A DNA stretch of 64,000 nucleotides from Methanolobus tindarius DSM 2278 (GTDB taxonomy: Archaea > Halobacteriota > Methanosarcinia > Methanosarcinales > Methanosarcinaceae). Shown here in pieces: positions 1 to 64,000 of this stretch. Under the pieces are notes generated by a model, which ran no database searches, was not told the DNA's origin, and was given only the letters and a program-made list of their open reading frames with translations. The stretch is from the NCBI RefSeq assembly GCF_000504205.1, contig NZ_AZAJ01000001.1, forward strand, positions 2,206,879-2,270,878, given 5' to 3'. Positions within the stretch are counted from its first letter, which is position 1. Each line of letters starts with the position of its first letter. The translations under genes and the position numbers were made by a program.

Positions 1-1056
1 TCTTTCTATCAGTTTCAGTTCCTTCTCTTCAAGTGAATACTCAACCGGATTTATTATGTACATTTTTTCCGGACGGTCTGTCAGCTGGTATATATTAACC
101 GGCAGGTTTCTTTCATCCTGGTAACAAATGTCGTAACATTCAAGAAATAATGTATTGTCCGGTGGTTCGGTGTATATTCTGGATGTTGAAAAGGGAGGTC
201 TGACATAGGAACGCAGATGGCTTTCATAATCGATAGCATAACCTTCGTCACCAGTTCTGTCTGTTATCGTGTGGAGATTTATGGATTTTTCAGATACTGT
301 TCCTGCATTACAGGTAATCCTTTCGGATATTGCTTTCATTTCCAGCAAAGTGCTGAGAAATCTCTGTCTGCAGAGTGAACATTCATTCCGAATATCAAAG
401 CAACTGTCTTTTGATTCGCTGTATTCTGCTAGCTTTTCAATTGTATAACATGTTTTTAATGGATCAGTTCCTGCAGTTGAGATTATTGAATCCATAATCA
501 TTGTGTGTTCTTTTTTGCAGAGACTGGAATTGTCACAGCTTTCAGTTGTGAACCTGGAATTTCTATATGGTATCAGCTTATCCTGCAAGCCTGCCATGAG
601 ATAAATTGCATCCAGGGCTCCGCTTTCATAATCTCTTTCGTATAGATTTGCAAGTGTAAGTCTTTCAACAGCAGGCTCTTTTCTAAGTATCTGAAAAATA
701 TTCATTCTGCAATGTTCGTTTTGCAGGCTGGATTCATGTTCACATTCACTACAATCAATTGTGATGTTTCTGCTGCTTCTGGAAACTTTCAACCTGTAAG
801 GGCAGAGTTCATCTTTTTCCGATTTTTTTCCTGTCAGCAAATTAAATCTGGAAGTTAATTTGCTAATCATGTCGTTGGTCTTTCTTTTTTCAAGGTCTTT
901 TGCCGGAACTATGCCTGCAAGTATCATCTCTTCTTCAGGTAAGATCATTTGCATTTGCGGATAATCTGTGCTATCTTCTATCATGTCAGAACTATTATTT
1001 AAGTCACTATTCGCTATGCAGGTAGTTTTTCTTTTTTTTAGTACCACGTTTTTCAC
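1..1056 (-). CDS. Type II/IV secretion-type ATPase, N-terminal part (partial)
   Basis: An open minus-strand frame runs off the left edge, so only the N-terminal ~350 residues are present. I read it directly. It contains CPY...DCSECE...C and CKKE/CSLC cysteine pairs, followed by stretches such as YVRPPF and IYTEPPDN and a segment ending in NPVEYSLEEKELKLIER. This resembles the cysteine-bearing N-terminal region of the large GspE/VirB11-like secretion ATPases of Methanosarcinales, which power archaeal pilus or secretion machines from the cytoplasmic membrane face. The Walker motifs would lie beyond the edge, so the function is inferred. The frame is open to a GTG at 1056; an ATG at 984 is the alternative start, and neither has an ideal ribosome binding site. 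The gene diverges from xseA across about 230 bases of AT-rich DNA. Confidence 0.6.
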   Translation of the reverse strand, partial: MKNVVLKKRKTTCIANSDLNNSSDMIEDSTDYPQMQMILPEEEMILAGIVPAKDLEKRKTNDMISKLTSRFNLLTGKKSEKDELCPYRLKVSRSSRNITIDCSECEHESSLQNEHCRMNIFQILRKEPAVERLTLANLYERDYESGALDAIYLMAGLQDKLIPYRNSRFTTESCDNSSLCKKEHTMIMDSIISTAGTDPLKTCYTIEKLAEYSESKDSCFDIRNECSLCRQRFLSTLLEMKAISERITCNAGTVSEKSINLHTITDRTGDEGYAIDYESHLRSYVRPPFSTSRIYTEPPDNTLFLECYDICYQDERNLPVNIYQLTDRPEKMYIINPVEYSLEEKELKLIER

Positions 1057-1289
1057 CACCCATGAAGTTTTTTCAAATGAAAAACGAATATATTAAAAGT
1101 TTTCTAAATTAAATTTTAAGTATTTACTTATTTATGAACTTATTTTTTAGATGACTTTTAGAAGGGTTTGATATCACCGGGTATTGGAATAAGATTTTCA
1201 GCAACAAGCGTTAATACAATACTTTCACATTACTTCCCACTGGGTTTTATACTCCCGAATCATATTATCTTTAAAGACCGGAGGTCTGC

Positions 1290-2528
1290 ATGGGTATATA
1301 CACCGTATCACAGCTAAATGAGCACATAAAAAAGGTTCTTACAAGCGATCCACAACTATCTCAAGTGTGGGTTCGCGGTGAAATATCGAACCTTACTAAA
1401 CATAGCTCCGGTCATCATTATTTCACTCTGAAGGATGGAAACGCACAGATAAGCTGCGTAAGTTTCAGGATGACCAACAGGACACTTAAATTCGAACCTG
1501 AGTCTTCGATGAAAGTCCTTGTATTCGGAACTGTTGACGTTTACACTGTCCGTGGCCAGTATCAGCTCAGGGTTCTTGATATGCGTCCTGATGGAATCGG
1601 TGAGCTTTACAAGGCATACGAACAGCTCAGGAACAGGTTACAGGAAGAAGGTTTGTTCGATGTGGTGCACAAGAAGAAGATTCCTCAGTATCCTTCAAAG
1701 ATTGGTGTAATTACGTCACCCACCGGGGCAGCAATCCATGATATACTTCACGTACTAAGGCGCAGGTTCCCTGTGGATATCCTGCTAAGTCCGGCGATAG
1801 TGCAGGGTGAAAATTCCGCAGAGAGCATTGTAAAAGCTCTTGAATATCTAAACCGGACTGATGTAGATATGATTATCCTGGGGAGGGGTGGTGGTTCTCT
1901 GGAAGACCTGTGGTCTTTTAATGAAGAGGTAGTTGCAAGGGCTATATTTGAATCCGGGATTCCTGTAATATCGGCTGTGGGTCATGAAACGGATTATACA
2001 ATATCAGATTTTGTGGCAGATGTACGGGCCCCAACGCCATCAGCAGCAGCCGAAATTGCAGTTCCTGAAAAGACTGACCTGAATAAACACGTAGAATCTA
2101 TGATATTACGTATGCAGCAGGCTGCAATACATCTTATTGCTGATAAGCGGCATCATGTTGGCTATCTTTATTCGCGTATAGAGCCGGAAAGATTTGTGGA
2201 GATCCTGAGACGGGATATGCAGAGGGTTGATGAACTAAGTTCCCGCATAGAGATGGCTTTTGGAAGAGCAATGGAATCCAGGCATGCTTCACTTAGCGGA
2301 CTTGCAGGCAGGCTGAATGCAGTAAGTCCTCTGAACACTCTTGAACGTGGTTACAGTATTGCTTTGAAAAGTGAGAATCATGCTGTGATCAGAAGTGTTG
2401 GTGATGTGAAGACTGATGATTCGGTCGATGTAAGACTAATGGATGGTACTCTTGAGTGCAAAGTAATGGGTACTAGGTCAGAGAAGGGAAATAATTGCAA
2501 TGGCGCTAACAGAAATGGTAATGGCTGA
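1290..2528 (+). CDS. xseA: Exodeoxyribonuclease VII large subunit
   Basis: This is the large subunit of exonuclease VII, which degrades single-stranded DNA from either end and acts in mismatch and damage repair. The 412-residue protein starts with an OB-fold domain (residues ~1-100, including VWVRGEISN). The catalytic ExoVII domain follows, with GVITSPTGAAIHDI near residue 140, GRGGGSLEDLW near 200 and VGHETDYTISDFVADVRAPTPSAAAE near 230 (positions 1971-2055), and then a coiled C-terminal part. The ATG is preceded by a clear ribosome binding site, GGAGG (1279-1283). xseB follows 47 bases downstream, so the two subunits are probably one operon. The family is bacterial; its occurrence in Methanosarcinales is usually explained by transfer. 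The C-terminus ends in a short Asn/Gly-rich tail. Confidence 0.95.
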   Translation: MGIYTVSQLNEHIKKVLTSDPQLSQVWVRGEISNLTKHSSGHHYFTLKDGNAQISCVSFRMTNRTLKFEPESSMKVLVFGTVDVYTVRGQYQLRVLDMRPDGIGELYKAYEQLRNRLQEEGLFDVVHKKKIPQYPSKIGVITSPTGAAIHDILHVLRRRFPVDILLSPAIVQGENSAESIVKALEYLNRTDVDMIILGRGGGSLEDLWSFNEEVVARAIFESGIPVISAVGHETDYTISDFVADVRAPTPSAAAEIAVPEKTDLNKHVESMILRMQQAAIHLIADKRHHVGYLYSRIEPERFVEILRRDMQRVDELSSRIEMAFGRAMESRHASLSGLAGRLNAVSPLNTLERGYSIALKSENHAVIRSVGDVKTDDSVDVRLMDGTLECKVMGTRSEKGNNCNGANRNGNG

Positions 2529-2575
2529 AATTATAAGAAACCTGAAAGAACAGGAAGGATTAGGAGCTGAAGTTT

Positions 2576-2881
2576 ATGGCAAGAACTAGAAAAAGTTCTG
2601 AAGAAAACACAGATGTTGGGAAACGCCAGATGAGTGATCTTATGAGTAATTCGGCAGATTCAGAAAAACTGGGCTTTGAGGAGTCTCTTGAAGAACTAGA
2701 ATCTCTGGTTGAGAAACTCGAACGAGGGCAAATGACTCTGGATGAGAGTCTGGGGCTATTTGAGCGTGGCATGAAACTTGCCAGGATATGCAACCAGAAG
2801 CTTTCAAAGGCTGAAAGGAAGATTGAGATTCTGATAGAAGAAAATGGTAATCTGAAGACTGAAACTTTTATTGAAGAATAA
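2576..2881 (+). CDS. xseB: Exodeoxyribonuclease VII small subunit
   Basis: This is the small subunit of exonuclease VII, which binds the C-terminal helices of XseA and is required for its stability and activity. The family core is the region from about residue 32 (LGFEESLEELESLVEKLERG) through MTLDESLGLFERGMKLARIC. About 30 charged residues precede the core, longer than the usual ~80-residue bacterial protein. The ATG has AGGAG upstream (2561-2565). It forms an operon with xseA. A 28-codon frame in another phase (2500-2586) bridges the two genes and overlaps both; it is probably chance. Confidence 0.93.
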   Translation: MARTRKSSEENTDVGKRQMSDLMSNSADSEKLGFEESLEELESLVEKLERGQMTLDESLGLFERGMKLARICNQKLSKAERKIEILIEENGNLKTETFIEE

Positions 2882-2908
2882 ATCCATTCCGGATAACGGA
2901 GGCTTTCT

Positions 2909-3688
2909 GTGAAAAAAGGATTTGATGGTGAGAAGTACGAGAAGTTCTCGGCACCACAGCAAGAGTGGGGCAGCAAAGTAATGAATGAGCTTGGCCTGAA
3001 AGGCGGAGAGCATATCCTTGATCTTGGTTGTGGCAATGGTCTTCTCAGCTCTAAACTTGCAGAAAAGGTTCCAAATGGAAAAGTAATTGGCATTGACAGT
3101 TCTTCTTCCATGCTTGAACAGGCAGAGAAACACAAAACTGGCAACCTGGAGTTTTTACTGTGCGATATTACTGATTTGGGATTTGAAAATGAGTTCGATG
3201 TTGTGTTCTCAAATGCTGCTCTTCACTGGGTGAAAGATCATTCTCTGGCTCTGGGACACATATACCAGTCAATGAAAAATAGTGCTATCATGAGAGCACA
3301 GTTTGCCGGTGAAGGTAATTGTCTGAACCTTGCTTCAATTCTTCAGGATGCAATGTCTTCTCCAGAATTCAAAGATGATTTCAGTTTATTCAAGTGGCCC
3401 TGGTATATGCCCGGTGTAGAAGAATACGAACATTTGCTTGCAGAATCAGGTTTTGAGGATATTCGTGTCTGGATGGAGAACGCTGATCGCAATTTTCCGG
3501 ATGAAGAATCCTATGTTGGATGGATAGACCATCCAGGACTTGTTCCATTTATCTCCCATCTACCGGAGGATAGGGCTGCGCTTTTCAGGGACCATGTTGT
3601 CAGAGAAGCAAAGAAGATTGCTGTGCAGGAAGATGGGACGTATTTTGAGTATTTCCGCCGTCTAAATGTATATGCGGTAAAAAAGTAA
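2909..3688 (+). CDS. Class I SAM-dependent methyltransferase, trans-aconitate methyltransferase-like
   Basis: This cytosolic methyltransferase of 259 residues shows motif I as ILDLGCGNGLLSSKLAEKVP (residues ~37-56), an acidic residue at the end of beta-2 (VIGIDSSSSML), the CDITDLGF segment and FDVVFSNAALHWV. That layout matches the Methyltransf_11/25 group, and the SNAALHWV stretch matches trans-aconitate or malonyl-ACP O-methyltransferases (Tam/BioC group). The substrate cannot be told from sequence. The start is GTG at 2909 with CGGAGG 8-10 bases upstream (2898-2903). It lies 27 bases after xseB on the same strand and may be co-transcribed, though no functional link is obvious. Confidence 0.88.
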   Translation: MKKGFDGEKYEKFSAPQQEWGSKVMNELGLKGGEHILDLGCGNGLLSSKLAEKVPNGKVIGIDSSSSMLEQAEKHKTGNLEFLLCDITDLGFENEFDVVFSNAALHWVKDHSLALGHIYQSMKNSAIMRAQFAGEGNCLNLASILQDAMSSPEFKDDFSLFKWPWYMPGVEEYEHLLAESGFEDIRVWMENADRNFPDEESYVGWIDHPGLVPFISHLPEDRAALFRDHVVREAKKIAVQEDGTYFEYFRRLNVYAVKK

Positions 3689-3747
3689 AATGGCAAATGC
3701 TTTAAAGCAATTGTCTGAAATTCTGTTTTGTGTTCTATTTTCCGATT

Positions 3748-4809
3748 TCAGTTTTCTTCCAGGTATCTCTTACCAAGAAGTATAACGCTGCTTCCGGTGA
3801 GAATCACAAGGAAAATTGCTATGATGAGTCCCTCTGTTGTGAAATCCTGCCATGAGTGCACAGAGGCCCATATACCACTTCTTGTGACAAAGGTTGCAAA
3901 TATAACAAGTATGAAAGATGCAATAGCAAGCAATGGTGCCAGGAATCCGTATTCTCCATATCTTGAACGTGATTGTGCGTGAAGATATGCTGTGGCAGTT
4001 ATCCATGGTATTAGTGAAGATGTTTCTACAGGGTCCCATGTCCAGTACCATGCTCCCCATCCGAGAACTTCGTATGCCCAGAAACCTCCAAGACCTATTC
4101 CAAGTGTAAGGAAAAGCCATGCAATTCTCATCCAGTCTCTTGAGATTAAGGTCCAGCGGCTGTCTTTTGTGATTAAGTTAGCAACAGCAGCTACAAAAGG
4201 AATGGTAAATGCTGCATAGCCCAGGAAAAGCATTGGAGGATGGATAGCCATCCATGGGTTTCTCAGGAGAGGATTCATTCCCTGGCCGTATTGTACATCG
4301 TAGAGTGTGACAAAAGGATTCCAGTTAGTTGGTTCTATGGAACCTGAGGGCAGAATCCTGAAAGCTGAAAATGGATTGTCTATTACAAGCAGTATCAGGA
4401 ATACAGATACAATTGCCATTGTTACCATTGTGGTAATGTCCATTAGTTTTGATTCTGCAAACTCCTTTGTGTGGCCGGTGTAACGCACAAACATAAGCAT
4501 TGCAAGAATTGCCCATGCCCAGAGCAGAAGGGAGCCCTGCTGGCCTGCCCAGAATGCTGAAATGCGGTAGAACCATGAAAGATCGGTACTTGAATGATTA
4601 TACACGTATTCGTAGGATGCATTCACACCAAGCAGGTGTATAATTAGCATAATTGATGAGAGCGTGATAGCAAGCGTGCAGAGCATTTCAAGCTTCTTTG
4701 TCAGTAATCCTGATTTGTGGTCAGAGCTTGTATAATATTTTATTGAAGTAAATGTAGCTCCAAGTCCGCAGATGAAGGATATCCATATAAGTATCATTCC
4801 AAAATTCAA
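3748..4809 (-). CDS. ccmF: Cytochrome c maturation protein CcmF, N-terminal half
   Basis: This membrane protein of 353 residues corresponds to the N-terminal half of CcmF, the heme lyase component that ligates heme to apocytochrome c outside the cell membrane. It has many hydrophobic segments, the signature WGAWYWTWDPVETSSLIPW (WWD-type heme-handling motif, residues ~230-250), HPPMLFLGY with a candidate axial histidine, and the GQQGSLLLWAW stretch typical of CcmF. A normal CcmF has about 640 residues in one chain; here the C-terminal half is a separate gene. The start is TTG at 4809 and its AGAGGTGA ribosome site overlaps the stop of the preceding gene, so translation is probably coupled. An ATG lies four codons further in. 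Multiheme cytochromes of the methanogen membrane are the likely clients (established for Methanosarcina). Confidence 0.9.
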   Translation of the reverse strand: MNFGMILIWISFICGLGATFTSIKYYTSSDHKSGLLTKKLEMLCTLAITLSSIMLIIHLLGVNASYEYVYNHSSTDLSWFYRISAFWAGQQGSLLLWAWAILAMLMFVRYTGHTKEFAESKLMDITTMVTMAIVSVFLILLVIDNPFSAFRILPSGSIEPTNWNPFVTLYDVQYGQGMNPLLRNPWMAIHPPMLFLGYAAFTIPFVAAVANLITKDSRWTLISRDWMRIAWLFLTLGIGLGGFWAYEVLGWGAWYWTWDPVETSSLIPWITATAYLHAQSRSRYGEYGFLAPLLAIASFILVIFATFVTRSGIWASVHSWQDFTTEGLIIAIFLVILTGSSVILLGKRYLEEN

Positions 4810-4813
4810 ATCA

Positions 4814-5872
4814 TCACCTCTTGTCCTTCATTCTTTTTGTTTTACGCTTCTTTATTTCCTGCTGAAGCATGCGGTCGTATTTGTCTTCATTATCTGCGGT
4901 ATCAGGACGAATTTTTTCTGATGCGGTGCTGGTGGAATGACTCATTTTTTCTTTTTTTCCACGATCAGTAAACAGAAGGACAGCAATGCCTATTACCATG
5001 AGGTAGATGCCTCCCCAGAGACAGTTAATGAATGGGACAGTTCTCATGTAAAGATCAATTTCACCGGCAGATTCATCAATAGCTCTTGGAGCGATGAAAA
5101 GTTCCTCGGTGAGTCCGCGATTTATGTAAGTGGTTGTGTATGTCTGTCCCCATTTGAAATCGGTGATATAGTTCACTTTACCACTCTTAAAATAACTGCC
5201 ATCCTTGTAAATATCAAAAATAACCTCAGTAGTGTAAGATGATGCAGGATAGCTCCTGAAAGCTTCTCCGCTGTAGTATGAGTTCATGCTGTTCATCTTA
5301 AGTTGGTAGTGTTGTCCACCAAAGCTTATGATTTCATTGGAATCTGAACTTAGGATTGCAGAACCTTCCATTTTCATATTGGAACTAAGGACTATTCCAA
5401 GCAGGATCATCAGTATCCCAATGTGAATTACATGTGCGCTGATTTTCCTGATCATTTCTTTAGTTGCAGCATTCTTTCTGCTCATTATCATATTATATAT
5501 GCGATAAAAGGTTGCCAGCAGGGCTACTATCAGTATTGGCAGGGAAATATCGATAGGAGTATTTCCAAATGGTGATATCACTGCAAAAATAATTGAAAGC
5601 AATGCTGAACCCGCTACTACCGGAATCACGTATTTTTTATCTGCATAACCTGTGAGCATGCAAGTGCTCAGAAGCAGTACCAGTGCAGCAACAGGAATTG
5701 CAGACCGGTTGTTAAAATATGCAGACTCAAGGCTCAGGTCCACGCCGTTTACGAGCTTCGCGATAAGTGGGGTTAGCATCCCCATTGTGATGATAGTTGC
5801 CAGTAAGAGAAAAGTGACAACAGTCGCAAGCATGGTATTACTGTTTGTCAGGTTTGGTATTTTGTTTTTCAT
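4814..5872 (-). CDS. Cytochrome c maturation protein CcmF, C-terminal half
   Basis: A membrane protein of 352 residues that I assign to the C-terminal half of CcmF. It has four or five transmembrane segments, the conserved AHVIHIGILMILLGIVLSSN segment (residues ~147-166) followed by an extracytoplasmic domain (SYYSGEAFRSYPASS...), then a last membrane segment (LMVIGIAVLLF) and a basic cytoplasmic tail rich in Lys and Arg. It is the first gene of the pair on the minus strand, with only a few bases before the gene for the N-terminal half. The order is therefore inverted compared with a continuous ccmF. No other ccm genes (ccmA, B, C, E) occur in the window. Confidence 0.82.
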   Translation of the reverse strand: MKNKIPNLTNSNTMLATVVTFLLLATIITMGMLTPLIAKLVNGVDLSLESAYFNNRSAIPVAALVLLLSTCMLTGYADKKYVIPVVAGSALLSIIFAVISPFGNTPIDISLPILIVALLATFYRIYNMIMSRKNAATKEMIRKISAHVIHIGILMILLGIVLSSNMKMEGSAILSSDSNEIISFGGQHYQLKMNSMNSYYSGEAFRSYPASSYTTEVIFDIYKDGSYFKSGKVNYITDFKWGQTYTTTYINRGLTEELFIAPRAIDESAGEIDLYMRTVPFINCLWGGIYLMVIGIAVLLFTDRGKKEKMSHSTSTASEKIRPDTADNEDKYDRMLQQEIKKRKTKRMKDKR

Positions 5873-6000
5873 CTTGCGGGAAATTTTATGTGTACAACGT
5901 ATTTATAGTTAGAGCTATTTTATCCGTTGTACTTTGATATATTAAACAAAGGTATTGCAAACGGAAATTGCAAAAAAGAGTTTTCAAAGAGGTTTGTTAT

Positions 6001-6558
6001 TTGATAGAGATAATCATCACTGCTGTGTGGCTGATGCTTCCTGCTTACCTTCCAAATTCTATGGCTGCTGTTTTTGGTGGTGGCCGTCCTATAGATGGTG
6101 GCAGAACGATGTCTGATGGACGTCGCATGCTTGGAGATGGGAAAACCTGGCGCGGTCTTATTGCAGGTACAATATGCGGAATGTTACTGGGCCTGTTACA
6201 GATGTATTATCTTAGCAGAAGCAGCAGCATATTTGGTGTTGAACTGCCATCCTTCGGGGAAGGTATGGGTGCGCTGCTTGTGATATTCACCCTTTCATTC
6301 GGCTCGCTTCTGGGTGATATGTCCATGAGTTACTTCAAACGCAGGATGGGGTACAAGAGAGGTGCCGCCCTTCCAGGTGTTGACCAACTTGATTTTGTCA
6401 TGGGTGCATGGCTACTGACATTGATTGCTTCACCTGCATGGTTTTTGGGTAATTTCACTTCCGGCATTGTCCTTACTTTGCTCATCATAACTCCTCTGTT
6501 ACATTTTGTGACAAACGTTGTTGGTTATTTCATCGGGGTAAAAAATGAGCCCTGGTGA
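6001..6558 (+). CDS. carS: CDP-archaeol synthase
   Basis: This integral membrane enzyme transfers CMP from CTP to unsaturated archaetidic acid, giving CDP-archaeol, the activated precursor of all archaeal polar lipids. It has 185 residues with about five hydrophobic segments, the motif DGGRTMSDGRRMLGDGKTW near residue 33 and GDMSMSYFKRRMGYKRG near residue 110, both diagnostic of CarS (a relative of bacterial CdsA). I chose TTG at 6001 because AGAGG sits 6-10 bases upstream (5987-5992) and the protein then begins at the first membrane helix; the frame is open 11 codons further upstream to another TTG. It diverges from the ccmF pair and leads into pyrE. Confidence 0.9.
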   Translation: MIEIIITAVWLMLPAYLPNSMAAVFGGGRPIDGGRTMSDGRRMLGDGKTWRGLIAGTICGMLLGLLQMYYLSRSSSIFGVELPSFGEGMGALLVIFTLSFGSLLGDMSMSYFKRRMGYKRGAALPGVDQLDFVMGAWLLTLIASPAWFLGNFTSGIVLTLLIITPLLHFVTNVVGYFIGVKNEPW

Positions 6559-6634
6559 TTAACAGAGTTTAACAATTATCAAACAAATAATCTATTTAGT
6601 AATTATTAGGAATTATTCAATTATCGGTGATTTT

Positions 6635-7168
6635 ATGTCTCACGGGAATGGCAAACGTACATTAATTGATGCATTAAAGGCATGTGGTGCAGTCAAATTT
6701 GGTGACTTCACACTTGCTTCCGGAAAGAAGAGCAGCTATTATATTGATATTAAAAAGGCAAGCACTGATCCTAAAACCCTGAAAATTATAGCAAAGGAAG
6801 CAGGAAAGGTCATTAAGGATATGAATCTCGATGCTGTTGGCGGTGTTGTGCTTGGTGGCGTTCCACTTGCAACAGCGGTTTCAATGGAGACTGAGCTTCC
6901 TCTGATTCTTATTCGTAAGTCTGAGAAAGAATATGGTACTGGTGGACGCTTTGTTGGTGATTTCCAGGAAGGTTCAAAGATATTGCTTCTTGAAGATGTA
7001 ACTACCAGTGGCGGTTCTGTAATGGACGCTATTGTGGCAATTCGTGAAGCAGGGGCTGTTGTTGACAGTGTAATCACTGTTGTTGACCGTGAGTCCGGGG
7101 CAGAGAAAAGCCTGAGTGATATAGGTGTGAAACTTGTCCCTCTTGTCAGGGCAAGTGATCTCATCTGA
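6635..7168 (+). CDS. pyrE: Orotate phosphoribosyltransferase
   Basis: This enzyme condenses orotate with PRPP to orotidine 5'-phosphate, the fifth step of UMP synthesis. The 177-residue protein has the type I phosphoribosyltransferase PRPP-binding motif LLLEDVTTSGGSVMDAI (residues ~118-134), the N-terminal FTLASGKKSSYYIDIKK hood segment and the RKSEKEYGTGG flexible loop. The length is normal for archaeal PyrE. The ATG is preceded by GGTGAT. It lies 76 bases after carS on the same strand. Confidence 0.95.
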   Translation: MSHGNGKRTLIDALKACGAVKFGDFTLASGKKSSYYIDIKKASTDPKTLKIIAKEAGKVIKDMNLDAVGGVVLGGVPLATAVSMETELPLILIRKSEKEYGTGGRFVGDFQEGSKILLLEDVTTSGGSVMDAIVAIREAGAVVDSVITVVDRESGAEKSLSDIGVKLVPLVRASDLI

Positions 7169-7359
7169 TACTTCTATTTTTCTCATTTGAACATCCGAAT
7201 AAAAGACAAGTTATTTATTTCAGGAATTAGAACTCTCTGGTATTCTAATTCCTACTTATAATCAAACAAAAATATCCTGAATCAATTGAATATCGATGTA
7301 TTACATCTAACAATCTGATAAGATTTTTCTGATAAATTTTGATAAATGAGGTTTCATAA

Positions 7360-8664
7360 ATGAATATACTAGTAGTTGGTGGCGGCGGAAGAGAGCATGC
7401 TATCGTGGCAGCGATTGAGCGTAGCAGGCAAGACCCGTCCATCTATGCAGTGATGTCAAAGAAGAACCCAGGCATTGCTGCTCTTTGTGAAGATTATCTT
7501 CTTGAGAAGGAGACTAACGTTGAGAAGGTGGTCGAGTATGCTGTTTCTAAGAACATCGAACTTGTTGTAGTTGGTCCGGAAGCACCTCTTTCAGTGGGTC
7601 TTGCAGATGCCCTTGAAGCAGAAGGCATCAGCGTTGCAAGTCCTAAACAGAAGGTTGCACAGCTTGAGTTCGATAAGGCATGGGCACGCAACTTCATGAG
7701 GAACAACAATATTGCAGGGTGTCCTGTTTTTGATGTTTTCACTGATAAGGATGCAATGGATGCTTTCATCGATGAGCTTGGAAATGTTGCTATCAAGCCT
7801 GCCGGTCTTACAGGTGGTAAGGGTGTCAAGGTAATGGGCGACCAGTTACCGAACCTAAAGGCTGCAAAAGAGTATGCTGCAAGTCTTCTTGATATGGGAA
7901 GTGTTGTTGTTGAGGAGAACCTCGTTGGTGAGGAGTTCACACTTCAGGCTTTTGTTGATGGAAAAAACCTTGCTTTCATGCCAACAGTCCAGGATCATAA
8001 GAGAGCATTTGAGAATGACCTCGGACCAAACACCGGCGGAATGGGTTCATACAACGCAGCAGGTGAAATTCTTCCGTTCCTGACCGCTGAAGATGTTGAG
8101 AATTCAAAACAGATAATGAAGGATACCATCAAGGCACTTTATAAGGAAACCGGACAGGAGTACAAGGGAACACTCTACGGTCAGTTCATGATTACAAATG
8201 ACGGTCCAAAGGTTATTGAGTTCAATGCACGTTTCGGTGACCCTGAGGCAATGAACGTACTGCCTCTGCTTGAGTCTGATTATGTTGATGTGCTGGCTGC
8301 AATGGCAAGCGGCACACTTGATAAGGTTAATGTGAAGTTCAGCAGCAAGGCAACAGTATGTAAGTATGCTGTTCCTGCAGGTTATCCTGATGACCCTACA
8401 AAGGACAGGGAAGTAACTGTGGGTGACATTGGTGATGCAATTCTTTTCTATTCAAGTGTTTATGAGAAGGATGGAAGGGTTTACACCACAGGTTCAAGGG
8501 CTGTTGCTGTTGTAGGTGTTGCTGATTCAATTGAAAAGGCAGAAGAGATAGCCCAGAATGCTCTGGAGAATCTTACCGGTGATCTTCATTACAGGAATGA
8601 TATTGGTAAGCAGTTCCTTATCCAGAGGCGTATTGACCACATGAATGAAATACGCGGGCAATAG
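7360..8664 (+). CDS. purD: Phosphoribosylamine-glycine ligase (GAR synthetase)
   Basis: This cytosolic ATP-grasp enzyme joins phosphoribosylamine and glycine in the second step of purine synthesis. Its 434 residues match the family length. Visible parts are the N-terminal [14 protein letters not shown]-type segment, the substrate loop [17 protein letters not shown], the ATP-grasp loop [14 protein letters not shown] (residues ~146-159), [13 protein letters not shown] and the metal-binding [17 protein letters not shown]. It is preceded by about 190 bases without a gene. argF follows 30 bases downstream in the same direction. Confidence 0.96.
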
Positions 8665-8694
8665 TTTTATTAGTTATATAGTGAGGGTTTAAGT

Positions 8695-9600
8695 ATGAAG
8701 CACCTGATTTCAATGGCAGACCTGACTCATGATGAGATCAATGAGTTACTCGATATGGCGGAGGACCTTAAGGAAAAACGCCTGAGAGGTAAGGTCACAG
8801 ACCTGCTAAAGAATAAGAGTCTCGGCATGATTTTCGAAAAGTCATCTACACGTACCCGTGTGTCTTTTGAGGTTGCGATGTGTGACCTTGGAGGGCATGC
8901 TCTCTATCTTAACGCTAGGGATATGCAGCTTGGCAGAGGCGAGACTGTAGGCGATACTTCCGAGGTTCTTTCAAGATATCTTTATGCTATTATTGCAAGG
9001 GTCTATAGCCATGAGACGGTGAAACAACTGGCGGAAAATTCCTCAATTCCAGTTATTAATGCACTTTCGGATAAGGAACACCCATGCCAGATTCTTGCTG
9101 ACCTCCTCACTATCCGCGAATACAAGAGTAAGATAGCCGGCCTGAAATATGCGTGGGTTGGTGACGGAAATAATGTTTGTAATTCTGCTATTATTGGCGG
9201 TGCCCTTATGGATATGGAAGTTGCGGTTGCATGTCCTCCCGGATATGAGCCGGATGAGGACATTGTTGAGCTTGCAAGGGAACTTGGCGGAAATATTACT
9301 ATCACCAATGACCCGTCTGAAGCTGTAAAAGATGCAGATATCCTTTATGCTGATGTGTGGGTTTCTATGGGCGATGAGGAGGAGCGCGAGAAGCGCCTGA
9401 AAGACCTTGCACCATACCAGATAAATACTGAACTGGTGGAGCAGGCTAAACCTGATGTCATTGTTATGCACTGTCTCCCTGCACACCGCGGTGAAGAGAT
9501 TAGCGCAGAGGTCATGGACGGTCCTCATTCAGTTGTCTTTGACCAGGCAGAGAACCGCCTGCACGCTCAGAAAGCTCTCCTTATGAAAATGATGGCATGA
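8695..9600 (+). CDS. argF: Ornithine carbamoyltransferase
   Basis: It converts ornithine and carbamoyl phosphate to citrulline in arginine synthesis. The 301-residue protein carries the carbamoyl phosphate motif [12 protein letters not shown] (residues ~49-60), [12 protein letters not shown] near residue 126, the ornithine-side [11 protein letters not shown] segment and the catalytic [10 protein letters not shown] near the C-terminus (Cys of HCLP). All ligands look intact. It follows purD by 30 bases with a GAGGG ribosome site and is probably in the same transcript, which would link carbamoyl phosphate use with nucleotide synthesis. Confidence 0.96.
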
Positions 9601-9690
9601 TATTTTCAGTCCATTCATTTTTAATCATATTTTTTGAATTATATTTATCTCTGCTTTCATTATTTTTCATAATCATATACAAGGGGCACT

Positions 9691-9721
9691 CTTATATAGT
9701 ATTGTCACACACGTAACGTGT
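9691..9721 (+). promoter_or_regulatory. TATA box and adjacent perfect palindrome before the PEF-CTERM gene
   Basis: CTTATATAG (9691-9699) is a good archaeal TATA box. About ten bases downstream lies the perfect inverted repeat ACACGT-A-ACGTGT (9709-9721), around or just before the expected transcription start. Palindromes at this position can act as repressor operators; the regulator is unknown. Confidence 0.5.
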
Positions 9722-9751
9722 ATTATAAAGAAACAAGTGTGGGGTTACAAT

Positions 9752-10408
9752 ATGAAGAAAATATTAACACTATTAGCTGTGCTTATATCTCTTGTAGGAA
9801 TGGCATCAGCGGCAACGACTGTGGAACTAGACGAAACAGATTTTGGATGTACTGAAGCACAATTTGATGTTACAGTAACTGAATATACGACATATGTTGA
9901 ATGGATGGTAGAGATTGATCCTTCAATTGCACCAATAAGTTCAGCAACAGGTGTTCAACTTGCAATTTCCGATCAGACAGCTCCTGTATTTATTCTTGGT
10001 GTAATGCCTGGTGAAGGCGGAATCGATGATTCACAACCTGCTTATAAAGAATATTCAGGAGGATGGGGTCCTGCAACAAATGCCCTTCCTGCAGGAATGT
10101 CTGTTACAGGTAATAATGCAGATCTGACAAAGGCAACTACTTTCACTATAATGATTGACAAGACAGTCTTTGAATGTGAATCATTCAGATGGGCAATGAA
10201 TGTCGTAATTGATGATGACAATGATCCAGGACCGGATAATGCACAGTGCAAGTATCCTATAGGATGGGGATGGAGCTCACCAGCATGTGATTACGTTCCT
10301 ATGGAAATAAGCTGTGACCAGGGAGAAATACCTGAATTCCCAACTGTTGCACTGCCTATTGCCGCAATTATCGGTCTGGCATTTGTGTTCCAGCGCCGTA
10401 AGGACTAA
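9752..10408 (+). CDS. PEF-CTERM surface protein
   Basis: A secreted protein of about 218 residues. It begins with a signal peptide (MKKILTLLAVLISLVGMASA) and ends with a sorting signal: IPEFPTVALP, a hydrophobic segment and FQRRKD. This tripartite tail is the PEF-CTERM signal recognised by archaeosortase C, which anchors the product to the cell surface (established for Methanosarcinales). The central ~170 residues contain four or more cysteines and no family I recognise. I prefer ATG at 9752 because the signal peptide starts there; the frame extends five codons upstream to a GTG. It is a monocistronic gene with its own promoter and terminator. Confidence 0.85.
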   Translation: MKKILTLLAVLISLVGMASAATTVELDETDFGCTEAQFDVTVTEYTTYVEWMVEIDPSIAPISSATGVQLAISDQTAPVFILGVMPGEGGIDDSQPAYKEYSGGWGPATNALPAGMSVTGNNADLTKATTFTIMIDKTVFECESFRWAMNVVIDDDNDPGPDNAQCKYPIGWGWSSPACDYVPMEISCDQGEIPEFPTVALPIAAIIGLAFVFQRRKD

Positions 10409-10433
10409 TCAGAAAAGTCAGTAAACAAATATG

Positions 10434-10464
10434 GGCCGGTATAACCGGTCTGATCTATTTTTTT
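10434..10464 (+). terminator. Hairpin plus T-tract after the PEF-CTERM gene
   Basis: GGCCGGT (10434-10440), loop ATA and ACCGGTC (10444-10450) form a 7-bp stem with one G-U pair. A run of seven T follows at 10458-10464. It sits 26 bases after the stop codon. Confidence 0.6.
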
Positions 10465-10604
10465 CTTCTGTTTCTCATTGCTTACTAGCGATATGTCTAT
10501 ATGTGATCAGCCAGTAGCAGATTCCATCTTTTGCTTTCAGGGTCTGAATCCCCGAAATCGATAAAGAATATATAGAATAAATCCATTTAATCACCATTCA
10601 CATT

Positions 10605-10692
10605 GCGGGAGTTGCCCAGCCTGGCCAAAGGCGCTAGGTTCAGAGCCTAGTCTCGTAGGAGTTCATGCGTTCGAATCGCATCTCCCGCACCA
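10605..10692 (+). tRNA. tRNA-Leu (CAG), CCA encoded
   Basis: The acceptor stem GCGGGAG pairs with CTCCCGC (10682-10688), followed by discriminator A and an encoded CCA (10690-10692). The anticodon stem CTAGG/CCTAG encloses the loop TTCAGAG, giving anticodon CAG. The long variable arm (TCTCGTAGGAGT) and the T-loop TTCGAATC fit a class II leucine tRNA. An AT-rich TATA-like stretch (10566-10576) lies about 30 bases upstream. The interrupted HEPN gene ends six bases beyond it on the other strand. Confidence 0.95.
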
Positions 10693-10942
10693 TATTACTA
10701 TTTTTTGTCTTCACAATGATATTCTTTTTTTGAATCCATAAACTTTTTGTTCCAAACGATTCTATTATTCCCAACAGTTTCTGGTATTCCGTTTAGTATA
10801 TCAATTTGTTTTATTCGCTTTAATCTTCTTTTTACAATGGTGCAGACTAATTCAGGGATTAATCCTGAATTTATTAATTTTCTTATGAACCCATATCAAA
10901 ACTATAAATACTATCTCTCTGAATGTTATTATGGGGATATGA

Positions 10943-11311
10943 ATGGAATTCAGAGAAATCTCTGATGATCAATGGAAATTTATTAAGCCACATTTACCAC
11001 CACAACCAATAACCGGAAGAAAGAGGGCTGATGACCGTAAGGTCATCAATGGTATTCTCTTTGTTCTGATAACTGGTTGCAGATGGGGAGATATGCCAGC
11101 TATTTATGGTTCCCAGGCAACTGCCTGGAGAAGGCTGAAAAGATGGTCAGAGGAAGGTATATGGAACAGGATAATGGAATCCCTTCGGGATTCCGCTTAC
11201 CAGAATGGTAAGTTCTCTATGGATGTTGTATGTGTTGATAGCAGTTTCATTGAAACTAAAAAAGGGGAGAAGACTCCACATACAACGGTCATAAAAAAAG
11301 GAAAGGCATAA
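10943..11311 (+). CDS. IS5-family transposase, first reading frame
   Basis: This is the N-terminal part (122 residues) of a DDE transposase. It contains the IS5/DUF4096 entry domain (ISDDQWKFIKPHLPPQ, then NGILFVLITGCRWGDMP, residues ~30-50) and the first catalytic Asp in VVCVDSSFIET. Its reading frame ends just after a run of seven A residues (11293-11299). In phase with the codons this reads A-AAA-AAA, a canonical -1 slippery heptamer. Slippage there joins it to the second frame, as in several IS5-group elements (known mechanism for the group). Confidence 0.88.
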   Translation: MEFREISDDQWKFIKPHLPPQPITGRKRADDRKVINGILFVLITGCRWGDMPAIYGSQATAWRRLKRWSEEGIWNRIMESLRDSAYQNGKFSMDVVCVDSSFIETKKGEKTPHTTVIKKGKA

Positions 11312-11757
11312 AGATTCATGTTTGTGTAAGTTGTGACGGTTTTCCATTGACGATCCAAATTGCTTCTGGAAAGGAACATGATAGTCAACAATTTATCAAG
11401 ATCATGGAAAGTATCAAGGTTAAGACTGATAGAAAACCAAGAACAAGACCATTAGAAGTACTTGCAGATTCAGCTTATGATAATGTTGCTATACGGAAGT
11501 ATCTAAGATCCAGAGCTATAAAAAGTAACATTCCAGTCAACAGCAGGAATGAAAAACACAGAAAAAGAGGAAGACCTACAAGATTCGAGTATGAGTCATA
11601 TCATAAAAGAGGAACTATAGAACGATTCTTTGCATGGTTGAAGATGGGATTCAGGAAAATAGCAAGTAGGTATGAAAGACTGAATATTGTTTTCAAAGGG
11701 TTATTAGATATTGCATGCTTCTTGTTATGCTGGAAAAAGATAGGGGAAAGGTTTTGA
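11311..11757 (+). CDS. IS5-family transposase, second reading frame (C-terminal DDE part)
   Basis: The second half of the transposase is in the -1 frame relative to the first. It reads KIHVCVSCDGFPLTIQIASG immediately after the slippery site, then the second Asp in LEVLADSAYDN and the catalytic Glu in HKRGTIERFFAWLKMGFRK near the end. The frame has only a TTG at 11347 as a possible independent start. I therefore read it as made by -1 frameshifting rather than by separate initiation. Both halves are uninterrupted, so the element may still be active. Confidence 0.82.
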   Translation, partial: KIHVCVSCDGFPLTIQIASGKEHDSQQFIKIMESIKVKTDRKPRTRPLEVLADSAYDNVAIRKYLRSRAIKSNIPVNSRNEKHRKRGRPTRFEYESYHKRGTIERFFAWLKMGFRKIASRYERLNIVFKGLLDIACFLLCWKKIGERF

Positions 11758-13360
11758 AATAGGCTCATTCTAAAATCATGTTCAAATACAGTTATTTTTA
11801 CATGTCCAACTGGCAAGTAACGTTCAATAGCAGTTATTTTTGTCTCTTTTTTTGCATTTTTTATTATTTTTCTTAGTATCAATTTATGATTATTTTTTAT
11901 AAGGATGTCCATTTGTATATTTTGGTTCGATTTTACAACAACTGATCCATTTATTACGCTGAAATTTCCATTTCTATGAATTGTAGTTTCTCTTACTTCG
12001 ATTGCTAAAGGATTGAGTTTTCTTCCTAATTTTTCTTTTTCAATATTGTACTGTATCTTGAAACTTAGTATGAGCGTTGATAATTTTGAGAATAGATTTG
12101 CTATCTTCACTATATATTTGGGACTGAATACAAAGTGATTTTCAAGGCTATTTTTGTAATCATCTATTTTGTTTGCCTCTTGTTTCCTTAATTTTTCCAA
12201 CTCAATGCCATTAAAAATAGACCAACCTTTCAATGATTTTTTAGATTCATAGTTAAAGAAATACCTCTCATATCCTGGAGCATTCTTTTCGATTAAGATT
12301 GCTGAACGGAATGCGAAATATAGAATCTTTGCAGAATTAAATATGTCATTTTGTGTAAATATTATCAATTGTGATTTATTGTCATAAGTCTCGGATTCAA
12401 AACATTTTTTGATACTCCATCCAGGTACATACAATTCTGCTCTAAGTTCATCTGTAACTAGCGACAAAGGTGTTTTAACATTATGTTTTTCCATAAAGTC
12501 TCTATTCATGGTATAGAATAATCTATATCCTAAGGCTAAACCATTGCAGATATCAAGCATGTCGTCAAAATTGGAGATTACTTCTTTTGAAAAAAGTTCT
12601 AGACGGTTATTCTTATCTTCGTAAACAGTTGTACTTGGTGGTTTGTATACTACTCCTCCATGAGCAATAGCGTTTCTAATTGTATGATTGTAGGGTCTTG
12701 CTAAATAGTTATATTTGCCTGACTTTTCTAATTCTTCTACCCTCTTGTATACGTCAAAACCCTCCAGTTTTACAGACCGTTTAATTCTATAATATGAACT
12801 GAGTGGGTATATTAACTCAGAATAAACAGATTCTATTAATCTCATATATGATGGATGAATCTTCATGTCAAGAAATATCATGAGTTCGTATTCATCATTA
12901 GTAATTTTGAAATCATGAAATTCTAGTTTGTTTATGTCATTAAGTGTCTCAAACGCTATGGAAGCTATTTTCTCAAAATTTTGAAGTATTAAAATAAGGA
13001 TGGAGTTATCATCGTTTTTTAACTCTTCAAGAAATAGATATATGTCATTGTATGACTTGTGATGTAAGAATTTTTCAGGTATATTTTCAATGTACTTCCA
13101 AAGAGCTAAAAACTCGTTATGTGGAGAATTTTCTAATATTGGGATTTCACATTTAATCCTATTAATTCTATAGTCATGTAATTCTTCAGTAAGGGGATTC
13201 TTTCCAATTACTCTTTGAACATTTACATTTTTCGACATTTCTTTCATATTCTCTTTTAAATAATAAAGTATTACCTAATTTCATCAAAAATCATTTATTG
13301 ATATTTGCTATTTTTATTCTAAGGTTATACCACCAACAATCTAAAAAATAGGAACTCATC

Positions 13361-13426
13361 ATGAAAGTACTCACCATAAACAGAAGCCTACGCAAAGGAA
13401 GTAACACAGCAGCAATGCGGAGATAA
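13361..13426 (+). pseudogene. Decayed partial copy of the iron-sulfur flavoprotein gene start
   Basis: A 22-codon frame reads MKVLTINRSLRKGSNTAAMR before a stop. It closely matches the first 20 residues of the flavoprotein at 14564 (MKVVAINGSPRKEGNTAAML), and the DNA matches at most positions over about 60 bases. The similarity stops there. It is a fragment left when the RhuM gene arrived between the copies, or a relic of a duplication. It ends seven bases before the RhuM start. Confidence 0.75.
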
Positions 13427-13432
13427 AAACCC

Positions 13433-14467
13433 ATGAATGAGAACAACCTTTCCGATAACCAGTCAGATTTCATCCTTTACACTTCAAATGATGGTGAAGT
13501 GAAGGTCGATGTTGCACTGGAAGATGAAACTATCTGGCTGACTCAGAAATCGATTGGTGAGCTGTTCGGAAAATCAAAATCAACGATTAGCGAGCATATT
13601 AAAAAAATATATGCGGAAGGAGAATTACAGATTGGCTCAACTGTTCGGAATTTCCGAACAGTTCAGATGGAAGGATCGAGACAGGTGGAAAGAGATCTGG
13701 AATACTACAACCTCGATGTCATCATATCTGTTGGCTACCGTGTCAACAGTTTTCAGGCAACCCAGTTCCGCATCTGGGCTACCCGGACCCTGAAAGAGTA
13801 CATCATCAAAGGATTCGTACTGGATGATGAACGGCTCAAGCAGGGGAAGCAGGTATTCGGAAAGGACTATTTCGAGGAACTCCTTGAGCGTATCAGGGAG
13901 ATCCGTGCAAGTGAGAGGCGGTTCTACCAGAAAATCACCGACATATACGCTCTATCTGCAGATTATAACAAAAATGCACCACAAACAAAGGAATTCTTTG
14001 CCACGGTACAGAATAAGCTCCACTGGGCTATCACCGGAAAAACAGCGGCAGAGATTATTTATGACTCCGCTGACGCAACAAAATTGCACATGGGCCTGAC
14101 AAACTGGAAACAGGCACCTGATGGGAAGATACTGAAATCTGATGTCACAGTTGCCAAGAACTATCTGGGGGATGCTCATATCAGGGAACTCAACCGTTTG
14201 GTCTCTGCATATCTCGACCTCGCAGAAAACCGTGCACAGCGCCAGATACTCATGAAAATGCAGGACTGGAGCGAATTCCTCCATAACTTCCTTGAACTGT
14301 CCAGCTATCCGATATTGAAGGATAAAGGCAGGGTCAGCGCACTGGAAGCAAAACTGAAAGCCGAACAGGAATACAAAGAGTATCGGGTAAAACAGGATAC
14401 TAATTATATCTCCGACTTTGACAGAGAGGTCCGTCGCATCATGGAGAATAAGGACAACTACAACTAA
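13433..14467 (+). CDS. RhuM-family protein
   Basis: A 344-residue protein of the virulence RhuM (Fic/DOC-associated) family. It shows the family pattern ETIWLTQKSIGELFGKSKST (a winged-helix-like DNA-binding region, residues ~32-51), TVRNFRTVQ...GSRQVERDLEYYNLDVIISVGYRV (residues ~70-105) and RIWATRTLKEYIIKGFVLDDERLK (~115-138). The rest of the C-terminal half is helical. Family members are common in genomic islands of bacteria and methanogens; their biochemical activity is not settled. The gene lies alone between the decayed flavoprotein fragment and the intact flavoprotein gene, in the accessory patch beside tRNA-Leu. No clear ribosome binding site is seen. A 25-base perfect palindrome lies within its coding region at 13639-13663. 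Confidence 0.88.
   Translation: MNENNLSDNQSDFILYTSNDGEVKVDVALEDETIWLTQKSIGELFGKSKSTISEHIKKIYAEGELQIGSTVRNFRTVQMEGSRQVERDLEYYNLDVIISVGYRVNSFQATQFRIWATRTLKEYIIKGFVLDDERLKQGKQVFGKDYFEELLERIREIRASERRFYQKITDIYALSADYNKNAPQTKEFFATVQNKLHWAITGKTAAEIIYDSADATKLHMGLTNWKQAPDGKILKSDVTVAKNYLGDAHIRELNRLVSAYLDLAENRAQRQILMKMQDWSEFLHNFLELSSYPILKDKGRVSALEAKLKAEQEYKEYRVKQDTNYISDFDREVRRIMENKDNYN
13639..13663. repeat. 25-base perfect palindrome inside the RhuM gene
   Basis: AACTGTTCGGAA (13639-13650), a central T and TTCCGAACAGTT (13652-13663) are exact reverse complements. It encodes STVRNFRTVQ, which is part of the conserved RhuM motif, so the palindrome may be partly a coding coincidence. It could also be a binding site for the RhuM winged-helix domain. 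Confidence 0.6.
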
Positions 14468-14563
14468 GACTCTAGAACTCTAAATCACTTATAGCAACTA
14501 ATAGCAACTTATTATATTCATCGCAGACCAATTAAGTTACAATCACAAAAAGAGGAGACCACC

Positions 14564-15142
14564 ATGAAAGTAGTTGCAATAAACGGAAGTCCACGCAAAG
14601 AAGGAAACACAGCAGCAATGCTGAAAAGACTCACATCCAAACTCGAAGCTGAAGGGATAGAAACCGAAACCATTAATATTGGTGGTAAGAAGGTTCATGG
14701 ATGTACAGCATGTATGAAATGCTTTGAGAAAAAGAACGATCTTTGTATTTTTGATGATGATGGCATCAACGAATGCATCACAAAGATGAAGGACGCTGAC
14801 GGAATTGTGATCGGTTCACCAACTTACTTTGCTGATGTGACAACCGAGACCAAGGCACTCATTGACCGTGCAGGATACGTATCTCTTGCAAACGGTGGGT
14901 TCTTTGCAAGGAAAGCCGGTGCAGCAGTTGTGGCAGTTCGCAGGGCAGGCGCAGTAGCTGCTTATGATTCTATCAACCATCTGTTTGGAATCACCAGTAT
15001 GGTAACTGTGGGTTCATCTTACTGGAATCTTGGTATCGGACTTCATCCGGGAGATGTCAATGAGGACGAAGAGGGTATGCAGACCATGGACAACCTTGCA
15101 ATTAACATGGCATGGTTGCTGAAAAAGATCAATTCTGAGTAA
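14564..15142 (+). CDS. Iron-sulfur flavoprotein (NADPH-dependent FMN reductase fold)
   Basis: A 192-residue flavoprotein. The N-terminal VVAINGSPRKEGNTA loop binds the FMN phosphate. A compact cysteine motif follows at residues ~47-61: C-x2-C-x2-C-x7-C in GCTACMKCFEKKNDLC. This is the [4Fe-4S] ligand pattern of the Isf family described from Methanosarcina thermophila, which passes electrons from ferredoxin and acts on O2 and H2O2 in methanogens (family knowledge). SPTYFADVTTETKALIDRAG is the flavin-side loop. The ATG has a GAGGAG site upstream. A fragment of a second copy sits at 13361, on the far side of the RhuM gene. Confidence 0.9.
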   Translation: MKVVAINGSPRKEGNTAAMLKRLTSKLEAEGIETETINIGGKKVHGCTACMKCFEKKNDLCIFDDDGINECITKMKDADGIVIGSPTYFADVTTETKALIDRAGYVSLANGGFFARKAGAAVVAVRRAGAVAAYDSINHLFGITSMVTVGSSYWNLGIGLHPGDVNEDEEGMQTMDNLAINMAWLLKKINSE

Positions 15143-15217
15143 CTGCAAAAGATATTGGAAAACAGGGACTGAAGTTCCAGTTTTAAAAAGTAAAGTAAAA
15201 ATCAATGGAATCTAAGC

Positions 15218-16033
15218 CTATGGCTTAAATTCCTTCAACTTAACTTTATCGTTATTTATTTCTATGTATTCAAGTGCTTTTTTATCCCCAAATCCCCAGC
15301 TTCCGGTATTTGCAACCTTGTTCCTGTCATCGACATATGCCAGATGTGTGTGACCGTATACAAGATACTGCTCAGTTCTCACATTTAACAGGAAATGTCT
15401 TGTATTTGCAGCCGCAAGCTCCATGATTGGCTCAACCACATTGTGCCGGTTGTATTTTCCTATCCTCCTCTCGGGTGGCTCCATCATAGACCTGAGCGCA
15501 GATTTTGGTTCACTTGGGAACCTCTTCAGCGTATCCCAGAATGAGCGCTTGGACTGGATCTCTTCCCAGACCATCTCAGCGGCATTTCCTGCATCGTCAC
15601 CTGCAAGACACATGTGTTCGCTGAAAGCCTCGTAAGTTTTCATGGACTTGTAGTACGGGTTGCACAGCACTTCAAGCTGGTATCCGTGAAAGAAGAAAAA
15701 CTCCTGTTCCCTGCTTTTAATAATCTCATGCTTCTTCGCTTCAAATGGGAAATTCTCTTTCAGTACCTCACTCATACGAAGCAGGTAGAAATCATGGTTA
15801 CCCACTACGTAATGGACCTGGGTTTCATCCAGTATGTCATTTAACATTGTCAGGGATTCGGAACATTCAATCACAGCTTTTGTAAAATCCCTTCTCCATA
15901 TATCTATAATATCTCCAAGGAGAACAAGGTGCTCTACATCTCTGTCTCTGAGTTCCTTTATAAATTTAACAAACTCTTTCTCCTTTGCCCCTTTCATTCC
16001 CAGGTGTACGTCCGAAACGGCTACTATTGACAT
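15218..16033 (-). CDS. Calcineurin-like metallophosphoesterase
   Basis: A cytosolic phosphoesterase of 271 residues with the complete dimetal set: DVHLG (residue ~7), GDIIDIW (~41), GNHDFY (~79), FFHG (~115) and GHTH (~230). The layout resembles LpxH-type UDP-diacylglucosamine hydrolases, but archaea lack lipid A, so the natural substrate is unknown; a nucleotide-linked or phosphodiester metabolite is likely. It is transcribed convergently with the flavoprotein gene and has no operon partners. Confidence 0.88.
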   Translation of the reverse strand: MSIVAVSDVHLGMKGAKEKEFVKFIKELRDRDVEHLVLLGDIIDIWRRDFTKAVIECSESLTMLNDILDETQVHYVVGNHDFYLLRMSEVLKENFPFEAKKHEIIKSREQEFFFFHGYQLEVLCNPYYKSMKTYEAFSEHMCLAGDDAGNAAEMVWEEIQSKRSFWDTLKRFPSEPKSALRSMMEPPERRIGKYNRHNVVEPIMELAAANTRHFLLNVRTEQYLVYGHTHLAYVDDRNKVANTGSWGFGDKKALEYIEINNDKVKLKEFKP

Positions 16034-16408
16034 TAACTACCTACCTCTGCTAAATCTCACAATAATATTCACTATATTTTGCCGCAAGATCTTCTTTCTT
16101 CTCTTGATTTTCATAAGCCCTTGCTAAAAAATGCATCATTATATTATATTGCTGATATACTATTTTTACATAATGACTCAAGAAATAAAAACATTATTTC
16201 AGAACAATGTTATGAAACAATATTTAGAAACTGAACTTAGGAGCAATATTTCTGTTAATATTCTCATGAACTAAATTCTTGAAAAATCCACAGTTCATAA
16301 ACGGCAGACTAATGGCAAGGTATTCATAGTTATTTATCCTTTAAAGGTCAATATCTATCTATAACCCCGATACTACTATAATCACATCAACTCAAATTCC
16401 TGATTAAA
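16034..16408. other. Intergenic region, no gene seen
   Basis: About 375 AT-rich bases separate the divergent phosphoesterase and threonine synthase genes. I see no conserved ORF or RNA gene. A TATA-like stretch (16331-16338) could serve thrC, whose start at 16409 has little room for a leader ribosome site. Confidence 0.5.
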
Positions 16409-17752
16409 ATGAAACTCTACAGCACAAATCTTAACGCACCGGAAGTAAGCTTTCAGGAAGCTCTTATAACCGGACTTGCACCGGACCGCGGGCTTTACAT
16501 GCCAAGGAGCCTGCCAACTTTCTCAAAGGAAGAAATCGATTCTTTCAAGGACGTTCCATATCCTGAAATTGCCTACAGGGTACTGAGCAAGGTACTCGAA
16601 GGCGAAGTCGATAATGAGTCACTCAAAGCCATCACCTATGATGCTTACAACTATGATGTTCCGCTTGAGCCTGTTGATGAGCAGACCTATATCATGAGAC
16701 TTGACAGGGGACCAACTGCATCCTTCAAGGACTTTGCAGCTCGCATGATGGCAAGACTCATGCAGTACTATCTCAGCAAAGAGAACAGAAGCCTGACCAT
16801 TCTCACCGCAACATCAGGTGACACAGGCAGCGCAGTTGCCGATGCATTCTATGGTCTTGACAACATCAAGGTCATTGTACTCTTCCCAACAGACGAAGTA
16901 TCTGACCGTCAGCGCAAGCAGATGACCACACTTGGCAAGAACATCACTGCCATTTCAGTTGACGGAAAATTCGATGACTGTCAGGCAATGGTAAAACAGG
17001 CATTTGCAGACGAGGATCTCAAACACCTGAATCTCTCATCAGCAAACTCAATAAACATCGGGCGTCTTGTTCCTCAGTCTATCTACTACATTTACGCTTA
17101 CGCAAAACTCAGGAACTATCCAGAGGATATTGTCTACTCTATCCCATCCGGTAACTTCGGTAACATGATGGGTTGTGTTCTGGCAAGGACCATGGGAATC
17201 CCGATTAAGAAGATAATCACCTCGGTCAATGAGAACGATGAGGTTCCAACTTTCCTGAGCACAGGCAAGTACCACAAGATTGTACCTTCAAAGAACTGCC
17301 TTTCCAATGCAATGAACGTTGGTCATCCAAGCAACCTTGCAAGACTCATCACCATCTACGACGGTGTAATGGATGAACAGGGTAACATCAGCAAAGAGCC
17401 TGACATGGATAAACTCAGAAATGATATCTACTCCAGCTCTGTAACCGATGAGGAAACAAAGGCAACAATTAAGGAGATTTTCGAGAAGTACAACATCCTT
17501 ATCGAGCCACATGGTGCAGTAGGAATAAAAGGACTTCTTGACTTTAGGGCTCAGTCAGGTGATAATACACTTGCAGTATCCCTTGAAACTGCAGACCCTG
17601 CAAAGTTCCCTGAACATGTCAAAGAGCAGACAGGTGTTGAACCTGCACTTCCAGAGAGCCTGAAAAAGGTAGAATCAAAAGATGAGTTCATGGATTATCT
17701 CGGAACAGAGTATCCTGCTTTCAAGAAATATCTTCAGGAAAAGCTTGAATAA
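16409..17752 (+). CDS. thrC: Threonine synthase
   Basis: A PLP enzyme that converts O-phosphohomoserine to threonine. The 447-residue protein follows the bacterial/fungal (THR4-like) type: N-terminal YSTNLNAPEVSFQEALITGL, the PLP lysine in GPTASFKDFAARMM (residues ~102-115), TATSGDTGSAVADAF (~132-146) and the phosphate-binding PSGNFGNMMG (~247-256). This differs from the shorter archaeal threonine synthase type. It stands alone. Confidence 0.95.
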   Translation: MKLYSTNLNAPEVSFQEALITGLAPDRGLYMPRSLPTFSKEEIDSFKDVPYPEIAYRVLSKVLEGEVDNESLKAITYDAYNYDVPLEPVDEQTYIMRLDRGPTASFKDFAARMMARLMQYYLSKENRSLTILTATSGDTGSAVADAFYGLDNIKVIVLFPTDEVSDRQRKQMTTLGKNITAISVDGKFDDCQAMVKQAFADEDLKHLNLSSANSINIGRLVPQSIYYIYAYAKLRNYPEDIVYSIPSGNFGNMMGCVLARTMGIPIKKIITSVNENDEVPTFLSTGKYHKIVPSKNCLSNAMNVGHPSNLARLITIYDGVMDEQGNISKEPDMDKLRNDIYSSSVTDEETKATIKEIFEKYNILIEPHGAVGIKGLLDFRAQSGDNTLAVSLETADPAKFPEHVKEQTGVEPALPESLKKVESKDEFMDYLGTEYPAFKKYLQEKLE

Positions 17753-17847
17753 GCTTTTCTTACTTTAATTTTTCTTATTTTGATAGTCATAATATTAGTC
17801 AGCTTTATTAGTTTGTGTTTCTTTATCTTTCATTAGAAGGTGTTATT

Positions 17848-18087
17848 TTGACAGATAATGATGCTTGTACTCCGCAAAAGCCCGGCAAATATTTTGGTAT
17901 TTGCACATCCTATCACCATTCAAAAGGCTGTAATTGTCCTAATTGTCCTTCTTATCCTGTGAAAGGAAAGTTCATGTTCTGCTCTAAAGGTGCATGTCCT
18001 GAAGTAGAGAAGAAAGGATGTTTATGTCAGGAATGTATTATTCACAGTAAATTTGGTCTTGATGGCGAGTATTTTTGTTCTGAGTGA
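17848..18087 (+). CDS. Small cysteine-rich DUF2769 protein
   Basis: A protein of 79 residues with twelve cysteines, several in close pairs (GCNCPNC, GCLCQEC). The pattern fits DUF2769, a family largely confined to methanogens and thought to bind metal; no function is established. I chose TTG at 17848 because AAGGTG (17837-17842) precedes it at normal spacing. The frame is open 11 codons further upstream but without a site. It stands alone between thrC and the repeat/hairpin region. Confidence 0.8.
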   Translation: MTDNDACTPQKPGKYFGICTSYHHSKGCNCPNCPSYPVKGKFMFCSKGACPEVEKKGCLCQECIIHSKFGLDGEYFCSE

Positions 18088-18230
18088 CTCTTTTCTTTAT
18101 GTTAGGCATGACTATAAATCACCTCATCATTATCATGCTCATTAGATATGTTTGTATACATATATTTATATACTAGTAAACAAAACTATGAACTGTGGCA
18201 AGAACTGCTAACCAGTGCTTGTCATAAGAA

Positions 18231-18401
18231 ATGTACCATATAGTTGTACGATATGGACTTCATCCCAACAAACTCCGTGAAAAACGGAATTGGATTGCAC
18301 GGAAATGTGGGCACGATACATTCCCCTCAGTATCTAAAAACGAAATAATGCCTGCATTTCATCCTCTCTATAAGGATGAAGTGGAGTATGAGCGGTCATA
18401 A
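18231..18401 (+). CDS. Possible small ORF of 56 codons
   Basis: The ORF starts at ATG and reads MYHIVVRYGLHPNKLREKR, then a stretch with WIARKCGHDTFPS, and ends EVEYERS. The composition is protein-like, but I recognise no family and see no strong ribosome site. It runs into the first copy of the repeat at 18382 and may instead be the remains of a larger mobile-element gene. Confidence 0.3.
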   Translation: MYHIVVRYGLHPNKLREKRNWIARKCGHDTFPSVSKNEIMPAFHPLYKDEVEYERS

Positions 18402-18445
18402 GGGGACAGGTGGGGGCACCTGAGTGGGTAATTGGAGTATGAGCG
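18382..18445 (+). repeat. Direct repeat TGGAGTATGAGCG
   Basis: The 13-mer TGGAGTATGAGCG occurs at 18382-18394 and again at 18433-18445, 51 bases apart. Between them lies a G-rich stretch (GGGGACAGGTGGGGGCACC). The copies frame no gene. Confidence 0.7.
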
Positions 18446-18451
18446 AATGGG

Positions 18452-18497
18452 GCGCCATTTCGGTTTGACCGAAGTGGCGTGGTTATTGTCTATTTTT
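18452..18497 (+). ncRNA. Strong hairpin, possible end of a small RNA or a terminator
   Basis: CGCCATTTCGGT (18453-18464), loop TTG and ACCGAAGTGGCG (18468-18479) make a 12-bp stem with one G-U pair, extendable by a G-U outside. A T-rich segment follows at 18480-18496. With the 13-mer repeats and the G-rich stretch before it, the region looks like a structured transcript, but no known RNA family is recognised. Confidence 0.4.
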
Positions 18498-18683
18498 GCA
18501 GTCGATTTTACATTCTGTTCTTATATTGTTTGTTTAATTGTAAGTTAACAGGCTTTTAATTGGAGCTGAATGGCTTCATGTTTGTTTTATCTATCATTAT
18601 TAGTTTTAAATTGTTTTAAATCTATAATCATCTATCATTTCAGATTGTTTTATATATTATTGTGTGCTTTCAGCAAAGCCTCT

Positions 18684-19658
18684 ATGAAAAGCATTAAAAA
18701 TGGTAATTACTCCTATCTGGAGCTTATAATATCATGTACTATATTTGGAGCTAGTGGAATCTTTATAAAACATATCTACTCCATGCAAACAACATCTATT
18801 ATATTCTATAGGCTTATTTTTGGATTTATACTATTATTAGCATATTGTATATTCTCTAAGAAGTATAATCTTCTATATATCGGCAAAAAAAGACGTTATA
18901 TACTTTTGATTGCGGTATTCAATGTTTTAACCCTATATACTTATTTTAGTTCCATTAAATACGCAGGAATATCCATTGCAGTGCTTTTACTGTACACTGC
19001 TCCGGTATACGTTACACTCCTGTCTCCATTATTCCTGAAAGAAAAAATCACAAAGAGAGGATTTTTCTCATTGATCATTTCCGTATATGGGATATTACTT
19101 GTTGTTCTTCCAGGAAGCAATGCATCTGTAAATGCACAGCTTTTCACCGGAATAGTCCTGGGAATACTATCAGGCATATCTTATAGTGGAACTATACTAA
19201 CAGTAAGTTATCTGAAAGATGAATATTCCGGTTTCACACAGCTTTTCTGGTCAACATTTATTAGCTTATTAACCCTTTTGCCATTTGGAAGCAAGGTTCC
19301 GGTGGAGGTTCTGATGCCCAACCTGCCTGTGTTGTTCCTTTTTGGTTTAATTACAACAGCATTCGCTTCAGTTCTTTATCTGAACAGTGCTGCAAAGATC
19401 AGGGCTCAGACCGTCAGTGTACTTGCATTACTCGAGCCTGTAAGTGGAATTATATTTGGATTCGTATTCCTGCATGAGCCTGTATTCATGAACACGATAC
19501 AGGGATGTTTCTTCATACTACTTGGTGCAACGATACTCGTACTGGAACCTGGTAAGTTTAACATGCAAAACAAAACCTATGGTAAAATCTCTGTTTTAGG
19601 CAGAATTTACCCTGCTTTTAGTTATTTAACGGCATCTTCGCGTTTAAGAAAATGGTAA
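18684..19658 (+). CDS. EamA-family (DMT superfamily) transporter
   Basis: An integral membrane protein of about 324 residues with ten predicted helices in two EamA repeats, the first beginning ELIISCTIFGASGIFIKHIY and the second around GIVLGILSGISYSGTILTV. The second half ends with the usual EPVSGIIFGFVFLHEP signature. The family exports or imports small metabolites and amino acids; the substrate is unknown. I prefer the ATG at 18684; an upstream start at 18570 would add 38 unusual hydrophobic residues. A basic tail of about 40 residues follows the last helix. Confidence 0.85.
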   Translation: MKSIKNGNYSYLELIISCTIFGASGIFIKHIYSMQTTSIIFYRLIFGFILLLAYCIFSKKYNLLYIGKKRRYILLIAVFNVLTLYTYFSSIKYAGISIAVLLLYTAPVYVTLLSPLFLKEKITKRGFFSLIISVYGILLVVLPGSNASVNAQLFTGIVLGILSGISYSGTILTVSYLKDEYSGFTQLFWSTFISLLTLLPFGSKVPVEVLMPNLPVLFLFGLITTAFASVLYLNSAAKIRAQTVSVLALLEPVSGIIFGFVFLHEPVFMNTIQGCFFILLGATILVLEPGKFNMQNKTYGKISVLGRIYPAFSYLTASSRLRKW

Positions 19659-19673
19659 TGAGTAATTGTGAAA

Positions 19674-20069
19674 TTACTTCCGGTTGAAGAACATAGCAAT
19701 TCCCATTATAGCAATAAATGGAATTGCAAGGCCTGGAAATTCAGGGATTTCCTCACTGTCCTCGCCTTCATTATTCTTCTTTTCAGGATTTTCTGAGGAT
19801 TCACCACCACTACTAGATGTTGAAACATTGCTTCCGGTCACTGTGCTGTGGCCGTCATGTTTCCACCATCCTTCTTCGTCACTTACGATACTATCCGGGG
19901 TGGACATCAATGGACTTTGATCCGCAGGCTGGCTCATATTAGTGAAGTTATCCGTGAAATTGTCGTTCCCTTCCATTCCGATGTAACTATTTTCCTGGGG
20001 AGAAAAAAGGCCGAACAAAAAAAGCAGCATCATTAAGCCAATAAAAATATGATACCCGGTAATCTTCAT
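19674..20069 (-). CDS. Small PEF-CTERM surface protein
   Basis: A 131-residue secreted protein with an N-terminal signal anchor (IFIGLMMLLFLFGLF) and a low-complexity Ser/Asn/Glu-rich middle (TGSNVSTSSSGGESS). It ends in the archaeosortase C signal: EEIPEFPGLAIP, a hydrophobic helix and FFNRK. This is the same sorting class as the protein at 9752. The middle has several N-glycosylation sequons and looks like a stalk. It is convergent with the EamA gene. Confidence 0.82.
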   Translation of the reverse strand: MKITGYHIFIGLMMLLFLFGLFSPQENSYIGMEGNDNFTDNFTNMSQPADQSPLMSTPDSIVSDEEGWWKHDGHSTVTGSNVSTSSSGGESSENPEKKNNEGEDSEEIPEFPGLAIPFIAIMGIAMFFNRK

Positions 20070-20270
20070 TAGAAATCCTCACAAGAATAAAATTAATAGT
20101 TGCTTATGCACTTTCCTTATATGGGTATCCCAAATATATCTTTTCCCGTATACTAATTACTAAATTAAGTTCCTTATGATAGAAACTACTTTATGGTGGA
20201 ATAGACTACTTATCTATAATATTCATTATCAGTAGCGCATTATAATTGCAATAATCCCGGAGGTTATGTT

Positions 20271-20711
20271 TTGCTCATTAGGTATATTAATAAATTCCAG
20301 AAGTCCATAATAAAAATAATAATGGTCATGATGGTTTTTGTCATTCTGAGTTCCATGCTGGAGATTACCTGGATACTCGTTACTGACTTTTTAACTCCGC
20401 CCTATCTATTGATAGGTGTGGATCAGATTCTGGATATATTTGCCCTCTTTTTCCTGGTAATTATAGGTATAGAGTTGCTTGAAACGGTAAAGATGATTAT
20501 CATTGAATCATCCATGAATGTTGATGTTATAATTCTGGTAGGTATCACTGCAATAGTCCGTAAAATATTGATAATAGATCTTAAAAACACCGACCCACTA
20601 TTTTTAGTTGGAATGGGAATTCTCATAGTTGCCCTTGCAGGGACATATTATCTTGTCGTAAATTCAGAAAAGGATTTCAAATGCCAGCTTAATGTTGATG
20701 ATGAACATTAA
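20271..20711 (+). CDS. PsiE-family membrane protein
   Basis: A 146-residue protein with four hydrophobic segments and an acidic and basic loop pattern like the PsiE family (phosphate-starvation-inducible in E. coli), whose function is unknown. The core GIELLETVKMIIIESSMNVDV resembles the family's EhLRl segment. The start is TTG at 20271 with GGAGG (20260-20264) at good spacing. A second PsiE-like gene lies at 38952. Confidence 0.7.
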   Translation: MLIRYINKFQKSIIKIIMVMMVFVILSSMLEITWILVTDFLTPPYLLIGVDQILDIFALFFLVIIGIELLETVKMIIIESSMNVDVIILVGITAIVRKILIIDLKNTDPLFLVGMGILIVALAGTYYLVVNSEKDFKCQLNVDDEH

Positions 20712-20760
20712 CTACAGAAACAAAGTTGATTTACTCTCTGGAATAAATTCAGAAAAGGGA

Positions 20761-22821
20761 TTATAAAATCCCTTCTAATTCATTTTTAAATTTAAATAGT
20801 TCAAGCTTCATTCTCAGGGCATCTGAAAGTTCGGTTAGCTCTCTTGCTGCATCGGTGAACTCTGTCATGGAAGCAGTCTGTTCCTGGACAGCAGCTGAAA
20901 CTTCCTGTGTTCCTGCTGCGGATGCTTCAGATATACTGGAGATATCTTCAATGGATGCCGTAACTTCCTCAATAGATGCGGATTGCTCTTCCGCAGAGGC
21001 GGCAATATTCTGTGCCATTCCTGCTATCTGTGCACTGCTCTCAACTATCTGTTTAACAGCTTCTACTGTATTATGAAGTGATTCTGCTCCACTGGCAATG
21101 GTATCTGTTCCGTTCTCAACTGAAATAACAGCTTCTTCTGTTCCTTTCTGAATTTCCTGAATAAGTTCTGATATTTGCTGTGCTGCATGTCCTGAATTCT
21201 CAGCAAGTTTGCGTACTTCATCAGCCACAACTGCGAACCCTCTTCCATGCTCTCCTGCCCTTGCAGCCTCAATGGCAGCGTTTAGTGCAAGGAGGTTTGT
21301 CTGGTCTGCAATATTTGTGATAAGCTCAACTATCTCGCCTATTTTCCTTGATTTTTCATCCAGTTTCCTTATTGCATTTGCAGAGTCTCCGGCTGAACTT
21401 TGAATGTCGTTCATCTGCAGAAGCAGCTCTTCGGATTTCTTTCCAAGTTCCTGTATAAGTTCACTTGCAGATGTTGCGTTCTCTGCTGCAACCTGTGCGT
21501 TTGATGCTATTTCCTGGACATTATATGTCATGTCAGTCATAGCATGTGATGTTTCGTCAGTTTTCATAGACTGGCTCTGTGCTCCTGTGGCAATCTCTGA
21601 AATAGTAAGAGATATCTGGTTGGCAACGGATTCCATTTCTACCGAAGAGCTAAGCATGTTGTTAGAATTGCTAGTGACCTTGTTAACACTCAGGTCTATT
21701 TCCTGCACAAGGTCTCTCAGTCCATATGCCATCTGGTTAATTGCCGCTGACAGACGTCCAATTTCATCTCCTGAATTGCCTTCGATGTTCACCGTCAGGT
21801 CACCCTCTGAAATGCGACCTGCTGCATCCATCATTTTATCCAGTGGTTCTGTTATTGTTTTTGCAAATTTCCATGCTGCAAGTGAACCTACGACTATTAT
21901 TATAAGGATGGCTGCAAGCATTGTGTTTCTTATAGCTTTTGTTCCTTCAGTGAATTCATCAAGGTAACTGCCTGATGCAATTATCCATCCTCTGGGTTCA
22001 TAATATGTATAAGCCATTACTTTCTCGCGTCCATTCCACTGGTAGGTGATGTAACCATCCTTGCTTTCAATCATTTCTTTTGCAAAATCATATTGATAGA
22101 GGCTTTCACCTTCATTGTCAGGATGCATTATCAGGGTACCTTCAGTATCCATTATGTAAATGTAACCTGTTTTTCCAACGGTTATTGCGCTCATCTGTTC
22201 TTTCATCTTCTCAAGGAATGGCTCTTCGAGTACACCTACATAGAGAATTCCAATGGTTTTTCCGGAGTTGTCTTTGATAGGTTCATAAGCGGTCAGGTAC
22301 CAGGCGTTAACGACCCATGCCCTTCCGTAAAATGTTTCCCCATCTGTCACAACAGCATCATAAACAGGTTGCGAGACTGTTGTTCCAACAGCCCGGCTTC
22401 CATCAGCCTTTATAACATTGGTTGAGATTCTCACTGCCTCCCCACTTTGGATCTGGAATATGGTTGCAGTTCCCCCTACCATGTTTTTAATCTCATCAAC
22501 GATCTCGAAATTGTCGTTCACGATATAATCTCCACTGAGAGTCATTTTGCCATCTATTATTGCAGGGTCACCTTTTGAGTAAAAGACAGACCTGGCAATT
22601 GACAGATCATTATTGACTTTATCCTGTGCAAAGGTCAGAGTGGACTCTACATAATTCTTCTCTATCTGTACCTGCTCTTCAAGATTTACCTGGGTTTCAT
22701 CGGCAATACTTATTTTAGCTTGCTCGTAGGCATAAGTGCCAACAAGGAGCAATGGTATGATAGTTGCTATCAGTGTAAATGCTATCAATTTATTTCCAAT
22801 GGGAATGTCCTGATATCTCAT
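20761..22821 (-). CDS. Methyl-accepting chemotaxis protein
   Basis: A membrane chemoreceptor of 686 residues. The order is: TM helix (~11-32); a periplasmic sensor of the Cache type (~35-295) with the duplicated pattern YVGVLEEPF and the [17 protein letters not shown] strand; a second TM helix (~300-320); a HAMP domain (~320-375); and a signalling domain. The signalling hairpin tip reads [20 protein letters not shown] near residue 500, and methylation helices flank it. It would signal to CheA; no che genes are present in the window, so it depends on a cluster elsewhere. The ligand is probably a small organic acid or amine, but this cannot be read from sequence. A palindrome in the promoter (22856-22867) suggests regulation. 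Confidence 0.93.
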
Positions 22822-22855
22822 TTTTTTTCTTCCGTTATTATTCAGTGTTTTATAG

Positions 22856-22881
22856 GGGGTTAACCCCGGTTTTGTATATAC
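22856..22881 (-). promoter_or_regulatory. Promoter with 12-base palindrome upstream of the chemoreceptor gene
   Basis: GGGGTTAACCCC (22856-22867) is a perfect palindrome lying 6 bases downstream (for minus-strand transcription) of the TATA box GTATATAC (22874-22881). It therefore covers the expected start of transcription, 35 bases before the ATG. Binding there would block RNA polymerase. Confidence 0.45.
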
Positions 22882-23040
22882 ACTAAAACGAGATTATTAA
22901 TATATAAATAAATCCATATTTATTAGTTATTTTGAGCATCAGTAGTAGCATTTGCACAGGTTTTATTATGTGTATAAAATTTCATATCATGATTTTGCAA
23001 AAAGGTTTAAACCTGTACGTTCCATTCGGGATAGAGTCAC

Positions 23041-23748
23041 ATGAAGATACATTGTCTTGTTCATCTGGATTTTGAAACCTTAGGAAACATCAGGGACTGG
23101 ATATTTGAAAAAGAGCATTCGTTTTCTGTTATCATGCCTTCTGAAAATCAGATTTATCCTGAGCCTGGTGATATTGATCTACTTATCATCATGGGTGGTC
23201 TCATGAGTGTATACCAGGAAGATGAATATCCCTGGTTAAAAAAGGAAAAAGAGTTTGTAAAATCTGTTATGGATTGCGGAAAGGCTGTCTATGGAGTATG
23301 CTTTGGTGCCCAGATGCTTTCCGAGATTCTCGGTGGGAAAGTAAGCCGAAATCAAGACCGTGAGATAGGCTGGCACAAAGTAAGAAGCTTAGATGAACCG
23401 GACACGGACTTCCAGTTTATTAATGTACAGAAAGAGATGACTGTTTTCCAGTGGCATGGCGATACATTTACACTTCCTCCCGGATGCAGACGACTTTTTG
23501 AAAGCGAGGCATGTCCGGAGCAGGGCTTTATTTATGGTAACAATGTTCTGGCTTTACAATTCCATCCGGAAGTTGATGCAGGTTGCGTTGAAAGTCTGCT
23601 TGAAAATTGCAGTTCTGATCTGGCAGAAAAAAGCCGTTATGTCTCATCTGAAAATGAAATAAGGGGTCGTGATGACCTGATAAAAGCTTCAGCAGATCTG
23701 ATGTTTTTAATACTTGACTGGTTTGAAGAAAATATAGAAAAAACTTAA
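23041..23748 (+). CDS. Class I glutamine amidotransferase
   Basis: A stand-alone GATase1 of 235 residues with the catalytic Cys in YGVCFGAQMLSEILGG (residues ~80-95) and the His/Glu pair in LQFHPEVDAG (~175-184). The long N-terminal part (PEPGDIDLLIIMGGLMSVYQ) is the GMP-synthase-type fold. Free class I amidotransferases of this sort hydrolyse glutamine or gamma-glutamyl compounds for an unknown partner. The next gene begins 26 bases after its stop and may be co-transcribed. Confidence 0.85.
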   Translation: MKIHCLVHLDFETLGNIRDWIFEKEHSFSVIMPSENQIYPEPGDIDLLIIMGGLMSVYQEDEYPWLKKEKEFVKSVMDCGKAVYGVCFGAQMLSEILGGKVSRNQDREIGWHKVRSLDEPDTDFQFINVQKEMTVFQWHGDTFTLPPGCRRLFESEACPEQGFIYGNNVLALQFHPEVDAGCVESLLENCSSDLAEKSRYVSSENEIRGRDDLIKASADLMFLILDWFEENIEKT

Positions 23749-23774
23749 CAATATAACTTACAGCAGGTTGCATT

Positions 23775-24227
23775 ATGAAAGAAGATATCGAGTATATGAG
23801 AAAATTGTGTAAAACACGTCCTATTAGCTACTCTGACCTTGATTATCTCAAAAAAGGTTCAACGGCATTTCTGCATGAAAATGGCTATTCTACTTCTCAG
23901 ATAGCACAAGCTCTTGATCTGGACGAAAGGGATGTCGAAAACAATCTAAAAGGAACCGGTTTTGCATTGGATTACAAAAAGATAGCTCAATTTGAAGATA
24001 AAATGCCTTCCAATATAGGCGATACTATTGTAATCTGTGTTCCATCGTTTGGTTCCGAAAACCAGGTTCATTGCATTAAAGCAACTGTTCTTCAGTGTGT
24101 TCCAAGAGGCAATAGTTGTGGACTTTCAGTATCTCTTCTTGAGAATGTAGATTTTGAGATACCACTTTATGGTAAAGCCCGCAAAGGCACCGAGATAGTT
24201 GTTCCGGTAGACTGGGTTTCAGAATAA
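23775..24227 (+). CDS. Conserved-looking protein with helix-turn-helix-like N-terminus, function unknown
   Basis: A 150-residue protein I do not recognise. Residues ~35-55 (ENGYSTSQIAQALDLDERDVENN) look like a helix-turn-helix. The C-terminal half (GDTIVICVPSF...CIKATVLQCVPRG...SLLENVDFEIPLYG) is beta-rich, ending in a possible small barrel. It may bind nucleic acid or a ligand. It follows the amidotransferase closely, so the pair may be functionally linked. Confidence 0.6.
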   Translation: MKEDIEYMRKLCKTRPISYSDLDYLKKGSTAFLHENGYSTSQIAQALDLDERDVENNLKGTGFALDYKKIAQFEDKMPSNIGDTIVICVPSFGSENQVHCIKATVLQCVPRGNSCGLSVSLLENVDFEIPLYGKARKGTEIVVPVDWVSE

Positions 24228-24257
24228 TACAATATCCAAAATCAAATGATATCAGGT

Positions 24258-25142
24258 TTAAGCAATGGCTTTTTCCATAATATTGCCATTGTAGCTGTTT
24301 ACAAGAATTCCTGAAATATCACTGAATAACTCTGCAGTATAACTATTATATTCTCCAAGCTGGCAGCGTCCTGTTCTGTTTTCCCCGTGGAAATCGGATC
24401 CACCTGTCATTATCAGTCCCTGTGCAGAACACAATTCATACATTGTGTTCACTTGTTCTTTGCTGCTGTTTGCATAGAATACTTCAAATCCATCCAGACC
24501 GCATCTGATAAGTGATTCAGACATGTATGGAAGTAGTGACATCCTGTTGTTTTGTTCCAGTGTCCTGAGTATGTGGGCACACACGGCTTTTCCACCAGCC
24601 CTGTGAATTGTTTTGATTGCTTTTTTAGCAGGAAATTTCTCCATGCTTATGTCCAGTGGCGAATCATCTGACAGCCACTTGTTGTGGAAATCATAATTGT
24701 TCATCACTTTATTCTGTACAGAAAGTGTGATGTCATGTTTTGTGATTATTCCTTTTACATTATCAAGGACAGAATAATCAATTTCCATATCATGTGATTC
24801 CAGTGCAGCGCAAACTTTCATGCAATAGTCTTTTGCATTTTGCTTTGCATGATCCGTCATTCTGAGAAGTCCGCTGTCTTCAGGATCAAAATTATACCCA
24901 AGTATGTGTACTTCAATTCCTGAATACTCTGTTTCTGTAGTAAATTCTATACCCGGTATCAGGGTTATGTTTTGCTTGTCGCATTCCCATCTGGCTTCAC
25001 AGAGTCCATCAACAGTATCGTGGTCTGTAATACTCAGGATTTTTATTCCCTTGTTCTTTGCCAGTTTAATCAACTCTTCCGGTTTTAGATCACCATCGGA
25101 GTAGCATGTGTGGGTATGCAGATCTGCTAGATTAGCTATAAT
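24258..25142 (-). CDS. PHP-domain metal-dependent phosphoesterase (unusual start)
   Basis: A 294-residue PHP-fold protein: metal ligands in DLHTHTCYSDG (residues ~7-17), SITDHDTVDG, PGIEFTTE, HILRTLE and GGSDFHGE. Related proteins hydrolyse 3'-5' dinucleotides or phosphorylated histidinol-like substrates. The motif DLHTHT lies upstream of the first conventional start (TTG at 25073), and the frame back to its upstream stop contains no ATG, GTG or TTG. Initiation must be at ATT (25142-25140) or ATA (25139-25137); AAGGTG sits 2 or 5 bases before them. Alternatively, an indel has damaged the start. It shares no operon with neighbours. Confidence 0.8.
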   Translation of the reverse strand: MIANLADLHTHTCYSDGDLKPEELIKLAKNKGIKILSITDHDTVDGLCEARWECDKQNITLIPGIEFTTETEYSGIEVHILGYNFDPEDSGLLRMTDHAKQNAKDYCMKVCAALESHDMEIDYSVLDNVKGIITKHDITLSVQNKVMNNYDFHNKWLSDDSPLDISMEKFPAKKAIKTIHRAGGKAVCAHILRTLEQNNRMSLLPYMSESLIRCGLDGFEVFYANSSKEQVNTMYELCSAQGLIMTGGSDFHGENRTGRCQLGEYNSYTAELFSDISGILVNSYNGNIMEKAIA

Positions 25143-25288
25143 TACACCTTCGTACGTCTCGATGCATTTGCATTGAAATGAGCTAATATATAATTAATCT
25201 ACATAAAATATATTGTTCAGGGAATCTATATATTGACAGGTAAATGCAGAGAAAAAGTAGATCAAACAAACAAAGACAAAGAAATTAA

Positions 25289-25315
25289 AAAAGGGATATG
25301 AGGGTGTGCCTCATA

Positions 25316-25317
<2 letters not shown>
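25289..25317 (-). terminator. Intrinsic terminator of the amtB-glnK operon
   Basis: GATATGAGG (25295-25303), a 5-base loop and CCTCATATC (25309-25317) are exact reverse complements. Reading the minus strand, the 9-bp stem is followed by CCCTTTTTTAA. The stem starts within the stop codon of glnK. Confidence 0.75.
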
Positions 25318-25651
<334 letters not shown>

Positions 25652-25661
25652 TCATACCACC

Positions 25662-26858
25662 TCAGGCTGTTGTGGATTCTCCATGCTGGGAGATATCAAG
25701 TCCAACATATTCTTCTTCTTCGGTTACACGCAATCCCATTGTCTTGTCAATTATTACAGCAAGTATGTAGGTCATAACGAATGCGTAGATCATTGCAACG
25801 GATGCGTCAAGAAGCTGTATAAGGAACTGGTGTGTGTTTCCGTAGATAAGTCCGTCGACTCCACCCACTGCTGCACTTGCAAAGATTCCTGTTGCAATTG
25901 CACCCCAGAATCCTCCCATACCATGGACTGCCCATGCATCAAGGCTCTCATCAAGTCCCTTGCGTACACGGAACAGAAGTGCTCCGTAACAGAGAAGTCC
26001 GGCAAAACCACCAATGATGATAGCAGCCATTGGTCCTACAAAACCGGATGCCGGTGTGATGGCTACAAGACCTGCTACGGCTCCACTGATAAGACCCAGT
26101 GAACTTGGCTTTCCCTTTATCCATGAAGCGAGCATCCATGTAATTGCTCCTGATGCTGCGGATACGTTGGTGACTACAAGTGCATTTACTGCAAGTCCGT
26201 CTGCTGCAAGTGCGCTTCCTGCGTTAAATGCGAACCAGCCGAACCAGAGCATTGCTCCTCCAAGAAGGGTTGTTGTAATGTTTTCTGCTTCCATGCTGTA
26301 CTTGCCAAAGCCCATACGGTTACCTATAACAAGTGCAAGTGCCAGGGCACCAAATCCTGAACTTATGTGTACGACTGTACCGCCTGCAAAATCAAGAGCA
26401 CCGAGCTCTCCTGCCCAGCCGCCTCCCCATGCCCAGTGGGCAAGAGGATCATAGACTATTGTTGTCCAGAGGACACCAAGTACCATGAATGAACTTAATT
26501 TTACACGTCCTGCTACACCTGATGTAAGAATTGCCAGTGTAACACCTGCAAAAACAAGCTGGAATACCATGAACAGCATGTCAGGAATGCCGTCGCCGCC
26601 AAGACCTACGCCTGCAAGACAGAGGTGATCCAGACCCCCGATGAATCCTGAAATATCAGAACCGAAGGAAAGTGTGTACCCTACTGTTACCCACTGGATA
26701 CTCACAAGAGCAAATGAAATGAAAGACATTGCTATCATGGATATTATGTTTTTACTACGTACCATTCCGCCGTAAAAAAGCCCGACCCCCGGGGTCATGA
26801 GCATTACCATAGCGGTACAGATGATAATAAAGGCAGTATCTCCTGTGTCGATTGCCAC
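25662..26858 (-). CDS. amtB: Ammonium transporter AmtB
   Basis: An inner-membrane channel of 398 residues that carries ammonia/ammonium. Diagnostic parts are [19 protein letters not shown] (residues ~18-36), the periplasmic SFLGG-like pore region around [26 protein letters not shown] (~155-175, pore His), the [17 protein letters not shown] motif (~205-221) and [14 protein letters not shown] (~310-323, second pore His). The C-terminus has the cytosolic tail that interacts with GlnK. The GTG start at 26858 directly follows the stop of a 14-codon leader ORF. It is transcribed with glnK and is probably induced by nitrogen limitation. Confidence 0.95.
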
Positions 26859-26903
26859 TTAAATCACCTGTTTTTCGAGAATGTATTCTATAATTTCTTC
26901 CAT
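26859..26903 (-). CDS. 14-codon leader ORF immediately upstream of amtB
   Basis: The minus strand reads MEEIIEYILEKQVI and TAA, and the next codon is the GTG start of amtB, with no spacing. AGGTGGA (26907-26913) lies 3 bases before its ATG, a strong ribosome binding site. The ribosome terminating here would be placed to start amtB, and the amtB site AGGTGA lies within the leader. The real product may be the leader peptide or the coupling itself. Conservation has not been checked. Confidence 0.5.
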   Translation of the reverse strand: MEEIIEYILEKQVI

Positions 26904-26987
26904 AGTTCCACCTATGTTTAAATAATGTTAATCGGATATCTGCAATACTATTCCCCTTTCCGATGTGCATATACTTAAATATGTCGA

Positions 26988-27149
26988 TTAGGTGTCCATC
27001 ATTTTCTGCATTTTGGTAAAAGCATTTGGTATAACTCGATATTCAGGCAGAACTGTATCTTTGAAGATTCGGAGCACTTCTATTGTTAGCACAAAAACCG
27101 GGATAGTATAAAAGAAAAATAGCGTTTTTCCAGTATGGCGTTGGAAGTT
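26988..27149 (-). pseudogene. Possible decayed coding remnant
   Basis: A 53-codon open frame with no ATG; it encodes TLFFFYTIPVFVLTIEVLRI followed by FKDTVLPEYRVIPNAFTKMQ and ends before the amtB promoter. The amino-acid composition looks like protein, possibly a transposase end or a membrane protein fragment, but I cannot assign it. No other gene is seen between 26904 and 27245. Confidence 0.25.
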
Positions 27150-27244
27150 TCAAAGATGTTACTCATAGAATGCCGTCGTTTTAATTGATTGTCGTAATAA
27201 CGGCATCATTTTAGGCATAATTCTTCTGTTTGTGAACTTCATTA

Positions 27245-27661
27245 TTAGGGTTTTAGGCTATTTTTGATTGAGTTCATTTTAGATAAAGTAAACAATAAAA
27301 TAAGGAAATAAAAAAAGAAAAGTGCCAAACTTAAGGTTGTTGAATATTCAGGGAATAAATGGACTAGTGCATAATATATTGCTGACATTACAATTGTTGA
27401 ATATAGAATTTTGCGCTTCAATGGAATATACTCATCAGCGGTAAATGGGTTATCGTCTATTTTTTTTGTCAGTCCTTTTTCTATTGTTGCCCTCATTTCC
27501 TGATTTGCTTCAATGACAAAAGTGCCAATATATCCACAGCGTTTGCAGTGATAAATTGGACCGAGTTTCATTCCAGTTTCATAATAAAGTCCGGTGTATC
27601 CACAATTAGGGCAACACAAATACATATCATCTTCATGATTGTTAACTTCTGGTATCGGCAT
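27245..27661 (-). CDS. Zinc-ribbon membrane protein, function unknown
   Basis: About 138 residues: an N-terminal zinc ribbon with CCPNCGYTG (residues ~15-23) and CKRCGYIGTF (~39-48), then a soluble linker and two C-terminal hydrophobic segments (ILYSTIVMSAIYYALVHLF and LSLALFFFYFLILLF). The start at 27661 (MPIPEVN) is preferred; the frame extends 17 hydrophobic codons upstream without a ribosome site. Similar proteins occur in methanogens, and no function is known. A 350-base gap without a gene follows on the right up to purB. Confidence 0.7.
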   Translation of the reverse strand: MPIPEVNNHEDDMYLCCPNCGYTGLYYETGMKLGPIYHCKRCGYIGTFVIEANQEMRATIEKGLTKKIDDNPFTADEYIPLKRKILYSTIVMSAIYYALVHLFPEYSTTLSLALFFFYFLILLFTLSKMNSIKNSLKP

Positions 27662-27712
27662 GAATATAAAATCTAAATAACTAATTAATACAAATAGAAC
27701 AGTATGTTCCAA

Positions 27713-28061
27713 TTACTTAAAATTTTTCGTTAATCCTGTGAATGTTTTAAAATAGTAAGAACTGATGATTTTCCTTTATTTGGCGAAACTGGAAAAATAA
27801 TATTGCATTTATTTTCTAGTAAGCAAAAGTAATGTCTGGTCCAAAAAAATTAAACACTTTGTGATGGGCGCACATAAAAAATGGTTTTAAGGACGAGAAT
27901 AATTGATCATTCAACTATTCATGACAGGTCAAAAATTGCCCATACAAAGCCTATTTATTGGTAGATTAACTATAGCAGAGTCATACCGTTAATTTAAATG
28001 ATATCTATAATATGTCTGTATATAGATATGTTTAGACATCAATTTCATGGAGATTTAATAA
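27713..28061. other. Intergenic region, no gene seen
   Basis: About 350 bases between the zinc-ribbon gene and purB. There are no convincing ORFs on either strand; the last part (27970-28050) is AT-rich and probably contains the purB promoter. Nothing else is apparent. Confidence 0.5.
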
Positions 28062-29396
28062 ATGGCAATTCATCCTATAGAATACCGTTACGGCACAGAT
28101 GAAATGAAATTCGTCTGGAGCGAGGCTAACCGCCTGGAAAAAATAATGAAAGCTGAGGCTGCTCTTGCCAGGGCTGAAGCAGACATCGGACTTATTCCTA
28201 AGGAAGCTGCAGATATTATAGAAAGCAGCATAGGTTCTGTGGAACTTGAAAGGGTAAAAGAGATCGAGGACGAAATCCACCACGATATGATGGCTGTTGT
28301 ACTTGCCATCTCTGAGAAGTGTGAAGAGAACGCTGATAAGTGGGTTCACTTCGGTGCAACTTCCAATGATATGCTTGATACTGCAACAGGCCTTCAGTTA
28401 AAGGAAGCAGTCGCTATTCTGGATGATAAGATTCGCAAGCTTCTGGATGTACTTCTTACACAGGCTGAAAACAACAAGAATCTTGTATGTGCAGGAAGAA
28501 CACACGGACAGATAGGTGTCCCAACAACATACGGACTCAGGTTTGCAATATGGGCATCCGAGGTTGCAAGACATATCGAACGTCTGGAACAGCTCAAACC
28601 ACGTCTTATCGTTGGCCAGATGACCGGTGCCGTAGGTACCCAGGCAGCATTCGGTAAGGATGGAATTGAAATCCAGAAAAAAGTCATGGAGTATCTTGAG
28701 ATTGGTTCAGTTGACGTTTCAAACCAGATCATCCAGAGAGACCGCCACGCAGAATTTGTCATGTGGATGGCAAACACCGTAACAACCCTTGATAAAATTG
28801 CAGTTGAGATCCGCTCTCTCCAGAGGAGCGAGATTGCAGAAGTTGAGGAGAGTTTCAGGAAAAAGCAGGTCGGTTCTTCAACAATGCCACACAAGCGCAA
28901 TCCAATCAAGTCAGAGCAGATTTGCGGTCTTGCAAGAATTGTGCGTGCAATGATTGAGCCTGAACTCCAGAACAACACACTATGGGATGAAAGGGATCTT
29001 ACAAACTCATCATGTGAAAGAGTTGTTTTCCCTGAAGCATGTGTTCTGACAGACCACATCATCAAACTTGCAATCGGTGTAATCGAGAACCTCAGGTTCT
29101 ATCCTGAGAACATCCGCCGCAACCTTGACCTTCTCAGAGGTCTGAATATGGGCGAAGCAGTAATGATCGAGCTTGCAATGCGCGGTGTAGGTCGCCAGGA
29201 AGCTCACGAGATTGTACGTTCCAGTGCAATGGAATCCCATGAAAGCGGAAAGCACTTTAAGGATGTACTTCTGGCAAACACAGAAGTTGCAAATTATCTG
29301 AGTGAAGAAGATATCATTAATCTTGTAGACCCGGACAAGTACATCGGCACTGCCGTTGAACAGGTTGAAATGGTAGTCGCAAAACTGAAGAGATAA
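28062..29396 (+). CDS. purB: Adenylosuccinate lyase
   Basis: A homotetrameric enzyme of the fumarase superfamily that removes fumarate from SAICAR and from adenylosuccinate, two steps in AMP synthesis. The 444-residue protein carries the superfamily signature SSTMPHKRNPIKSEQICGLA (residues ~275-294), the N-terminal TNDMLDTATG-type loop in FGATSNDMLDTATG (~99-112) and the TAGRTHGQ-like loop CAGRTHGQIGVPTTYG (~145-160). It stands alone, with no other purine genes nearby except purD at 7360. Confidence 0.95.
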   Translation: MAIHPIEYRYGTDEMKFVWSEANRLEKIMKAEAALARAEADIGLIPKEAADIIESSIGSVELERVKEIEDEIHHDMMAVVLAISEKCEENADKWVHFGATSNDMLDTATGLQLKEAVAILDDKIRKLLDVLLTQAENNKNLVCAGRTHGQIGVPTTYGLRFAIWASEVARHIERLEQLKPRLIVGQMTGAVGTQAAFGKDGIEIQKKVMEYLEIGSVDVSNQIIQRDRHAEFVMWMANTVTTLDKIAVEIRSLQRSEIAEVEESFRKKQVGSSTMPHKRNPIKSEQICGLARIVRAMIEPELQNNTLWDERDLTNSSCERVVFPEACVLTDHIIKLAIGVIENLRFYPENIRRNLDLLRGLNMGEAVMIELAMRGVGRQEAHEIVRSSAMESHESGKHFKDVLLANTEVANYLSEEDIINLVDPDKYIGTAVEQVEMVVAKLKR

Positions 29397-29412
29397 TTTT
29401 CTCTTCTAAGTT

Positions 29413-32115
29413 TCATATCATTGTATCGCATTCAGGTACATTGATATGTTTTTTAATTTCTGATCTAATCACTTCTATCTCGTTTTCAATAATTTCAAGC
29501 ATTTCTGGAATACTTTCTACTCCATTCTCAACAGAGTCTTCCAGTTCCTTTGCCATGTTGGCAAGAATATTGAAACCAATATTAAGTGAAACACCTTTCA
29601 TTCTGTGAGCAGTTTCCTTCACACCACAAAAATCCTGTTCTGTGTATTTATCGTTGATTTCTTCAAAATTTGAAGAGACTGACCTCAGTGCCATTGTACT
29701 GAGTCTTTTATATGTCTCATCATCACCTGCAATGGTATTCATAAGTCTTGCTTTGTCAAAGTGGACAGGTTCATTCCTATTTTCAGATTCAGTGAATTCT
29801 GCATTTTTGACATCTTCCGCATCATCGCTTTTTTCGTTATATAGCCATCTGTTAAGGATATCATATATAACATCTGATACCACAGGTTTTGTAATATAAT
29901 CATCCATGCCTGAATGGATGCACATTTCTTTTTCACCTTTAAACGCACTGGCTGTCAAAGCTACAATAGGGACATGTCCACCAATCTCGTTTTCAACTTC
30001 CCTGATTTTCATAGAAGCATCGTGTCCGTTCATTTCAGGCATCTGCACATCCATGAAGATCATGTCAACTTCTTTTTGTCCTTTTTTCTTTCCATTCAGG
30101 AAAATTTTTACAGCTTCTATGCCGTTTTCAGCTTTGAGTATCTCAGCTTCCGGCAGGAAATCAGAGATAATGATGCATGCAAGTTCCATGTTTGTTTCAT
30201 TGTCTTCAGCAACAAGTATGGAACATTTCCTGATTTCATTGCATTTTCTGGCAATGTTGTGGCAAGGTGATTTATTTTCAGACTCTTTAATTGATTTTTC
30301 AACAGGCAGAGTTACCCTGAAAGAAAATGTACTTCCTTTTCCGAAATTACTTTCAAGCTCCAGTTTTGAATCCATCATTTGCAGAAGGCTGTTGGATATT
30401 GTAAGCCCAAGCCCGGTTCCTCCATATTTACGTGTGATAGAACCATCTGCCTGTGAGAATGATTCGAATATCAGTTTTTTCTTATCGTTTTCAATTCCAA
30501 TGCCAGTGTCAATAACGGAAAATATAAACTCCATTTCATTATCAGTATCTGGTACAGGATTTGTTTCAACTCTAAGTTCAATTTCACCTTCTTCTGTAAA
30601 TTTGATGGCATTACTAAGGAGGTTAACAAGTACCTGACGCAGCCTCAGATGATCAACAGTAACATGGAATGGGAGTTCATCCGGTATAGTAAGTTTGAGA
30701 TCAAGTCCTTTTTCCTGTGCACGATATTGTACAATATCCGTTATAGTATCAAGCAATTCTGCAATTTCAGTCCTTTCAGGATCAAGTTCAAGCTTACCGG
30801 CTTCAATTTTTGAAAAGTCAAGTACATCATTGATAATATCAAGCAATGAATTTGCAGATGTATAAACAGTCTGCATATAACGTTCTTGTTTATTACTGAG
30901 TTCAGTCTGCATAAGAATATCTGAAAAACCTATTATACCATTAAGGGGAGTTCTGATTTCATGGCTCATATTGGCAAGGAACTCGCTTTTTGCACGGTTT
31001 GCCATTTCTGCCTGTGCAGTCATAAATTGTGCTCTTGCGGTTGCTTCTTCAAGTTCATGATTTGTCTGAAGCAAAATTTCCTCTGCATTTTTGCTTTCTG
31101 TGATGTCCCTTAATATTATCATTTGGCCCACAATATAATTATCATCACTGTACATAGGCAGGAAATCTATTTTTAGCCAGATAGTATTTCCATTATTTTC
31201 TTTCATTGGGACTTCAATACTATTTTTTTCAGCAGAGTTATGCTTGGCAATGTCAAGTTCTGGCCAGCATTCCATAAGAACAGTAATATTCTTCCCAATA
31301 TCTTCAGATGATATTCCCAGAAACTGTTTAGCAGATCCATTGCAATCTACAATCCTCTGCATCTGGTCAAGAACGATTACACCATCAGGTATTTTTTCAA
31401 AAAGTGCACTGCGGGCCATTGGTGCGATATCCAGTAGCTTATACCGGGTTAGTCCCATGTATATTACCAGTCCGCAAAACGCAAGAGAATAAGGAATTGC
31501 ATCAAGACCTTCAGGAAACATTCCAGCTACATAAAGAAGAAGCACCATAAACGGTATTAAGATACCAGCCATAACAATGGATATTTGTTTTCTTAGGGCA
31601 GGGATTACCTCAAGCCACATTTTCAGCATGAGTAATATGCTAAACATTATACATAGTACATTGTAGAATTCCTGTACTGCATACCATATGCCTGGCTCAA
31701 AGCTAAGTGCCGGGAAAAGAGTATTAGTACTCATCATCAGGTTCTGGTTGTAAAGTGAATGTCTCTCTGTGGTGAATACCAGTATCATTGTTATCAACGG
31801 CACCGTAAAAATGGATACAATAATGGGTGCTGTTAACCATTGTTTCTTTCCTGTGTATTTTATTGAAAATGTAAGTAAAAAAGCAGGGATAAAAGGAATA
31901 CCAATGTATTCCAGTTTATAGAAAATCAATGCTGTGTCAAAGTTTGTAGATGAAATTTCAAGTGAATAAAACAGTGAATAGATTATTGTTGCAATCAACA
32001 TTAATGAGAAACAGGTTGTTCCATTTGCTTCTTTATGTTTTCTTGCATGAAATAGTAGTGCACTGAGAATTGTTATCAGTACTATCAGTGGTAGTGCAAA
32101 GTAGTTAAGATACAT
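29413..32115 (-). CDS. Hybrid sensor histidine kinase with 7TM input, PAS, receiver and HPt domains
   Basis: A 900-residue membrane kinase. Order: seven N-terminal TM helices of the HisK_7TM type (~1-225); a PAS domain (~235-345) with IPDGVIVLDQ and DITESKNAEEI at its end; a HisKA domain with the phosphoacceptor in FLANMSHEIRTPLNGIIGFS (~380-399); HATPase with RLRQVLVNLLSNAIKFTEEG, DTGIGI and GGTGLGLTISN; a receiver domain (ILVAEDNETNMELA, then FMDVQMPEMNGHD with the acceptor Asp, and TASAF); and a C-terminal HPt domain with HRMKGVSLNIG (~845). No partner regulator is adjacent. The short 3' space to purB is convergent. Confidence 0.92.
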   Translation of the reverse strand: MYLNYFALPLIVLITILSALLFHARKHKEANGTTCFSLMLIATIIYSLFYSLEISSTNFDTALIFYKLEYIGIPFIPAFLLTFSIKYTGKKQWLTAPIIVSIFTVPLITMILVFTTERHSLYNQNLMMSTNTLFPALSFEPGIWYAVQEFYNVLCIMFSILLMLKMWLEVIPALRKQISIVMAGILIPFMVLLLYVAGMFPEGLDAIPYSLAFCGLVIYMGLTRYKLLDIAPMARSALFEKIPDGVIVLDQMQRIVDCNGSAKQFLGISSEDIGKNITVLMECWPELDIAKHNSAEKNSIEVPMKENNGNTIWLKIDFLPMYSDDNYIVGQMIILRDITESKNAEEILLQTNHELEEATARAQFMTAQAEMANRAKSEFLANMSHEIRTPLNGIIGFSDILMQTELSNKQERYMQTVYTSANSLLDIINDVLDFSKIEAGKLELDPERTEIAELLDTITDIVQYRAQEKGLDLKLTIPDELPFHVTVDHLRLRQVLVNLLSNAIKFTEEGEIELRVETNPVPDTDNEMEFIFSVIDTGIGIENDKKKLIFESFSQADGSITRKYGGTGLGLTISNSLLQMMDSKLELESNFGKGSTFSFRVTLPVEKSIKESENKSPCHNIARKCNEIRKCSILVAEDNETNMELACIIISDFLPEAEILKAENGIEAVKIFLNGKKKGQKEVDMIFMDVQMPEMNGHDASMKIREVENEIGGHVPIVALTASAFKGEKEMCIHSGMDDYITKPVVSDVIYDILNRWLYNEKSDDAEDVKNAEFTESENRNEPVHFDKARLMNTIAGDDETYKRLSTMALRSVSSNFEEINDKYTEQDFCGVKETAHRMKGVSLNIGFNILANMAKELEDSVENGVESIPEMLEIIENEIEVIRSEIKKHINVPECDTMI

Positions 32116-32330
32116 ATTTATTTATCTATGATTTGTATTAAGCAGACTCATTTTGATAGTGAGTCTTTCTTATGTTTTTTTAGAATTATTGAAGGTATCA
32201 ACTACATATAGTAATTCAAAATATATAAACTAATATTATATTTGTTTGGCGTTATGTTGTATACTAATATGTCTATTGATGGTGATATTTTTAGCAATCG
32301 TCAATATGCGCATTGTTGCACATCTCTAAA

Positions 32331-32358
32331 AAATAAATAAATAAATAAATAAATAAAT
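32331..32358. repeat. AAAT microsatellite, seven copies
   Basis: Seven perfect tandem copies of AAAT in the uvrA 3' flank, 10 bases from its stop. It is a simple sequence repeat and may vary in copy number between strains. Confidence 0.9.
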
Positions 32359-32367
32359 GGGAATATT

Positions 32368-35196
32368 TCATTCTAACATTTTCTTCAGGAATTGTCCGGT
32401 ATAGGAAATATTATTCTCCGATACTTCTTCAGGTGTTCCCTGTGCGATGATTTCTCCACCGCGGTCTCCGCCCTCTGGACCAAGGTCAATTATCCAGTCT
32501 GCAGTTTTGATGACATCCAGATTATGCTCGATGACAATTACTGTGTTACCTGCATCAACAAGTCTCTGCAGCACTTCAAGGAGCTTTTTCACGTCATCAA
32601 AATGAAGTCCTGTTGTAGGTTCATCGAGTATGTAAACAGTCTTGCCTGTTGAACGCTTGCTCAGTTCCGTTGCTAGTTTTACTCTCTGGGCTTCTCCACC
32701 AGATAATGTAGTAGATGACTGTCCAAGTTTAATGTATCCAAGGCCGACATCGTTTAATGTTTCAAGTTTCCTGCTGATTTTTGGTACATTCTCGAAGAAC
32801 TCCAGAGCTTCCTCCACAGTCATATCAAGGACTTCGGCAATGTTTTTTTCCTTGTAAGTAACTTCCAGGGTTTCCCTGTTGTAGCGTTTTCCATGGCATA
32901 CTTCACATGGAACATACACATCAGGCAGAAAATGCATTTCTATTGTAATTATACCGTCACCGGAACATGCTTCACAGCGTCCGCCACGGACATTGAAACT
33001 GAAACGTCCCGGTTTGTAACCCCTGGTACGTGCCAGCTTTGTCTGGGCAAAGAGTTCCCTGATTGGAGTAAAAAGATTTGTATAAGTTGCAGGATTGGAT
33101 CTGGGTGTCCGTCCTATTGGTGACTGGTCGATTGTAATAACCTTGTCTACATTTTCCAGACCTTCAATTGAACTGTATTTTCCAGGGATGTCCCTGGCTT
33201 TATTAAGTTGCTTTGCAAGCACCTTGTTAAGTGTTTCATTGATAAGCGTACTTTTACCGGAACCTGATACACCGGTAACACAGACCAATATTCCAAGTGG
33301 GAATTCAACATCCACATTTTTGAGGTTGTTCTGGCTTGCACCTCGAAGTATCATTGTGCCCGTAGGTTCCCTTCTTGTTTCAGGTATTTCAATCCTGATT
33401 TTTCCACTGAGATATTTTCCGGTAGTGGAATCCTTGTTTTTCATTATCTGTTTAGGAGTCCCTTCGGCAACAATTTCTCCTCCGTGGATTCCTGCTCCGG
33501 GCCCCATATCGACAACATAGTCAGAGTTGCATATGGTTTCCTCATCATGTTCAACTACAAGGACTGTATTTCCGATATCCCTTAGATGCTTCAGGGTCGT
33601 TATAAGCCTTAGATTGTCTCTCTGGTGAAGGCCAATACTCGGCTCGTCCAGAATGTAGAGCACACCCATAAGACTTGATCCAATTTGTGTTGCAAGCCTG
33701 ATACGCTGTGCTTCACCACCGGAAAGTGTGGCTGCTGAACGGCTAAGTGTAAGGTAATCAAGCCCTACGTCAACAAGGAATCCAAGTCTTGCTTTTATTT
33801 CCTTGAGTATAAGACGGGCAATAGTGTATTCTCTTTCATTGAGCTTTGGTTCAAGTTCCTTGAAGAATTCCAGAGCTTCTTCCACAGACATTTCTGTGGT
33901 ATCAATAATATTCCTGCCGTCAATGGTTACTGCAAGTGTGACAGGTTTTAGTCTTTTCCCGTGGCATGTAAGACATGGCTTGGTACTGATGTACCGGCTC
34001 ATTCTTTCCTTACTGTTCTCGGATTCAGTTCCTTCATAGATTTTTGAAAGGTTAGCAATAACTCCCTTGAAGCGTCCTTTGTGTTTCCACATTCCACCGT
34101 TTCTTCCAACATGAACAAACGGAATAAGCTCCTCGCTTCCGTAGAATATAATGTGTTGAATTCCAGAGTCAAGTTCCTCAAATGGTACATCCATTGAGAA
34201 TCCAAGATGATCTGCAAGAGATTGAAGTGATTGCATGTAGTACCCATCTTTTTTCTTGCTGTACCAGGGTTCTACAGCTCCTTCATTCAGGGTGAGCTTT
34301 TTATCAGGGACTATTAAGTCAGGGTCAAATTCCATTGAAGTTCCAAGACCGTGACACTCAGGACATGCACCCTGCGGGCTGTTAAATGAGAATGCCGCTG
34401 GTTCCATTTCCTCAAAGCCTATACCACATGAAGTACATGCCAGTTTTTCACTGAATGTAAGTTCTTCCCCGTCAAGTACCTGAACTGTGATAGTCCCACC
34501 ACTTTTCTCAAGTGCTGTTTCCACGGAATCTGAAAGTCTTTCCTCAATTCCTTCTTTAATCACAAGCCTGTCGACAACGATTTCGATATTGTGTTTGAAA
34601 TAACGCCCGAGTTCAATGTCTTCGGCATCTTCGAGCAGGTGAATCTCACCATCAACACGTACTCTTGTGAAACCTTCGCTGCGAAGGTCCAGAAGTAGTT
34701 TCTTGTATTCTCCTTTCCTTTCCCTGACAAGTGGGGCAAGTACGTGTATTTTTGTTCCCTCACGCATGTTCATTATGCTGTCAACTATCTGGTCAACACT
34801 CTGGGTTTCAATTATACGTCCGCAATCAGGGCAGTGCCTGATACCTATGCGGGCAAAGAGCAGTCTCAGGTAGTCATAGATTTCAGTGACGGTTCCTACG
34901 GTAGATCGGGGATTTTTGCTTGTAGTTTTCTGCTCGATAGAAATTGCAGGTGAGAGTCCTTCGATGTACTCCACATCCGGTTTTTCCATAAGCCCGAGGA
35001 ATTGCCTTGCATATGCTGAAAGTGACTCAACATACCTGCGCTGTCCTTCGGCATAAATGGTATCAAAAGCAAGTGATGATTTTCCAGAACCACTGAGCCC
35101 TGTGATAACTATAAGTTTATCACGTGGCAGGGTTAGGTCAATATTCTTAAGATTGTGCTCTTTGGCACCCTTTATCCTGATGCTGCTCAATGACAT
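32368..35196 (-). CDS. uvrA: Excinuclease ABC subunit A
   Basis: The damage-recognition ATPase of nucleotide excision repair. It has 942 residues and two ABC modules with Walker A motifs in [19 protein letters not shown] (residues ~33-51) and [15 protein letters not shown] (~640), ABC signatures [14 protein letters not shown] and [16 protein letters not shown], and three zinc-binding pairs ([14 protein letters not shown] and CEACSGDG...[10 protein letters not shown]). It is complete and of bacterial type; UvrA in mesophilic methanogens is thought to have come from bacteria. uvrB and uvrC are not in the window. The AAAT repeat lies in its 3' flank. Confidence 0.96.
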
Positions 35197-35467
35197 TGTC
35201 TACTCTGATGCCTTACTAATAAGTATAGTTTGTGGTATGGCGAACAAATTTCAGAAAAATGCCTGCTTTTTTCTTTTATCTCTGGAAGCAGCACTCTTTT
35301 TCTGAATACTCCTGATTGTTGTTATCAGTTTTACTCTTTTCTCAAACTCTGTCATATATTGCTAATTGTAGAATTTTGTATTTAACGAAGATGTAAGCAG
35401 GGTGAAAGTATTATTACATAATCAGTTACTCAGTATTCTGATTCAGCCGGAAGAATATACTTTCATT

Positions 35468-36358
35468 TCACTTTTTTACTTTAATACTGAGAATCAAACA
35501 CAAAATCATTATGGCAATTGCAGGAGGAATTAAAGAGGAGAAATCCATATTCAGCATGCTTCTAGTTGATGTGGGAGCTATAGTTGATACGGCTTCTGCA
35601 ACATTTTCCGTTATGCTGCCTTCCTGTGTCAGCGTAGAAAAAAACGTTTTTTCTTCCAGACTATCTGCAACTACTAAAGTCAGGGTACTGGAATTGACAG
35701 TACTTTCATTATCTTCCACTGTCAATGTTATTGTATAAGTCCCGGTTTTCCGGTAAATGTGGGAACAAACTCCATTATTGTTGCTTGCAGTGTCACCATC
35801 TCCAAAATCCCACATATAATGAACAATTAACCCATCCTCGTCACTTGAGTTTGTTCCGTAAATAGTTGTGCTAGTATTTACAAGAACTTTTTCAGGAGCT
35901 GTAATCACAGCTATTGGAGCGTTATTAAACCCGCCATTAATCACGCTGTAATTTTTAATATTCTTGTAATTATTAATGCTTCCATAGTTGTTGATAATTC
36001 CGGGGATACGCTGGTAATCGTAATTAACAATGTTTCCATAATTGTTGATTGTTCCATAGTTTATTATTTTTCCATAGTTTGTGAGAGTTCCATAGATTTC
36101 TGTTTGTGAACCTGAAGCAAATTCTATTTTAGCTCCTGCTTCTACGGTGAGACTTGCACCGGCTTCAATCATGAGGCTCTCTCCGGAATTCACCATAAGA
36201 GTTTCACCTGATTTTATTGTGATGTGGGTGTTTTCAGCTACAACTCCCGGGTTTGTTATTGTTTCCGGATTTGCATCTGCATCTGCAAATCCGGTTAATA
36301 CTACGAGAAAGAATATTAAGATAGGGACGATTAATCTGTTTTTCATCATTTGCATCAT
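35468..36358 (-). CDS. Secreted PKD-domain protein with NYG repeats
   Basis: A 296-residue surface protein. It has a signal peptide (LIVPILIFFLVVLTGFADA) and a small beta-helix-like region rich in Gly/Glu/Ile (VNSGESLMIEAGASLTVEAG). Next come tandem NYG/NY repeats (TNYGKIINYGTINNYGNIVN, then more, residues ~95-140), one PKD domain (~155-235, with the DFGDGDTASNNN signature) and a C-terminal TM helix with a Lys-rich end. The repeats probably fold as one beta-solenoid. It is likely an adhesin or cell-wall component. It is transcribed on the minus strand after uvrA with a 270-base gap, which shows no further gene. Confidence 0.82.
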   Translation of the reverse strand: MMQMMKNRLIVPILIFFLVVLTGFADADANPETITNPGVVAENTHITIKSGETLMVNSGESLMIEAGASLTVEAGAKIEFASGSQTEIYGTLTNYGKIINYGTINNYGNIVNYDYQRIPGIINNYGSINNYKNIKNYSVINGGFNNAPIAVITAPEKVLVNTSTTIYGTNSSDEDGLIVHYMWDFGDGDTASNNNGVCSHIYRKTGTYTITLTVEDNESTVNSSTLTLVVADSLEEKTFFSTLTQEGSITENVAEAVSTIAPTSTRSMLNMDFSSLIPPAIAIMILCLILSIKVKK

Positions 36359-36631
36359 ATTTGCTTTTTGATTCTGAATTAAGTCGGTTGAATCAAATTC
36401 TATTTTTGAAACTCCACTCTCCTTTTTCTTAAAAATTAAGATGTATAAATAATGTATTTTTTAATTTAGATGTATTATCTTTGAGTGTAATGGTTAATAG
36501 ATTACCTGAATGCAGACTCTTTTTGTGAGTCATAATTTTGTATCACATTAAAAAAGCTACAGTTTTCTAACGCTTATCTATATAAATCTATAGCAAATAC
36601 TCTTAATATCCACAAAAAAGAGGATTTCATT

Positions 36632-37126
36632 ATGAAGACACTCGTTACATACCTGACCCAGACCGGAAACACACAGAAGATTGCAGAAGCCATTTATGGT
36701 GAACTTGAAGGCGAAAAAGACATCAAACCAATCAATGACGTTGCAGACCTTGAAGGCTACGACCTTGCATTTATCGGATTCCCTGTTATGCAGTTTGACA
36801 TTCCTCCTAAGGTGAAGTCATTCATAAGCGAGAAAACCGCCGGCAAGAACATTGCAATATTTATGACCCATGCAGTTCCTGAAGGCTTTGAGGCAATTCA
36901 CTCATGGACAGGCTCATGCAAGGAAGCGGCAGCAGGCGCAAACGTTCTTGGTTCATTTGACTGCCAGGGAGAACTCGCACAGCCTGTTATCGACATGCTC
37001 CTTCAGGCAGATGACCCACAGATGCAGGAATTTGGAAAGATGGGTCCATCAACAAAAGGCCAACCAGATGAATCCCGTATCCAGAAGGCAAAAGACTTCG
37101 CAAAGGAAATTCAGGCAAAATTATAA
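36632..37126 (+). CDS. Flavodoxin-family protein
   Basis: A 164-residue flavodoxin fold. The N-terminal FMN phosphate loop is TYLTQTGNTQKIAEAIYGEL (residues ~6-25), and GFPVMQFDIPPKVKSFI lies on the flavin side. The rest fits WrbA/flavodoxin-like proteins of methanogens. It likely carries electrons or reduces quinone-like or peroxide substrates; the exact role is unknown. A TATA box (TATATAAAT at 36579-36587) lies about 45 bases upstream. The next gene begins 79 bases downstream. Confidence 0.85.
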   Translation: MKTLVTYLTQTGNTQKIAEAIYGELEGEKDIKPINDVADLEGYDLAFIGFPVMQFDIPPKVKSFISEKTAGKNIAIFMTHAVPEGFEAIHSWTGSCKEAAAGANVLGSFDCQGELAQPVIDMLLQADDPQMQEFGKMGPSTKGQPDESRIQKAKDFAKEIQAKL

Positions 37127-37205
37127 AAATCTGTCTGACTTATCTTTATCTGGAAAAACGACAAACCAATCTAAACAAATTAGAGACCAACGGAAGGGAT
37201 AATTA

Positions 37206-37400
37206 GTGACAGACCAGAAGAAAGCTCCAGTATTCTGTGAGAACTACTGTCTTGTATGCAGAGGTGCACGTGCCGGAAATGGCTTTTTCAAAGCTATCCA
37301 GAATCTTGAACTTAAGATTTTTGGCGCGAAAGGTTGTCCATGGGGCAAGGCAAGAACAGAATACTATGGCGTAACGCCTGACAAACCAATTCCAAAGTAA
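37206..37400 (+). CDS. Small cysteine-containing protein, function unknown
   Basis: A 64-residue protein starting at GTG (37206) with GGAAGGG upstream. It has four cysteines: C-x3-C-x2-C near residue 11 (CENYCLVC) and one near 44 (GCPWGKA), a layout suited to a small metal or Fe-S site. It is rich in Lys and Gly. It sits next to the flavodoxin gene on the same strand and may be its redox partner. I do not recognise the family. Confidence 0.65.
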   Translation: MTDQKKAPVFCENYCLVCRGARAGNGFFKAIQNLELKIFGAKGCPWGKARTEYYGVTPDKPIPK

Positions 37401-37483
37401 TTCTCAAAAAATGAATAGGGGATGGGTCTTTATGATTCATCTCTTTCTCTGTTTTCTTTATTTTTAAGCTTATTAGATTTGCT

Positions 37484-38119
37484 TCAAAGCCTTTCTTCGA
37501 CTATTTTGGCAATTCTCATAGCTTCATCCCGGTCTTTGCCTGTTTCATCTCTTACATTTATAGTTACCAATTCATTATTAGATGTCATGAATAATATGTT
37601 AGTACGTGAAACATCAGATTCATCTAAGGAGGACTTTGTTTGATAATATCCATTAGTGCCAAAGTTGCAAGTATCATCTTCATATTCTGCCCACGGCAAG
37701 TTCGCATCCTGTGGGTCTAACTTTCTGAGAATTTCCATCCATTCTTTTCCGTTTTCAAACATTGCCTCCAGTCCTTCATCAGAATCATATCTTTCAATTT
37801 CAACGGTTACTGCATGTTGCCCGGATTCATCCATCCAATATGATTTCTCTCCAACATTGCGGGTACCTGATGGTAGAGTGTCTTTATATGTACTCCCGGA
37901 AGAGGAGTTGTGAGTGTAAATGTCGCTTTCAGGAACTGCATAGAAATAATAGTTATCTAAATTAAGTCCCGGTACATCACTGGAGTCAATTATAACATCG
38001 GGAGTAATACCTGACTCCGAATCCGTTTCAGATACACTTTCATCTTCTCCACCAACACAGCCTGAAATGAGTAAACAGGCTAGTAAAACAAAAAGTATCA
38101 ATGGCTTTTTTGTTTCCAT
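37484..38119 (-). CDS. Lipoprotein, function unknown
   Basis: A secreted protein of about 211 residues with a lipobox signal peptide (LFVLLACLLISGCVGG; Cys lipidated). A Ser/Asp/Glu-rich linker follows, then a soluble domain of about 170 residues (DNYYFYAVPESDIY... to the C-terminus). I do not recognise the domain. I prefer ATG at 38119 (METKKPLILF); two upstream ATGs would add up to 11 residues to the signal peptide. It is convergent with the flavodoxin operon. Confidence 0.75.
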   Translation of the reverse strand: METKKPLILFVLLACLLISGCVGGEDESVSETDSESGITPDVIIDSSDVPGLNLDNYYFYAVPESDIYTHNSSSGSTYKDTLPSGTRNVGEKSYWMDESGQHAVTVEIERYDSDEGLEAMFENGKEWMEILRKLDPQDANLPWAEYEDDTCNFGTNGYYQTKSSLDESDVSRTNILFMTSNNELVTINVRDETGKDRDEAMRIAKIVEERL

Positions 38120-38194
38120 AAAATTCATAACATAGTATAGCTTATTTATCATTATTAAAAATATTGTTAAAAAGTATTCTATTTTTCTATATTA

Positions 38195-38605
38195 ATGATG
38201 TGTGTAATGATGAAACGACGAAAAATAACAATACGTGAGAGAATAATGGGTGGTGTAGGAGCCTTTTTTCTTTCTATAATTCTTATAACTTTCAGAGACG
38301 CTTTACCAGAACTACCCCAGTTTTATTTCTGGATGATACTTGGCCCTGTTATTTTTTTAGTGTTCCTTTTTGCTTATTTCTTATCAGGAATCATAGTTAA
38401 AGAAGATGAGGAAGTAAAAGAAATAGAATATAGAACTGATTTAAAAAGTACAGTAATTGCTATTTTCATCTGGTTTGCTGTTATGGTAACAACATACTTC
38501 TTAGATGTCGAATTTAATCGTTTAATGAATGAACTTGGTGGTATGGCAACTATTTTGGTAGTAATGCTGTACATGAGAAAAAAGTCTGGCATTTCTGTTA
38601 TATAA
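38195..38605 (+). CDS. Small membrane protein, function unknown
   Basis: A 136-residue protein with four hydrophobic segments separated by a basic N-terminus (KRRKITIRERI) and an acidic loop (KEDEEVKEIEYRTD). It resembles a class of small methanogen membrane proteins of unknown function (DUF2178-like). No partner is evident. Confidence 0.6.
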   Translation: MMCVMMKRRKITIRERIMGGVGAFFLSIILITFRDALPELPQFYFWMILGPVIFLVFLFAYFLSGIIVKEDEEVKEIEYRTDLKSTVIAIFIWFAVMVTTYFLDVEFNRLMNELGGMATILVVMLYMRKKSGISVI

Positions 38606-38951
38606 ACCACAATCTTACAAGCGAAGATAAAATTTCCTCAAGTATTTTGAATATTCTTTATCTTTATTTAATCAATTCCCATTTGACTGCAAGGATATCC
38701 AGAAACGTGACAAGATATTCGGTAAAAAGTTTGTATGCGGGATTAAGTAAGAATAGAACATTATGTAGGTAACAACTGATAAAATGATTAAAACGTAAGT
38801 TTTTAATTAAAAGGCCGAGTCGCCTTCTTTTAAATCGATAACATTGGAGAGGGAAATCTATAACTGGTTATAACTCCTTATAGTAAATGCTTTTAAATCT
38901 ACCTATTTATCTGATTTTATATATATTATTGTCTTTACAAGGGAGCACTTA
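38606..38951. other. Intergenic region with a weak hairpin
   Basis: About 345 bases without a clear gene. A weak inverted repeat (AAAAGGC at 38809-38815 against GCCTTCTTTT at 38822-38831) could be a terminator. The TATA-like stretch ATATATATT (38917-38925) may be the promoter of the next gene. Confidence 0.45.
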
Positions 38952-39404
38952 ATGAAAACACATTTTAATATGCATAGAATAAGTCAGAAAATAATATTCA
39001 AAAAGGTAACTGATTTTGTTACTAGCATCATCCTTTATATATTGTTGCTAGCCTTGCTTGTTGGGGTCGCAAATATCCTATTTGACATAAAATCAATGTT
39101 TTATGGGTCTTCAAATGGTGGTTTTTCCCAGGTGGTATCTGGTGTTCTTACTATCTTTGTCCTTATAGACCTTTTCAAAACATTTGTTGATTATCGTGAA
39201 CATGAAGAAATCAGAATTACATACGTGACTGATGCTACGATCTTAATAGTTATGCGTGAAATCGCAGTAGGTGTATATGTTCAAAGATTTGATTACCAAT
39301 TTATCTTAGGAATGTCTGTATTAATACTAACATTGGGCATTATAAGAGCAATGGCTGTTAAATATCCGCCTATTAAAACCAATCAGTTACAAACCATACA
39401 ATAA
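38952..39404 (+). CDS. PsiE-family membrane protein
   Basis: A 150-residue, four-helix protein of the PsiE family: a basic N-terminus, then LYILLLALLVGVANILFDIK, and the characteristic FKTFVDYREHEEIRITYVTD segment (Glu/His/Arg-rich, residues ~78-97). The fourth helix ends in a cytosolic tail. The family was named for phosphate-starvation induction in E. coli; its role is unknown. A paralogue lies at 20271. Confidence 0.8.
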   Translation: MKTHFNMHRISQKIIFKKVTDFVTSIILYILLLALLVGVANILFDIKSMFYGSSNGGFSQVVSGVLTIFVLIDLFKTFVDYREHEEIRITYVTDATILIVMREIAVGVYVQRFDYQFILGMSVLILTLGIIRAMAVKYPPIKTNQLQTIQ

Positions 39405-39445
39405 GGAAAAATATTTTTGAATGCAATTATAAGGAGATGGGGATA

Positions 39446-39946
39446 GTGTATACGGTTTATATGAAAACATTAGGAAATTCACGCATCAACGTAGATCATA
39501 TAATTAAGATATGGTGCGATCTGAATCAGATTAATGTAATAACTTCTGATTCATCTATAGAGACAATCTTTAGTGGAACTACCGATTATGCGGATGAAAA
39601 ATTAGACGTAGTACTTTCTCAAATAGACGAAGCAAAAAGAAAATCAGAAAATATTGGTGATCTTGTCATACTAGATCTATCTAAAAACCTTAAATGAGCT
39701 GATAGATGATTTTGTTCCTCTTCAACATCTTGTGGGTAATTATGACAACAATGTCTTATTGCCCTATAGAAAATTGGTGATTCTCCACATGATAAGTACA
39801 AGGCGATATTTTATGAATCCCTGTCATGTGACACTATCCATACTTATATTCGGGATATGATCCGTAAATTTGGAACAGATTTCCAATGTAATCCCTTTCA
39901 AATTTACCCACTCGATGTTGTGGAGGTTCATGATTTTTTATTCTAA
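39446..39946 (+). pseudogene. Decayed gene with two frame changes
   Basis: A first frame begins at GTG (39446), with AAGGAG at 39431-39436, and encodes about 83 residues (YTVYMKTLGNSRINVDH... to the TGA at 39695). The -1 frame then continues NELIDDFVPLQHLVGNYDN up to about 39775, and a third frame reads SPHDKYKAIFYESLSCDT and ends in DVVEVHDFLF at 39946. The three parts read as one coherent protein of about 165 residues, so two indels are likely. Alternatively only the first segment is a functional small gene (39446-39697). The family is unknown. Confidence 0.4.
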
Positions 39947-40168
39947 TTGGATAGCCAAATAAAGGAAAAGTATTAACAGCATCTTGAAAAAGGTCTTTTT
40001 CTTTTTAAGTAATCTCTTTTTAGTGCAAGTTTGTCAGGCTAAAAGAATTTTGTTCATATCATACTGATTAATAGGATATTTTCAACATAGTAAAAGCTGA
40101 TTGTTTGATGCCACACTTTAATTCAATTAAAAAAGACTACTAGTTACAAAATTTTGTACTATGTCTAT

Positions 40169-40468
40169 TTATTTACTGAGCTTTTCACAGGAACATTTTT
40201 CACAAATATTTACAATAATAGTGATTAGCAAATAAACCCATACGATATACATTATGATCGTAACTAGGATTAATGGGACATTGTTAGCTTTAAACATTAA
40301 ATATTCTACATATTTTTCTGGTCCAAAAGTTCTTGAAACAAAGATCGTAATGAATAAGTTAAGAATTTTTGGTAGGCTTAATCCAAGGAATAAAATAACA
40401 AAACTGTACAATTTTTCTTTTGTTGGATTTAACAAATGATGTAAATTCACACTATATATATTCGACAT
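40169..40468 (-). CDS. Small membrane protein, function unknown
   Basis: A 99-residue protein with two hydrophobic segments (LYSFVILFLGLSLPKILNLF and NNVPLILVTIIMYIVWVYLL) and a C-terminal Cys-x-Cys/Lys end (ICEKCSCEKLSK). No family or neighbour assigns a role. It lies in an AT-rich stretch. Confidence 0.45.
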   Translation of the reverse strand: MSNIYSVNLHHLLNPTKEKLYSFVILFLGLSLPKILNLFITIFVSRTFGPEKYVEYLMFKANNVPLILVTIIMYIVWVYLLITIIVNICEKCSCEKLSK

Positions 40469-40555
40469 TTTAAACTACTGTTAATCCTATGAGCATTGTA
40501 GCATAAAATAAGAATTTGACACTGCCCTTAAGCAATGTCAAACAAATCTAATTCT

Positions 40556-43500
40556 TCAGTTCGCCTTAATATACTCGATCATTTTCGGCGTTAGCAGTGG
40601 TGCAATCTGCGGAAGCATGTTAGGCATGAGATTCTCCATTGCAGCGGGCATGAGGTCAGGCATTTGTTCCTTCATGTAATCCGGCATTGGGACTCTCTTT
40701 TCAACAGCTTTGAGCATCTTTGGCATGACTTTTGGCATCAGTGAAGGCATGAGCATAGGCATCATTTTCGGCATCATCGGTTTCATGAGTGCATTCATGC
40801 CGGGTACATACTTCACCGTCTTCATCATTGCCTGCATGTAGGATGGCATGGCTCCGATCATATCAGGGAGCAGTTCAACCATCATGTCGGTCATGTTCTC
40901 AGGTTCCATCAGGTCGATCATTTTCTCAAAGACTGCCCATGCAGCAAGAGCATCATTGGTTGTGTCAGGTATGTCATATCCAAGACTGCGTGCTGCAAGT
41001 GCACCTAAGTCCTGAATCTCCACGTTGACATCATTCTCCCTTGCAGCTACCCTGAACTGGACAACACAGCACGGACAGAGAGCAGCCATAATATCAGCGT
41101 CCTGGTCAACAGCTTCCTGCAAACGGACATTTCCAATCTTTGATGCGATCTGCGGCTCATCAATAAGAGTCACAACAGAACCACAGCAGAGAGCTTTCTC
41201 ACGGTTGTGCTCCATTTCCTTAAATTCAACACCTGGGATTGCCTTAAGCAGTTCACGTGGAGCATCATATACTCCTGCACCTGCTCTGCCGATGTGACAT
41301 GAGTCATGCCATGCAACAGTCTTGTTCAGTGGCACCTTGAACTTCGGTTTGAGCACATCCAGCTTATCCATAAGCACTTCAGAATAATGCCTTGCCTCAA
41401 TATCAAAATCCATTCCAAGCTTCTCAGCCCACTGTGGATAGATCGTCCTCCACATAAGCAGACATGCAGGACATGAAGTTACAACGGTCTTTGCACCTGC
41501 TTTCTGCATATTGGCAATATTCATTTTCAGGATTCTCTCAAACACATCCCACTTTCCGGCAACAAGCATGGGTATACCACAGCATGCTTCCTTATCACCA
41601 AGGGTTGTGAACTCAATTCCTGCCTCATCAAGCAGCCTTGCAGTTCCCACAGCAACATCCTTCTCAACAAAGGAGGCAGTACATCCTGCAAAGTAAGCAA
41701 TTTCTGCCTTATCCTTTATTTTAGGCCTGAGATCATCAGGTATCCACTTATCCCTGTCAACCCTGTAATTCGCCCAGATGTTCCTCTGGTTGTCCAGACT
41801 CTGAGCCATGATTTCAAACGGAGGGATTGTCATCATACCTCTCTTCTGGACTAAATTCTCTCTCAGTGTCATCCACGAGCGTTCAATTGGCAGGTCAAGC
41901 TGACAATAATAGTCACACATTTCACAGGTTGTACATGCAAGGAATGTGTCAACCTGTTCCTGGTCAAGGGGCATTTTTCCTGCAAGGTATTCCTTAATGA
42001 AGAACCACTTTCCACGAGGCGACTGTGATTCCCAGCCACGACCGTAGTACTGGTCACATTCGTTAACACAATAACCGCACTGCGCGCAGGTGAATGCATG
42101 TGATATGATATCCCCGGGCAGTCCTTTTTCATCCTTGAATTCCTGGTGCCCTACTCCACACATGTTTCCGACCATACGTGCCATTGGCTCGAATGTTTTT
42201 GCCATGGAAAGTCCTGTATTAATCATGGATTTGCCTGTCATTGTTTCAGGGTTCATGATGTCATCAGGGTCAACATCTTTCTTGAATTCCTTTATGAGTT
42301 TGAACCGGTCCCTGTAAACCTTCTCAGCCTGACTTGCAAAATAAAGGCCGGAAGCGTAAATCCTTCCGCCATTCTCCTCTGCTATTTTTACAATACTCAG
42401 GGCAAGCGGGAAGGCAAGATTGTATTTAAAAGACCTTTCCGAGTGAGGCATGAAACAGAGCATGATGGCTTCTTCGCCTTTGGTGACCATTCCTTCAACA
42501 AGGACAGGCAAACCAATTTTCTTCTCAATTTCATTGAAAATAGTATCTATTTTGTCAACAGGAACAACAACTTCAGCCGGAATGAATGAAGGACCAAGCC
42601 TCTTCACTTTCATTGACCTGAACCATTCCTGTGTTTCATGCTCGGCAATTTCATCTGGCAGTATCTCTCCGCCAGCTTCTTTTACAATACTTTCAAGGGC
42701 GCTTACGTCTCTTGATACAGGATAAGCGAAATTGCAGATGTAGGAAAGCGGCAGTTCCGGCCTGTGTTCATCCACTGTTTCTCCGTAGTGTGTTTTGTAC
42801 GGAGCTTTGTTCTTCATATCAGCCCACTGCGGGTTTAAGAATGAGATTGCCCATACCGGGACTTTTTTCTCCCCGACCATCTTGATAGCCTTTTTCATTG
42901 AAGATGCATCAGGGAATTTTGCAGAGATTGCTCCAGTCTTTTCGTATTTCCTGAGTTTCAGGGTAATTTGCGTAATAATTCCGGTGGCTCCAAAGGTTCC
43001 GATTATCTTTCCCAGTTCCTCACCTGAGAAATCATTCACTTCACCATTTGGAAGGACAACCCTTGCAGATTCCATAGTGTCCTGTGACCAGCCGTATTCG
43101 TAACTTCCATAGCCCACACCATTCTGGGCAAGCCAGCCACCAACGGTTGCAGACATTGCACTTGAAGGTACAGCCTGTACTGCAAGTCCTTCCTCGTTGA
43201 GCTTTTCCTCCAGGTTGTACCACACGGCACCTGCTCCCACGGTAACTCTGAGATTATCCTTGTCAAGATTGATTATATGTCTCATGGGAGTTACATCGGC
43301 AATAATTCCTCCTTTTGTAGGAATGATTCCACCGTACCCGGATGAGGCTCCTGCTCTTGGAACAACAGGAATTTTGTATTTACGTGCAAAATTAATAAGT
43401 TCAACAGCTTTTTCTTCATTCTTTACTTTTACAATTGCTGCGGGCTTGGACTTACCCACCATTGTTTTTATGAGTGAAGGTAATGCTCCCACATCATGTG

Positions 43501-43615
43501 TGTAAAAGTGTCTTTCCTTGTCTTTGAAATTGACCCCTCTGCCAAAAATATCGGAGAGTTCCTTTTTTTGTTGCTCACTTAGTTCAAATGTTGAATTTGC
43601 CATGATAAACCCCAT
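40556..43615 (-). CDS. FAD-dependent oxidoreductase fused to two [4Fe-4S] and CCG domains, with Met-rich tail
   Basis: A 1019-residue fusion. Residues ~1-480 are a GlcD/D-lactate-dehydrogenase-type FAD-binding domain (VVPRAGASSGYGG and VGGWLAQNGVGYGSYEYG). Next come two [4Fe-4S] sites (CAQCGYCVNECDQ and CTTCEMCDYYCQLD), then two CCG/heterodisulfide-reductase-D-like domains (EACCGIPM and ALCCGS, with SCPACL and CPCCVVQF). The last ~117 residues are extremely Met-rich. Such proteins oxidise D-2-hydroxy acids and pass electrons to a partner via FeS or thiol centres. The real substrate could be lactate or glycolate. Pyruvate kinase is divergent. The start may also be the ATG at 43603. Confidence 0.85.
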   Translation of the reverse strand: MGFIMANSTFELSEQQKKELSDIFGRGVNFKDKERHFYTHDVGALPSLIKTMVGKSKPAAIVKVKNEEKAVELINFARKYKIPVVPRAGASSGYGGIIPTKGGIIADVTPMRHIINLDKDNLRVTVGAGAVWYNLEEKLNEEGLAVQAVPSSAMSATVGGWLAQNGVGYGSYEYGWSQDTMESARVVLPNGEVNDFSGEELGKIIGTFGATGIITQITLKLRKYEKTGAISAKFPDASSMKKAIKMVGEKKVPVWAISFLNPQWADMKNKAPYKTHYGETVDEHRPELPLSYICNFAYPVSRDVSALESIVKEAGGEILPDEIAEHETQEWFRSMKVKRLGPSFIPAEVVVPVDKIDTIFNEIEKKIGLPVLVEGMVTKGEEAIMLCFMPHSERSFKYNLAFPLALSIVKIAEENGGRIYASGLYFASQAEKVYRDRFKLIKEFKKDVDPDDIMNPETMTGKSMINTGLSMAKTFEPMARMVGNMCGVGHQEFKDEKGLPGDIISHAFTCAQCGYCVNECDQYYGRGWESQSPRGKWFFIKEYLAGKMPLDQEQVDTFLACTTCEMCDYYCQLDLPIERSWMTLRENLVQKRGMMTIPPFEIMAQSLDNQRNIWANYRVDRDKWIPDDLRPKIKDKAEIAYFAGCTASFVEKDVAVGTARLLDEAGIEFTTLGDKEACCGIPMLVAGKWDVFERILKMNIANMQKAGAKTVVTSCPACLLMWRTIYPQWAEKLGMDFDIEARHYSEVLMDKLDVLKPKFKVPLNKTVAWHDSCHIGRAGAGVYDAPRELLKAIPGVEFKEMEHNREKALCCGSVVTLIDEPQIASKIGNVRLQEAVDQDADIMAALCPCCVVQFRVAARENDVNVEIQDLGALAARSLGYDIPDTTNDALAAWAVFEKMIDLMEPENMTDMMVELLPDMIGAMPSYMQAMMKTVKYVPGMNALMKPMMPKMMPMLMPSLMPKVMPKMLKAVEKRVPMPDYMKEQMPDLMPAAMENLMPNMLPQIAPLLTPKMIEYIKAN

Positions 43616-43786
43616 AATATATATTGGATTCTTATATTTAAAATATTTTTAGAGACGTGTGATTATATGGTATCTCTATATGTCCCTATATATACTGACT
43701 TGAATACTTCCAAATAAACCTAAATTTAATCAGTTCCATAAGAACAATTATATTGATTACTGAATATCTTTAAGGTGGGATAATGT

Positions 43787-45226
43787 ATGGATTTGCCTGA
43801 CCACAAAACAAAGATCGTATGTACAATCGGCCCTGCAACCTCATCTCCGGAAATGATCAGGGAGCTCATTATTGCCGGAATGAATGTTGCCCGTCTGAAC
43901 TTTTCTCATGGTGATATGGATGACCATCGCAAACTTATCAAGAGGATCAGGGATGCTGCTGATGAACTTAATCAGGTGGTTGCAATCATGGCGGATCTCC
44001 CGGGTCCGAAAATCAGGGTTGGTGTAATTGAAAATGAACCCATGATATTGAGAAAAAATGACCGGATTACTTTAACTACAAAGGATATTCTTGGAAAGGA
44101 TTCAGTGATTCCTGTTCAGTATAAACAGATTGCAGATAGTGTTTTACCAGGCAGTCCGATTTATCTTAGTGATGGTTTTATTCAGCTCAATTGTGATGCA
44201 ATAGAAAATGAGGATATTCATTGTAAAGTCGTTGTAGGCGGTCCGCTTTTCTCTAAAAAAGGTATTAATCTGCCCGGTTCAAAGATATATGTAAGTCCGA
44301 TAACGGGAAAGGATCTTGAAATTATAGATTTTGCCTTGAAAGAAGGTATTAGCATATTCTGTCTTTCTTTTATAGAATCCAGAGATGATGTTGTACAGGC
44401 ACGCAACTATATTGAATCAAAAGGGAAAACAGCATTCCTTGTTTCAAAAATAGAACGTGAACAGGCAGTGAAGAATATTGATTCTATCTTGCAGGAGACC
44501 GATGCTATAATGGTAGCACGTGGTGATCTTGGAGTGGAGGTTCCTATTGAGGAAGTTCCTATCATACAAAAGAAGATCATCCACAAAGCAAACCTTCTCA
44601 GCAAACCGGTAATTACTGCCACGCAAATGCTTGAGTCGATGATAAGTAACATCCGTCCTACAAGAGCTGAAGCAACAGATGTGGCAAATGCAATAATAGA
44701 CGGCACAGATGCAGTTATGCTGTCTGGAGAAACTGCAGTAGGAAAATATCCTGTTGAAACAGTAAAGATGATGGCTACAATTGCAAAATCAACGGAAAAA
44801 TGGCGTGATCACACCACTCTTGGGCTTGAGTTAATGACAAAAGCAATACATAAAATGAATCCGACTATCGAGGATGTAATCTCTATACAGGTCAATGAAG
44901 CTCTTCGCAGTCTCCCGGTTCGTTACGTAATAACTCCTACTGTATCCGGAAAAACTTCACGTTTGATATCCCGGTTCCGGCCAAATGTCTGGATATTGGC
45001 ATTCAGCCGCAATTCACTGACGTGTGAACAGCTTACCTTGCAGTATGCGGTTTATCCTGTATTTGTCATATTGAAAGTCCATGAATGGGAAGCTACAATC
45101 ATGGATTCCCTTAAAAGGCTGGGAAATATTGAACCTGGGGATCTGGTTCTTTTAACACAGGGGCAGGTTCCTGGTGGTGGTAGATCCGGTGGCACTAATT
45201 TCCTGAAGTTTATTGTTGCTGAATGA
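43787..45226 (+). CDS. pyk: Pyruvate kinase
   Basis: Converts phosphoenolpyruvate and ADP to pyruvate and ATP. The 479-residue enzyme has IVCTIGPATSSPEMIRELI (residues ~9-27), NVARLNFSHG (~32-41), the substrate-binding VARGDLGVEVPIEEVP (~242-257), TATQMLESM (~276-284) and the C-terminal allosteric domain. The catalytic Lys is in VSKIEREQAV (~217-226). In methanogens it works with PEP synthetase in central carbon metabolism. It stands alone, divergent from the FAD/Fe-S fusion gene. Confidence 0.94.
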   Translation: MDLPDHKTKIVCTIGPATSSPEMIRELIIAGMNVARLNFSHGDMDDHRKLIKRIRDAADELNQVVAIMADLPGPKIRVGVIENEPMILRKNDRITLTTKDILGKDSVIPVQYKQIADSVLPGSPIYLSDGFIQLNCDAIENEDIHCKVVVGGPLFSKKGINLPGSKIYVSPITGKDLEIIDFALKEGISIFCLSFIESRDDVVQARNYIESKGKTAFLVSKIEREQAVKNIDSILQETDAIMVARGDLGVEVPIEEVPIIQKKIIHKANLLSKPVITATQMLESMISNIRPTRAEATDVANAIIDGTDAVMLSGETAVGKYPVETVKMMATIAKSTEKWRDHTTLGLELMTKAIHKMNPTIEDVISIQVNEALRSLPVRYVITPTVSGKTSRLISRFRPNVWILAFSRNSLTCEQLTLQYAVYPVFVILKVHEWEATIMDSLKRLGNIEPGDLVLLTQGQVPGGGRSGGTNFLKFIVAE

Positions 45227-45322
45227 TTTTTTTGTCAATTTGTAAATTCAGTTTCCAAAAACATAAATATAGTTAGCAAAATAGTATATTTTGCACGTTT
45301 GCACGTATTGGGTGTTGGGAAA

Positions 45323-47041
45323 ATGGAAAAACTCCATATTTTTTCAAGATTAGCGCTGTTTTTGTTCATATTTAGCATGTTCTTTGTTCCCATCGTAAGC
45401 TGTGAGCCGGATGAATCTCATAGCTACCGGATTGCCGTTCTTTCGATTTACGAAGATAAAGATTTTACTAAACAGGCATGGATGCCGGTAGTTGATTATC
45501 TGTCAGATAGTATTCCAAACTCCAGTTTTGAGATTGTTCCTCTTGAATATGATGAGTTTTCCCCTAAATTGGAAACAGATAACATCGATTTCTTTTATTG
45601 CAACCCTTTACTCTACGTGGAAATGGCACGTGCCCATGGGGCCAGCAGGATAGCAACATTCCAGCCAGAATGGAACAACACATCATATATTGGTCTGGGA
45701 GGAACTATTTTTACAAGTGCTGACAGAACTGATATCAATTCCCTGCAGGACTTAAAAGGCAATTCATTCATGGCTGTAAGTGAAAATTCCTTAGGAGGAT
45801 ATCTGGCTGCAAAAGGAGAATTCCATCTGAATGGAATAAACAACAATGATTTCAGCGAGATGACCTTTGGCAATTCCCAGAGAAATACGGTATTTTCTGT
45901 AATTGAAGGAGATACCGATGCCGGTACTGTCCGGACAGGTTTTCTGGAATATATGATAGAAGAAGGGAGCATAGACACAGATGACATCAAAATCCTGAAC
46001 AAGAAAGAATATGATGATTATCCGTTTTCAGCCAGCACTGCACTTTACCCGGATTGGGTTTTTGCAAAGACAGCATCAACATCTGATGAAGTTTCAAAAA
46101 GCATGGCAATAGCCCTGCTGACCATGCCTGCGGACAGTGAAGCAGCAATTTCTATAGGTGCTAGTGGCTGGACAGTTCCGGCAGATTACAACACTGTGGC
46201 TGTCCTCATGCGTGATCTCAGATATGGAATGTATGCTGACTACGGAAAAATAACTCTTAAGGATGCATTCATCCAGCATTGGTATATTCTGGGATTCATA
46301 ATTCTGATTTTTGTCCTTTTTTCAGTCCATTCACGCTGGATGCATGACAAGAAAGAGAAATCCCAACTTGAATCATCAAACAGGATCAAGGATCTCTTCA
46401 CAGACATTATGAGACATGACCTGATGAACCCGGTAAATGTAATCAGAGGTTTTAGCGATGTACTTTATGCAGAAGAGATTGATCTTGAAAAAAAGGAATC
46501 TTTAAAGATGATATGTGGCCAGACTGATCATCTGGCCGCAATGATAAGTTCTGCTGCAAAACTTGCTAAACTTGAATCTGATAAAGAGATAGAGTTTAAG
46601 TCCCAGGATATCGGTTTAATACTGCATTCGGTTGTTGACGGTTTTTCACACGAGTTTTCAAAGAAAGGAATCAATCTGGTCTATGAAAATGGAACTGAAT
46701 ATTATTCACGTGTCAATGATGTAATTGAAGATGTTTTTTCCAATATTGTCTCTAATTCTTTGAAGTACAGTCCTGCTGGCAGCACAATTTCTATTTCTGT
46801 CCGGGACAATGATAAATTCTGGAAAATAATGGTTGCTGATGAAGGCGATGGTATTGCGGATGATGTAAAGCCATTCATTTTTGACAGGTTCCAGCGTGCT
46901 GATAAGAAAGGTGTAAAAGGAACCGGTCTTGGACTTGCTATTGTAAAAAGAATCGTTGAGATCCACAAAGGTAGCGTAGGTGTTGAGGATAACCCGAAAG
47001 GAAAAGGTTCTGTTTTCTGGGTCACGCTGGAAAAAGCATAA
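45323..47041 (+). CDS. Sensor histidine kinase with PhnD-like periplasmic sensor
   Basis: A 573-residue kinase. A signal peptide/TM segment (LALFLFIFSMFFVPIVSC) is followed by a PhnD/SBP-like phosphate/phosphonate-type ligand-binding domain (YRIAVLSIYEDKDFTKQAWM to about residue 315), a TM helix (WYILGFIILIFVLFSV), a HisKA domain with H in IMRHDLMNPVNVIRGFSDVL (~367-386) and HATPase (EDVFSNIVSNSLKYSPAG, DEGDGI and GTGLGLAIVK). The architecture matches tetrathionate-type sensors (TtrS) that use SBP-like sensor domains; the ligand here is unknown. I chose ATG at 45323; the frame is open eight codons upstream. No response regulator is adjacent. Confidence 0.85.
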   Translation: MEKLHIFSRLALFLFIFSMFFVPIVSCEPDESHSYRIAVLSIYEDKDFTKQAWMPVVDYLSDSIPNSSFEIVPLEYDEFSPKLETDNIDFFYCNPLLYVEMARAHGASRIATFQPEWNNTSYIGLGGTIFTSADRTDINSLQDLKGNSFMAVSENSLGGYLAAKGEFHLNGINNNDFSEMTFGNSQRNTVFSVIEGDTDAGTVRTGFLEYMIEEGSIDTDDIKILNKKEYDDYPFSASTALYPDWVFAKTASTSDEVSKSMAIALLTMPADSEAAISIGASGWTVPADYNTVAVLMRDLRYGMYADYGKITLKDAFIQHWYILGFIILIFVLFSVHSRWMHDKKEKSQLESSNRIKDLFTDIMRHDLMNPVNVIRGFSDVLYAEEIDLEKKESLKMICGQTDHLAAMISSAAKLAKLESDKEIEFKSQDIGLILHSVVDGFSHEFSKKGINLVYENGTEYYSRVNDVIEDVFSNIVSNSLKYSPAGSTISISVRDNDKFWKIMVADEGDGIADDVKPFIFDRFQRADKKGVKGTGLGLAIVKRIVEIHKGSVGVEDNPKGKGSVFWVTLEKA

Positions 47042-47075
47042 CTCTGGCAGAACAGCTTTAGTTTTTATACACCAA

Positions 47076-48059
47076 TTATCCGTCTATCTTACGCATAACA
47101 ATTGAACCGTCACGCATGTGAACTTCAACGTACTTTTCTTTTTCCTTATCCGGTTCATATTTGTTATAGAGCATAGATTCAACTCTTCCTGCATCCATAA
47201 GTTCTCTTATAAGGCTGCTATCTTCTCCTTTCATTCTGGATTTTGCAGCAGGAGGGCTGGTTTTCGACTTGTTCTTACTGTAGATAGCACCGCCTTCCAT
47301 TCCGGCACCTATGAACCCTTTAGCGTTCAGGAAAATGAGCTTCCCATTTTTCATGTAAGCTCCGGCAAACTCTCCGACCTCTCCGTGAACGACAACAGTT
47401 CCACCTTTAAGATGTGAACCTGTGTTCATACCGGCATTTCCATTAACTATAACTGTAGCTTTCCTGGCAAGCATTGCTGTTCCGTTGTAGGCGTCACCTT
47501 CAATGATAACCTTTGAATCACAGTTACATCGTGCAGCCACGGTTCCTCTGTGAACTCCATCTTTCAGAATCAATGTATTTTCAGTTTCATCGAACTCGTT
47601 GTTAATGATTTCATCACTGCCGGTTCCGTTACATAGTATATCTGTAATTGAGCGGAATTTTCTGTATTCAGCAACATCGCTGACAAGTTCCACAATATTT
47701 CCAACTGGATATTCGATATCACCTTTGACATACAGTGTGCCGGAAACCATTCCCATTCCAGCTTCAGGTCCGACATTTCCATCAACGAATATTCTGCCTG
47801 CTTTCTCAATTTCCCCGTTTCCGCCAAGATGTTTGATATCAGCACCAAGGCTGTAGGCGAAATTCGATCCTACATTTCCGGTTATTCGTACCTCTCCACC
47901 TGACTTTAGTTCATTGACAATATTCCTGTATGTGAAGGTAGTACCGTTCTGTTTGGGTATAAGGGAATCAGGATTCAGGCTGTTATTGTGCCAGTAAAAA
48001 TTGAAAGTATAGTCGCAGATATAATCTGCAGTTCCTTCAAGGGAAATCTCGATTGCCAT
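47076..48059 (-). CDS. GXGXG beta-helix protein (glutamate synthase alpha C-terminal-like)
   Basis: A protein of about 327 residues with the parallel right-handed beta-helix of the GXGXG family, shared by the glutamate synthase C-terminal domain and formylmethanofuran dehydrogenase subunit C. It shows many turns with the pattern GNVGPEAGMGMVSGTLYVKG, GNAGMNTGSHLKGGTVVVHG and GFIGAGMEGGAIY. The C-terminus (~260-327) adds a charged helical part. Alone, it lacks amidotransferase and FMN domains, so it is probably a scaffold or partner, not a complete enzyme. The start at 48059 lies 4 bases after the ferredoxin stop, with GGATGAG before it; they must be co-transcribed. Confidence 0.8.
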   Translation of the reverse strand: MAIEISLEGTADYICDYTFNFYWHNNSLNPDSLIPKQNGTTFTYRNIVNELKSGGEVRITGNVGSNFAYSLGADIKHLGGNGEIEKAGRIFVDGNVGPEAGMGMVSGTLYVKGDIEYPVGNIVELVSDVAEYRKFRSITDILCNGTGSDEIINNEFDETENTLILKDGVHRGTVAARCNCDSKVIIEGDAYNGTAMLARKATVIVNGNAGMNTGSHLKGGTVVVHGEVGEFAGAYMKNGKLIFLNAKGFIGAGMEGGAIYSKNKSKTSPPAAKSRMKGEDSSLIRELMDAGRVESMLYNKYEPDKEKEKYVEVHMRDGSIVMRKIDG

Positions 48060-48063
48060 AATC

Positions 48064-48432
48064 TCATCCGTGAATAAGCCGTGGCAGGCATTTTGTGCAG
48101 ACCCAGAGACTTTCCATGTTATGCCTGACTGGCATGAGGTAGTTATCCTGTTCACCGCAGCCGCAGCTGAAACACTTGATTGAAACATCTGTTGTCTTTG
48201 GCTGGGATTCGGCTTTTCTCAGGTCAAAAGGAATAGCTTCTCTTTCCTCAATTGTGATTGCACCTTCTGGGCAGACCCCGATGCAGAATCCCATTCCGTC
48301 ACAAAGTTCTTCTGCAACAACTTTTGCTTTGCCGTTTATTATTTGTATAGCACCTTCGGCACATGGTGAAACACACTTTCCACAACCAGTGCATTTCTCT
48401 TCATCTATCTTAACTATCAGTCTCTTTGCCAT
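48064..48432 (-). CDS. Ferredoxin with additional cysteine-rich C-terminal domain
   Basis: A 122-residue protein. The N-terminal half is a 2[4Fe-4S] ferredoxin, [11 protein letters not shown] near residue 15 and [11 protein letters not shown] near residue 44. A C-terminal part (residues ~85-122) adds CFSCGCGEQ and CTKC ([12 protein letters not shown]), possibly a third metal site such as a zinc ribbon. It likely passes electrons to or from the neighbouring enzymes. It lies between the CGGC gene (30-base gap upstream) and the GXGXG gene (4-base gap downstream). Confidence 0.85.
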
Positions 48433-48462
48433 GTTTCTCTCTCCTGATATTCTCCTCTTATT

Positions 48463-48825
48463 CTAATGATGCGTTCCTTCAATAAGCCTGATTCCAGCAT
48501 CTTCAACTGTCTTTTTTATCTCATCAATATGTGGGCATTTCGGATAATTTTCCATTTGCATGCATGAGCTCAGGTGTATTACGTCAACACCACGTTTCTT
48601 TAGTGATTTGAGCAGGCGGTAAACTCTTCTGCCGGAACATCCACCGCAGGTGAAAAATGCAACCATTTCGGCGTTCTCATCGTACTCTTTAAAGTGCATG
48701 CTTCTTTTGTTGAATGCCATGAAGCATCCCACGCCAGGACATGCTTCTGATACGATGTCGCATCTGATTACTGCAATTTTTGTTGGAGGTTTAATATCTT
48801 CGATAATACCAGCTCCGTTTTTCAA
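48463..48825 (-). CDS. CGGC-domain protein
   Basis: A 120-residue protein of the CGGC family (PF08821), with the motif CGGCSGRRV near residue 60 and several other cysteines (RCDIVSEACPGVGC and CMQMENYPKCPH). The family is thought to bind metal or Fe-S via these thiols, and it occurs mainly in anaerobes and methanogens. Its role is not known. The start appears to be TTG at 48825. It follows the sulfite reductase gene after an 85-base gap that holds a hairpin with a T-rich run, which could partly terminate transcription. Confidence 0.8.
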   Translation of the reverse strand: MKNGAGIIEDIKPPTKIAVIRCDIVSEACPGVGCFMAFNKRSMHFKEYDENAEMVAFFTCGGCSGRRVYRLLKSLKKRGVDVIHLSSCMQMENYPKCPHIDEIKKTVEDAGIRLIEGTHH

Positions 48826-48861
48826 GATTTAAGACTTAAGATTGTAAGAATTAATAGTAAA

Positions 48862-48889
48862 AATAAGAAAAAACAGGGGATATCCCCTG
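48862..48889 (-). terminator. Hairpin and T-rich run after the sulfite reductase gene
   Basis: CAGGGGATATCCCCTG (48874-48889) is a perfect 16-base palindrome. Read on the minus strand it is followed by TTTTTTCTTATT. It lies 21 bases beyond the stop of the gene at 48911 and would stop or attenuate transcription before the CGGC gene. Confidence 0.65.
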
Positions 48890-48910
48890 AAGAAAATTTA
48901 CTCAATTAAT

Positions 48911-49570
48911 TTAAAGACCGATTTCTTCCTTGAACTTGTCAAGGCCGATTTCGTCAATTACTCTTCCAAGACGGTGCTTTGAACCGTGTGCCTTGGTGAA
49001 TGTTACGATCTTGTCAACAAGAGTCATAACTTCATCATCTGAAAGTTCGTCTGCGATTACTTCTGCGAGCCTTGGTTTGAGTGCTGCATTACCGCCTACC
49101 ATGACAGTGTATCCCTTTGGTGTTCCCATGATACCAATGTCTTTGATTGCAGGTTCTGAGCATGAGTTTGCACATCCGGAAACAGCCATCTTGAATTTGC
49201 ATGGAAGTTCCATTCCGTGATATTTCTCATCGAGCTTAAGTCCAAGTCCTACTGCGTCCTGCTGTCCACGCTTACAGAATGTGGTACCCGGGCAGATCTT
49301 GATACTTCTAACACAAAGTCCAATGGCAGCTCCTGGTTTAATTCCAAGGTCATCCCATGCGCCATCGATGTCATCTTCTTTAAGTCCTACGATACAAACT
49401 CTCTGGGATGAAGTTACTTTAAGTGTTGCAGCTCCATACTTTTCAGCTACATCTGCGATTTTACGAAGCTGTTCTGCAGAAACTACACCACCTGGCAGGT
49501 GCGGTGCGATTGCGTATGTTTCCTGGTCTCTCTGCAGGATTGCTCCTTTCTCAAGTAAATCTTTTGCCAT
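48911..49570 (-). CDS. Small siroheme/[4Fe-4S] sulfite reductase-like protein
   Basis: A 219-residue protein of the nitrite/sulfite reductase superfamily. It carries the [4Fe-4S]-siroheme ligand set: C-x5-C in CPGTTFCKRG (residues ~114-123) and C-x3-C in SGCANSCSEP (~148-157). The N-terminal half has the ferredoxin-like siroheme-binding fold (LPGGVVSAEQLRKIADVAEK). Its size and lack of a repeat fit the short dissimilatory sulfite reductase-like proteins (Dsr-LP) of methanogens, such as the Methanocaldococcus jannaschii one. It probably reduces sulfite or nitrite, but activity must be tested. The start at 49570 has GGAG upstream. It diverges from the HxlR regulator. Confidence 0.88.
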   Translation of the reverse strand: MAKDLLEKGAILQRDQETYAIAPHLPGGVVSAEQLRKIADVAEKYGAATLKVTSSQRVCIVGLKEDDIDGAWDDLGIKPGAAIGLCVRSIKICPGTTFCKRGQQDAVGLGLKLDEKYHGMELPCKFKMAVSGCANSCSEPAIKDIGIMGTPKGYTVMVGGNAALKPRLAEVIADELSDDEVMTLVDKIVTFTKAHGSKHRLGRVIDEIGLDKFKEEIGL

Positions 49571-49630
49571 TTTGGTCACTCCTTCTTCCAAAATTCTCTT
49601 CTGGATTAATGGTATATTACAGATACTCAC

Positions 49631-49657
49631 TTATATATTGGGTGGTTTCCTATAGGA
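49631..49657. promoter_or_regulatory. Divergent promoter region with palindrome between sulfite reductase and HxlR genes
   Basis: TTATATATT (49631-49639) can serve as a TATA box on either strand. TCCTATAGGA (49648-49657) is a perfect palindrome ending four bases before the HxlR ATG. It sits well for autoregulation of HxlR, which may also control the sulfite reductase gene. The pairing of regulator and site is inferred. Confidence 0.45.
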
Positions 49658-49661
49658 TACT

Positions 49662-50018
49662 ATGAAAGATTGCACAATTTACAAAACGGTCGATATAGTC
49701 GGCAAAAAATGGTCGTTATGCATCTTGCATGAGCTTTACAAAGGTGAACATAAGTGTAAAAGGTTCAACGAGCTTAAAAATAAGTTACAGGATGTGACAC
49801 CAAAGACACTTTCCACAAGGCTGAAGGAGCTGGAAGAACATGGCCTTGTTGATAAGATCGTTGACGATACAGTGTTCCCTATTAAATCAGAATACAGCTT
49901 GACAGAAAGCGGGGAAGAGTTCCTGCATGTGTTACAGAATATAAAGCAGTGGGGCTTGAAATGGCAGTTTGAGAATCCCGAATGTGGTGGCACCAACTGT
50001 AAGACATGTGAACTTTGA
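49662..50018 (+). CDS. HxlR-family winged-helix regulator
   Basis: A 118-residue MarR-like DNA-binding protein of the HxlR family: VGKKWSLCILHELYKGEHK (residues ~13-31), the recognition helix DVTPKTLSTRLKELEEHGLV (~43-62) and a wing. It has seven cysteines, including CGGTNCKTCEL at the C-terminus, an arrangement that could sense metal or redox. Its gene is divergent from the sulfite reductase-like gene and near-leaderless, so it probably regulates that gene. A PspC protein gene starts 15 bases after its stop. Confidence 0.88.
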   Translation: MKDCTIYKTVDIVGKKWSLCILHELYKGEHKCKRFNELKNKLQDVTPKTLSTRLKELEEHGLVDKIVDDTVFPIKSEYSLTESGEEFLHVLQNIKQWGLKWQFENPECGGTNCKTCEL

Positions 50019-50033
50019 CTTTTAAGAGGATTT

Positions 50034-50219
50034 ATGTATAAGGAATTAAGACGCTCAAAAGAAGACAGGATACTTGCCGGTGTTTGCAGCGGTATTGGTC
50101 TTTATACGGGAATAGACCCGGTACTTGTCAGGCTCATATTTGCCGTAGGTACCTTTTTCAGTCTGGGTACCGGAATTCTTATCTATATTATTGCGTGGAT
50201 TATCATTCCGGAAGAGTAA
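50034..50219 (+). CDS. PspC-domain membrane protein
   Basis: A 61-residue protein that is essentially one PspC domain: basic N-terminus (KELRRSKEDRILAGVCSGIG) and a single TM helix (GTGILIYIIAWIIIPEE at the end). PspC proteins relate to envelope stress in bacteria and occur as single domains in methanogens. It has a ribosome site AGAGG, and it probably is transcribed with the HxlR gene. Confidence 0.88.
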   Translation: MYKELRRSKEDRILAGVCSGIGLYTGIDPVLVRLIFAVGTFFSLGTGILIYIIAWIIIPEE

Positions 50220-50366
50220 GACTCTGCGGTAGTAAATAGCTTTCTTGCTATCATTTTTCTCTTTATTTTCATTTTTCTATTCTGCCACAAACAATAAATA
50301 ATCGGCAGTAAGTGTATTACTTATAATATATAATCGGGGTTCTGTATAATCGTTTCAGGTGGTACT

Positions 50367-50984
50367 ATGTTCATTCAGCGTCCTATAGTGTATCTATCAG
50401 TTGTACTAATGATGATTTTTCTTGTATTTTCAGGTTGTATTGGTTCAGACGATGTTCATGAAGAAACAACTGATGTTCTGGATGCCAAACCAGAGGACAC
50501 CGCAGATAATGCAGCGAAGAACCCGGATAATGATACTATGATTTCCGATACATTAACAATTACAAGTTCAGCTTTTGAAAGTGCTGAAACAATTCCTGCA
50601 AAATACACATGTGACGATGAAAACATCAATCCGTATCTGGGAATATCCGGTATTCCGGAAGATGCTGTTTCTCTTTTATTGATAATGGATGACCCTGATG
50701 CACCCATGGGTACATTCACTCACTGGGTGGTCTGGAATATTCCGGTTGCCTCTCAAATAGATGAAAACAGTATTCCGGGAGTTGAAGGTAAAAACAGTGC
50801 AGGTCAGGCATCATACACAGGTCCGTGTCCACCTTCGGGAACTCACCGCTACTTCTTCAAAGTATATGCACTTGATAGTGAAATTGATTTGGAAAGTGGG
50901 ACTGAAAGAACTCTTGTGGAAGATGCGATGAGTGGACATGTACTGGCATATGGTGAACTAATGGGTACATATAGTCGCTCATAA
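50367..50984 (+). CDS. PEBP-family (YbhB/YbcL-like) lipoprotein
   Basis: A 205-residue secreted protein. It has a lipobox signal (IFLVFSGCIGS), a Glu/Asp/Asn-rich linker (residues ~27-65), then a phosphatidylethanolamine-binding fold with DPDAPMGTFTHWVVWNIP (~110-127) and GPCPPSGTHRYFFKVYAL (~152-169), the anion-binding pocket. Known relatives (YbhB, Raf kinase inhibitor family) have no settled role in archaea. It is anchored to the membrane. It precedes the glycerate kinase gene by 32 bases on the same strand. Confidence 0.87.
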   Translation: MFIQRPIVYLSVVLMMIFLVFSGCIGSDDVHEETTDVLDAKPEDTADNAAKNPDNDTMISDTLTITSSAFESAETIPAKYTCDDENINPYLGISGIPEDAVSLLLIMDDPDAPMGTFTHWVVWNIPVASQIDENSIPGVEGKNSAGQASYTGPCPPSGTHRYFFKVYALDSEIDLESGTERTLVEDAMSGHVLAYGELMGTYSRS

Positions 50985-51016
50985 ACTGTAATTCTAAATC
51001 ATCCGGATGAAATAAT

Positions 51017-52342
51017 ATGAACGAAAAGATGAGAAACGATGCCTATGCCATAATGTCAGAGGCGATTGCAGCGGTAGACCCAAAAGCATGTATTTACAGG
51101 TCAGTAGTAAAAAACGGCTTAGAACTGCTCATAAATGGCCGGTCTTATGACCTTTCACTTTACGATAATATCTATATAATCTCTTTCGGAAAAGCATCCA
51201 TTTCCATGACAAAGGCAATGGAGGAAATACTGGGTGACTCACTTACCAGTGGTATTGCCATAACCAAATATGGATTTTCAGGTCCGTTATCAAAAGTAGA
51301 GGTATATGAGGCAGGACACCCAACCCCGGATGATAATAGTATTATTGCCGGAAAAAAGGTTCATGATTTTCTGGAAAGTACCGGTGCAAACGACCTGATA
51401 CTTTTCCTGATATCCGGCGGTGGCTCGGCACTGGTAACATACCCCCGCAAGGGTATTTCGCTCACTGATATGGCAAAGCTCACCGATGGTCTTATACGCT
51501 CCGGTGCAACTATTGATGAACTCAATACGGTAAGAAAACACCTGTGTTCAATAAAAGGCGGTGGTCTTGCAAAAATGGCTTTTCCTTCAGAATCTATCAG
51601 TCTCATTCTCTCAGATGTGGTAGGTGATCCACTGGACGTTATTGCGTCAGGGCCAACTGTTCCTGATACATCTACTTACGGGGATTTCCATGAGATTATC
51701 GAACGATATAGTATTACGTTGTCACCTGCAGTTGCCGGAGTACTGGAGGATGGCCTGGAAGGTGTTATTGAAGAAACACCCTCATCCGAAGCTCCTGTTT
51801 TTGAAAAGACCAGCCATTATCTTGTGGGTAACAATGCCCTTGCACTTATGGAGGCTGAAAATAAGGCTTCTGAACTGGGTTACAATACAATGGTGCTGAC
51901 TTCATCTGTTATAGGCGAAGCCAGGGAAGTTGCCAAGGTGTTTGCGGCAATTGCCAGGGAAGAAAGAAGAAGAGGTACACCAATTCCTCTTCCTGCCTGT
52001 ATACTTGCAGGTGGTGAAACCACTGTTACTATGAAAGGCAAAGGCCTGGGTGGCAGGTGTCAGGAGATGGCACTTTCTTTTGCTATTGAAGTCGCCGATC
52101 TTAATGATGTTCTTTTACTCGCGGCAGGTACAGATGGCAATGATGGAACCACAGATTGTGCAGGTGCGTATGCCGATGGTGAAACTATTCAAAATGGAAA
52201 AAACCTTCAACTTGATGCTCACATGTTTCTTTCCAATAACAATTCCCATGGCTTTTTTAAGGAAACAGGCGATCTGATAAAAACAGGCCCCACGGGAACC
52301 AATGTAATGGATATCTACATTATTCTGGTGGATATGTTCTGA
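51017..52342 (+). CDS. Glycerate 2-kinase (MOFRL family)
   Basis: A 441-residue enzyme of the GckA type that phosphorylates glycerate with ATP, giving 2-phosphoglycerate. It has the DUF4147 N-terminal domain with GKASISMTKAMEEIL (residues ~56-70), LFLISGGGSALVTYP (~129-143) and LSDVVGDPLDVIASGPTVPD (~195-214), and the C-terminal MOFRL domain (ILAGGETTV...GGRCQEMALSFA). The ligand-binding loops appear complete. It lies immediately downstream of the PEBP gene, from which its function does not follow. Confidence 0.92.
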   Translation: MNEKMRNDAYAIMSEAIAAVDPKACIYRSVVKNGLELLINGRSYDLSLYDNIYIISFGKASISMTKAMEEILGDSLTSGIAITKYGFSGPLSKVEVYEAGHPTPDDNSIIAGKKVHDFLESTGANDLILFLISGGGSALVTYPRKGISLTDMAKLTDGLIRSGATIDELNTVRKHLCSIKGGGLAKMAFPSESISLILSDVVGDPLDVIASGPTVPDTSTYGDFHEIIERYSITLSPAVAGVLEDGLEGVIEETPSSEAPVFEKTSHYLVGNNALALMEAENKASELGYNTMVLTSSVIGEAREVAKVFAAIAREERRRGTPIPLPACILAGGETTVTMKGKGLGGRCQEMALSFAIEVADLNDVLLLAAGTDGNDGTTDCAGAYADGETIQNGKNLQLDAHMFLSNNNSHGFFKETGDLIKTGPTGTNVMDIYIILVDMF

Positions 52343-52618
52343 AGGCTCTGTAAAAATTCTGTCATTAAAACTTAAAGGCAAGCAGGTTGCTTGTCAGTTT
52401 CCAACCAGATATATCACAGGTCATGAATAACTTGAGTGATCCCGAAGGATACGGCAAAGCCGGCGTTTTCCCACAATAAGAAGAAGAGATAATATGCACA
52501 ATCTCTGGAATAATATTCTTCATAGGGGCATAGGAATGTGCCGCTTTCGGCGGATGGATACTTTGTTTTTAGATTGCAGGTTGTTTTCGTGTAACTGAAA
52601 AAACAAAGCTTAGCATTT
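52343..52618. other. Intergenic region with a hairpin, no gene seen
   Basis: About 275 bases between two convergent genes. GGCAAGCA-GGT-TGCTTGTC (52377-52395) forms a hairpin, possibly the end of the glycerate kinase transcript. Another short one (GCCG-CTTT-CGGC) is near 52540. Apparent ORFs here are not supported by codon use. Confidence 0.4.
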
Positions 52619-53470
52619 TCAGAGTTCGATATCGACCTCATACACTTTTTCCGGATTTTCTTTGTGGATCTTCCAGAAAGGCTCTTCTCCGACCTCTTCT
52701 GCAAGCTTAAGTGTCCTTCTGGGAATTGTTTTTGGACCAAGCACTGCTCCGGGTCTGTCCGGGTCATCGATATAATCGGTTTCCATCATAAAACGGGTTC
52801 CCTGTTCAAGTGCTTCTTCAATGGCACCTTTGCCTGCAAGTACTCCGGGGAATAGCCCGAGTCTTTCGCATACGTCTACAAGCGGTGGAGCATAGTGTTT
52901 TACAACCTTATGCATTTTGATTCCGGTTTTTCTGGCACGTTCTGCAATATCGATAAGTTCAGGCTCTCCAACATCTTCTGTGTGTAATTGTACAGCGCAG
53001 TCAAGGTCTCGAGCAAGTGTGAAAGCATATTCCATGACCTCGTTGGAAGCGTCCCATATTTCCGGGCTGACCGGATAGTGTGGTCTTCCGCTTTTGAGTC
53101 CAACTGCAAGCCCACGATTTACATAGTCTGCTGCAATATCCAGTCCTCCTTTCATGGTCTCAACAGCTTTTGAAAGCTCCATGTATTCCGTGAGTTTTGT
53201 TATTTCTGCGGGATGAACTCCAAGAACCGGGAATGATGTGACACCAGTTTCGTTTATTTGTTTTGAGATGTCGACGGTTTCCTCAAAGACTGCGATGTGG
53301 TCCTCTGGTTTTGTAACTTTGATACCAAGAGTCCAGCTTGGTTTCATGACAAGGAAAATATGTGTTCCGCCTGTGTTCTGGAACTCTTTGACAGCTTTCA
53401 GACCCTTTGCCCTTGGGTCAATGTGCATGTGTTCGTCTGTAATGGGGAAACCTGGTGTCATGGGTGTCAT
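52619..53470 (-). CDS. TatD-related metal-dependent hydrolase
   Basis: A 283-residue TIM-barrel hydrolase of the archaeal TatD-like family. Metal ligands appear in DEHMHIDPRAKG (residue ~13), VLGVHPAEIT (~82), VQLHTEDVGE (~165), VKHYAPPL (~195) and the Asp in METDYIDDP (~235). Relatives include Mg-dependent deoxyribonucleases and phosphohydrolases. The start could also be M4 (MTPGFPITDEHM). It is convergent with the glycerate kinase gene. Confidence 0.85.
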   Translation of the reverse strand: MTPMTPGFPITDEHMHIDPRAKGLKAVKEFQNTGGTHIFLVMKPSWTLGIKVTKPEDHIAVFEETVDISKQINETGVTSFPVLGVHPAEITKLTEYMELSKAVETMKGGLDIAADYVNRGLAVGLKSGRPHYPVSPEIWDASNEVMEYAFTLARDLDCAVQLHTEDVGEPELIDIAERARKTGIKMHKVVKHYAPPLVDVCERLGLFPGVLAGKGAIEEALEQGTRFMMETDYIDDPDRPGAVLGPKTIPRRTLKLAEEVGEEPFWKIHKENPEKVYEVDIEL

Positions 53471-53545
53471 AGTACTCTATATGAGTTTTTAATCTAAAAA
53501 TGTAGGCGGTCAGGTATATATGCAAATTGTGGATTATATATCCGT

Positions 53546-53788
53546 ATGAACCTGAAATTGTTTTTAAAGCACAGGCAAGTCCAGTCAAGTTTGTTGTCCT
53601 TGCTTGGTCAGTTGATAATCATGGTACTTTCAGCTCTGGTAATTGTTTCAGGAGCTGTTACGGGTTTAAGAGCTATCCTGATTTTCATTATAATACTGGG
53701 GTTTGCTTACATTTTTGCCATGACACTTCTCAGGCTGAAGACCCTTGCAAAAGTAACGGATTCACCCAAAGAGTCTCGTAAAGCCTGA
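53546..53788 (+). CDS. Small membrane protein, function unknown
   Basis: An 80-residue protein with two TM helices (LLSLLGQLIIMVLSALVIVSG and ILIFIIILGFAYIFAMTLL) and a basic C-terminus (ESRKA). The ATG is only 11 bases after an ATTATATAT stretch, so the transcript may be leaderless. The family is not recognised. Confidence 0.5.
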   Translation: MNLKLFLKHRQVQSSLLSLLGQLIIMVLSALVIVSGAVTGLRAILIFIIILGFAYIFAMTLLRLKTLAKVTDSPKESRKA

Positions 53789-53975
53789 TATTTCTGTTTT
53801 TTCAGCTATTTTCTCTTTTTTATTACTTATTTTTTAGTGTATGTTTGTTTTCTGGGTATGAAATATATATGATGTTGCCGTTAATAGAGCAATTTGAATT
53901 TTCATATTCATATTATAATTTACGATTTTAAAATTACAATTTGTTAAAATAATGATTGATTTTGAGCAATATTAA

Positions 53976-56222
<2,247 letters not shown>

Positions 56223-56247
56223 TTTTATTTTGGAATCAAGAGGAAAA

Positions 56248-56272
56248 CCCCGGTTTCGGCCGGGGCTTTTTA
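56248..56272 (+). terminator. Bacterial-style terminator after the isocitrate dehydrogenase gene
   Basis: CCCCGG (56248-56253), loop TTTCGG and CCGGGG (56260-56265) form a 6-bp all-GC stem, followed by CTTTTTAG. The GC-rich stem with a T-tract is typical of bacterial factor-independent terminators, rather than of the AT-rich 3' ends elsewhere in this window. It starts 26 bases after the stop. Confidence 0.8.
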
Positions 56273-56488
56273 GTATCTAGAATACGTCGAATCTGAGATG
56301 AAATAATTTCATCTCAAACATTTATATTTTATGTTCTCTACTTACTTTTCTATTGCATCATTCTCCAAACCAGGCTCTTTTTAGGATTCTGATAAGAAAA
56401 AAGTATAATGTTATTTTGCAGTTAATTCACAAAAAAAGAAAAAGATAAAATCCCAAATCAACGATCCGGGATTCCTCAAAAAGCTTGC

Positions 56489-59400
56489 TTATAATTTCTT
56501 CTTTTCGTCATCATTTCTCTTTTTAAGGAACAGGATGAAGAACCCTGCTACAATTAGCAATGCAAGAAGTCCTGCAAGCTTCAATGGTTTACTCTCTTGT
56601 TCTTCCCCATTGTATTCTTCCGATACGTCTGTGTCTCCTGAAGAACTTGCTGAGACCACGCCAACCGAATCACCCAGGGAATCTGTATCTATAATGTCAA
56701 CATTTTCAGTTTCTAATACATCAGCTATTTCTTCTGTTGGCTCCTCATCACTCCAGAAAAGCAGTTTCTTGAGATAATATGGCATTCCATCATCACTGGT
56801 AGTCGATGAACTATACTGATAGCTACAGGTTACAGTAAAGGGGGAATATCCCGAAACATTTCTTACAATGAAGTATGAGTACGTTCCGTCATTACCTATG
56901 CGTTCAGGAGTATATGCTTCCCACTGTGGATTTGTCCAGTGTCTCAGGTACACGGTATTGACTATTAAAGTACCTCCACCCTTTTCATTAAGCACCCTGA
57001 ATTCTATACTGCGGTTGTTGCTCTGGTTGTTTACCAGTGTTTCGTTGGTGAAACTAATGTCAAGGTACTGGTATATTGACGAGGTTGAGAAATCAATGCT
57101 CGACTCGTTGATAGCAGAAACATTCAGCACTTCCACCCTGACCTGTATGCCGTCGGTGTTGTTACCAGTATTGAAAGATGTTGAAACAATACTGCATGCA
57201 AGACCGTTGTCATCAGTGTCATCGTCATTGGTGGTGTTGAAACGCAGATACTTATCACTGCCATTTATTGTAATCGTAGGGGTGGAGTTGATTACCATTG
57301 TGATGTTATTCCCACTTTCAGACGATTCTGTAACTGTCCACTGCCATGAACGTGTGTCGGTTCTTCCAATGCTTTCATTACTGGTCAGGACCGAGACATT
57401 GTAAATGTCCATGAAGAAATCACTCTGGTTAATGTACTGACTTGTGTTTATCAGGCAGTAGGAAATCATGGATGAATCATTTGTATTGTTGTACAATGTT
57501 GCTCCTGTTTCATTTACAGGATTTCCGTCGATGAGCCATACAAAGCTGGAATAAAGTGTGCTCTGTATACTGAAGTTCAGTTCTTCTCCATATGCAGATA
57601 TTGCTGATGAATTTTCAGGTGAGTAAGTGTAAACCGGTTCCTCTGCACACCTGACATTCAACAGGCTGGAAGATGTACCATTGCTGTTTTGAACAGTAAG
57701 GTTTACCGTGTAGTTACCGGATATGAAAGTGTGTGTAGTGTTGATGTCAGTTGAATTCGTACCATCTCCAAAGTCCCAGTTCCAGCTTTCCACAAGTCCT
57801 GATGAGTTGTCAGTGAAATTGACTGTAAGAGGACTTATTCCTCTGGTTGCATTAGCACTAAAATCTGCAATTGGCAGGATGGAAACATTCATCAGAATAT
57901 CTCCGGTTGTGTTTATATTTCCAGCAATGTCTATGAATGTACAGTTGTAGGTCATATGACTTACCAGCGTACCGGAATTGCTTGCAGGAATATCGATTGT
58001 CCATGAGTAGTTTCCTGCACTTGCGTTCATCTGGTATTCGTTTCCATCAACAGTCACATTATAGTTTACTATTGTTGAATAATCAGTGACGTTCAGTGAA
58101 AGAAGGACACTATCTCCGGTGTTTGCAGCCACGGGCATATTTGTCCATGAATATACAGGATTTGATTTGTCAACCAAAAATACGTTAGATGTTGAATAGT
58201 TTATATTGCTGGTATTGTCAACTGCTTTTATGTGAAGATACCAGTCACCATCATTCTGATCTGCTGTAAGTGTGTCTCCGCTGTTAAAAGGAGTCCATAC
58301 AGACACATTGGATACATTGGAGTCCAGTGTCCAGGAATAAGACAGTTCATTGATGCCTGATACCGTATCAACTACTGTTACAACGGTACTGTGACTCTGG
58401 TTGTATGTGCTGTTACCATTTTCATTGTAATATGTTATAGGCAGACTGTTGTCCAACTTGAAAACGTCTGATACAGAGTAATTGATATTTCCGGCATTAT
58501 CGGTTCCACGTGTATGGAGATACCAGTCACCGTCAACTGAATCTTTAGTCAGTGTTCCAGCATTTGCAAAAGAAGTCCATGATGAAACAGAACTCACATC
58601 CGCGCTCTGTGTCCAGGCATAAGCCATCTGTGAGATGCCTGCAGGTGAATCTGTTCCTGTCACTGTGGAACTGTGGCTGTTAGCGTAGGTGCTGTTACCA
58701 TTTGTCCCATATGCAATTACCGGTGGAACAGAGTCGATAGTAAATGTAACATCACGAGCCGATGAATTATCCTGGGTATCAGTAGCATATACGCGGAACA
58801 TTGCACTTCCAGTATTGTCTTCCGGAAGAGTAAATGCCATACTGTTGGTGCTAAGCAGGTTTCCTATAAGTGACCATGATCCGTTGTAGAGCCACAGGTT
58901 GTATTTTACGCTGTCACCTTCAACATCTGAGGATGTTCCCCATGACACAGTCATTGAGCTTCCACCCTTCTTTATCTGGCTGCTTGTTGGTGATGTGAAT
59001 ACTCCTGGGGTTGTCGGCGCATCATTTACTGAAGTCACGCTCACAGTAACTGTTGTTGATAGTTGTGGTGCTTCATCTCCACTCATTCCACCATATTCAA
59101 GAAGGTACCCACTCAGTGTTGTAACTGTATGGGGAAGGTCATTCCAGGTACCGTTGTTTGTTGAATACATTTGGCCAGCATCCTCGTTATTTCCCGAGTC
59201 GTTTGGTTCATTGCCAGTACCCAGTGCAGGTCCGTTCCATTTGTTATATTCACCTGATATTGCTGAGCCTGTATAACCATCTCCGTCATAGAACTGTCTT
59301 CCAGCTCCTCCTTCCTCAGTTCCTTCAGGACCAGTGACCCAGCGCCATTCTCCTTCGACAGCAGCGTCACTTGCACCCATCCATGCATCAGCCTGTATTT

Positions 59401-59971
59401 TTTCCATTAGGAAATTATTTTCTTCCTCTGATGTGATGGTTGCAAGATATCCTTGTAGTCCTTCCATGGTCTTAGTATCTGCATTTGTTTTTGCTGCTGT
59501 CCATGTTGACAAGTAGGATACATACTCGTAGTAATGTCCTGTATCTTCAAAATATAGTGTATTTCCTCCTAGGACAAAGGTAATCTTTCGGTCTGCAGTG
59601 TTTGGCTCCTCGTTAGTATTCTCATATCTGACATTTCTAAAGGCTGCTTGATATGCAGCTGGAGTTGTGGCAGCCGAAGTAAGTGTCAGTACTCCTGTTG
59701 AGGTGTCAAAAGATCCTGATATGCCATTTGTAGTGTCATATCTCAGATAGTCCTGTCCGGAGACATAACCATCTCCTATGTAGACTTTAGCTGATGAATA
59801 AGTAGACTCACTACCGGTGATGGTTAGCCCTGAGTCTATATACATGTCATCGTTTTCAGTATAAGTTGCAGTGCCACTTGAAGCACTTACAGTCGTTGCT
59901 GCCTGTGCAGCAGATGTTAATACGGCACAGGATATAAGTAAGAAACATATCATGAAATACAATCTGCGCAT
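56489..59971 (-). CDS. Large surface protein with C-type lectin-like, Ig-like and PKD domains
   Basis: A 1160-residue secreted protein. Signal peptide: MRRLYFMICFLLISCAVLTS. A beta-rich N-terminal domain is followed by a C-type lectin-like domain (~140-315; GLQGYLATITSEEENNFL, then AWMGASDAAVEGEWRWV and PNDSGNNEDAGQMY). Then come an Ig/fibronectin-like part, two related ~85-residue repeats (DGDWYLHTRGTDNAGNINYS and DGDWYLHIKAVDNTSNINYS), a PKD domain (WNWDFGDGTN, ~740), a PGF-pre-PGF-like region near the end (IGNDGTYSYFIVRNVSGYSP), a TM helix and a Lys-rich end. Probably cell-surface adhesion or glycan binding. The start at 59971 is chosen because GAGAGG precedes it. Confidence 0.88.
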   Translation of the reverse strand: MRRLYFMICFLLISCAVLTSAAQAATTVSASSGTATYTENDDMYIDSGLTITGSESTYSSAKVYIGDGYVSGQDYLRYDTTNGISGSFDTSTGVLTLTSAATTPAAYQAAFRNVRYENTNEEPNTADRKITFVLGGNTLYFEDTGHYYEYVSYLSTWTAAKTNADTKTMEGLQGYLATITSEEENNFLMEKIQADAWMGASDAAVEGEWRWVTGPEGTEEGGAGRQFYDGDGYTGSAISGEYNKWNGPALGTGNEPNDSGNNEDAGQMYSTNNGTWNDLPHTVTTLSGYLLEYGGMSGDEAPQLSTTVTVSVTSVNDAPTTPGVFTSPTSSQIKKGGSSMTVSWGTSSDVEGDSVKYNLWLYNGSWSLIGNLLSTNSMAFTLPEDNTGSAMFRVYATDTQDNSSARDVTFTIDSVPPVIAYGTNGNSTYANSHSSTVTGTDSPAGISQMAYAWTQSADVSSVSSWTSFANAGTLTKDSVDGDWYLHTRGTDNAGNINYSVSDVFKLDNSLPITYYNENGNSTYNQSHSTVVTVVDTVSGINELSYSWTLDSNVSNVSVWTPFNSGDTLTADQNDGDWYLHIKAVDNTSNINYSTSNVFLVDKSNPVYSWTNMPVAANTGDSVLLSLNVTDYSTIVNYNVTVDGNEYQMNASAGNYSWTIDIPASNSGTLVSHMTYNCTFIDIAGNINTTGDILMNVSILPIADFSANATRGISPLTVNFTDNSSGLVESWNWDFGDGTNSTDINTTHTFISGNYTVNLTVQNSNGTSSSLLNVRCAEEPVYTYSPENSSAISAYGEELNFSIQSTLYSSFVWLIDGNPVNETGATLYNNTNDSSMISYCLINTSQYINQSDFFMDIYNVSVLTSNESIGRTDTRSWQWTVTESSESGNNITMVINSTPTITINGSDKYLRFNTTNDDDTDDNGLACSIVSTSFNTGNNTDGIQVRVEVLNVSAINESSIDFSTSSIYQYLDISFTNETLVNNQSNNRSIEFRVLNEKGGGTLIVNTVYLRHWTNPQWEAYTPERIGNDGTYSYFIVRNVSGYSPFTVTCSYQYSSSTTSDDGMPYYLKKLLFWSDEEPTEEIADVLETENVDIIDTDSLGDSVGVVSASSSGDTDVSEEYNGEEQESKPLKLAGLLALLIVAGFFILFLKKRNDDEKKKL

Positions 59972-59986
59972 AAAATCCTCTCTCAT

Positions 59987-60324
59987 TGAATAGTGTAATT
60001 GTTATGTTTTAGTGCCAAAGTGATTGGTTTTGCTTCAAGATGGCATCGATCAACAATGTATAAATATAATTTAATTAATTAACTTTAATAATCTATTATA
60101 TATTTAATATTTTTGAGAGATGAGTTCTACTATGTTTCATTAATGTCTTCTTATAATCCACAAATTGCAGATTCTTACTATGATGTACTAATTCAGTCTG
60201 CCAAAAAAATGAAAATACAATTTTTGATGAAATTGCTAAAGTTGTGAGCAGAGTACTCAAAATCTTTAATGAACTTTAAAAATAGTATAACCGCTGCCAA
60301 CAGGCAGCAGCTTCAAAAAAAGAA
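59987..60324. other. Intergenic region, possible small frameshifted remnant
   Basis: About 340 bases. A short frame from ATG at 60143 (MSSYNPQIADSYYDVLIQSA) appears to continue, after a frame change in an A-rich run near 60208, as NTIFDEIAKVVSRVLKIFNE to a stop at 60279. This is weak evidence of a decayed ~45-residue gene. GCTGCC-AACA-GGCAGC (60293-60308) is a hairpin near the 3' end of the next gene. Confidence 0.3.
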
Positions 60325-61689
60325 TTAGTCTATTGTATCGTGCATACGAGGTTTGATCTCGTTGCTTTTTTGCCCCTCATCAAGATTTTCATCCTCTTCC
60401 ATGTCCTTGCGGTGCATATCCTTGCTGAGCATCTGGTTGAACATGAAGTACTTCTTCACGTATGCCATGATCTCTTCATCGGAAATGCAGGAAACCCTCT
60501 TCTCGTCGTTGTAGAGTTTCTGAATTTCGGCCTGGATTGCTCTGAGGCGTTTGTCATTCTTGTCGATCTCGATATTAACTTCCATGAGTTCGTTCAGTGT
60601 TTCCTGGACTTTGTACCTAAGTACTTCGATTCCAGAAGAATCACCAATGAGGAAAATCCTCTTTCCACCAACGATTTCAGGTGGATATGGTTCGTAGGTG
60701 AACGGATTCTTGATAACACCGGCGGAGTGGATTCCTGATTCGTGTGCAAATACGTTGTTACCAACAACAGACTTATTCCTTGGTATACGGATGCCGATTT
60801 CATCCTGCATGAATTTTGAGAACTCTACAATAGAATCAAGATTGTACTTGTCGAATCCCTCGATACGCCTTGCAAGGAATAAAAGCAGTTTTTCCATTTC
60901 GGCGTTACCTGCTCTCTCACCAATACCAAGGAATGTCACATTGGACCAATTTGCACCGTGCCAGTATCCTGCAATGGAATTGGCAACAGCAAAACCAAAA
61001 TCATCATGACAGTGAGTCTCGATATTTTTAACATTGAGCTCGTCCTTCAGGTATTTAGTGATCATTGGAATTCCAAAAGGCTCGTCAACACCTTCAAATG
61101 GTATTCCAAATCCAATGGTATCACATACACGGATAGTACAATCAGGGTCTATGTCCATTATTTTCTTAATAAGAGGGAATGTGAATCCATAATTGTCTGC
61201 ACGGGTCATATCTTCGATGTGAGCCCTGGTGCGGAGTCCGTGATCAACTGCATACTGGAGTGCATTGAGGTATTTTTCCTCGGCTGCCTCACGGGTAAGC
61301 CCCATCTTATCAACGATATGAGGATCAGATACTGACATAAGGACACCGGTTTCCTCAATGCCGTCAATGTTAAGGACCATATCAATATCAGCAGGGTTTG
61401 CACGTGCCCATCCGGTTATTTCCGGGAATTCGTATCCCTGGTCCATCATGAGCTTGATGGCTTTTCTGTCCCTTTCGTTATAGACAAAAGTCTCAAGTTT
61501 CTCTATTCCTATACGGTGCAGGTAGTTGTATATCTGAAACTTCTGCTGACTCTTCATGACAATACCAGGCATCTGTGCCCCATCCCTGATAGTGCTGTCA
61601 CTTATTGATACTTCCTGCCCCAGTGGTAATTTTATTTTTGGAAGATCATCATAGTCCTTGTATATTTTCATTTGAAACCTCCTTTTCAA
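60325..61689 (-). CDS. Homocitrate/isopropylmalate synthase family; candidate Re-citrate synthase
   Basis: A 454-residue DRE-TIM metallolyase/synthase. The catalytic loop reads SISDSTIRDGAQMPGIVMKS (residues ~28-47), not the DTTLRDGEQ of LeuA and AksA. There are also ETHCHDDFGFAVANSIAGYW (~225-244), FAHESGIHSAGVIKNP (~330-345), GIGERAGNAEME and a C-terminal ISDEEIMAYVKKYF. This loop variant is similar to Re-type citrate synthases of anaerobes such as Clostridium kluyveri, which condense acetyl-CoA with oxaloacetate (family knowledge; I cannot verify specificity). Homocitrate synthase remains possible. The isocitrate dehydrogenase 4 kb away is consistent with a citrate-making role. The start may be M7 (61671). 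Confidence 0.75.
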   Translation of the reverse strand: MKRRFQMKIYKDYDDLPKIKLPLGQEVSISDSTIRDGAQMPGIVMKSQQKFQIYNYLHRIGIEKLETFVYNERDRKAIKLMMDQGYEFPEITGWARANPADIDMVLNIDGIEETGVLMSVSDPHIVDKMGLTREAAEEKYLNALQYAVDHGLRTRAHIEDMTRADNYGFTFPLIKKIMDIDPDCTIRVCDTIGFGIPFEGVDEPFGIPMITKYLKDELNVKNIETHCHDDFGFAVANSIAGYWHGANWSNVTFLGIGERAGNAEMEKLLLFLARRIEGFDKYNLDSIVEFSKFMQDEIGIRIPRNKSVVGNNVFAHESGIHSAGVIKNPFTYEPYPPEIVGGKRIFLIGDSSGIEVLRYKVQETLNELMEVNIEIDKNDKRLRAIQAEIQKLYNDEKRVSCISDEEIMAYVKKYFMFNQMLSKDMHRKDMEEDENLDEGQKSNEIKPRMHDTID

Positions 61690-61914
61690 TTCGAAAGCTC
61701 CAGAGCTTTAATTAGTGTATTAGTTTAGAAACGAGTCGGTATCAGTACCCTAATAAAATGTGTCCGCCCTGGATAATCATTATTATTGAGTGTGAATTGT
61801 ACTCTTAATATAGCTGCACTCCTACTTAAAACATCGTTTCTATATATCTTAGGAGGATCATTTTTTCCTCCCGGCAAAACTAAACCTTTAAATCTTTATA
61901 TTTTAAAAGATTAC

Positions 61915-62427
61915 ATGATTCATATGTGGAGCATATTACTCAGGAAGTTCGAGAAATACCCGGCCCAGCAAAAGGTGCTGAAGCTTCTTTTTGAACGTGG
62001 TTTTCAGGTAAGTGATGAAGGAAAAGTTACCTCAGGCGCCATTGAAATAGCACACACGCAACTTGCCAGGGAAGCAGGTGTTGACAGGCGTGTTGTAGAT
62101 TCCACAACAGAGGTCATACTTTCAGATGATCAGCTAAAAAAGATATTCCAGAATGTAAAATCAATTCCTTTTCTTCGGGATGTCGCCCCTCTCATGGGAC
62201 AGGGTGTCATTATCATAACCCCGGACGATGCTTCTAACAAGGGAATTATCTCCGAAGTCTCCACAGTTATCGCACAACAAAATATCAGCATCAGGCAGGC
62301 TGTGTCAGATGACCCTTTCTTCACAGACGAACCCCGGCTTACAATAATCACCGATACAAAGGTCCCCGGCAGCATCATTGAGGAACTGCTCAAACTGGAT
62401 TCTGTAAAAAGCGTAAATATCGCTTGA
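61915..62427 (+). CDS. ACT-domain regulator of amino acid metabolism
   Basis: A 170-residue archaeal protein of the COG2150 type. The N-terminal ~75 residues are a helix-turn-helix-like region (AQQKVLKLLFERGFQVSDEG, then VTSGAIEIAHTQLAREAGVD and RRVVDSTTEVILSDDQL). The C-terminal ACT domain is QGVIIITPDDASNKGIISEV...NISIRQAVSDDPFFTDEP...GSIIEELLKLDSVKSVNIA. It probably binds an amino acid and regulates biosynthesis genes; the target is unknown. The ATG at 61915 follows a TATA-like AATCTTTATATTT (61890-61902), so the message may be nearly leaderless. It is divergent from the citrate/homocitrate synthase-like gene, which it might control. Confidence 0.85.
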   Translation: MIHMWSILLRKFEKYPAQQKVLKLLFERGFQVSDEGKVTSGAIEIAHTQLAREAGVDRRVVDSTTEVILSDDQLKKIFQNVKSIPFLRDVAPLMGQGVIIITPDDASNKGIISEVSTVIAQQNISIRQAVSDDPFFTDEPRLTIITDTKVPGSIIEELLKLDSVKSVNIA

Positions 62428-62431
62428 TATT

Positions 62432-63640
62432 TCAGAGAACAGCCTTTGCAAAAGCCCTGAATATCTTTAACATATGCACCGATTTAGATGGGTGCAGCAT
62501 CTTTTTTATCAGTATTGAAGGATGGTCCATGTCACCGTAGCGTGTTATGGTGTCAAGAATAGCAGGATTGTTCATCGAAGCTATGAGCTCGTCCATCTCT
62601 CTATCCCCGAGTCCTGCTGCAAACCTGTGAATTCTCATTCCCATTGCAAGCTCTTTTCCAAGTTTTGCTCTCCACTGTTTATCGTATTCAGAAAGGAATG
62701 ATGCAGAACTGTTATTTTTCTCTGCAGCCTTTGCAGCAATTTCACCGGCAATTTTTGCACACACAGCTCCGGTATAGATTCCTCCTCCTGATGTGGGTTT
62801 AACCTGCCCTGCTGCGTCACCGACTATCATTACACCGTCTGCATATGTCTTTTCAAGAGGTCCAAGTGGAATTCCTCCCATAACAAGGTCAAGTTTGCCA
62901 CCACCATATCTTGAAGCAACATGCTGATTCTTTGTCAGGAGATTTTCAAGAACCTGATGCGCTGACAGTCCACATATGGGATCAACAGCCATACCCACAC
63001 GGGATATGCTTTCATTTACAGGCACAGTCCATCCAAAGAATCCGGGAACCTGTGACCCAATAAACAATTCAACAAAATTGGTGTCATCACTGCGGTAAGG
63101 AACTTCTGCCTGAATTCCCGGCAGCACTTCTGTAACATTTCCAAGTCCTGACCATTTTGCCACCTGGCTCCGAACACCGTCAGCACCAATTACAACTTTG
63201 GTTTTCAGAATATGTTTTTCTCCGTTCTTTACAACTGAAACCTTCTGTTCATTTTGTGAGTTTTCAATACCTGTAACTCTTGAGTTAAGCCAGAGGTCAA
63301 CATCTTCTTCAACAGCCTTCAACGCAAGTTTTCTGTCAAAAATCTTCCTTGAGACAACATAGGCTTTGGTTTTTTTACCGTCAATGGGCAGGTAATCCCC
63401 ATGCATTGGGTGAATAAATGCACCTCTTACTGAGTTCAGGATGGAACTATCCGAAGGGGCAATTTCACACTCATTGAGAGCTCTTGTACTTAGAAGTCCG
63501 GTGCACCCAACCGGAGTACCTATGAATGCGTGGTCTTCCAGTATCAGTGTTTTTGCGCCGTTTATTGCAGCATATCTTGCCGCCACAGAACCGATTGGTC
63601 CTCCTCCTACAACAATAACATCATATTCCGTCATTTTCAC
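62432..63640 (-). CDS. Geranylgeranyl reductase-family flavoprotein
   Basis: A 402-residue FAD protein of the archaeal geranylgeranyl reductase/digeranylgeranylglycerophospholipid reductase family, which saturates the isoprenoid chains of archaeal lipids. N-terminal FAD motif DVIVVGGGPIGSVAARYAA (residues ~6-24), GCTGLLSTRAL (~45-55; the Cys is typical of the family), the GADGVRSQVAKW loop (~158-169) and VMIVGDAAGQVKPTSGGGIY (~270-289). The domain order matches family members. The ATG overlaps the stop of the HAD hydrolase gene upstream by four bases (ATGA), so the two are translationally coupled. carS at 6001 is the other lipid gene in the window. Confidence 0.88.
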   Translation of the reverse strand: MKMTEYDVIVVGGGPIGSVAARYAAINGAKTLILEDHAFIGTPVGCTGLLSTRALNECEIAPSDSSILNSVRGAFIHPMHGDYLPIDGKKTKAYVVSRKIFDRKLALKAVEEDVDLWLNSRVTGIENSQNEQKVSVVKNGEKHILKTKVVIGADGVRSQVAKWSGLGNVTEVLPGIQAEVPYRSDDTNFVELFIGSQVPGFFGWTVPVNESISRVGMAVDPICGLSAHQVLENLLTKNQHVASRYGGGKLDLVMGGIPLGPLEKTYADGVMIVGDAAGQVKPTSGGGIYTGAVCAKIAGEIAAKAAEKNNSSASFLSEYDKQWRAKLGKELAMGMRIHRFAAGLGDREMDELIASMNNPAILDTITRYGDMDHPSILIKKMLHPSKSVHMLKIFRAFAKAVL

Positions 63641-64000
63641 TTAAGTTCAAGTACTATTTCCAGAACCTCGCGGAAACTGTTGAGTGTTCTGTCAGGTTCG
63701 TATTCACCTGATGTCCTGTCTATTGCGCTGTTGCGATCTCCATATGCAGCATATGCTGCCATCATGCCCAGTTTCTTTGAAGGAGCAATATCCCTTCTCA
63801 GGCTGTCACCAACAAAAAGTGTTTCAGGAGCATTAAGTCCCATTGTTTCAAGAGCATGTTTGAAAGGTGCAAGATCCGGTTTTTTTGCGCCAGTCATATC
63901 ATGGGCTGTAAGTGAATGTATCATTGCTTCCATACCTGTTTTTGCAAGCCTTTTCTTTGCATTATCGCTGTTAGCGTCAGTGACAATTCCAAGGGGAAGG
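63637..64000 (-). CDS. HAD-family hydrolase, C-terminal part (partial)
   Basis: The frame enters from the right edge and ends at 63637; about 120 residues are visible. HAD motif II and the cap precede the window. Visible are LGIVTDANSDNAKKRLAK (motif II region), KPDLAPFKHALETMGL (motif III Lys) and ETLFVGDSLRRDI (motif IV, Asp-Ser). Such phosphatases act on small phosphometabolites (phosphoglycolate or pyrophosphate type). Its stop overlaps the geranylgeranyl reductase ATG, so they share an operon. Confidence 0.85.
   Translation of the reverse strand, partial: LPLGIVTDANSDNAKKRLAKTGMEAMIHSLTAHDMTGAKKPDLAPFKHALETMGLNAPETLFVGDSLRRDIAPSKKLGMMAAYAAYGDRNSAIDRTSGEYEPDRTLNSFREVLEIVLELK

Follow-up and report, generated by a model that had tools for sequence, protein, structure and literature searches.

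A domain of about 130 residues, rich in methionine and proline, closes a redox enzyme encoded in the window, the 64,000-nucleotide stretch of Methanolobus tindarius DNA analysed here. Archaea and bacteria alike conserve its Met, Pro and hydrophobic positions, and the loci examined tie it to a single enzyme family. In the libraries searched (Pfam, NCBIfam, PDB) the domain has no name. Judging from sequence and a predicted structure, we tentatively favour the reading of a helical domain with a Met core, which would lie packed against the HdrB/EtfD-like dual-CCG module of the enzyme or serve to dock a partner there. The features of the enzyme gene are listed in Table 1.

Table 1. Features of the enzyme gene, in window positions
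Feature	Window position	Strand	Evidence or remark
ORF, FAD / dicluster [4Fe-4S] / dual CCG fusion oxidoreductase with Met-Pro C-terminal domain	40556..43615	(-)	1019 aa
FAD_binding_4, residues 58-195	43031..43444	(-)	Pfam E 1.8e-35; mLDHD structure match Z 30.7 over residues 12-460
FAD-oxidase_C-like domain, divergent, residues 230-457	42245..42928	(-)	Pfam 18.3 vs 21.2 bits (below cut-off); site without the H.GDGN and EHG of the genome's own GlcD
4Fe-4S dicluster domain, residues 510-575	41891..42088	(-)	Pfam; eight Cys invariant in 72/72
First CCG Cys motif, residues 645-718 (C645, C678, C679, C715, C718)	41462..41683	(-)	Pfam, Cys conservation; HdrB 5odc_B Z 24.8 over 637-890
Second CCG domain, residues 767-855 (C773, C810, C811, C847, C849, C850)	41051..41317	(-)	Pfam, Cys conservation
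Conserved Met-Pro helical domain, residues 886-1018	40562..40960	(-)	Conservation and structure prediction
Long predicted helix 940-974; stripes Met (940..964), Pro (949..965), Lys-rich polar, hydrophobic	40694..40798	(-)	Model and register
Long predicted helix 979-1018; stripes Met (981..997), Pro (986..1010), polar, hydrophobic	40562..40681	(-)	Model and register

The last 117 residues of the enzyme hold 28 Met and 18 Pro, compared with 35 Met in the other 902 residues. Ten of the 18 tail prolines directly follow a Met, and residues 947-961 read MMPKMMPMLMPSLMP. The most Met-rich stretch of 117 residues in the enzyme has 29 Met, while among the window's 46 non-overlapping ATG-initiated ORFs with a length of 120 aa or more the runner-up has 10. 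At the window Met frequency of 0.033, the binomial chance of at least 28 Met in 117 residues is about 1e-16, a formal figure given that the region was chosen for its Met. Our recount agrees with the original prediction, which had placed 28 Met in this region and located it at 40556-40910, correct to about one codon (residue 903 begins at 40909). The unit that is conserved and predicted to fold already starts near residue 886 (window ~40960). The enzyme had also been described as an FAD/Fe-S/CCG fusion with several redox centres, and the Pfam domains and invariant cysteines bear out this predicted architecture.

FAD_binding_4 scores 122 bits in Pfam against a cut-off of 26.4. All 19 cysteines of the Fe-S and CCG regions (eight dicluster, eleven CCG-region) are invariant in the 72 aligned sequences. 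Both CCG motifs display the HdrB-type pattern C...CC...CxxC, with five cysteines each (C645/C678/C679/C715/C718 and C773/C810/C811/C847/C850) that are likewise kept in 72/72. The whole-protein AlphaFold2 model has a mean pLDDT of 87.2 and a pTM of 0.85. When aligned with VIA-align, its residues 12-460 match mammalian LDHD (Z 30.7), 269-881 match EtfD of M. smegmatis (Z 28.2) and 637-890 match HdrB (Z 24.8). NCBIfam gave sub-threshold matches only (TfrB, LdhH, GlpC, GlcD, HdrB and others), and none of the 25 examined of these 26 covers the tail.

The substrate site of the FAD part is divergent. The H.GDGN motif is found in none of the 72 family members, and EHG is absent from the GlcD-aligned site in all 72, whereas the GlcD of the same genome, used as a control, passes both tests. 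EHG does occur in 2/72 sequences at residues 414-416, which an alignment by eye puts some eight residues N-terminal of its place in GlcD, and in 12 further sequences at unrelated positions. Because both motifs are absent at the site, the substrate is likely to differ from those of known hydroxyacid dehydrogenases, as far as sequence can indicate, and the name D-lactate dehydrogenase is unsupported. Four distant paralogues of 897-934 aa (L089, L090, L091, L105; 32-36% identical) keep the FAD/Fe-S/CCG order, end their match at residues 881-885 without a tail, and also lack H.GDGN and EHG; the divergent substrate site is thus not tied to the tail.

The tail is widespread in the order of the window: the whole protein finds a match in 104 of 185 genomes (E<=1e-100), in a few cases by fragments or a tail-less paralogue only, and the tail alone in 103 of 185 (E<=0.001). 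Each tail contains 19-30 Met in 61 non-redundant full-length sequences, which stem from the loci fetched by then rather than from all 104 matching genomes; the Methanoperedens-type branch is poorer, with 19-22. In 52 of 60 homologues the tail is more similar to that of the window than the body is, for example 0.80 vs 0.66 in L068 and 0.70 vs 0.50 in L080. The eight in which it is less conserved comprise four from the genus of the window (0.88-0.90 vs 0.91-0.97) and four of the ten Methanoperedens-type sequences. A scan of the collection with tail patterns returned 213 relatives. By record title, 27 of the best 80 of these 213, which were kept, are bacterial (Chloroflexi/Anaerolineae, Aminicenantes, Spirochaetes, Syntrophomonas, Zixibacteria and others) and the rest archaeal. 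A profile recovered the tail in 80/80 kept loci, as expected since the query was the tail. No tail relative was found in viral contigs among 82 pattern stretches.

Conservation of individual positions was assessed in an alignment (A2) of 71 of the best 80 loci, restricted to proteins of 850-1100 aa; L107, L108, L120, L127, L128, L168, L169, L176 and L185 were left out as fragments or for their odd lengths. Among its 46 sequences less than 90% identical, Met columns are kept as Met in 79% of cells in the tail vs 43% in the body, though some Met columns are biased in these loci, since Met is part of the tail patterns that found them and the set was limited to the best 80 of 213. A query without the tail (residues 1-890) served as a control for ascertainment. 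It matched 21 of 249 genomes in the class of an Anaerolineae MAG (G519) at E<=1e-120, a set that overlaps the tail-found genomes in at least G508, G509, G511 and G519. The tail is present on 19 of these 21 matches, and in the remaining two the contig ends first, at residues 919 and 903. In the 19 sequences, Met columns are kept in 71% of cells in the tail vs 29% in the body. Of the 28 Met columns of the tail, 12 keep Met in 44 or more of the 46 sequences and 16 in fewer. The substitutes are L, F, I, V, A and Y, with the exception of column 954, which is K or R in 18/46.

These results bear directly on the idea of low-complexity drift, in which slippage in repetitive DNA would have produced a functionless Met-Pro tail, and which the original prediction had tied to a loss of the Met positions in homologues. 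The repetitive composition speaks for such an origin. Yet the positions are kept, the tail is present on every body-query homologue whose 3' end is there (19/19), and its Met retention exceeds that of the body. We reject drift on these grounds and regard its probability as negligible.

In two genomes the enzyme gene is split. In G193 it consists of two overlapping ORFs, one for FAD and dicluster (626 aa, 31% identical to the window protein) and one for dual CCG and tail (398 aa, 42% identical). In G521 the FAD part lies far from the Fe-S/CCG/tail part, and the latter contains one in-frame stop. In both splits, the tail therefore goes with the CCG part. Tail fragments that lack a body were seen in a Methanosarcinales MAG (L107) and in the family of the window, where L094 (G165:C6:22210-22536) is a frame-broken piece of the tail region only; both look like remnants.

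Searches for known relatives of the domain gave little. Pfam had no model at cut-off over the tail, either for the window protein (E<=1) or for 10 tails (E<=10; best E 0.046, 14.2 bits vs 27.1). A PDB sequence search with a tail profile found nothing below E 0.18, and Foldseek returned no PDB match at E<=10, for which masking of monotonous helices may partly account. VIA-align produced a single row for the tail (Z 3.2, rmsd 11.4), and the viral fold search two matches (best E 9.2). No literature on a Met-Pro domain was found among the titles and abstract openings of open-licence papers.

Structure prediction presents the tail as an independently folding unit, in which short helices come first and then two long ones that a short turn joins. 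In the full model, residues 881-1019 have block pLDDT values of 78-92, and DSSP assigns helices at 886-902, 905-914, 916-921, 925-936, 940-974 and 979-1018. A 140-residue tail piece folded alone with AlphaFold2 (54 sequences) gave nearly the same helices, with a pLDDT of 87.6 and a pTM of 0.76. Plotted at 90 degrees per residue, both long helices separate into four stripes of Met, Pro, polar and hydrophobic residues, as though each were built from a roughly four-residue repeat; the prediction of long helices with Pro at every fourth residue rests on 54-72 sequences. Across the family, both hydrophobic stripes of helix 940-974 are 100% hydrophobic and those of helix 979-1018 are 90% and 88%, while the Pro stripes are 70% Pro in the first long helix and 59% in the second.

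The four-residue register was compared with shuffled sequences in 46 proteins, which are related rather than independent. For Pro and hydrophobics, at most 5% of shuffles matched it in 46/46 sequences in both long helices. At the same level, Met alone passed in 40/46 (first helix) and 45/46 (second), and polar residues in 33/46 and 44/46. The best single period in most sequences is 3.8 rather than 4.0 for Pro in the first long helix and for Met and hydrophobics in the second. Residue 954, the only Met column with charged substitutes, belongs to the polar stripe, which points to a structural basis for the register.

On this basis, the tail may work as follows. The helices would be bent by Pro, with flexible, unbranched Met side chains filling their core and their hydrophobic faces, and the domain would rest on the dual-CCG module or present a docking surface there. 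In that place it might shield the presumed non-cubane clusters or receive a redox partner or a hydrophobic substrate. Two cubane [4Fe-4S] clusters would carry electrons between the CCG clusters and a substrate at the FAD. A bolder version starts from proline chemistry: Pro leaves backbone carbonyls unpaired in a helix. With four residues per turn and Pro at every turn, the helical hairpin could represent a new structural class in which unpaired carbonyls run beside a ladder of Met thioethers. Close to the non-cubane clusters, the resulting groove could hold a hydrophobic cofactor, a substrate chain or a monovalent soft cation, and the protein would be an FAD-driven disulfide enzyme of HdrB-like type, distributed among anaerobic archaea and bacteria. 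We consider this extension improbable and put it forward as speculation from sequence.

The main rival to a packing or docking role at the CCG module is that the tail is a peripheral membrane domain, with Met/Leu faces in lipid and the Lys stripe at the head groups, that would replace the membrane domain of EtfD and exchange electrons with methanophenazine, menaquinone or a membrane partner. The first long helix suits this role, as it combines hydrophobic stripes with a net charge of +6, and most loci of Methanosarcina and Methanococcoides have, immediately upstream and in the same orientation, a gene for a NapH-like membrane ferredoxin. That neighbour was, however, not seen in Methanolobus-type loci or among the scanned bacterial neighbours, and the tail contains no stretch of transmembrane grade (best 19-residue Kyte-Doolittle mean 0.71). 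In addition, 34 of 40 tail-bearing genomes lack both menaquinone markers (the futalosine marker PF02621 occurs in 6 and menD over cut-off in 0), although incomplete bins or other pathways could hide menaquinone genes in these 34. The menD model matched 31 of the 40 weakly (E<=1e-10) with none over cut-off; in 14 control genomes it matched all 14, 7 of them over cut-off. One of the 34 is G148, of the window's own family, which would presumably use methanophenazine. A general menaquinone-docking role is weakened by these counts, which are no argument against lipid contact as such. The membrane contact once suggested for the tail may still hold as a membrane or hydrophobic contact. Overall, we judge membrane docking rather unlikely.

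The two other roles first suggested for the tail, metal binding (copper or iron) and protection from oxidants, fare worse. A soft metal such as Cu(I) could be held by stripe Met thioethers brought together at i and i+4, and the 12 columns that are Met in at least 44/46 sequences suggest that Met itself is wanted rather than any hydrophobic residue. Against this, the other sixteen Met columns tolerate hydrophobic residues (Leu, Phe, Ile, Val, Ala; Lys/Arg at 954). Cytoplasmic soft-metal sites usually use Cys, and copper-binding Met-motif proteins have Met clusters with interchangeable His/Cys ligands; neither Cys nor His occurs in the last 134 residues of the enzyme or at any of the 28 tail Met columns in 72 homologues. 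Fe-S clusters point to a cytoplasmic enzyme, and no signal peptide was seen by eye at the N-terminus. We do not think that the tail Met residues are metal ligands, and metal binding appears very unlikely. A sacrificial sink, in which surface Met would absorb oxidants and guard the oxygen-sensitive clusters, would fit an Fe-S-rich enzyme of anaerobic hosts. A desulfoferrodoxin gene lies upstream in one archaeal locus (G223, L232) and a rubrerythrin gene downstream in one Gemmatimonadota locus (L181), but each is a single case among 36 scanned neighbours. The number of Met would suffice for a sink, yet their positions, the Pro spacing and the polar stripe are conserved; since a sink leaves the fixed Met and Pro register unexplained, we give it hardly any credence.

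No steady partner gene was found across the enzyme loci scanned. The 36 neighbours mentioned above were same-strand genes picked from 124 at 44 loci, five loci having been dropped for lack of a recognised main ORF; they include ArsR-type (6) and PocR-type (3) regulators. In the window, a pyruvate kinase gene (43787-45226 +, Pfam PK E 7.5e-118) stands head-to-head with the enzyme gene across a gap at 43615-43787. This arrangement is widespread in Methanolobus and Methanomethylovorans loci and was not seen in Methanosarcina loci. In L068, the NapH-like gene is located at 8964-9581, 298 bases from the enzyme gene. Five bacterial loci and one archaeal locus (L138, L157, L182, L229, L246, L248; Pfam) have a gene for a small ArsR-family regulator immediately upstream, in the orientation of the enzyme gene, and the six regulators share one Cys a few residues before a conserved P/A-x-R. 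It is possible that this neighbour is a dedicated thiol or redox sensor.

In a quick tree of 76 proteins, the window enzyme adjoins that of Methanolobus vulcani, and Methanoperedens sequences fall inside an otherwise bacterial group. This placement suggests transfer between domains of life, as far as a tree from a short search with many MAG rows may indicate it. The redox enzyme of HdrB/EtfD-like type that carries this conserved domain, nameless in the libraries searched, occurs in methanogens, in ANME-type archaea and in several bacterial phyla. The Met-Pro helical repeat is itself unusual. The domain marks a family whose FAD substrate site departs from that of known hydroxyacid dehydrogenases, so that it would be unsafe to annotate its members as D-lactate or glycolate dehydrogenases.

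Met-rich helices that form hydrophobic surfaces are known from the SRP54 M domain and reportedly from the C-domain of Sgt2. The tail differs from both in its four-residue Met-Pro register and its attachment to a redox enzyme, and it has no Pfam match to a domain of this kind. The N-terminal part of the enzyme resembles GlcD and the D-lactate dehydrogenases, sharing the FAD-enzyme fold over residues 12-460 with mLDHD and with LctD (7qh2_C, Z 29.6), unlike which it lacks both substrate-site motifs. A parallel in domain order is the FAD-linked oxidase of Burkholderia and Herbaspirillum with DUF3683, CCG and DUF3400 (PMC5764234). It has the same order of FAD, 4Fe-4S dicluster, two CCG domains and an extra C-terminal domain, and is a proposed phosphoglycerate dehydrogenase, with a serine-synthesis role drawn from mutant fitness and no complementation of E. 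coli serA. In contrast, the window enzyme has no DUF3683 or DUF3400 match (Pfam, E<=1).

The nearest systems for the remainder of the enzyme are HdrB/HdrD and EtfD, with which it shares the dicluster and two CCG domains with HdrB-type Cys motifs. The soluble dicluster and dual-CCG region of EtfD (9ojn) is matched with an rmsd of 3.0 over 377 aligned residues. The enzyme departs from these proteins in its N-terminal FAD fusion, its lack of a transmembrane part and its Met-Pro domain. Where EtfD has an N-terminal transmembrane domain, there is the FAD domain, and the top 19-residue Kyte-Doolittle mean of the enzyme is 1.53, at residue 840 in the CCG region. The C-terminal residues 778-1042 of EtfD itself are reported to be disordered (PMC13083937). 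The non-cubane clusters of Hdr are described as solvent-accessible and able to cleave a disulfide, those of EtfD as shielded (PMC13083937). In the enzyme described here, a fixed C-terminal helical domain could cap the CCG clusters or shape access to them.
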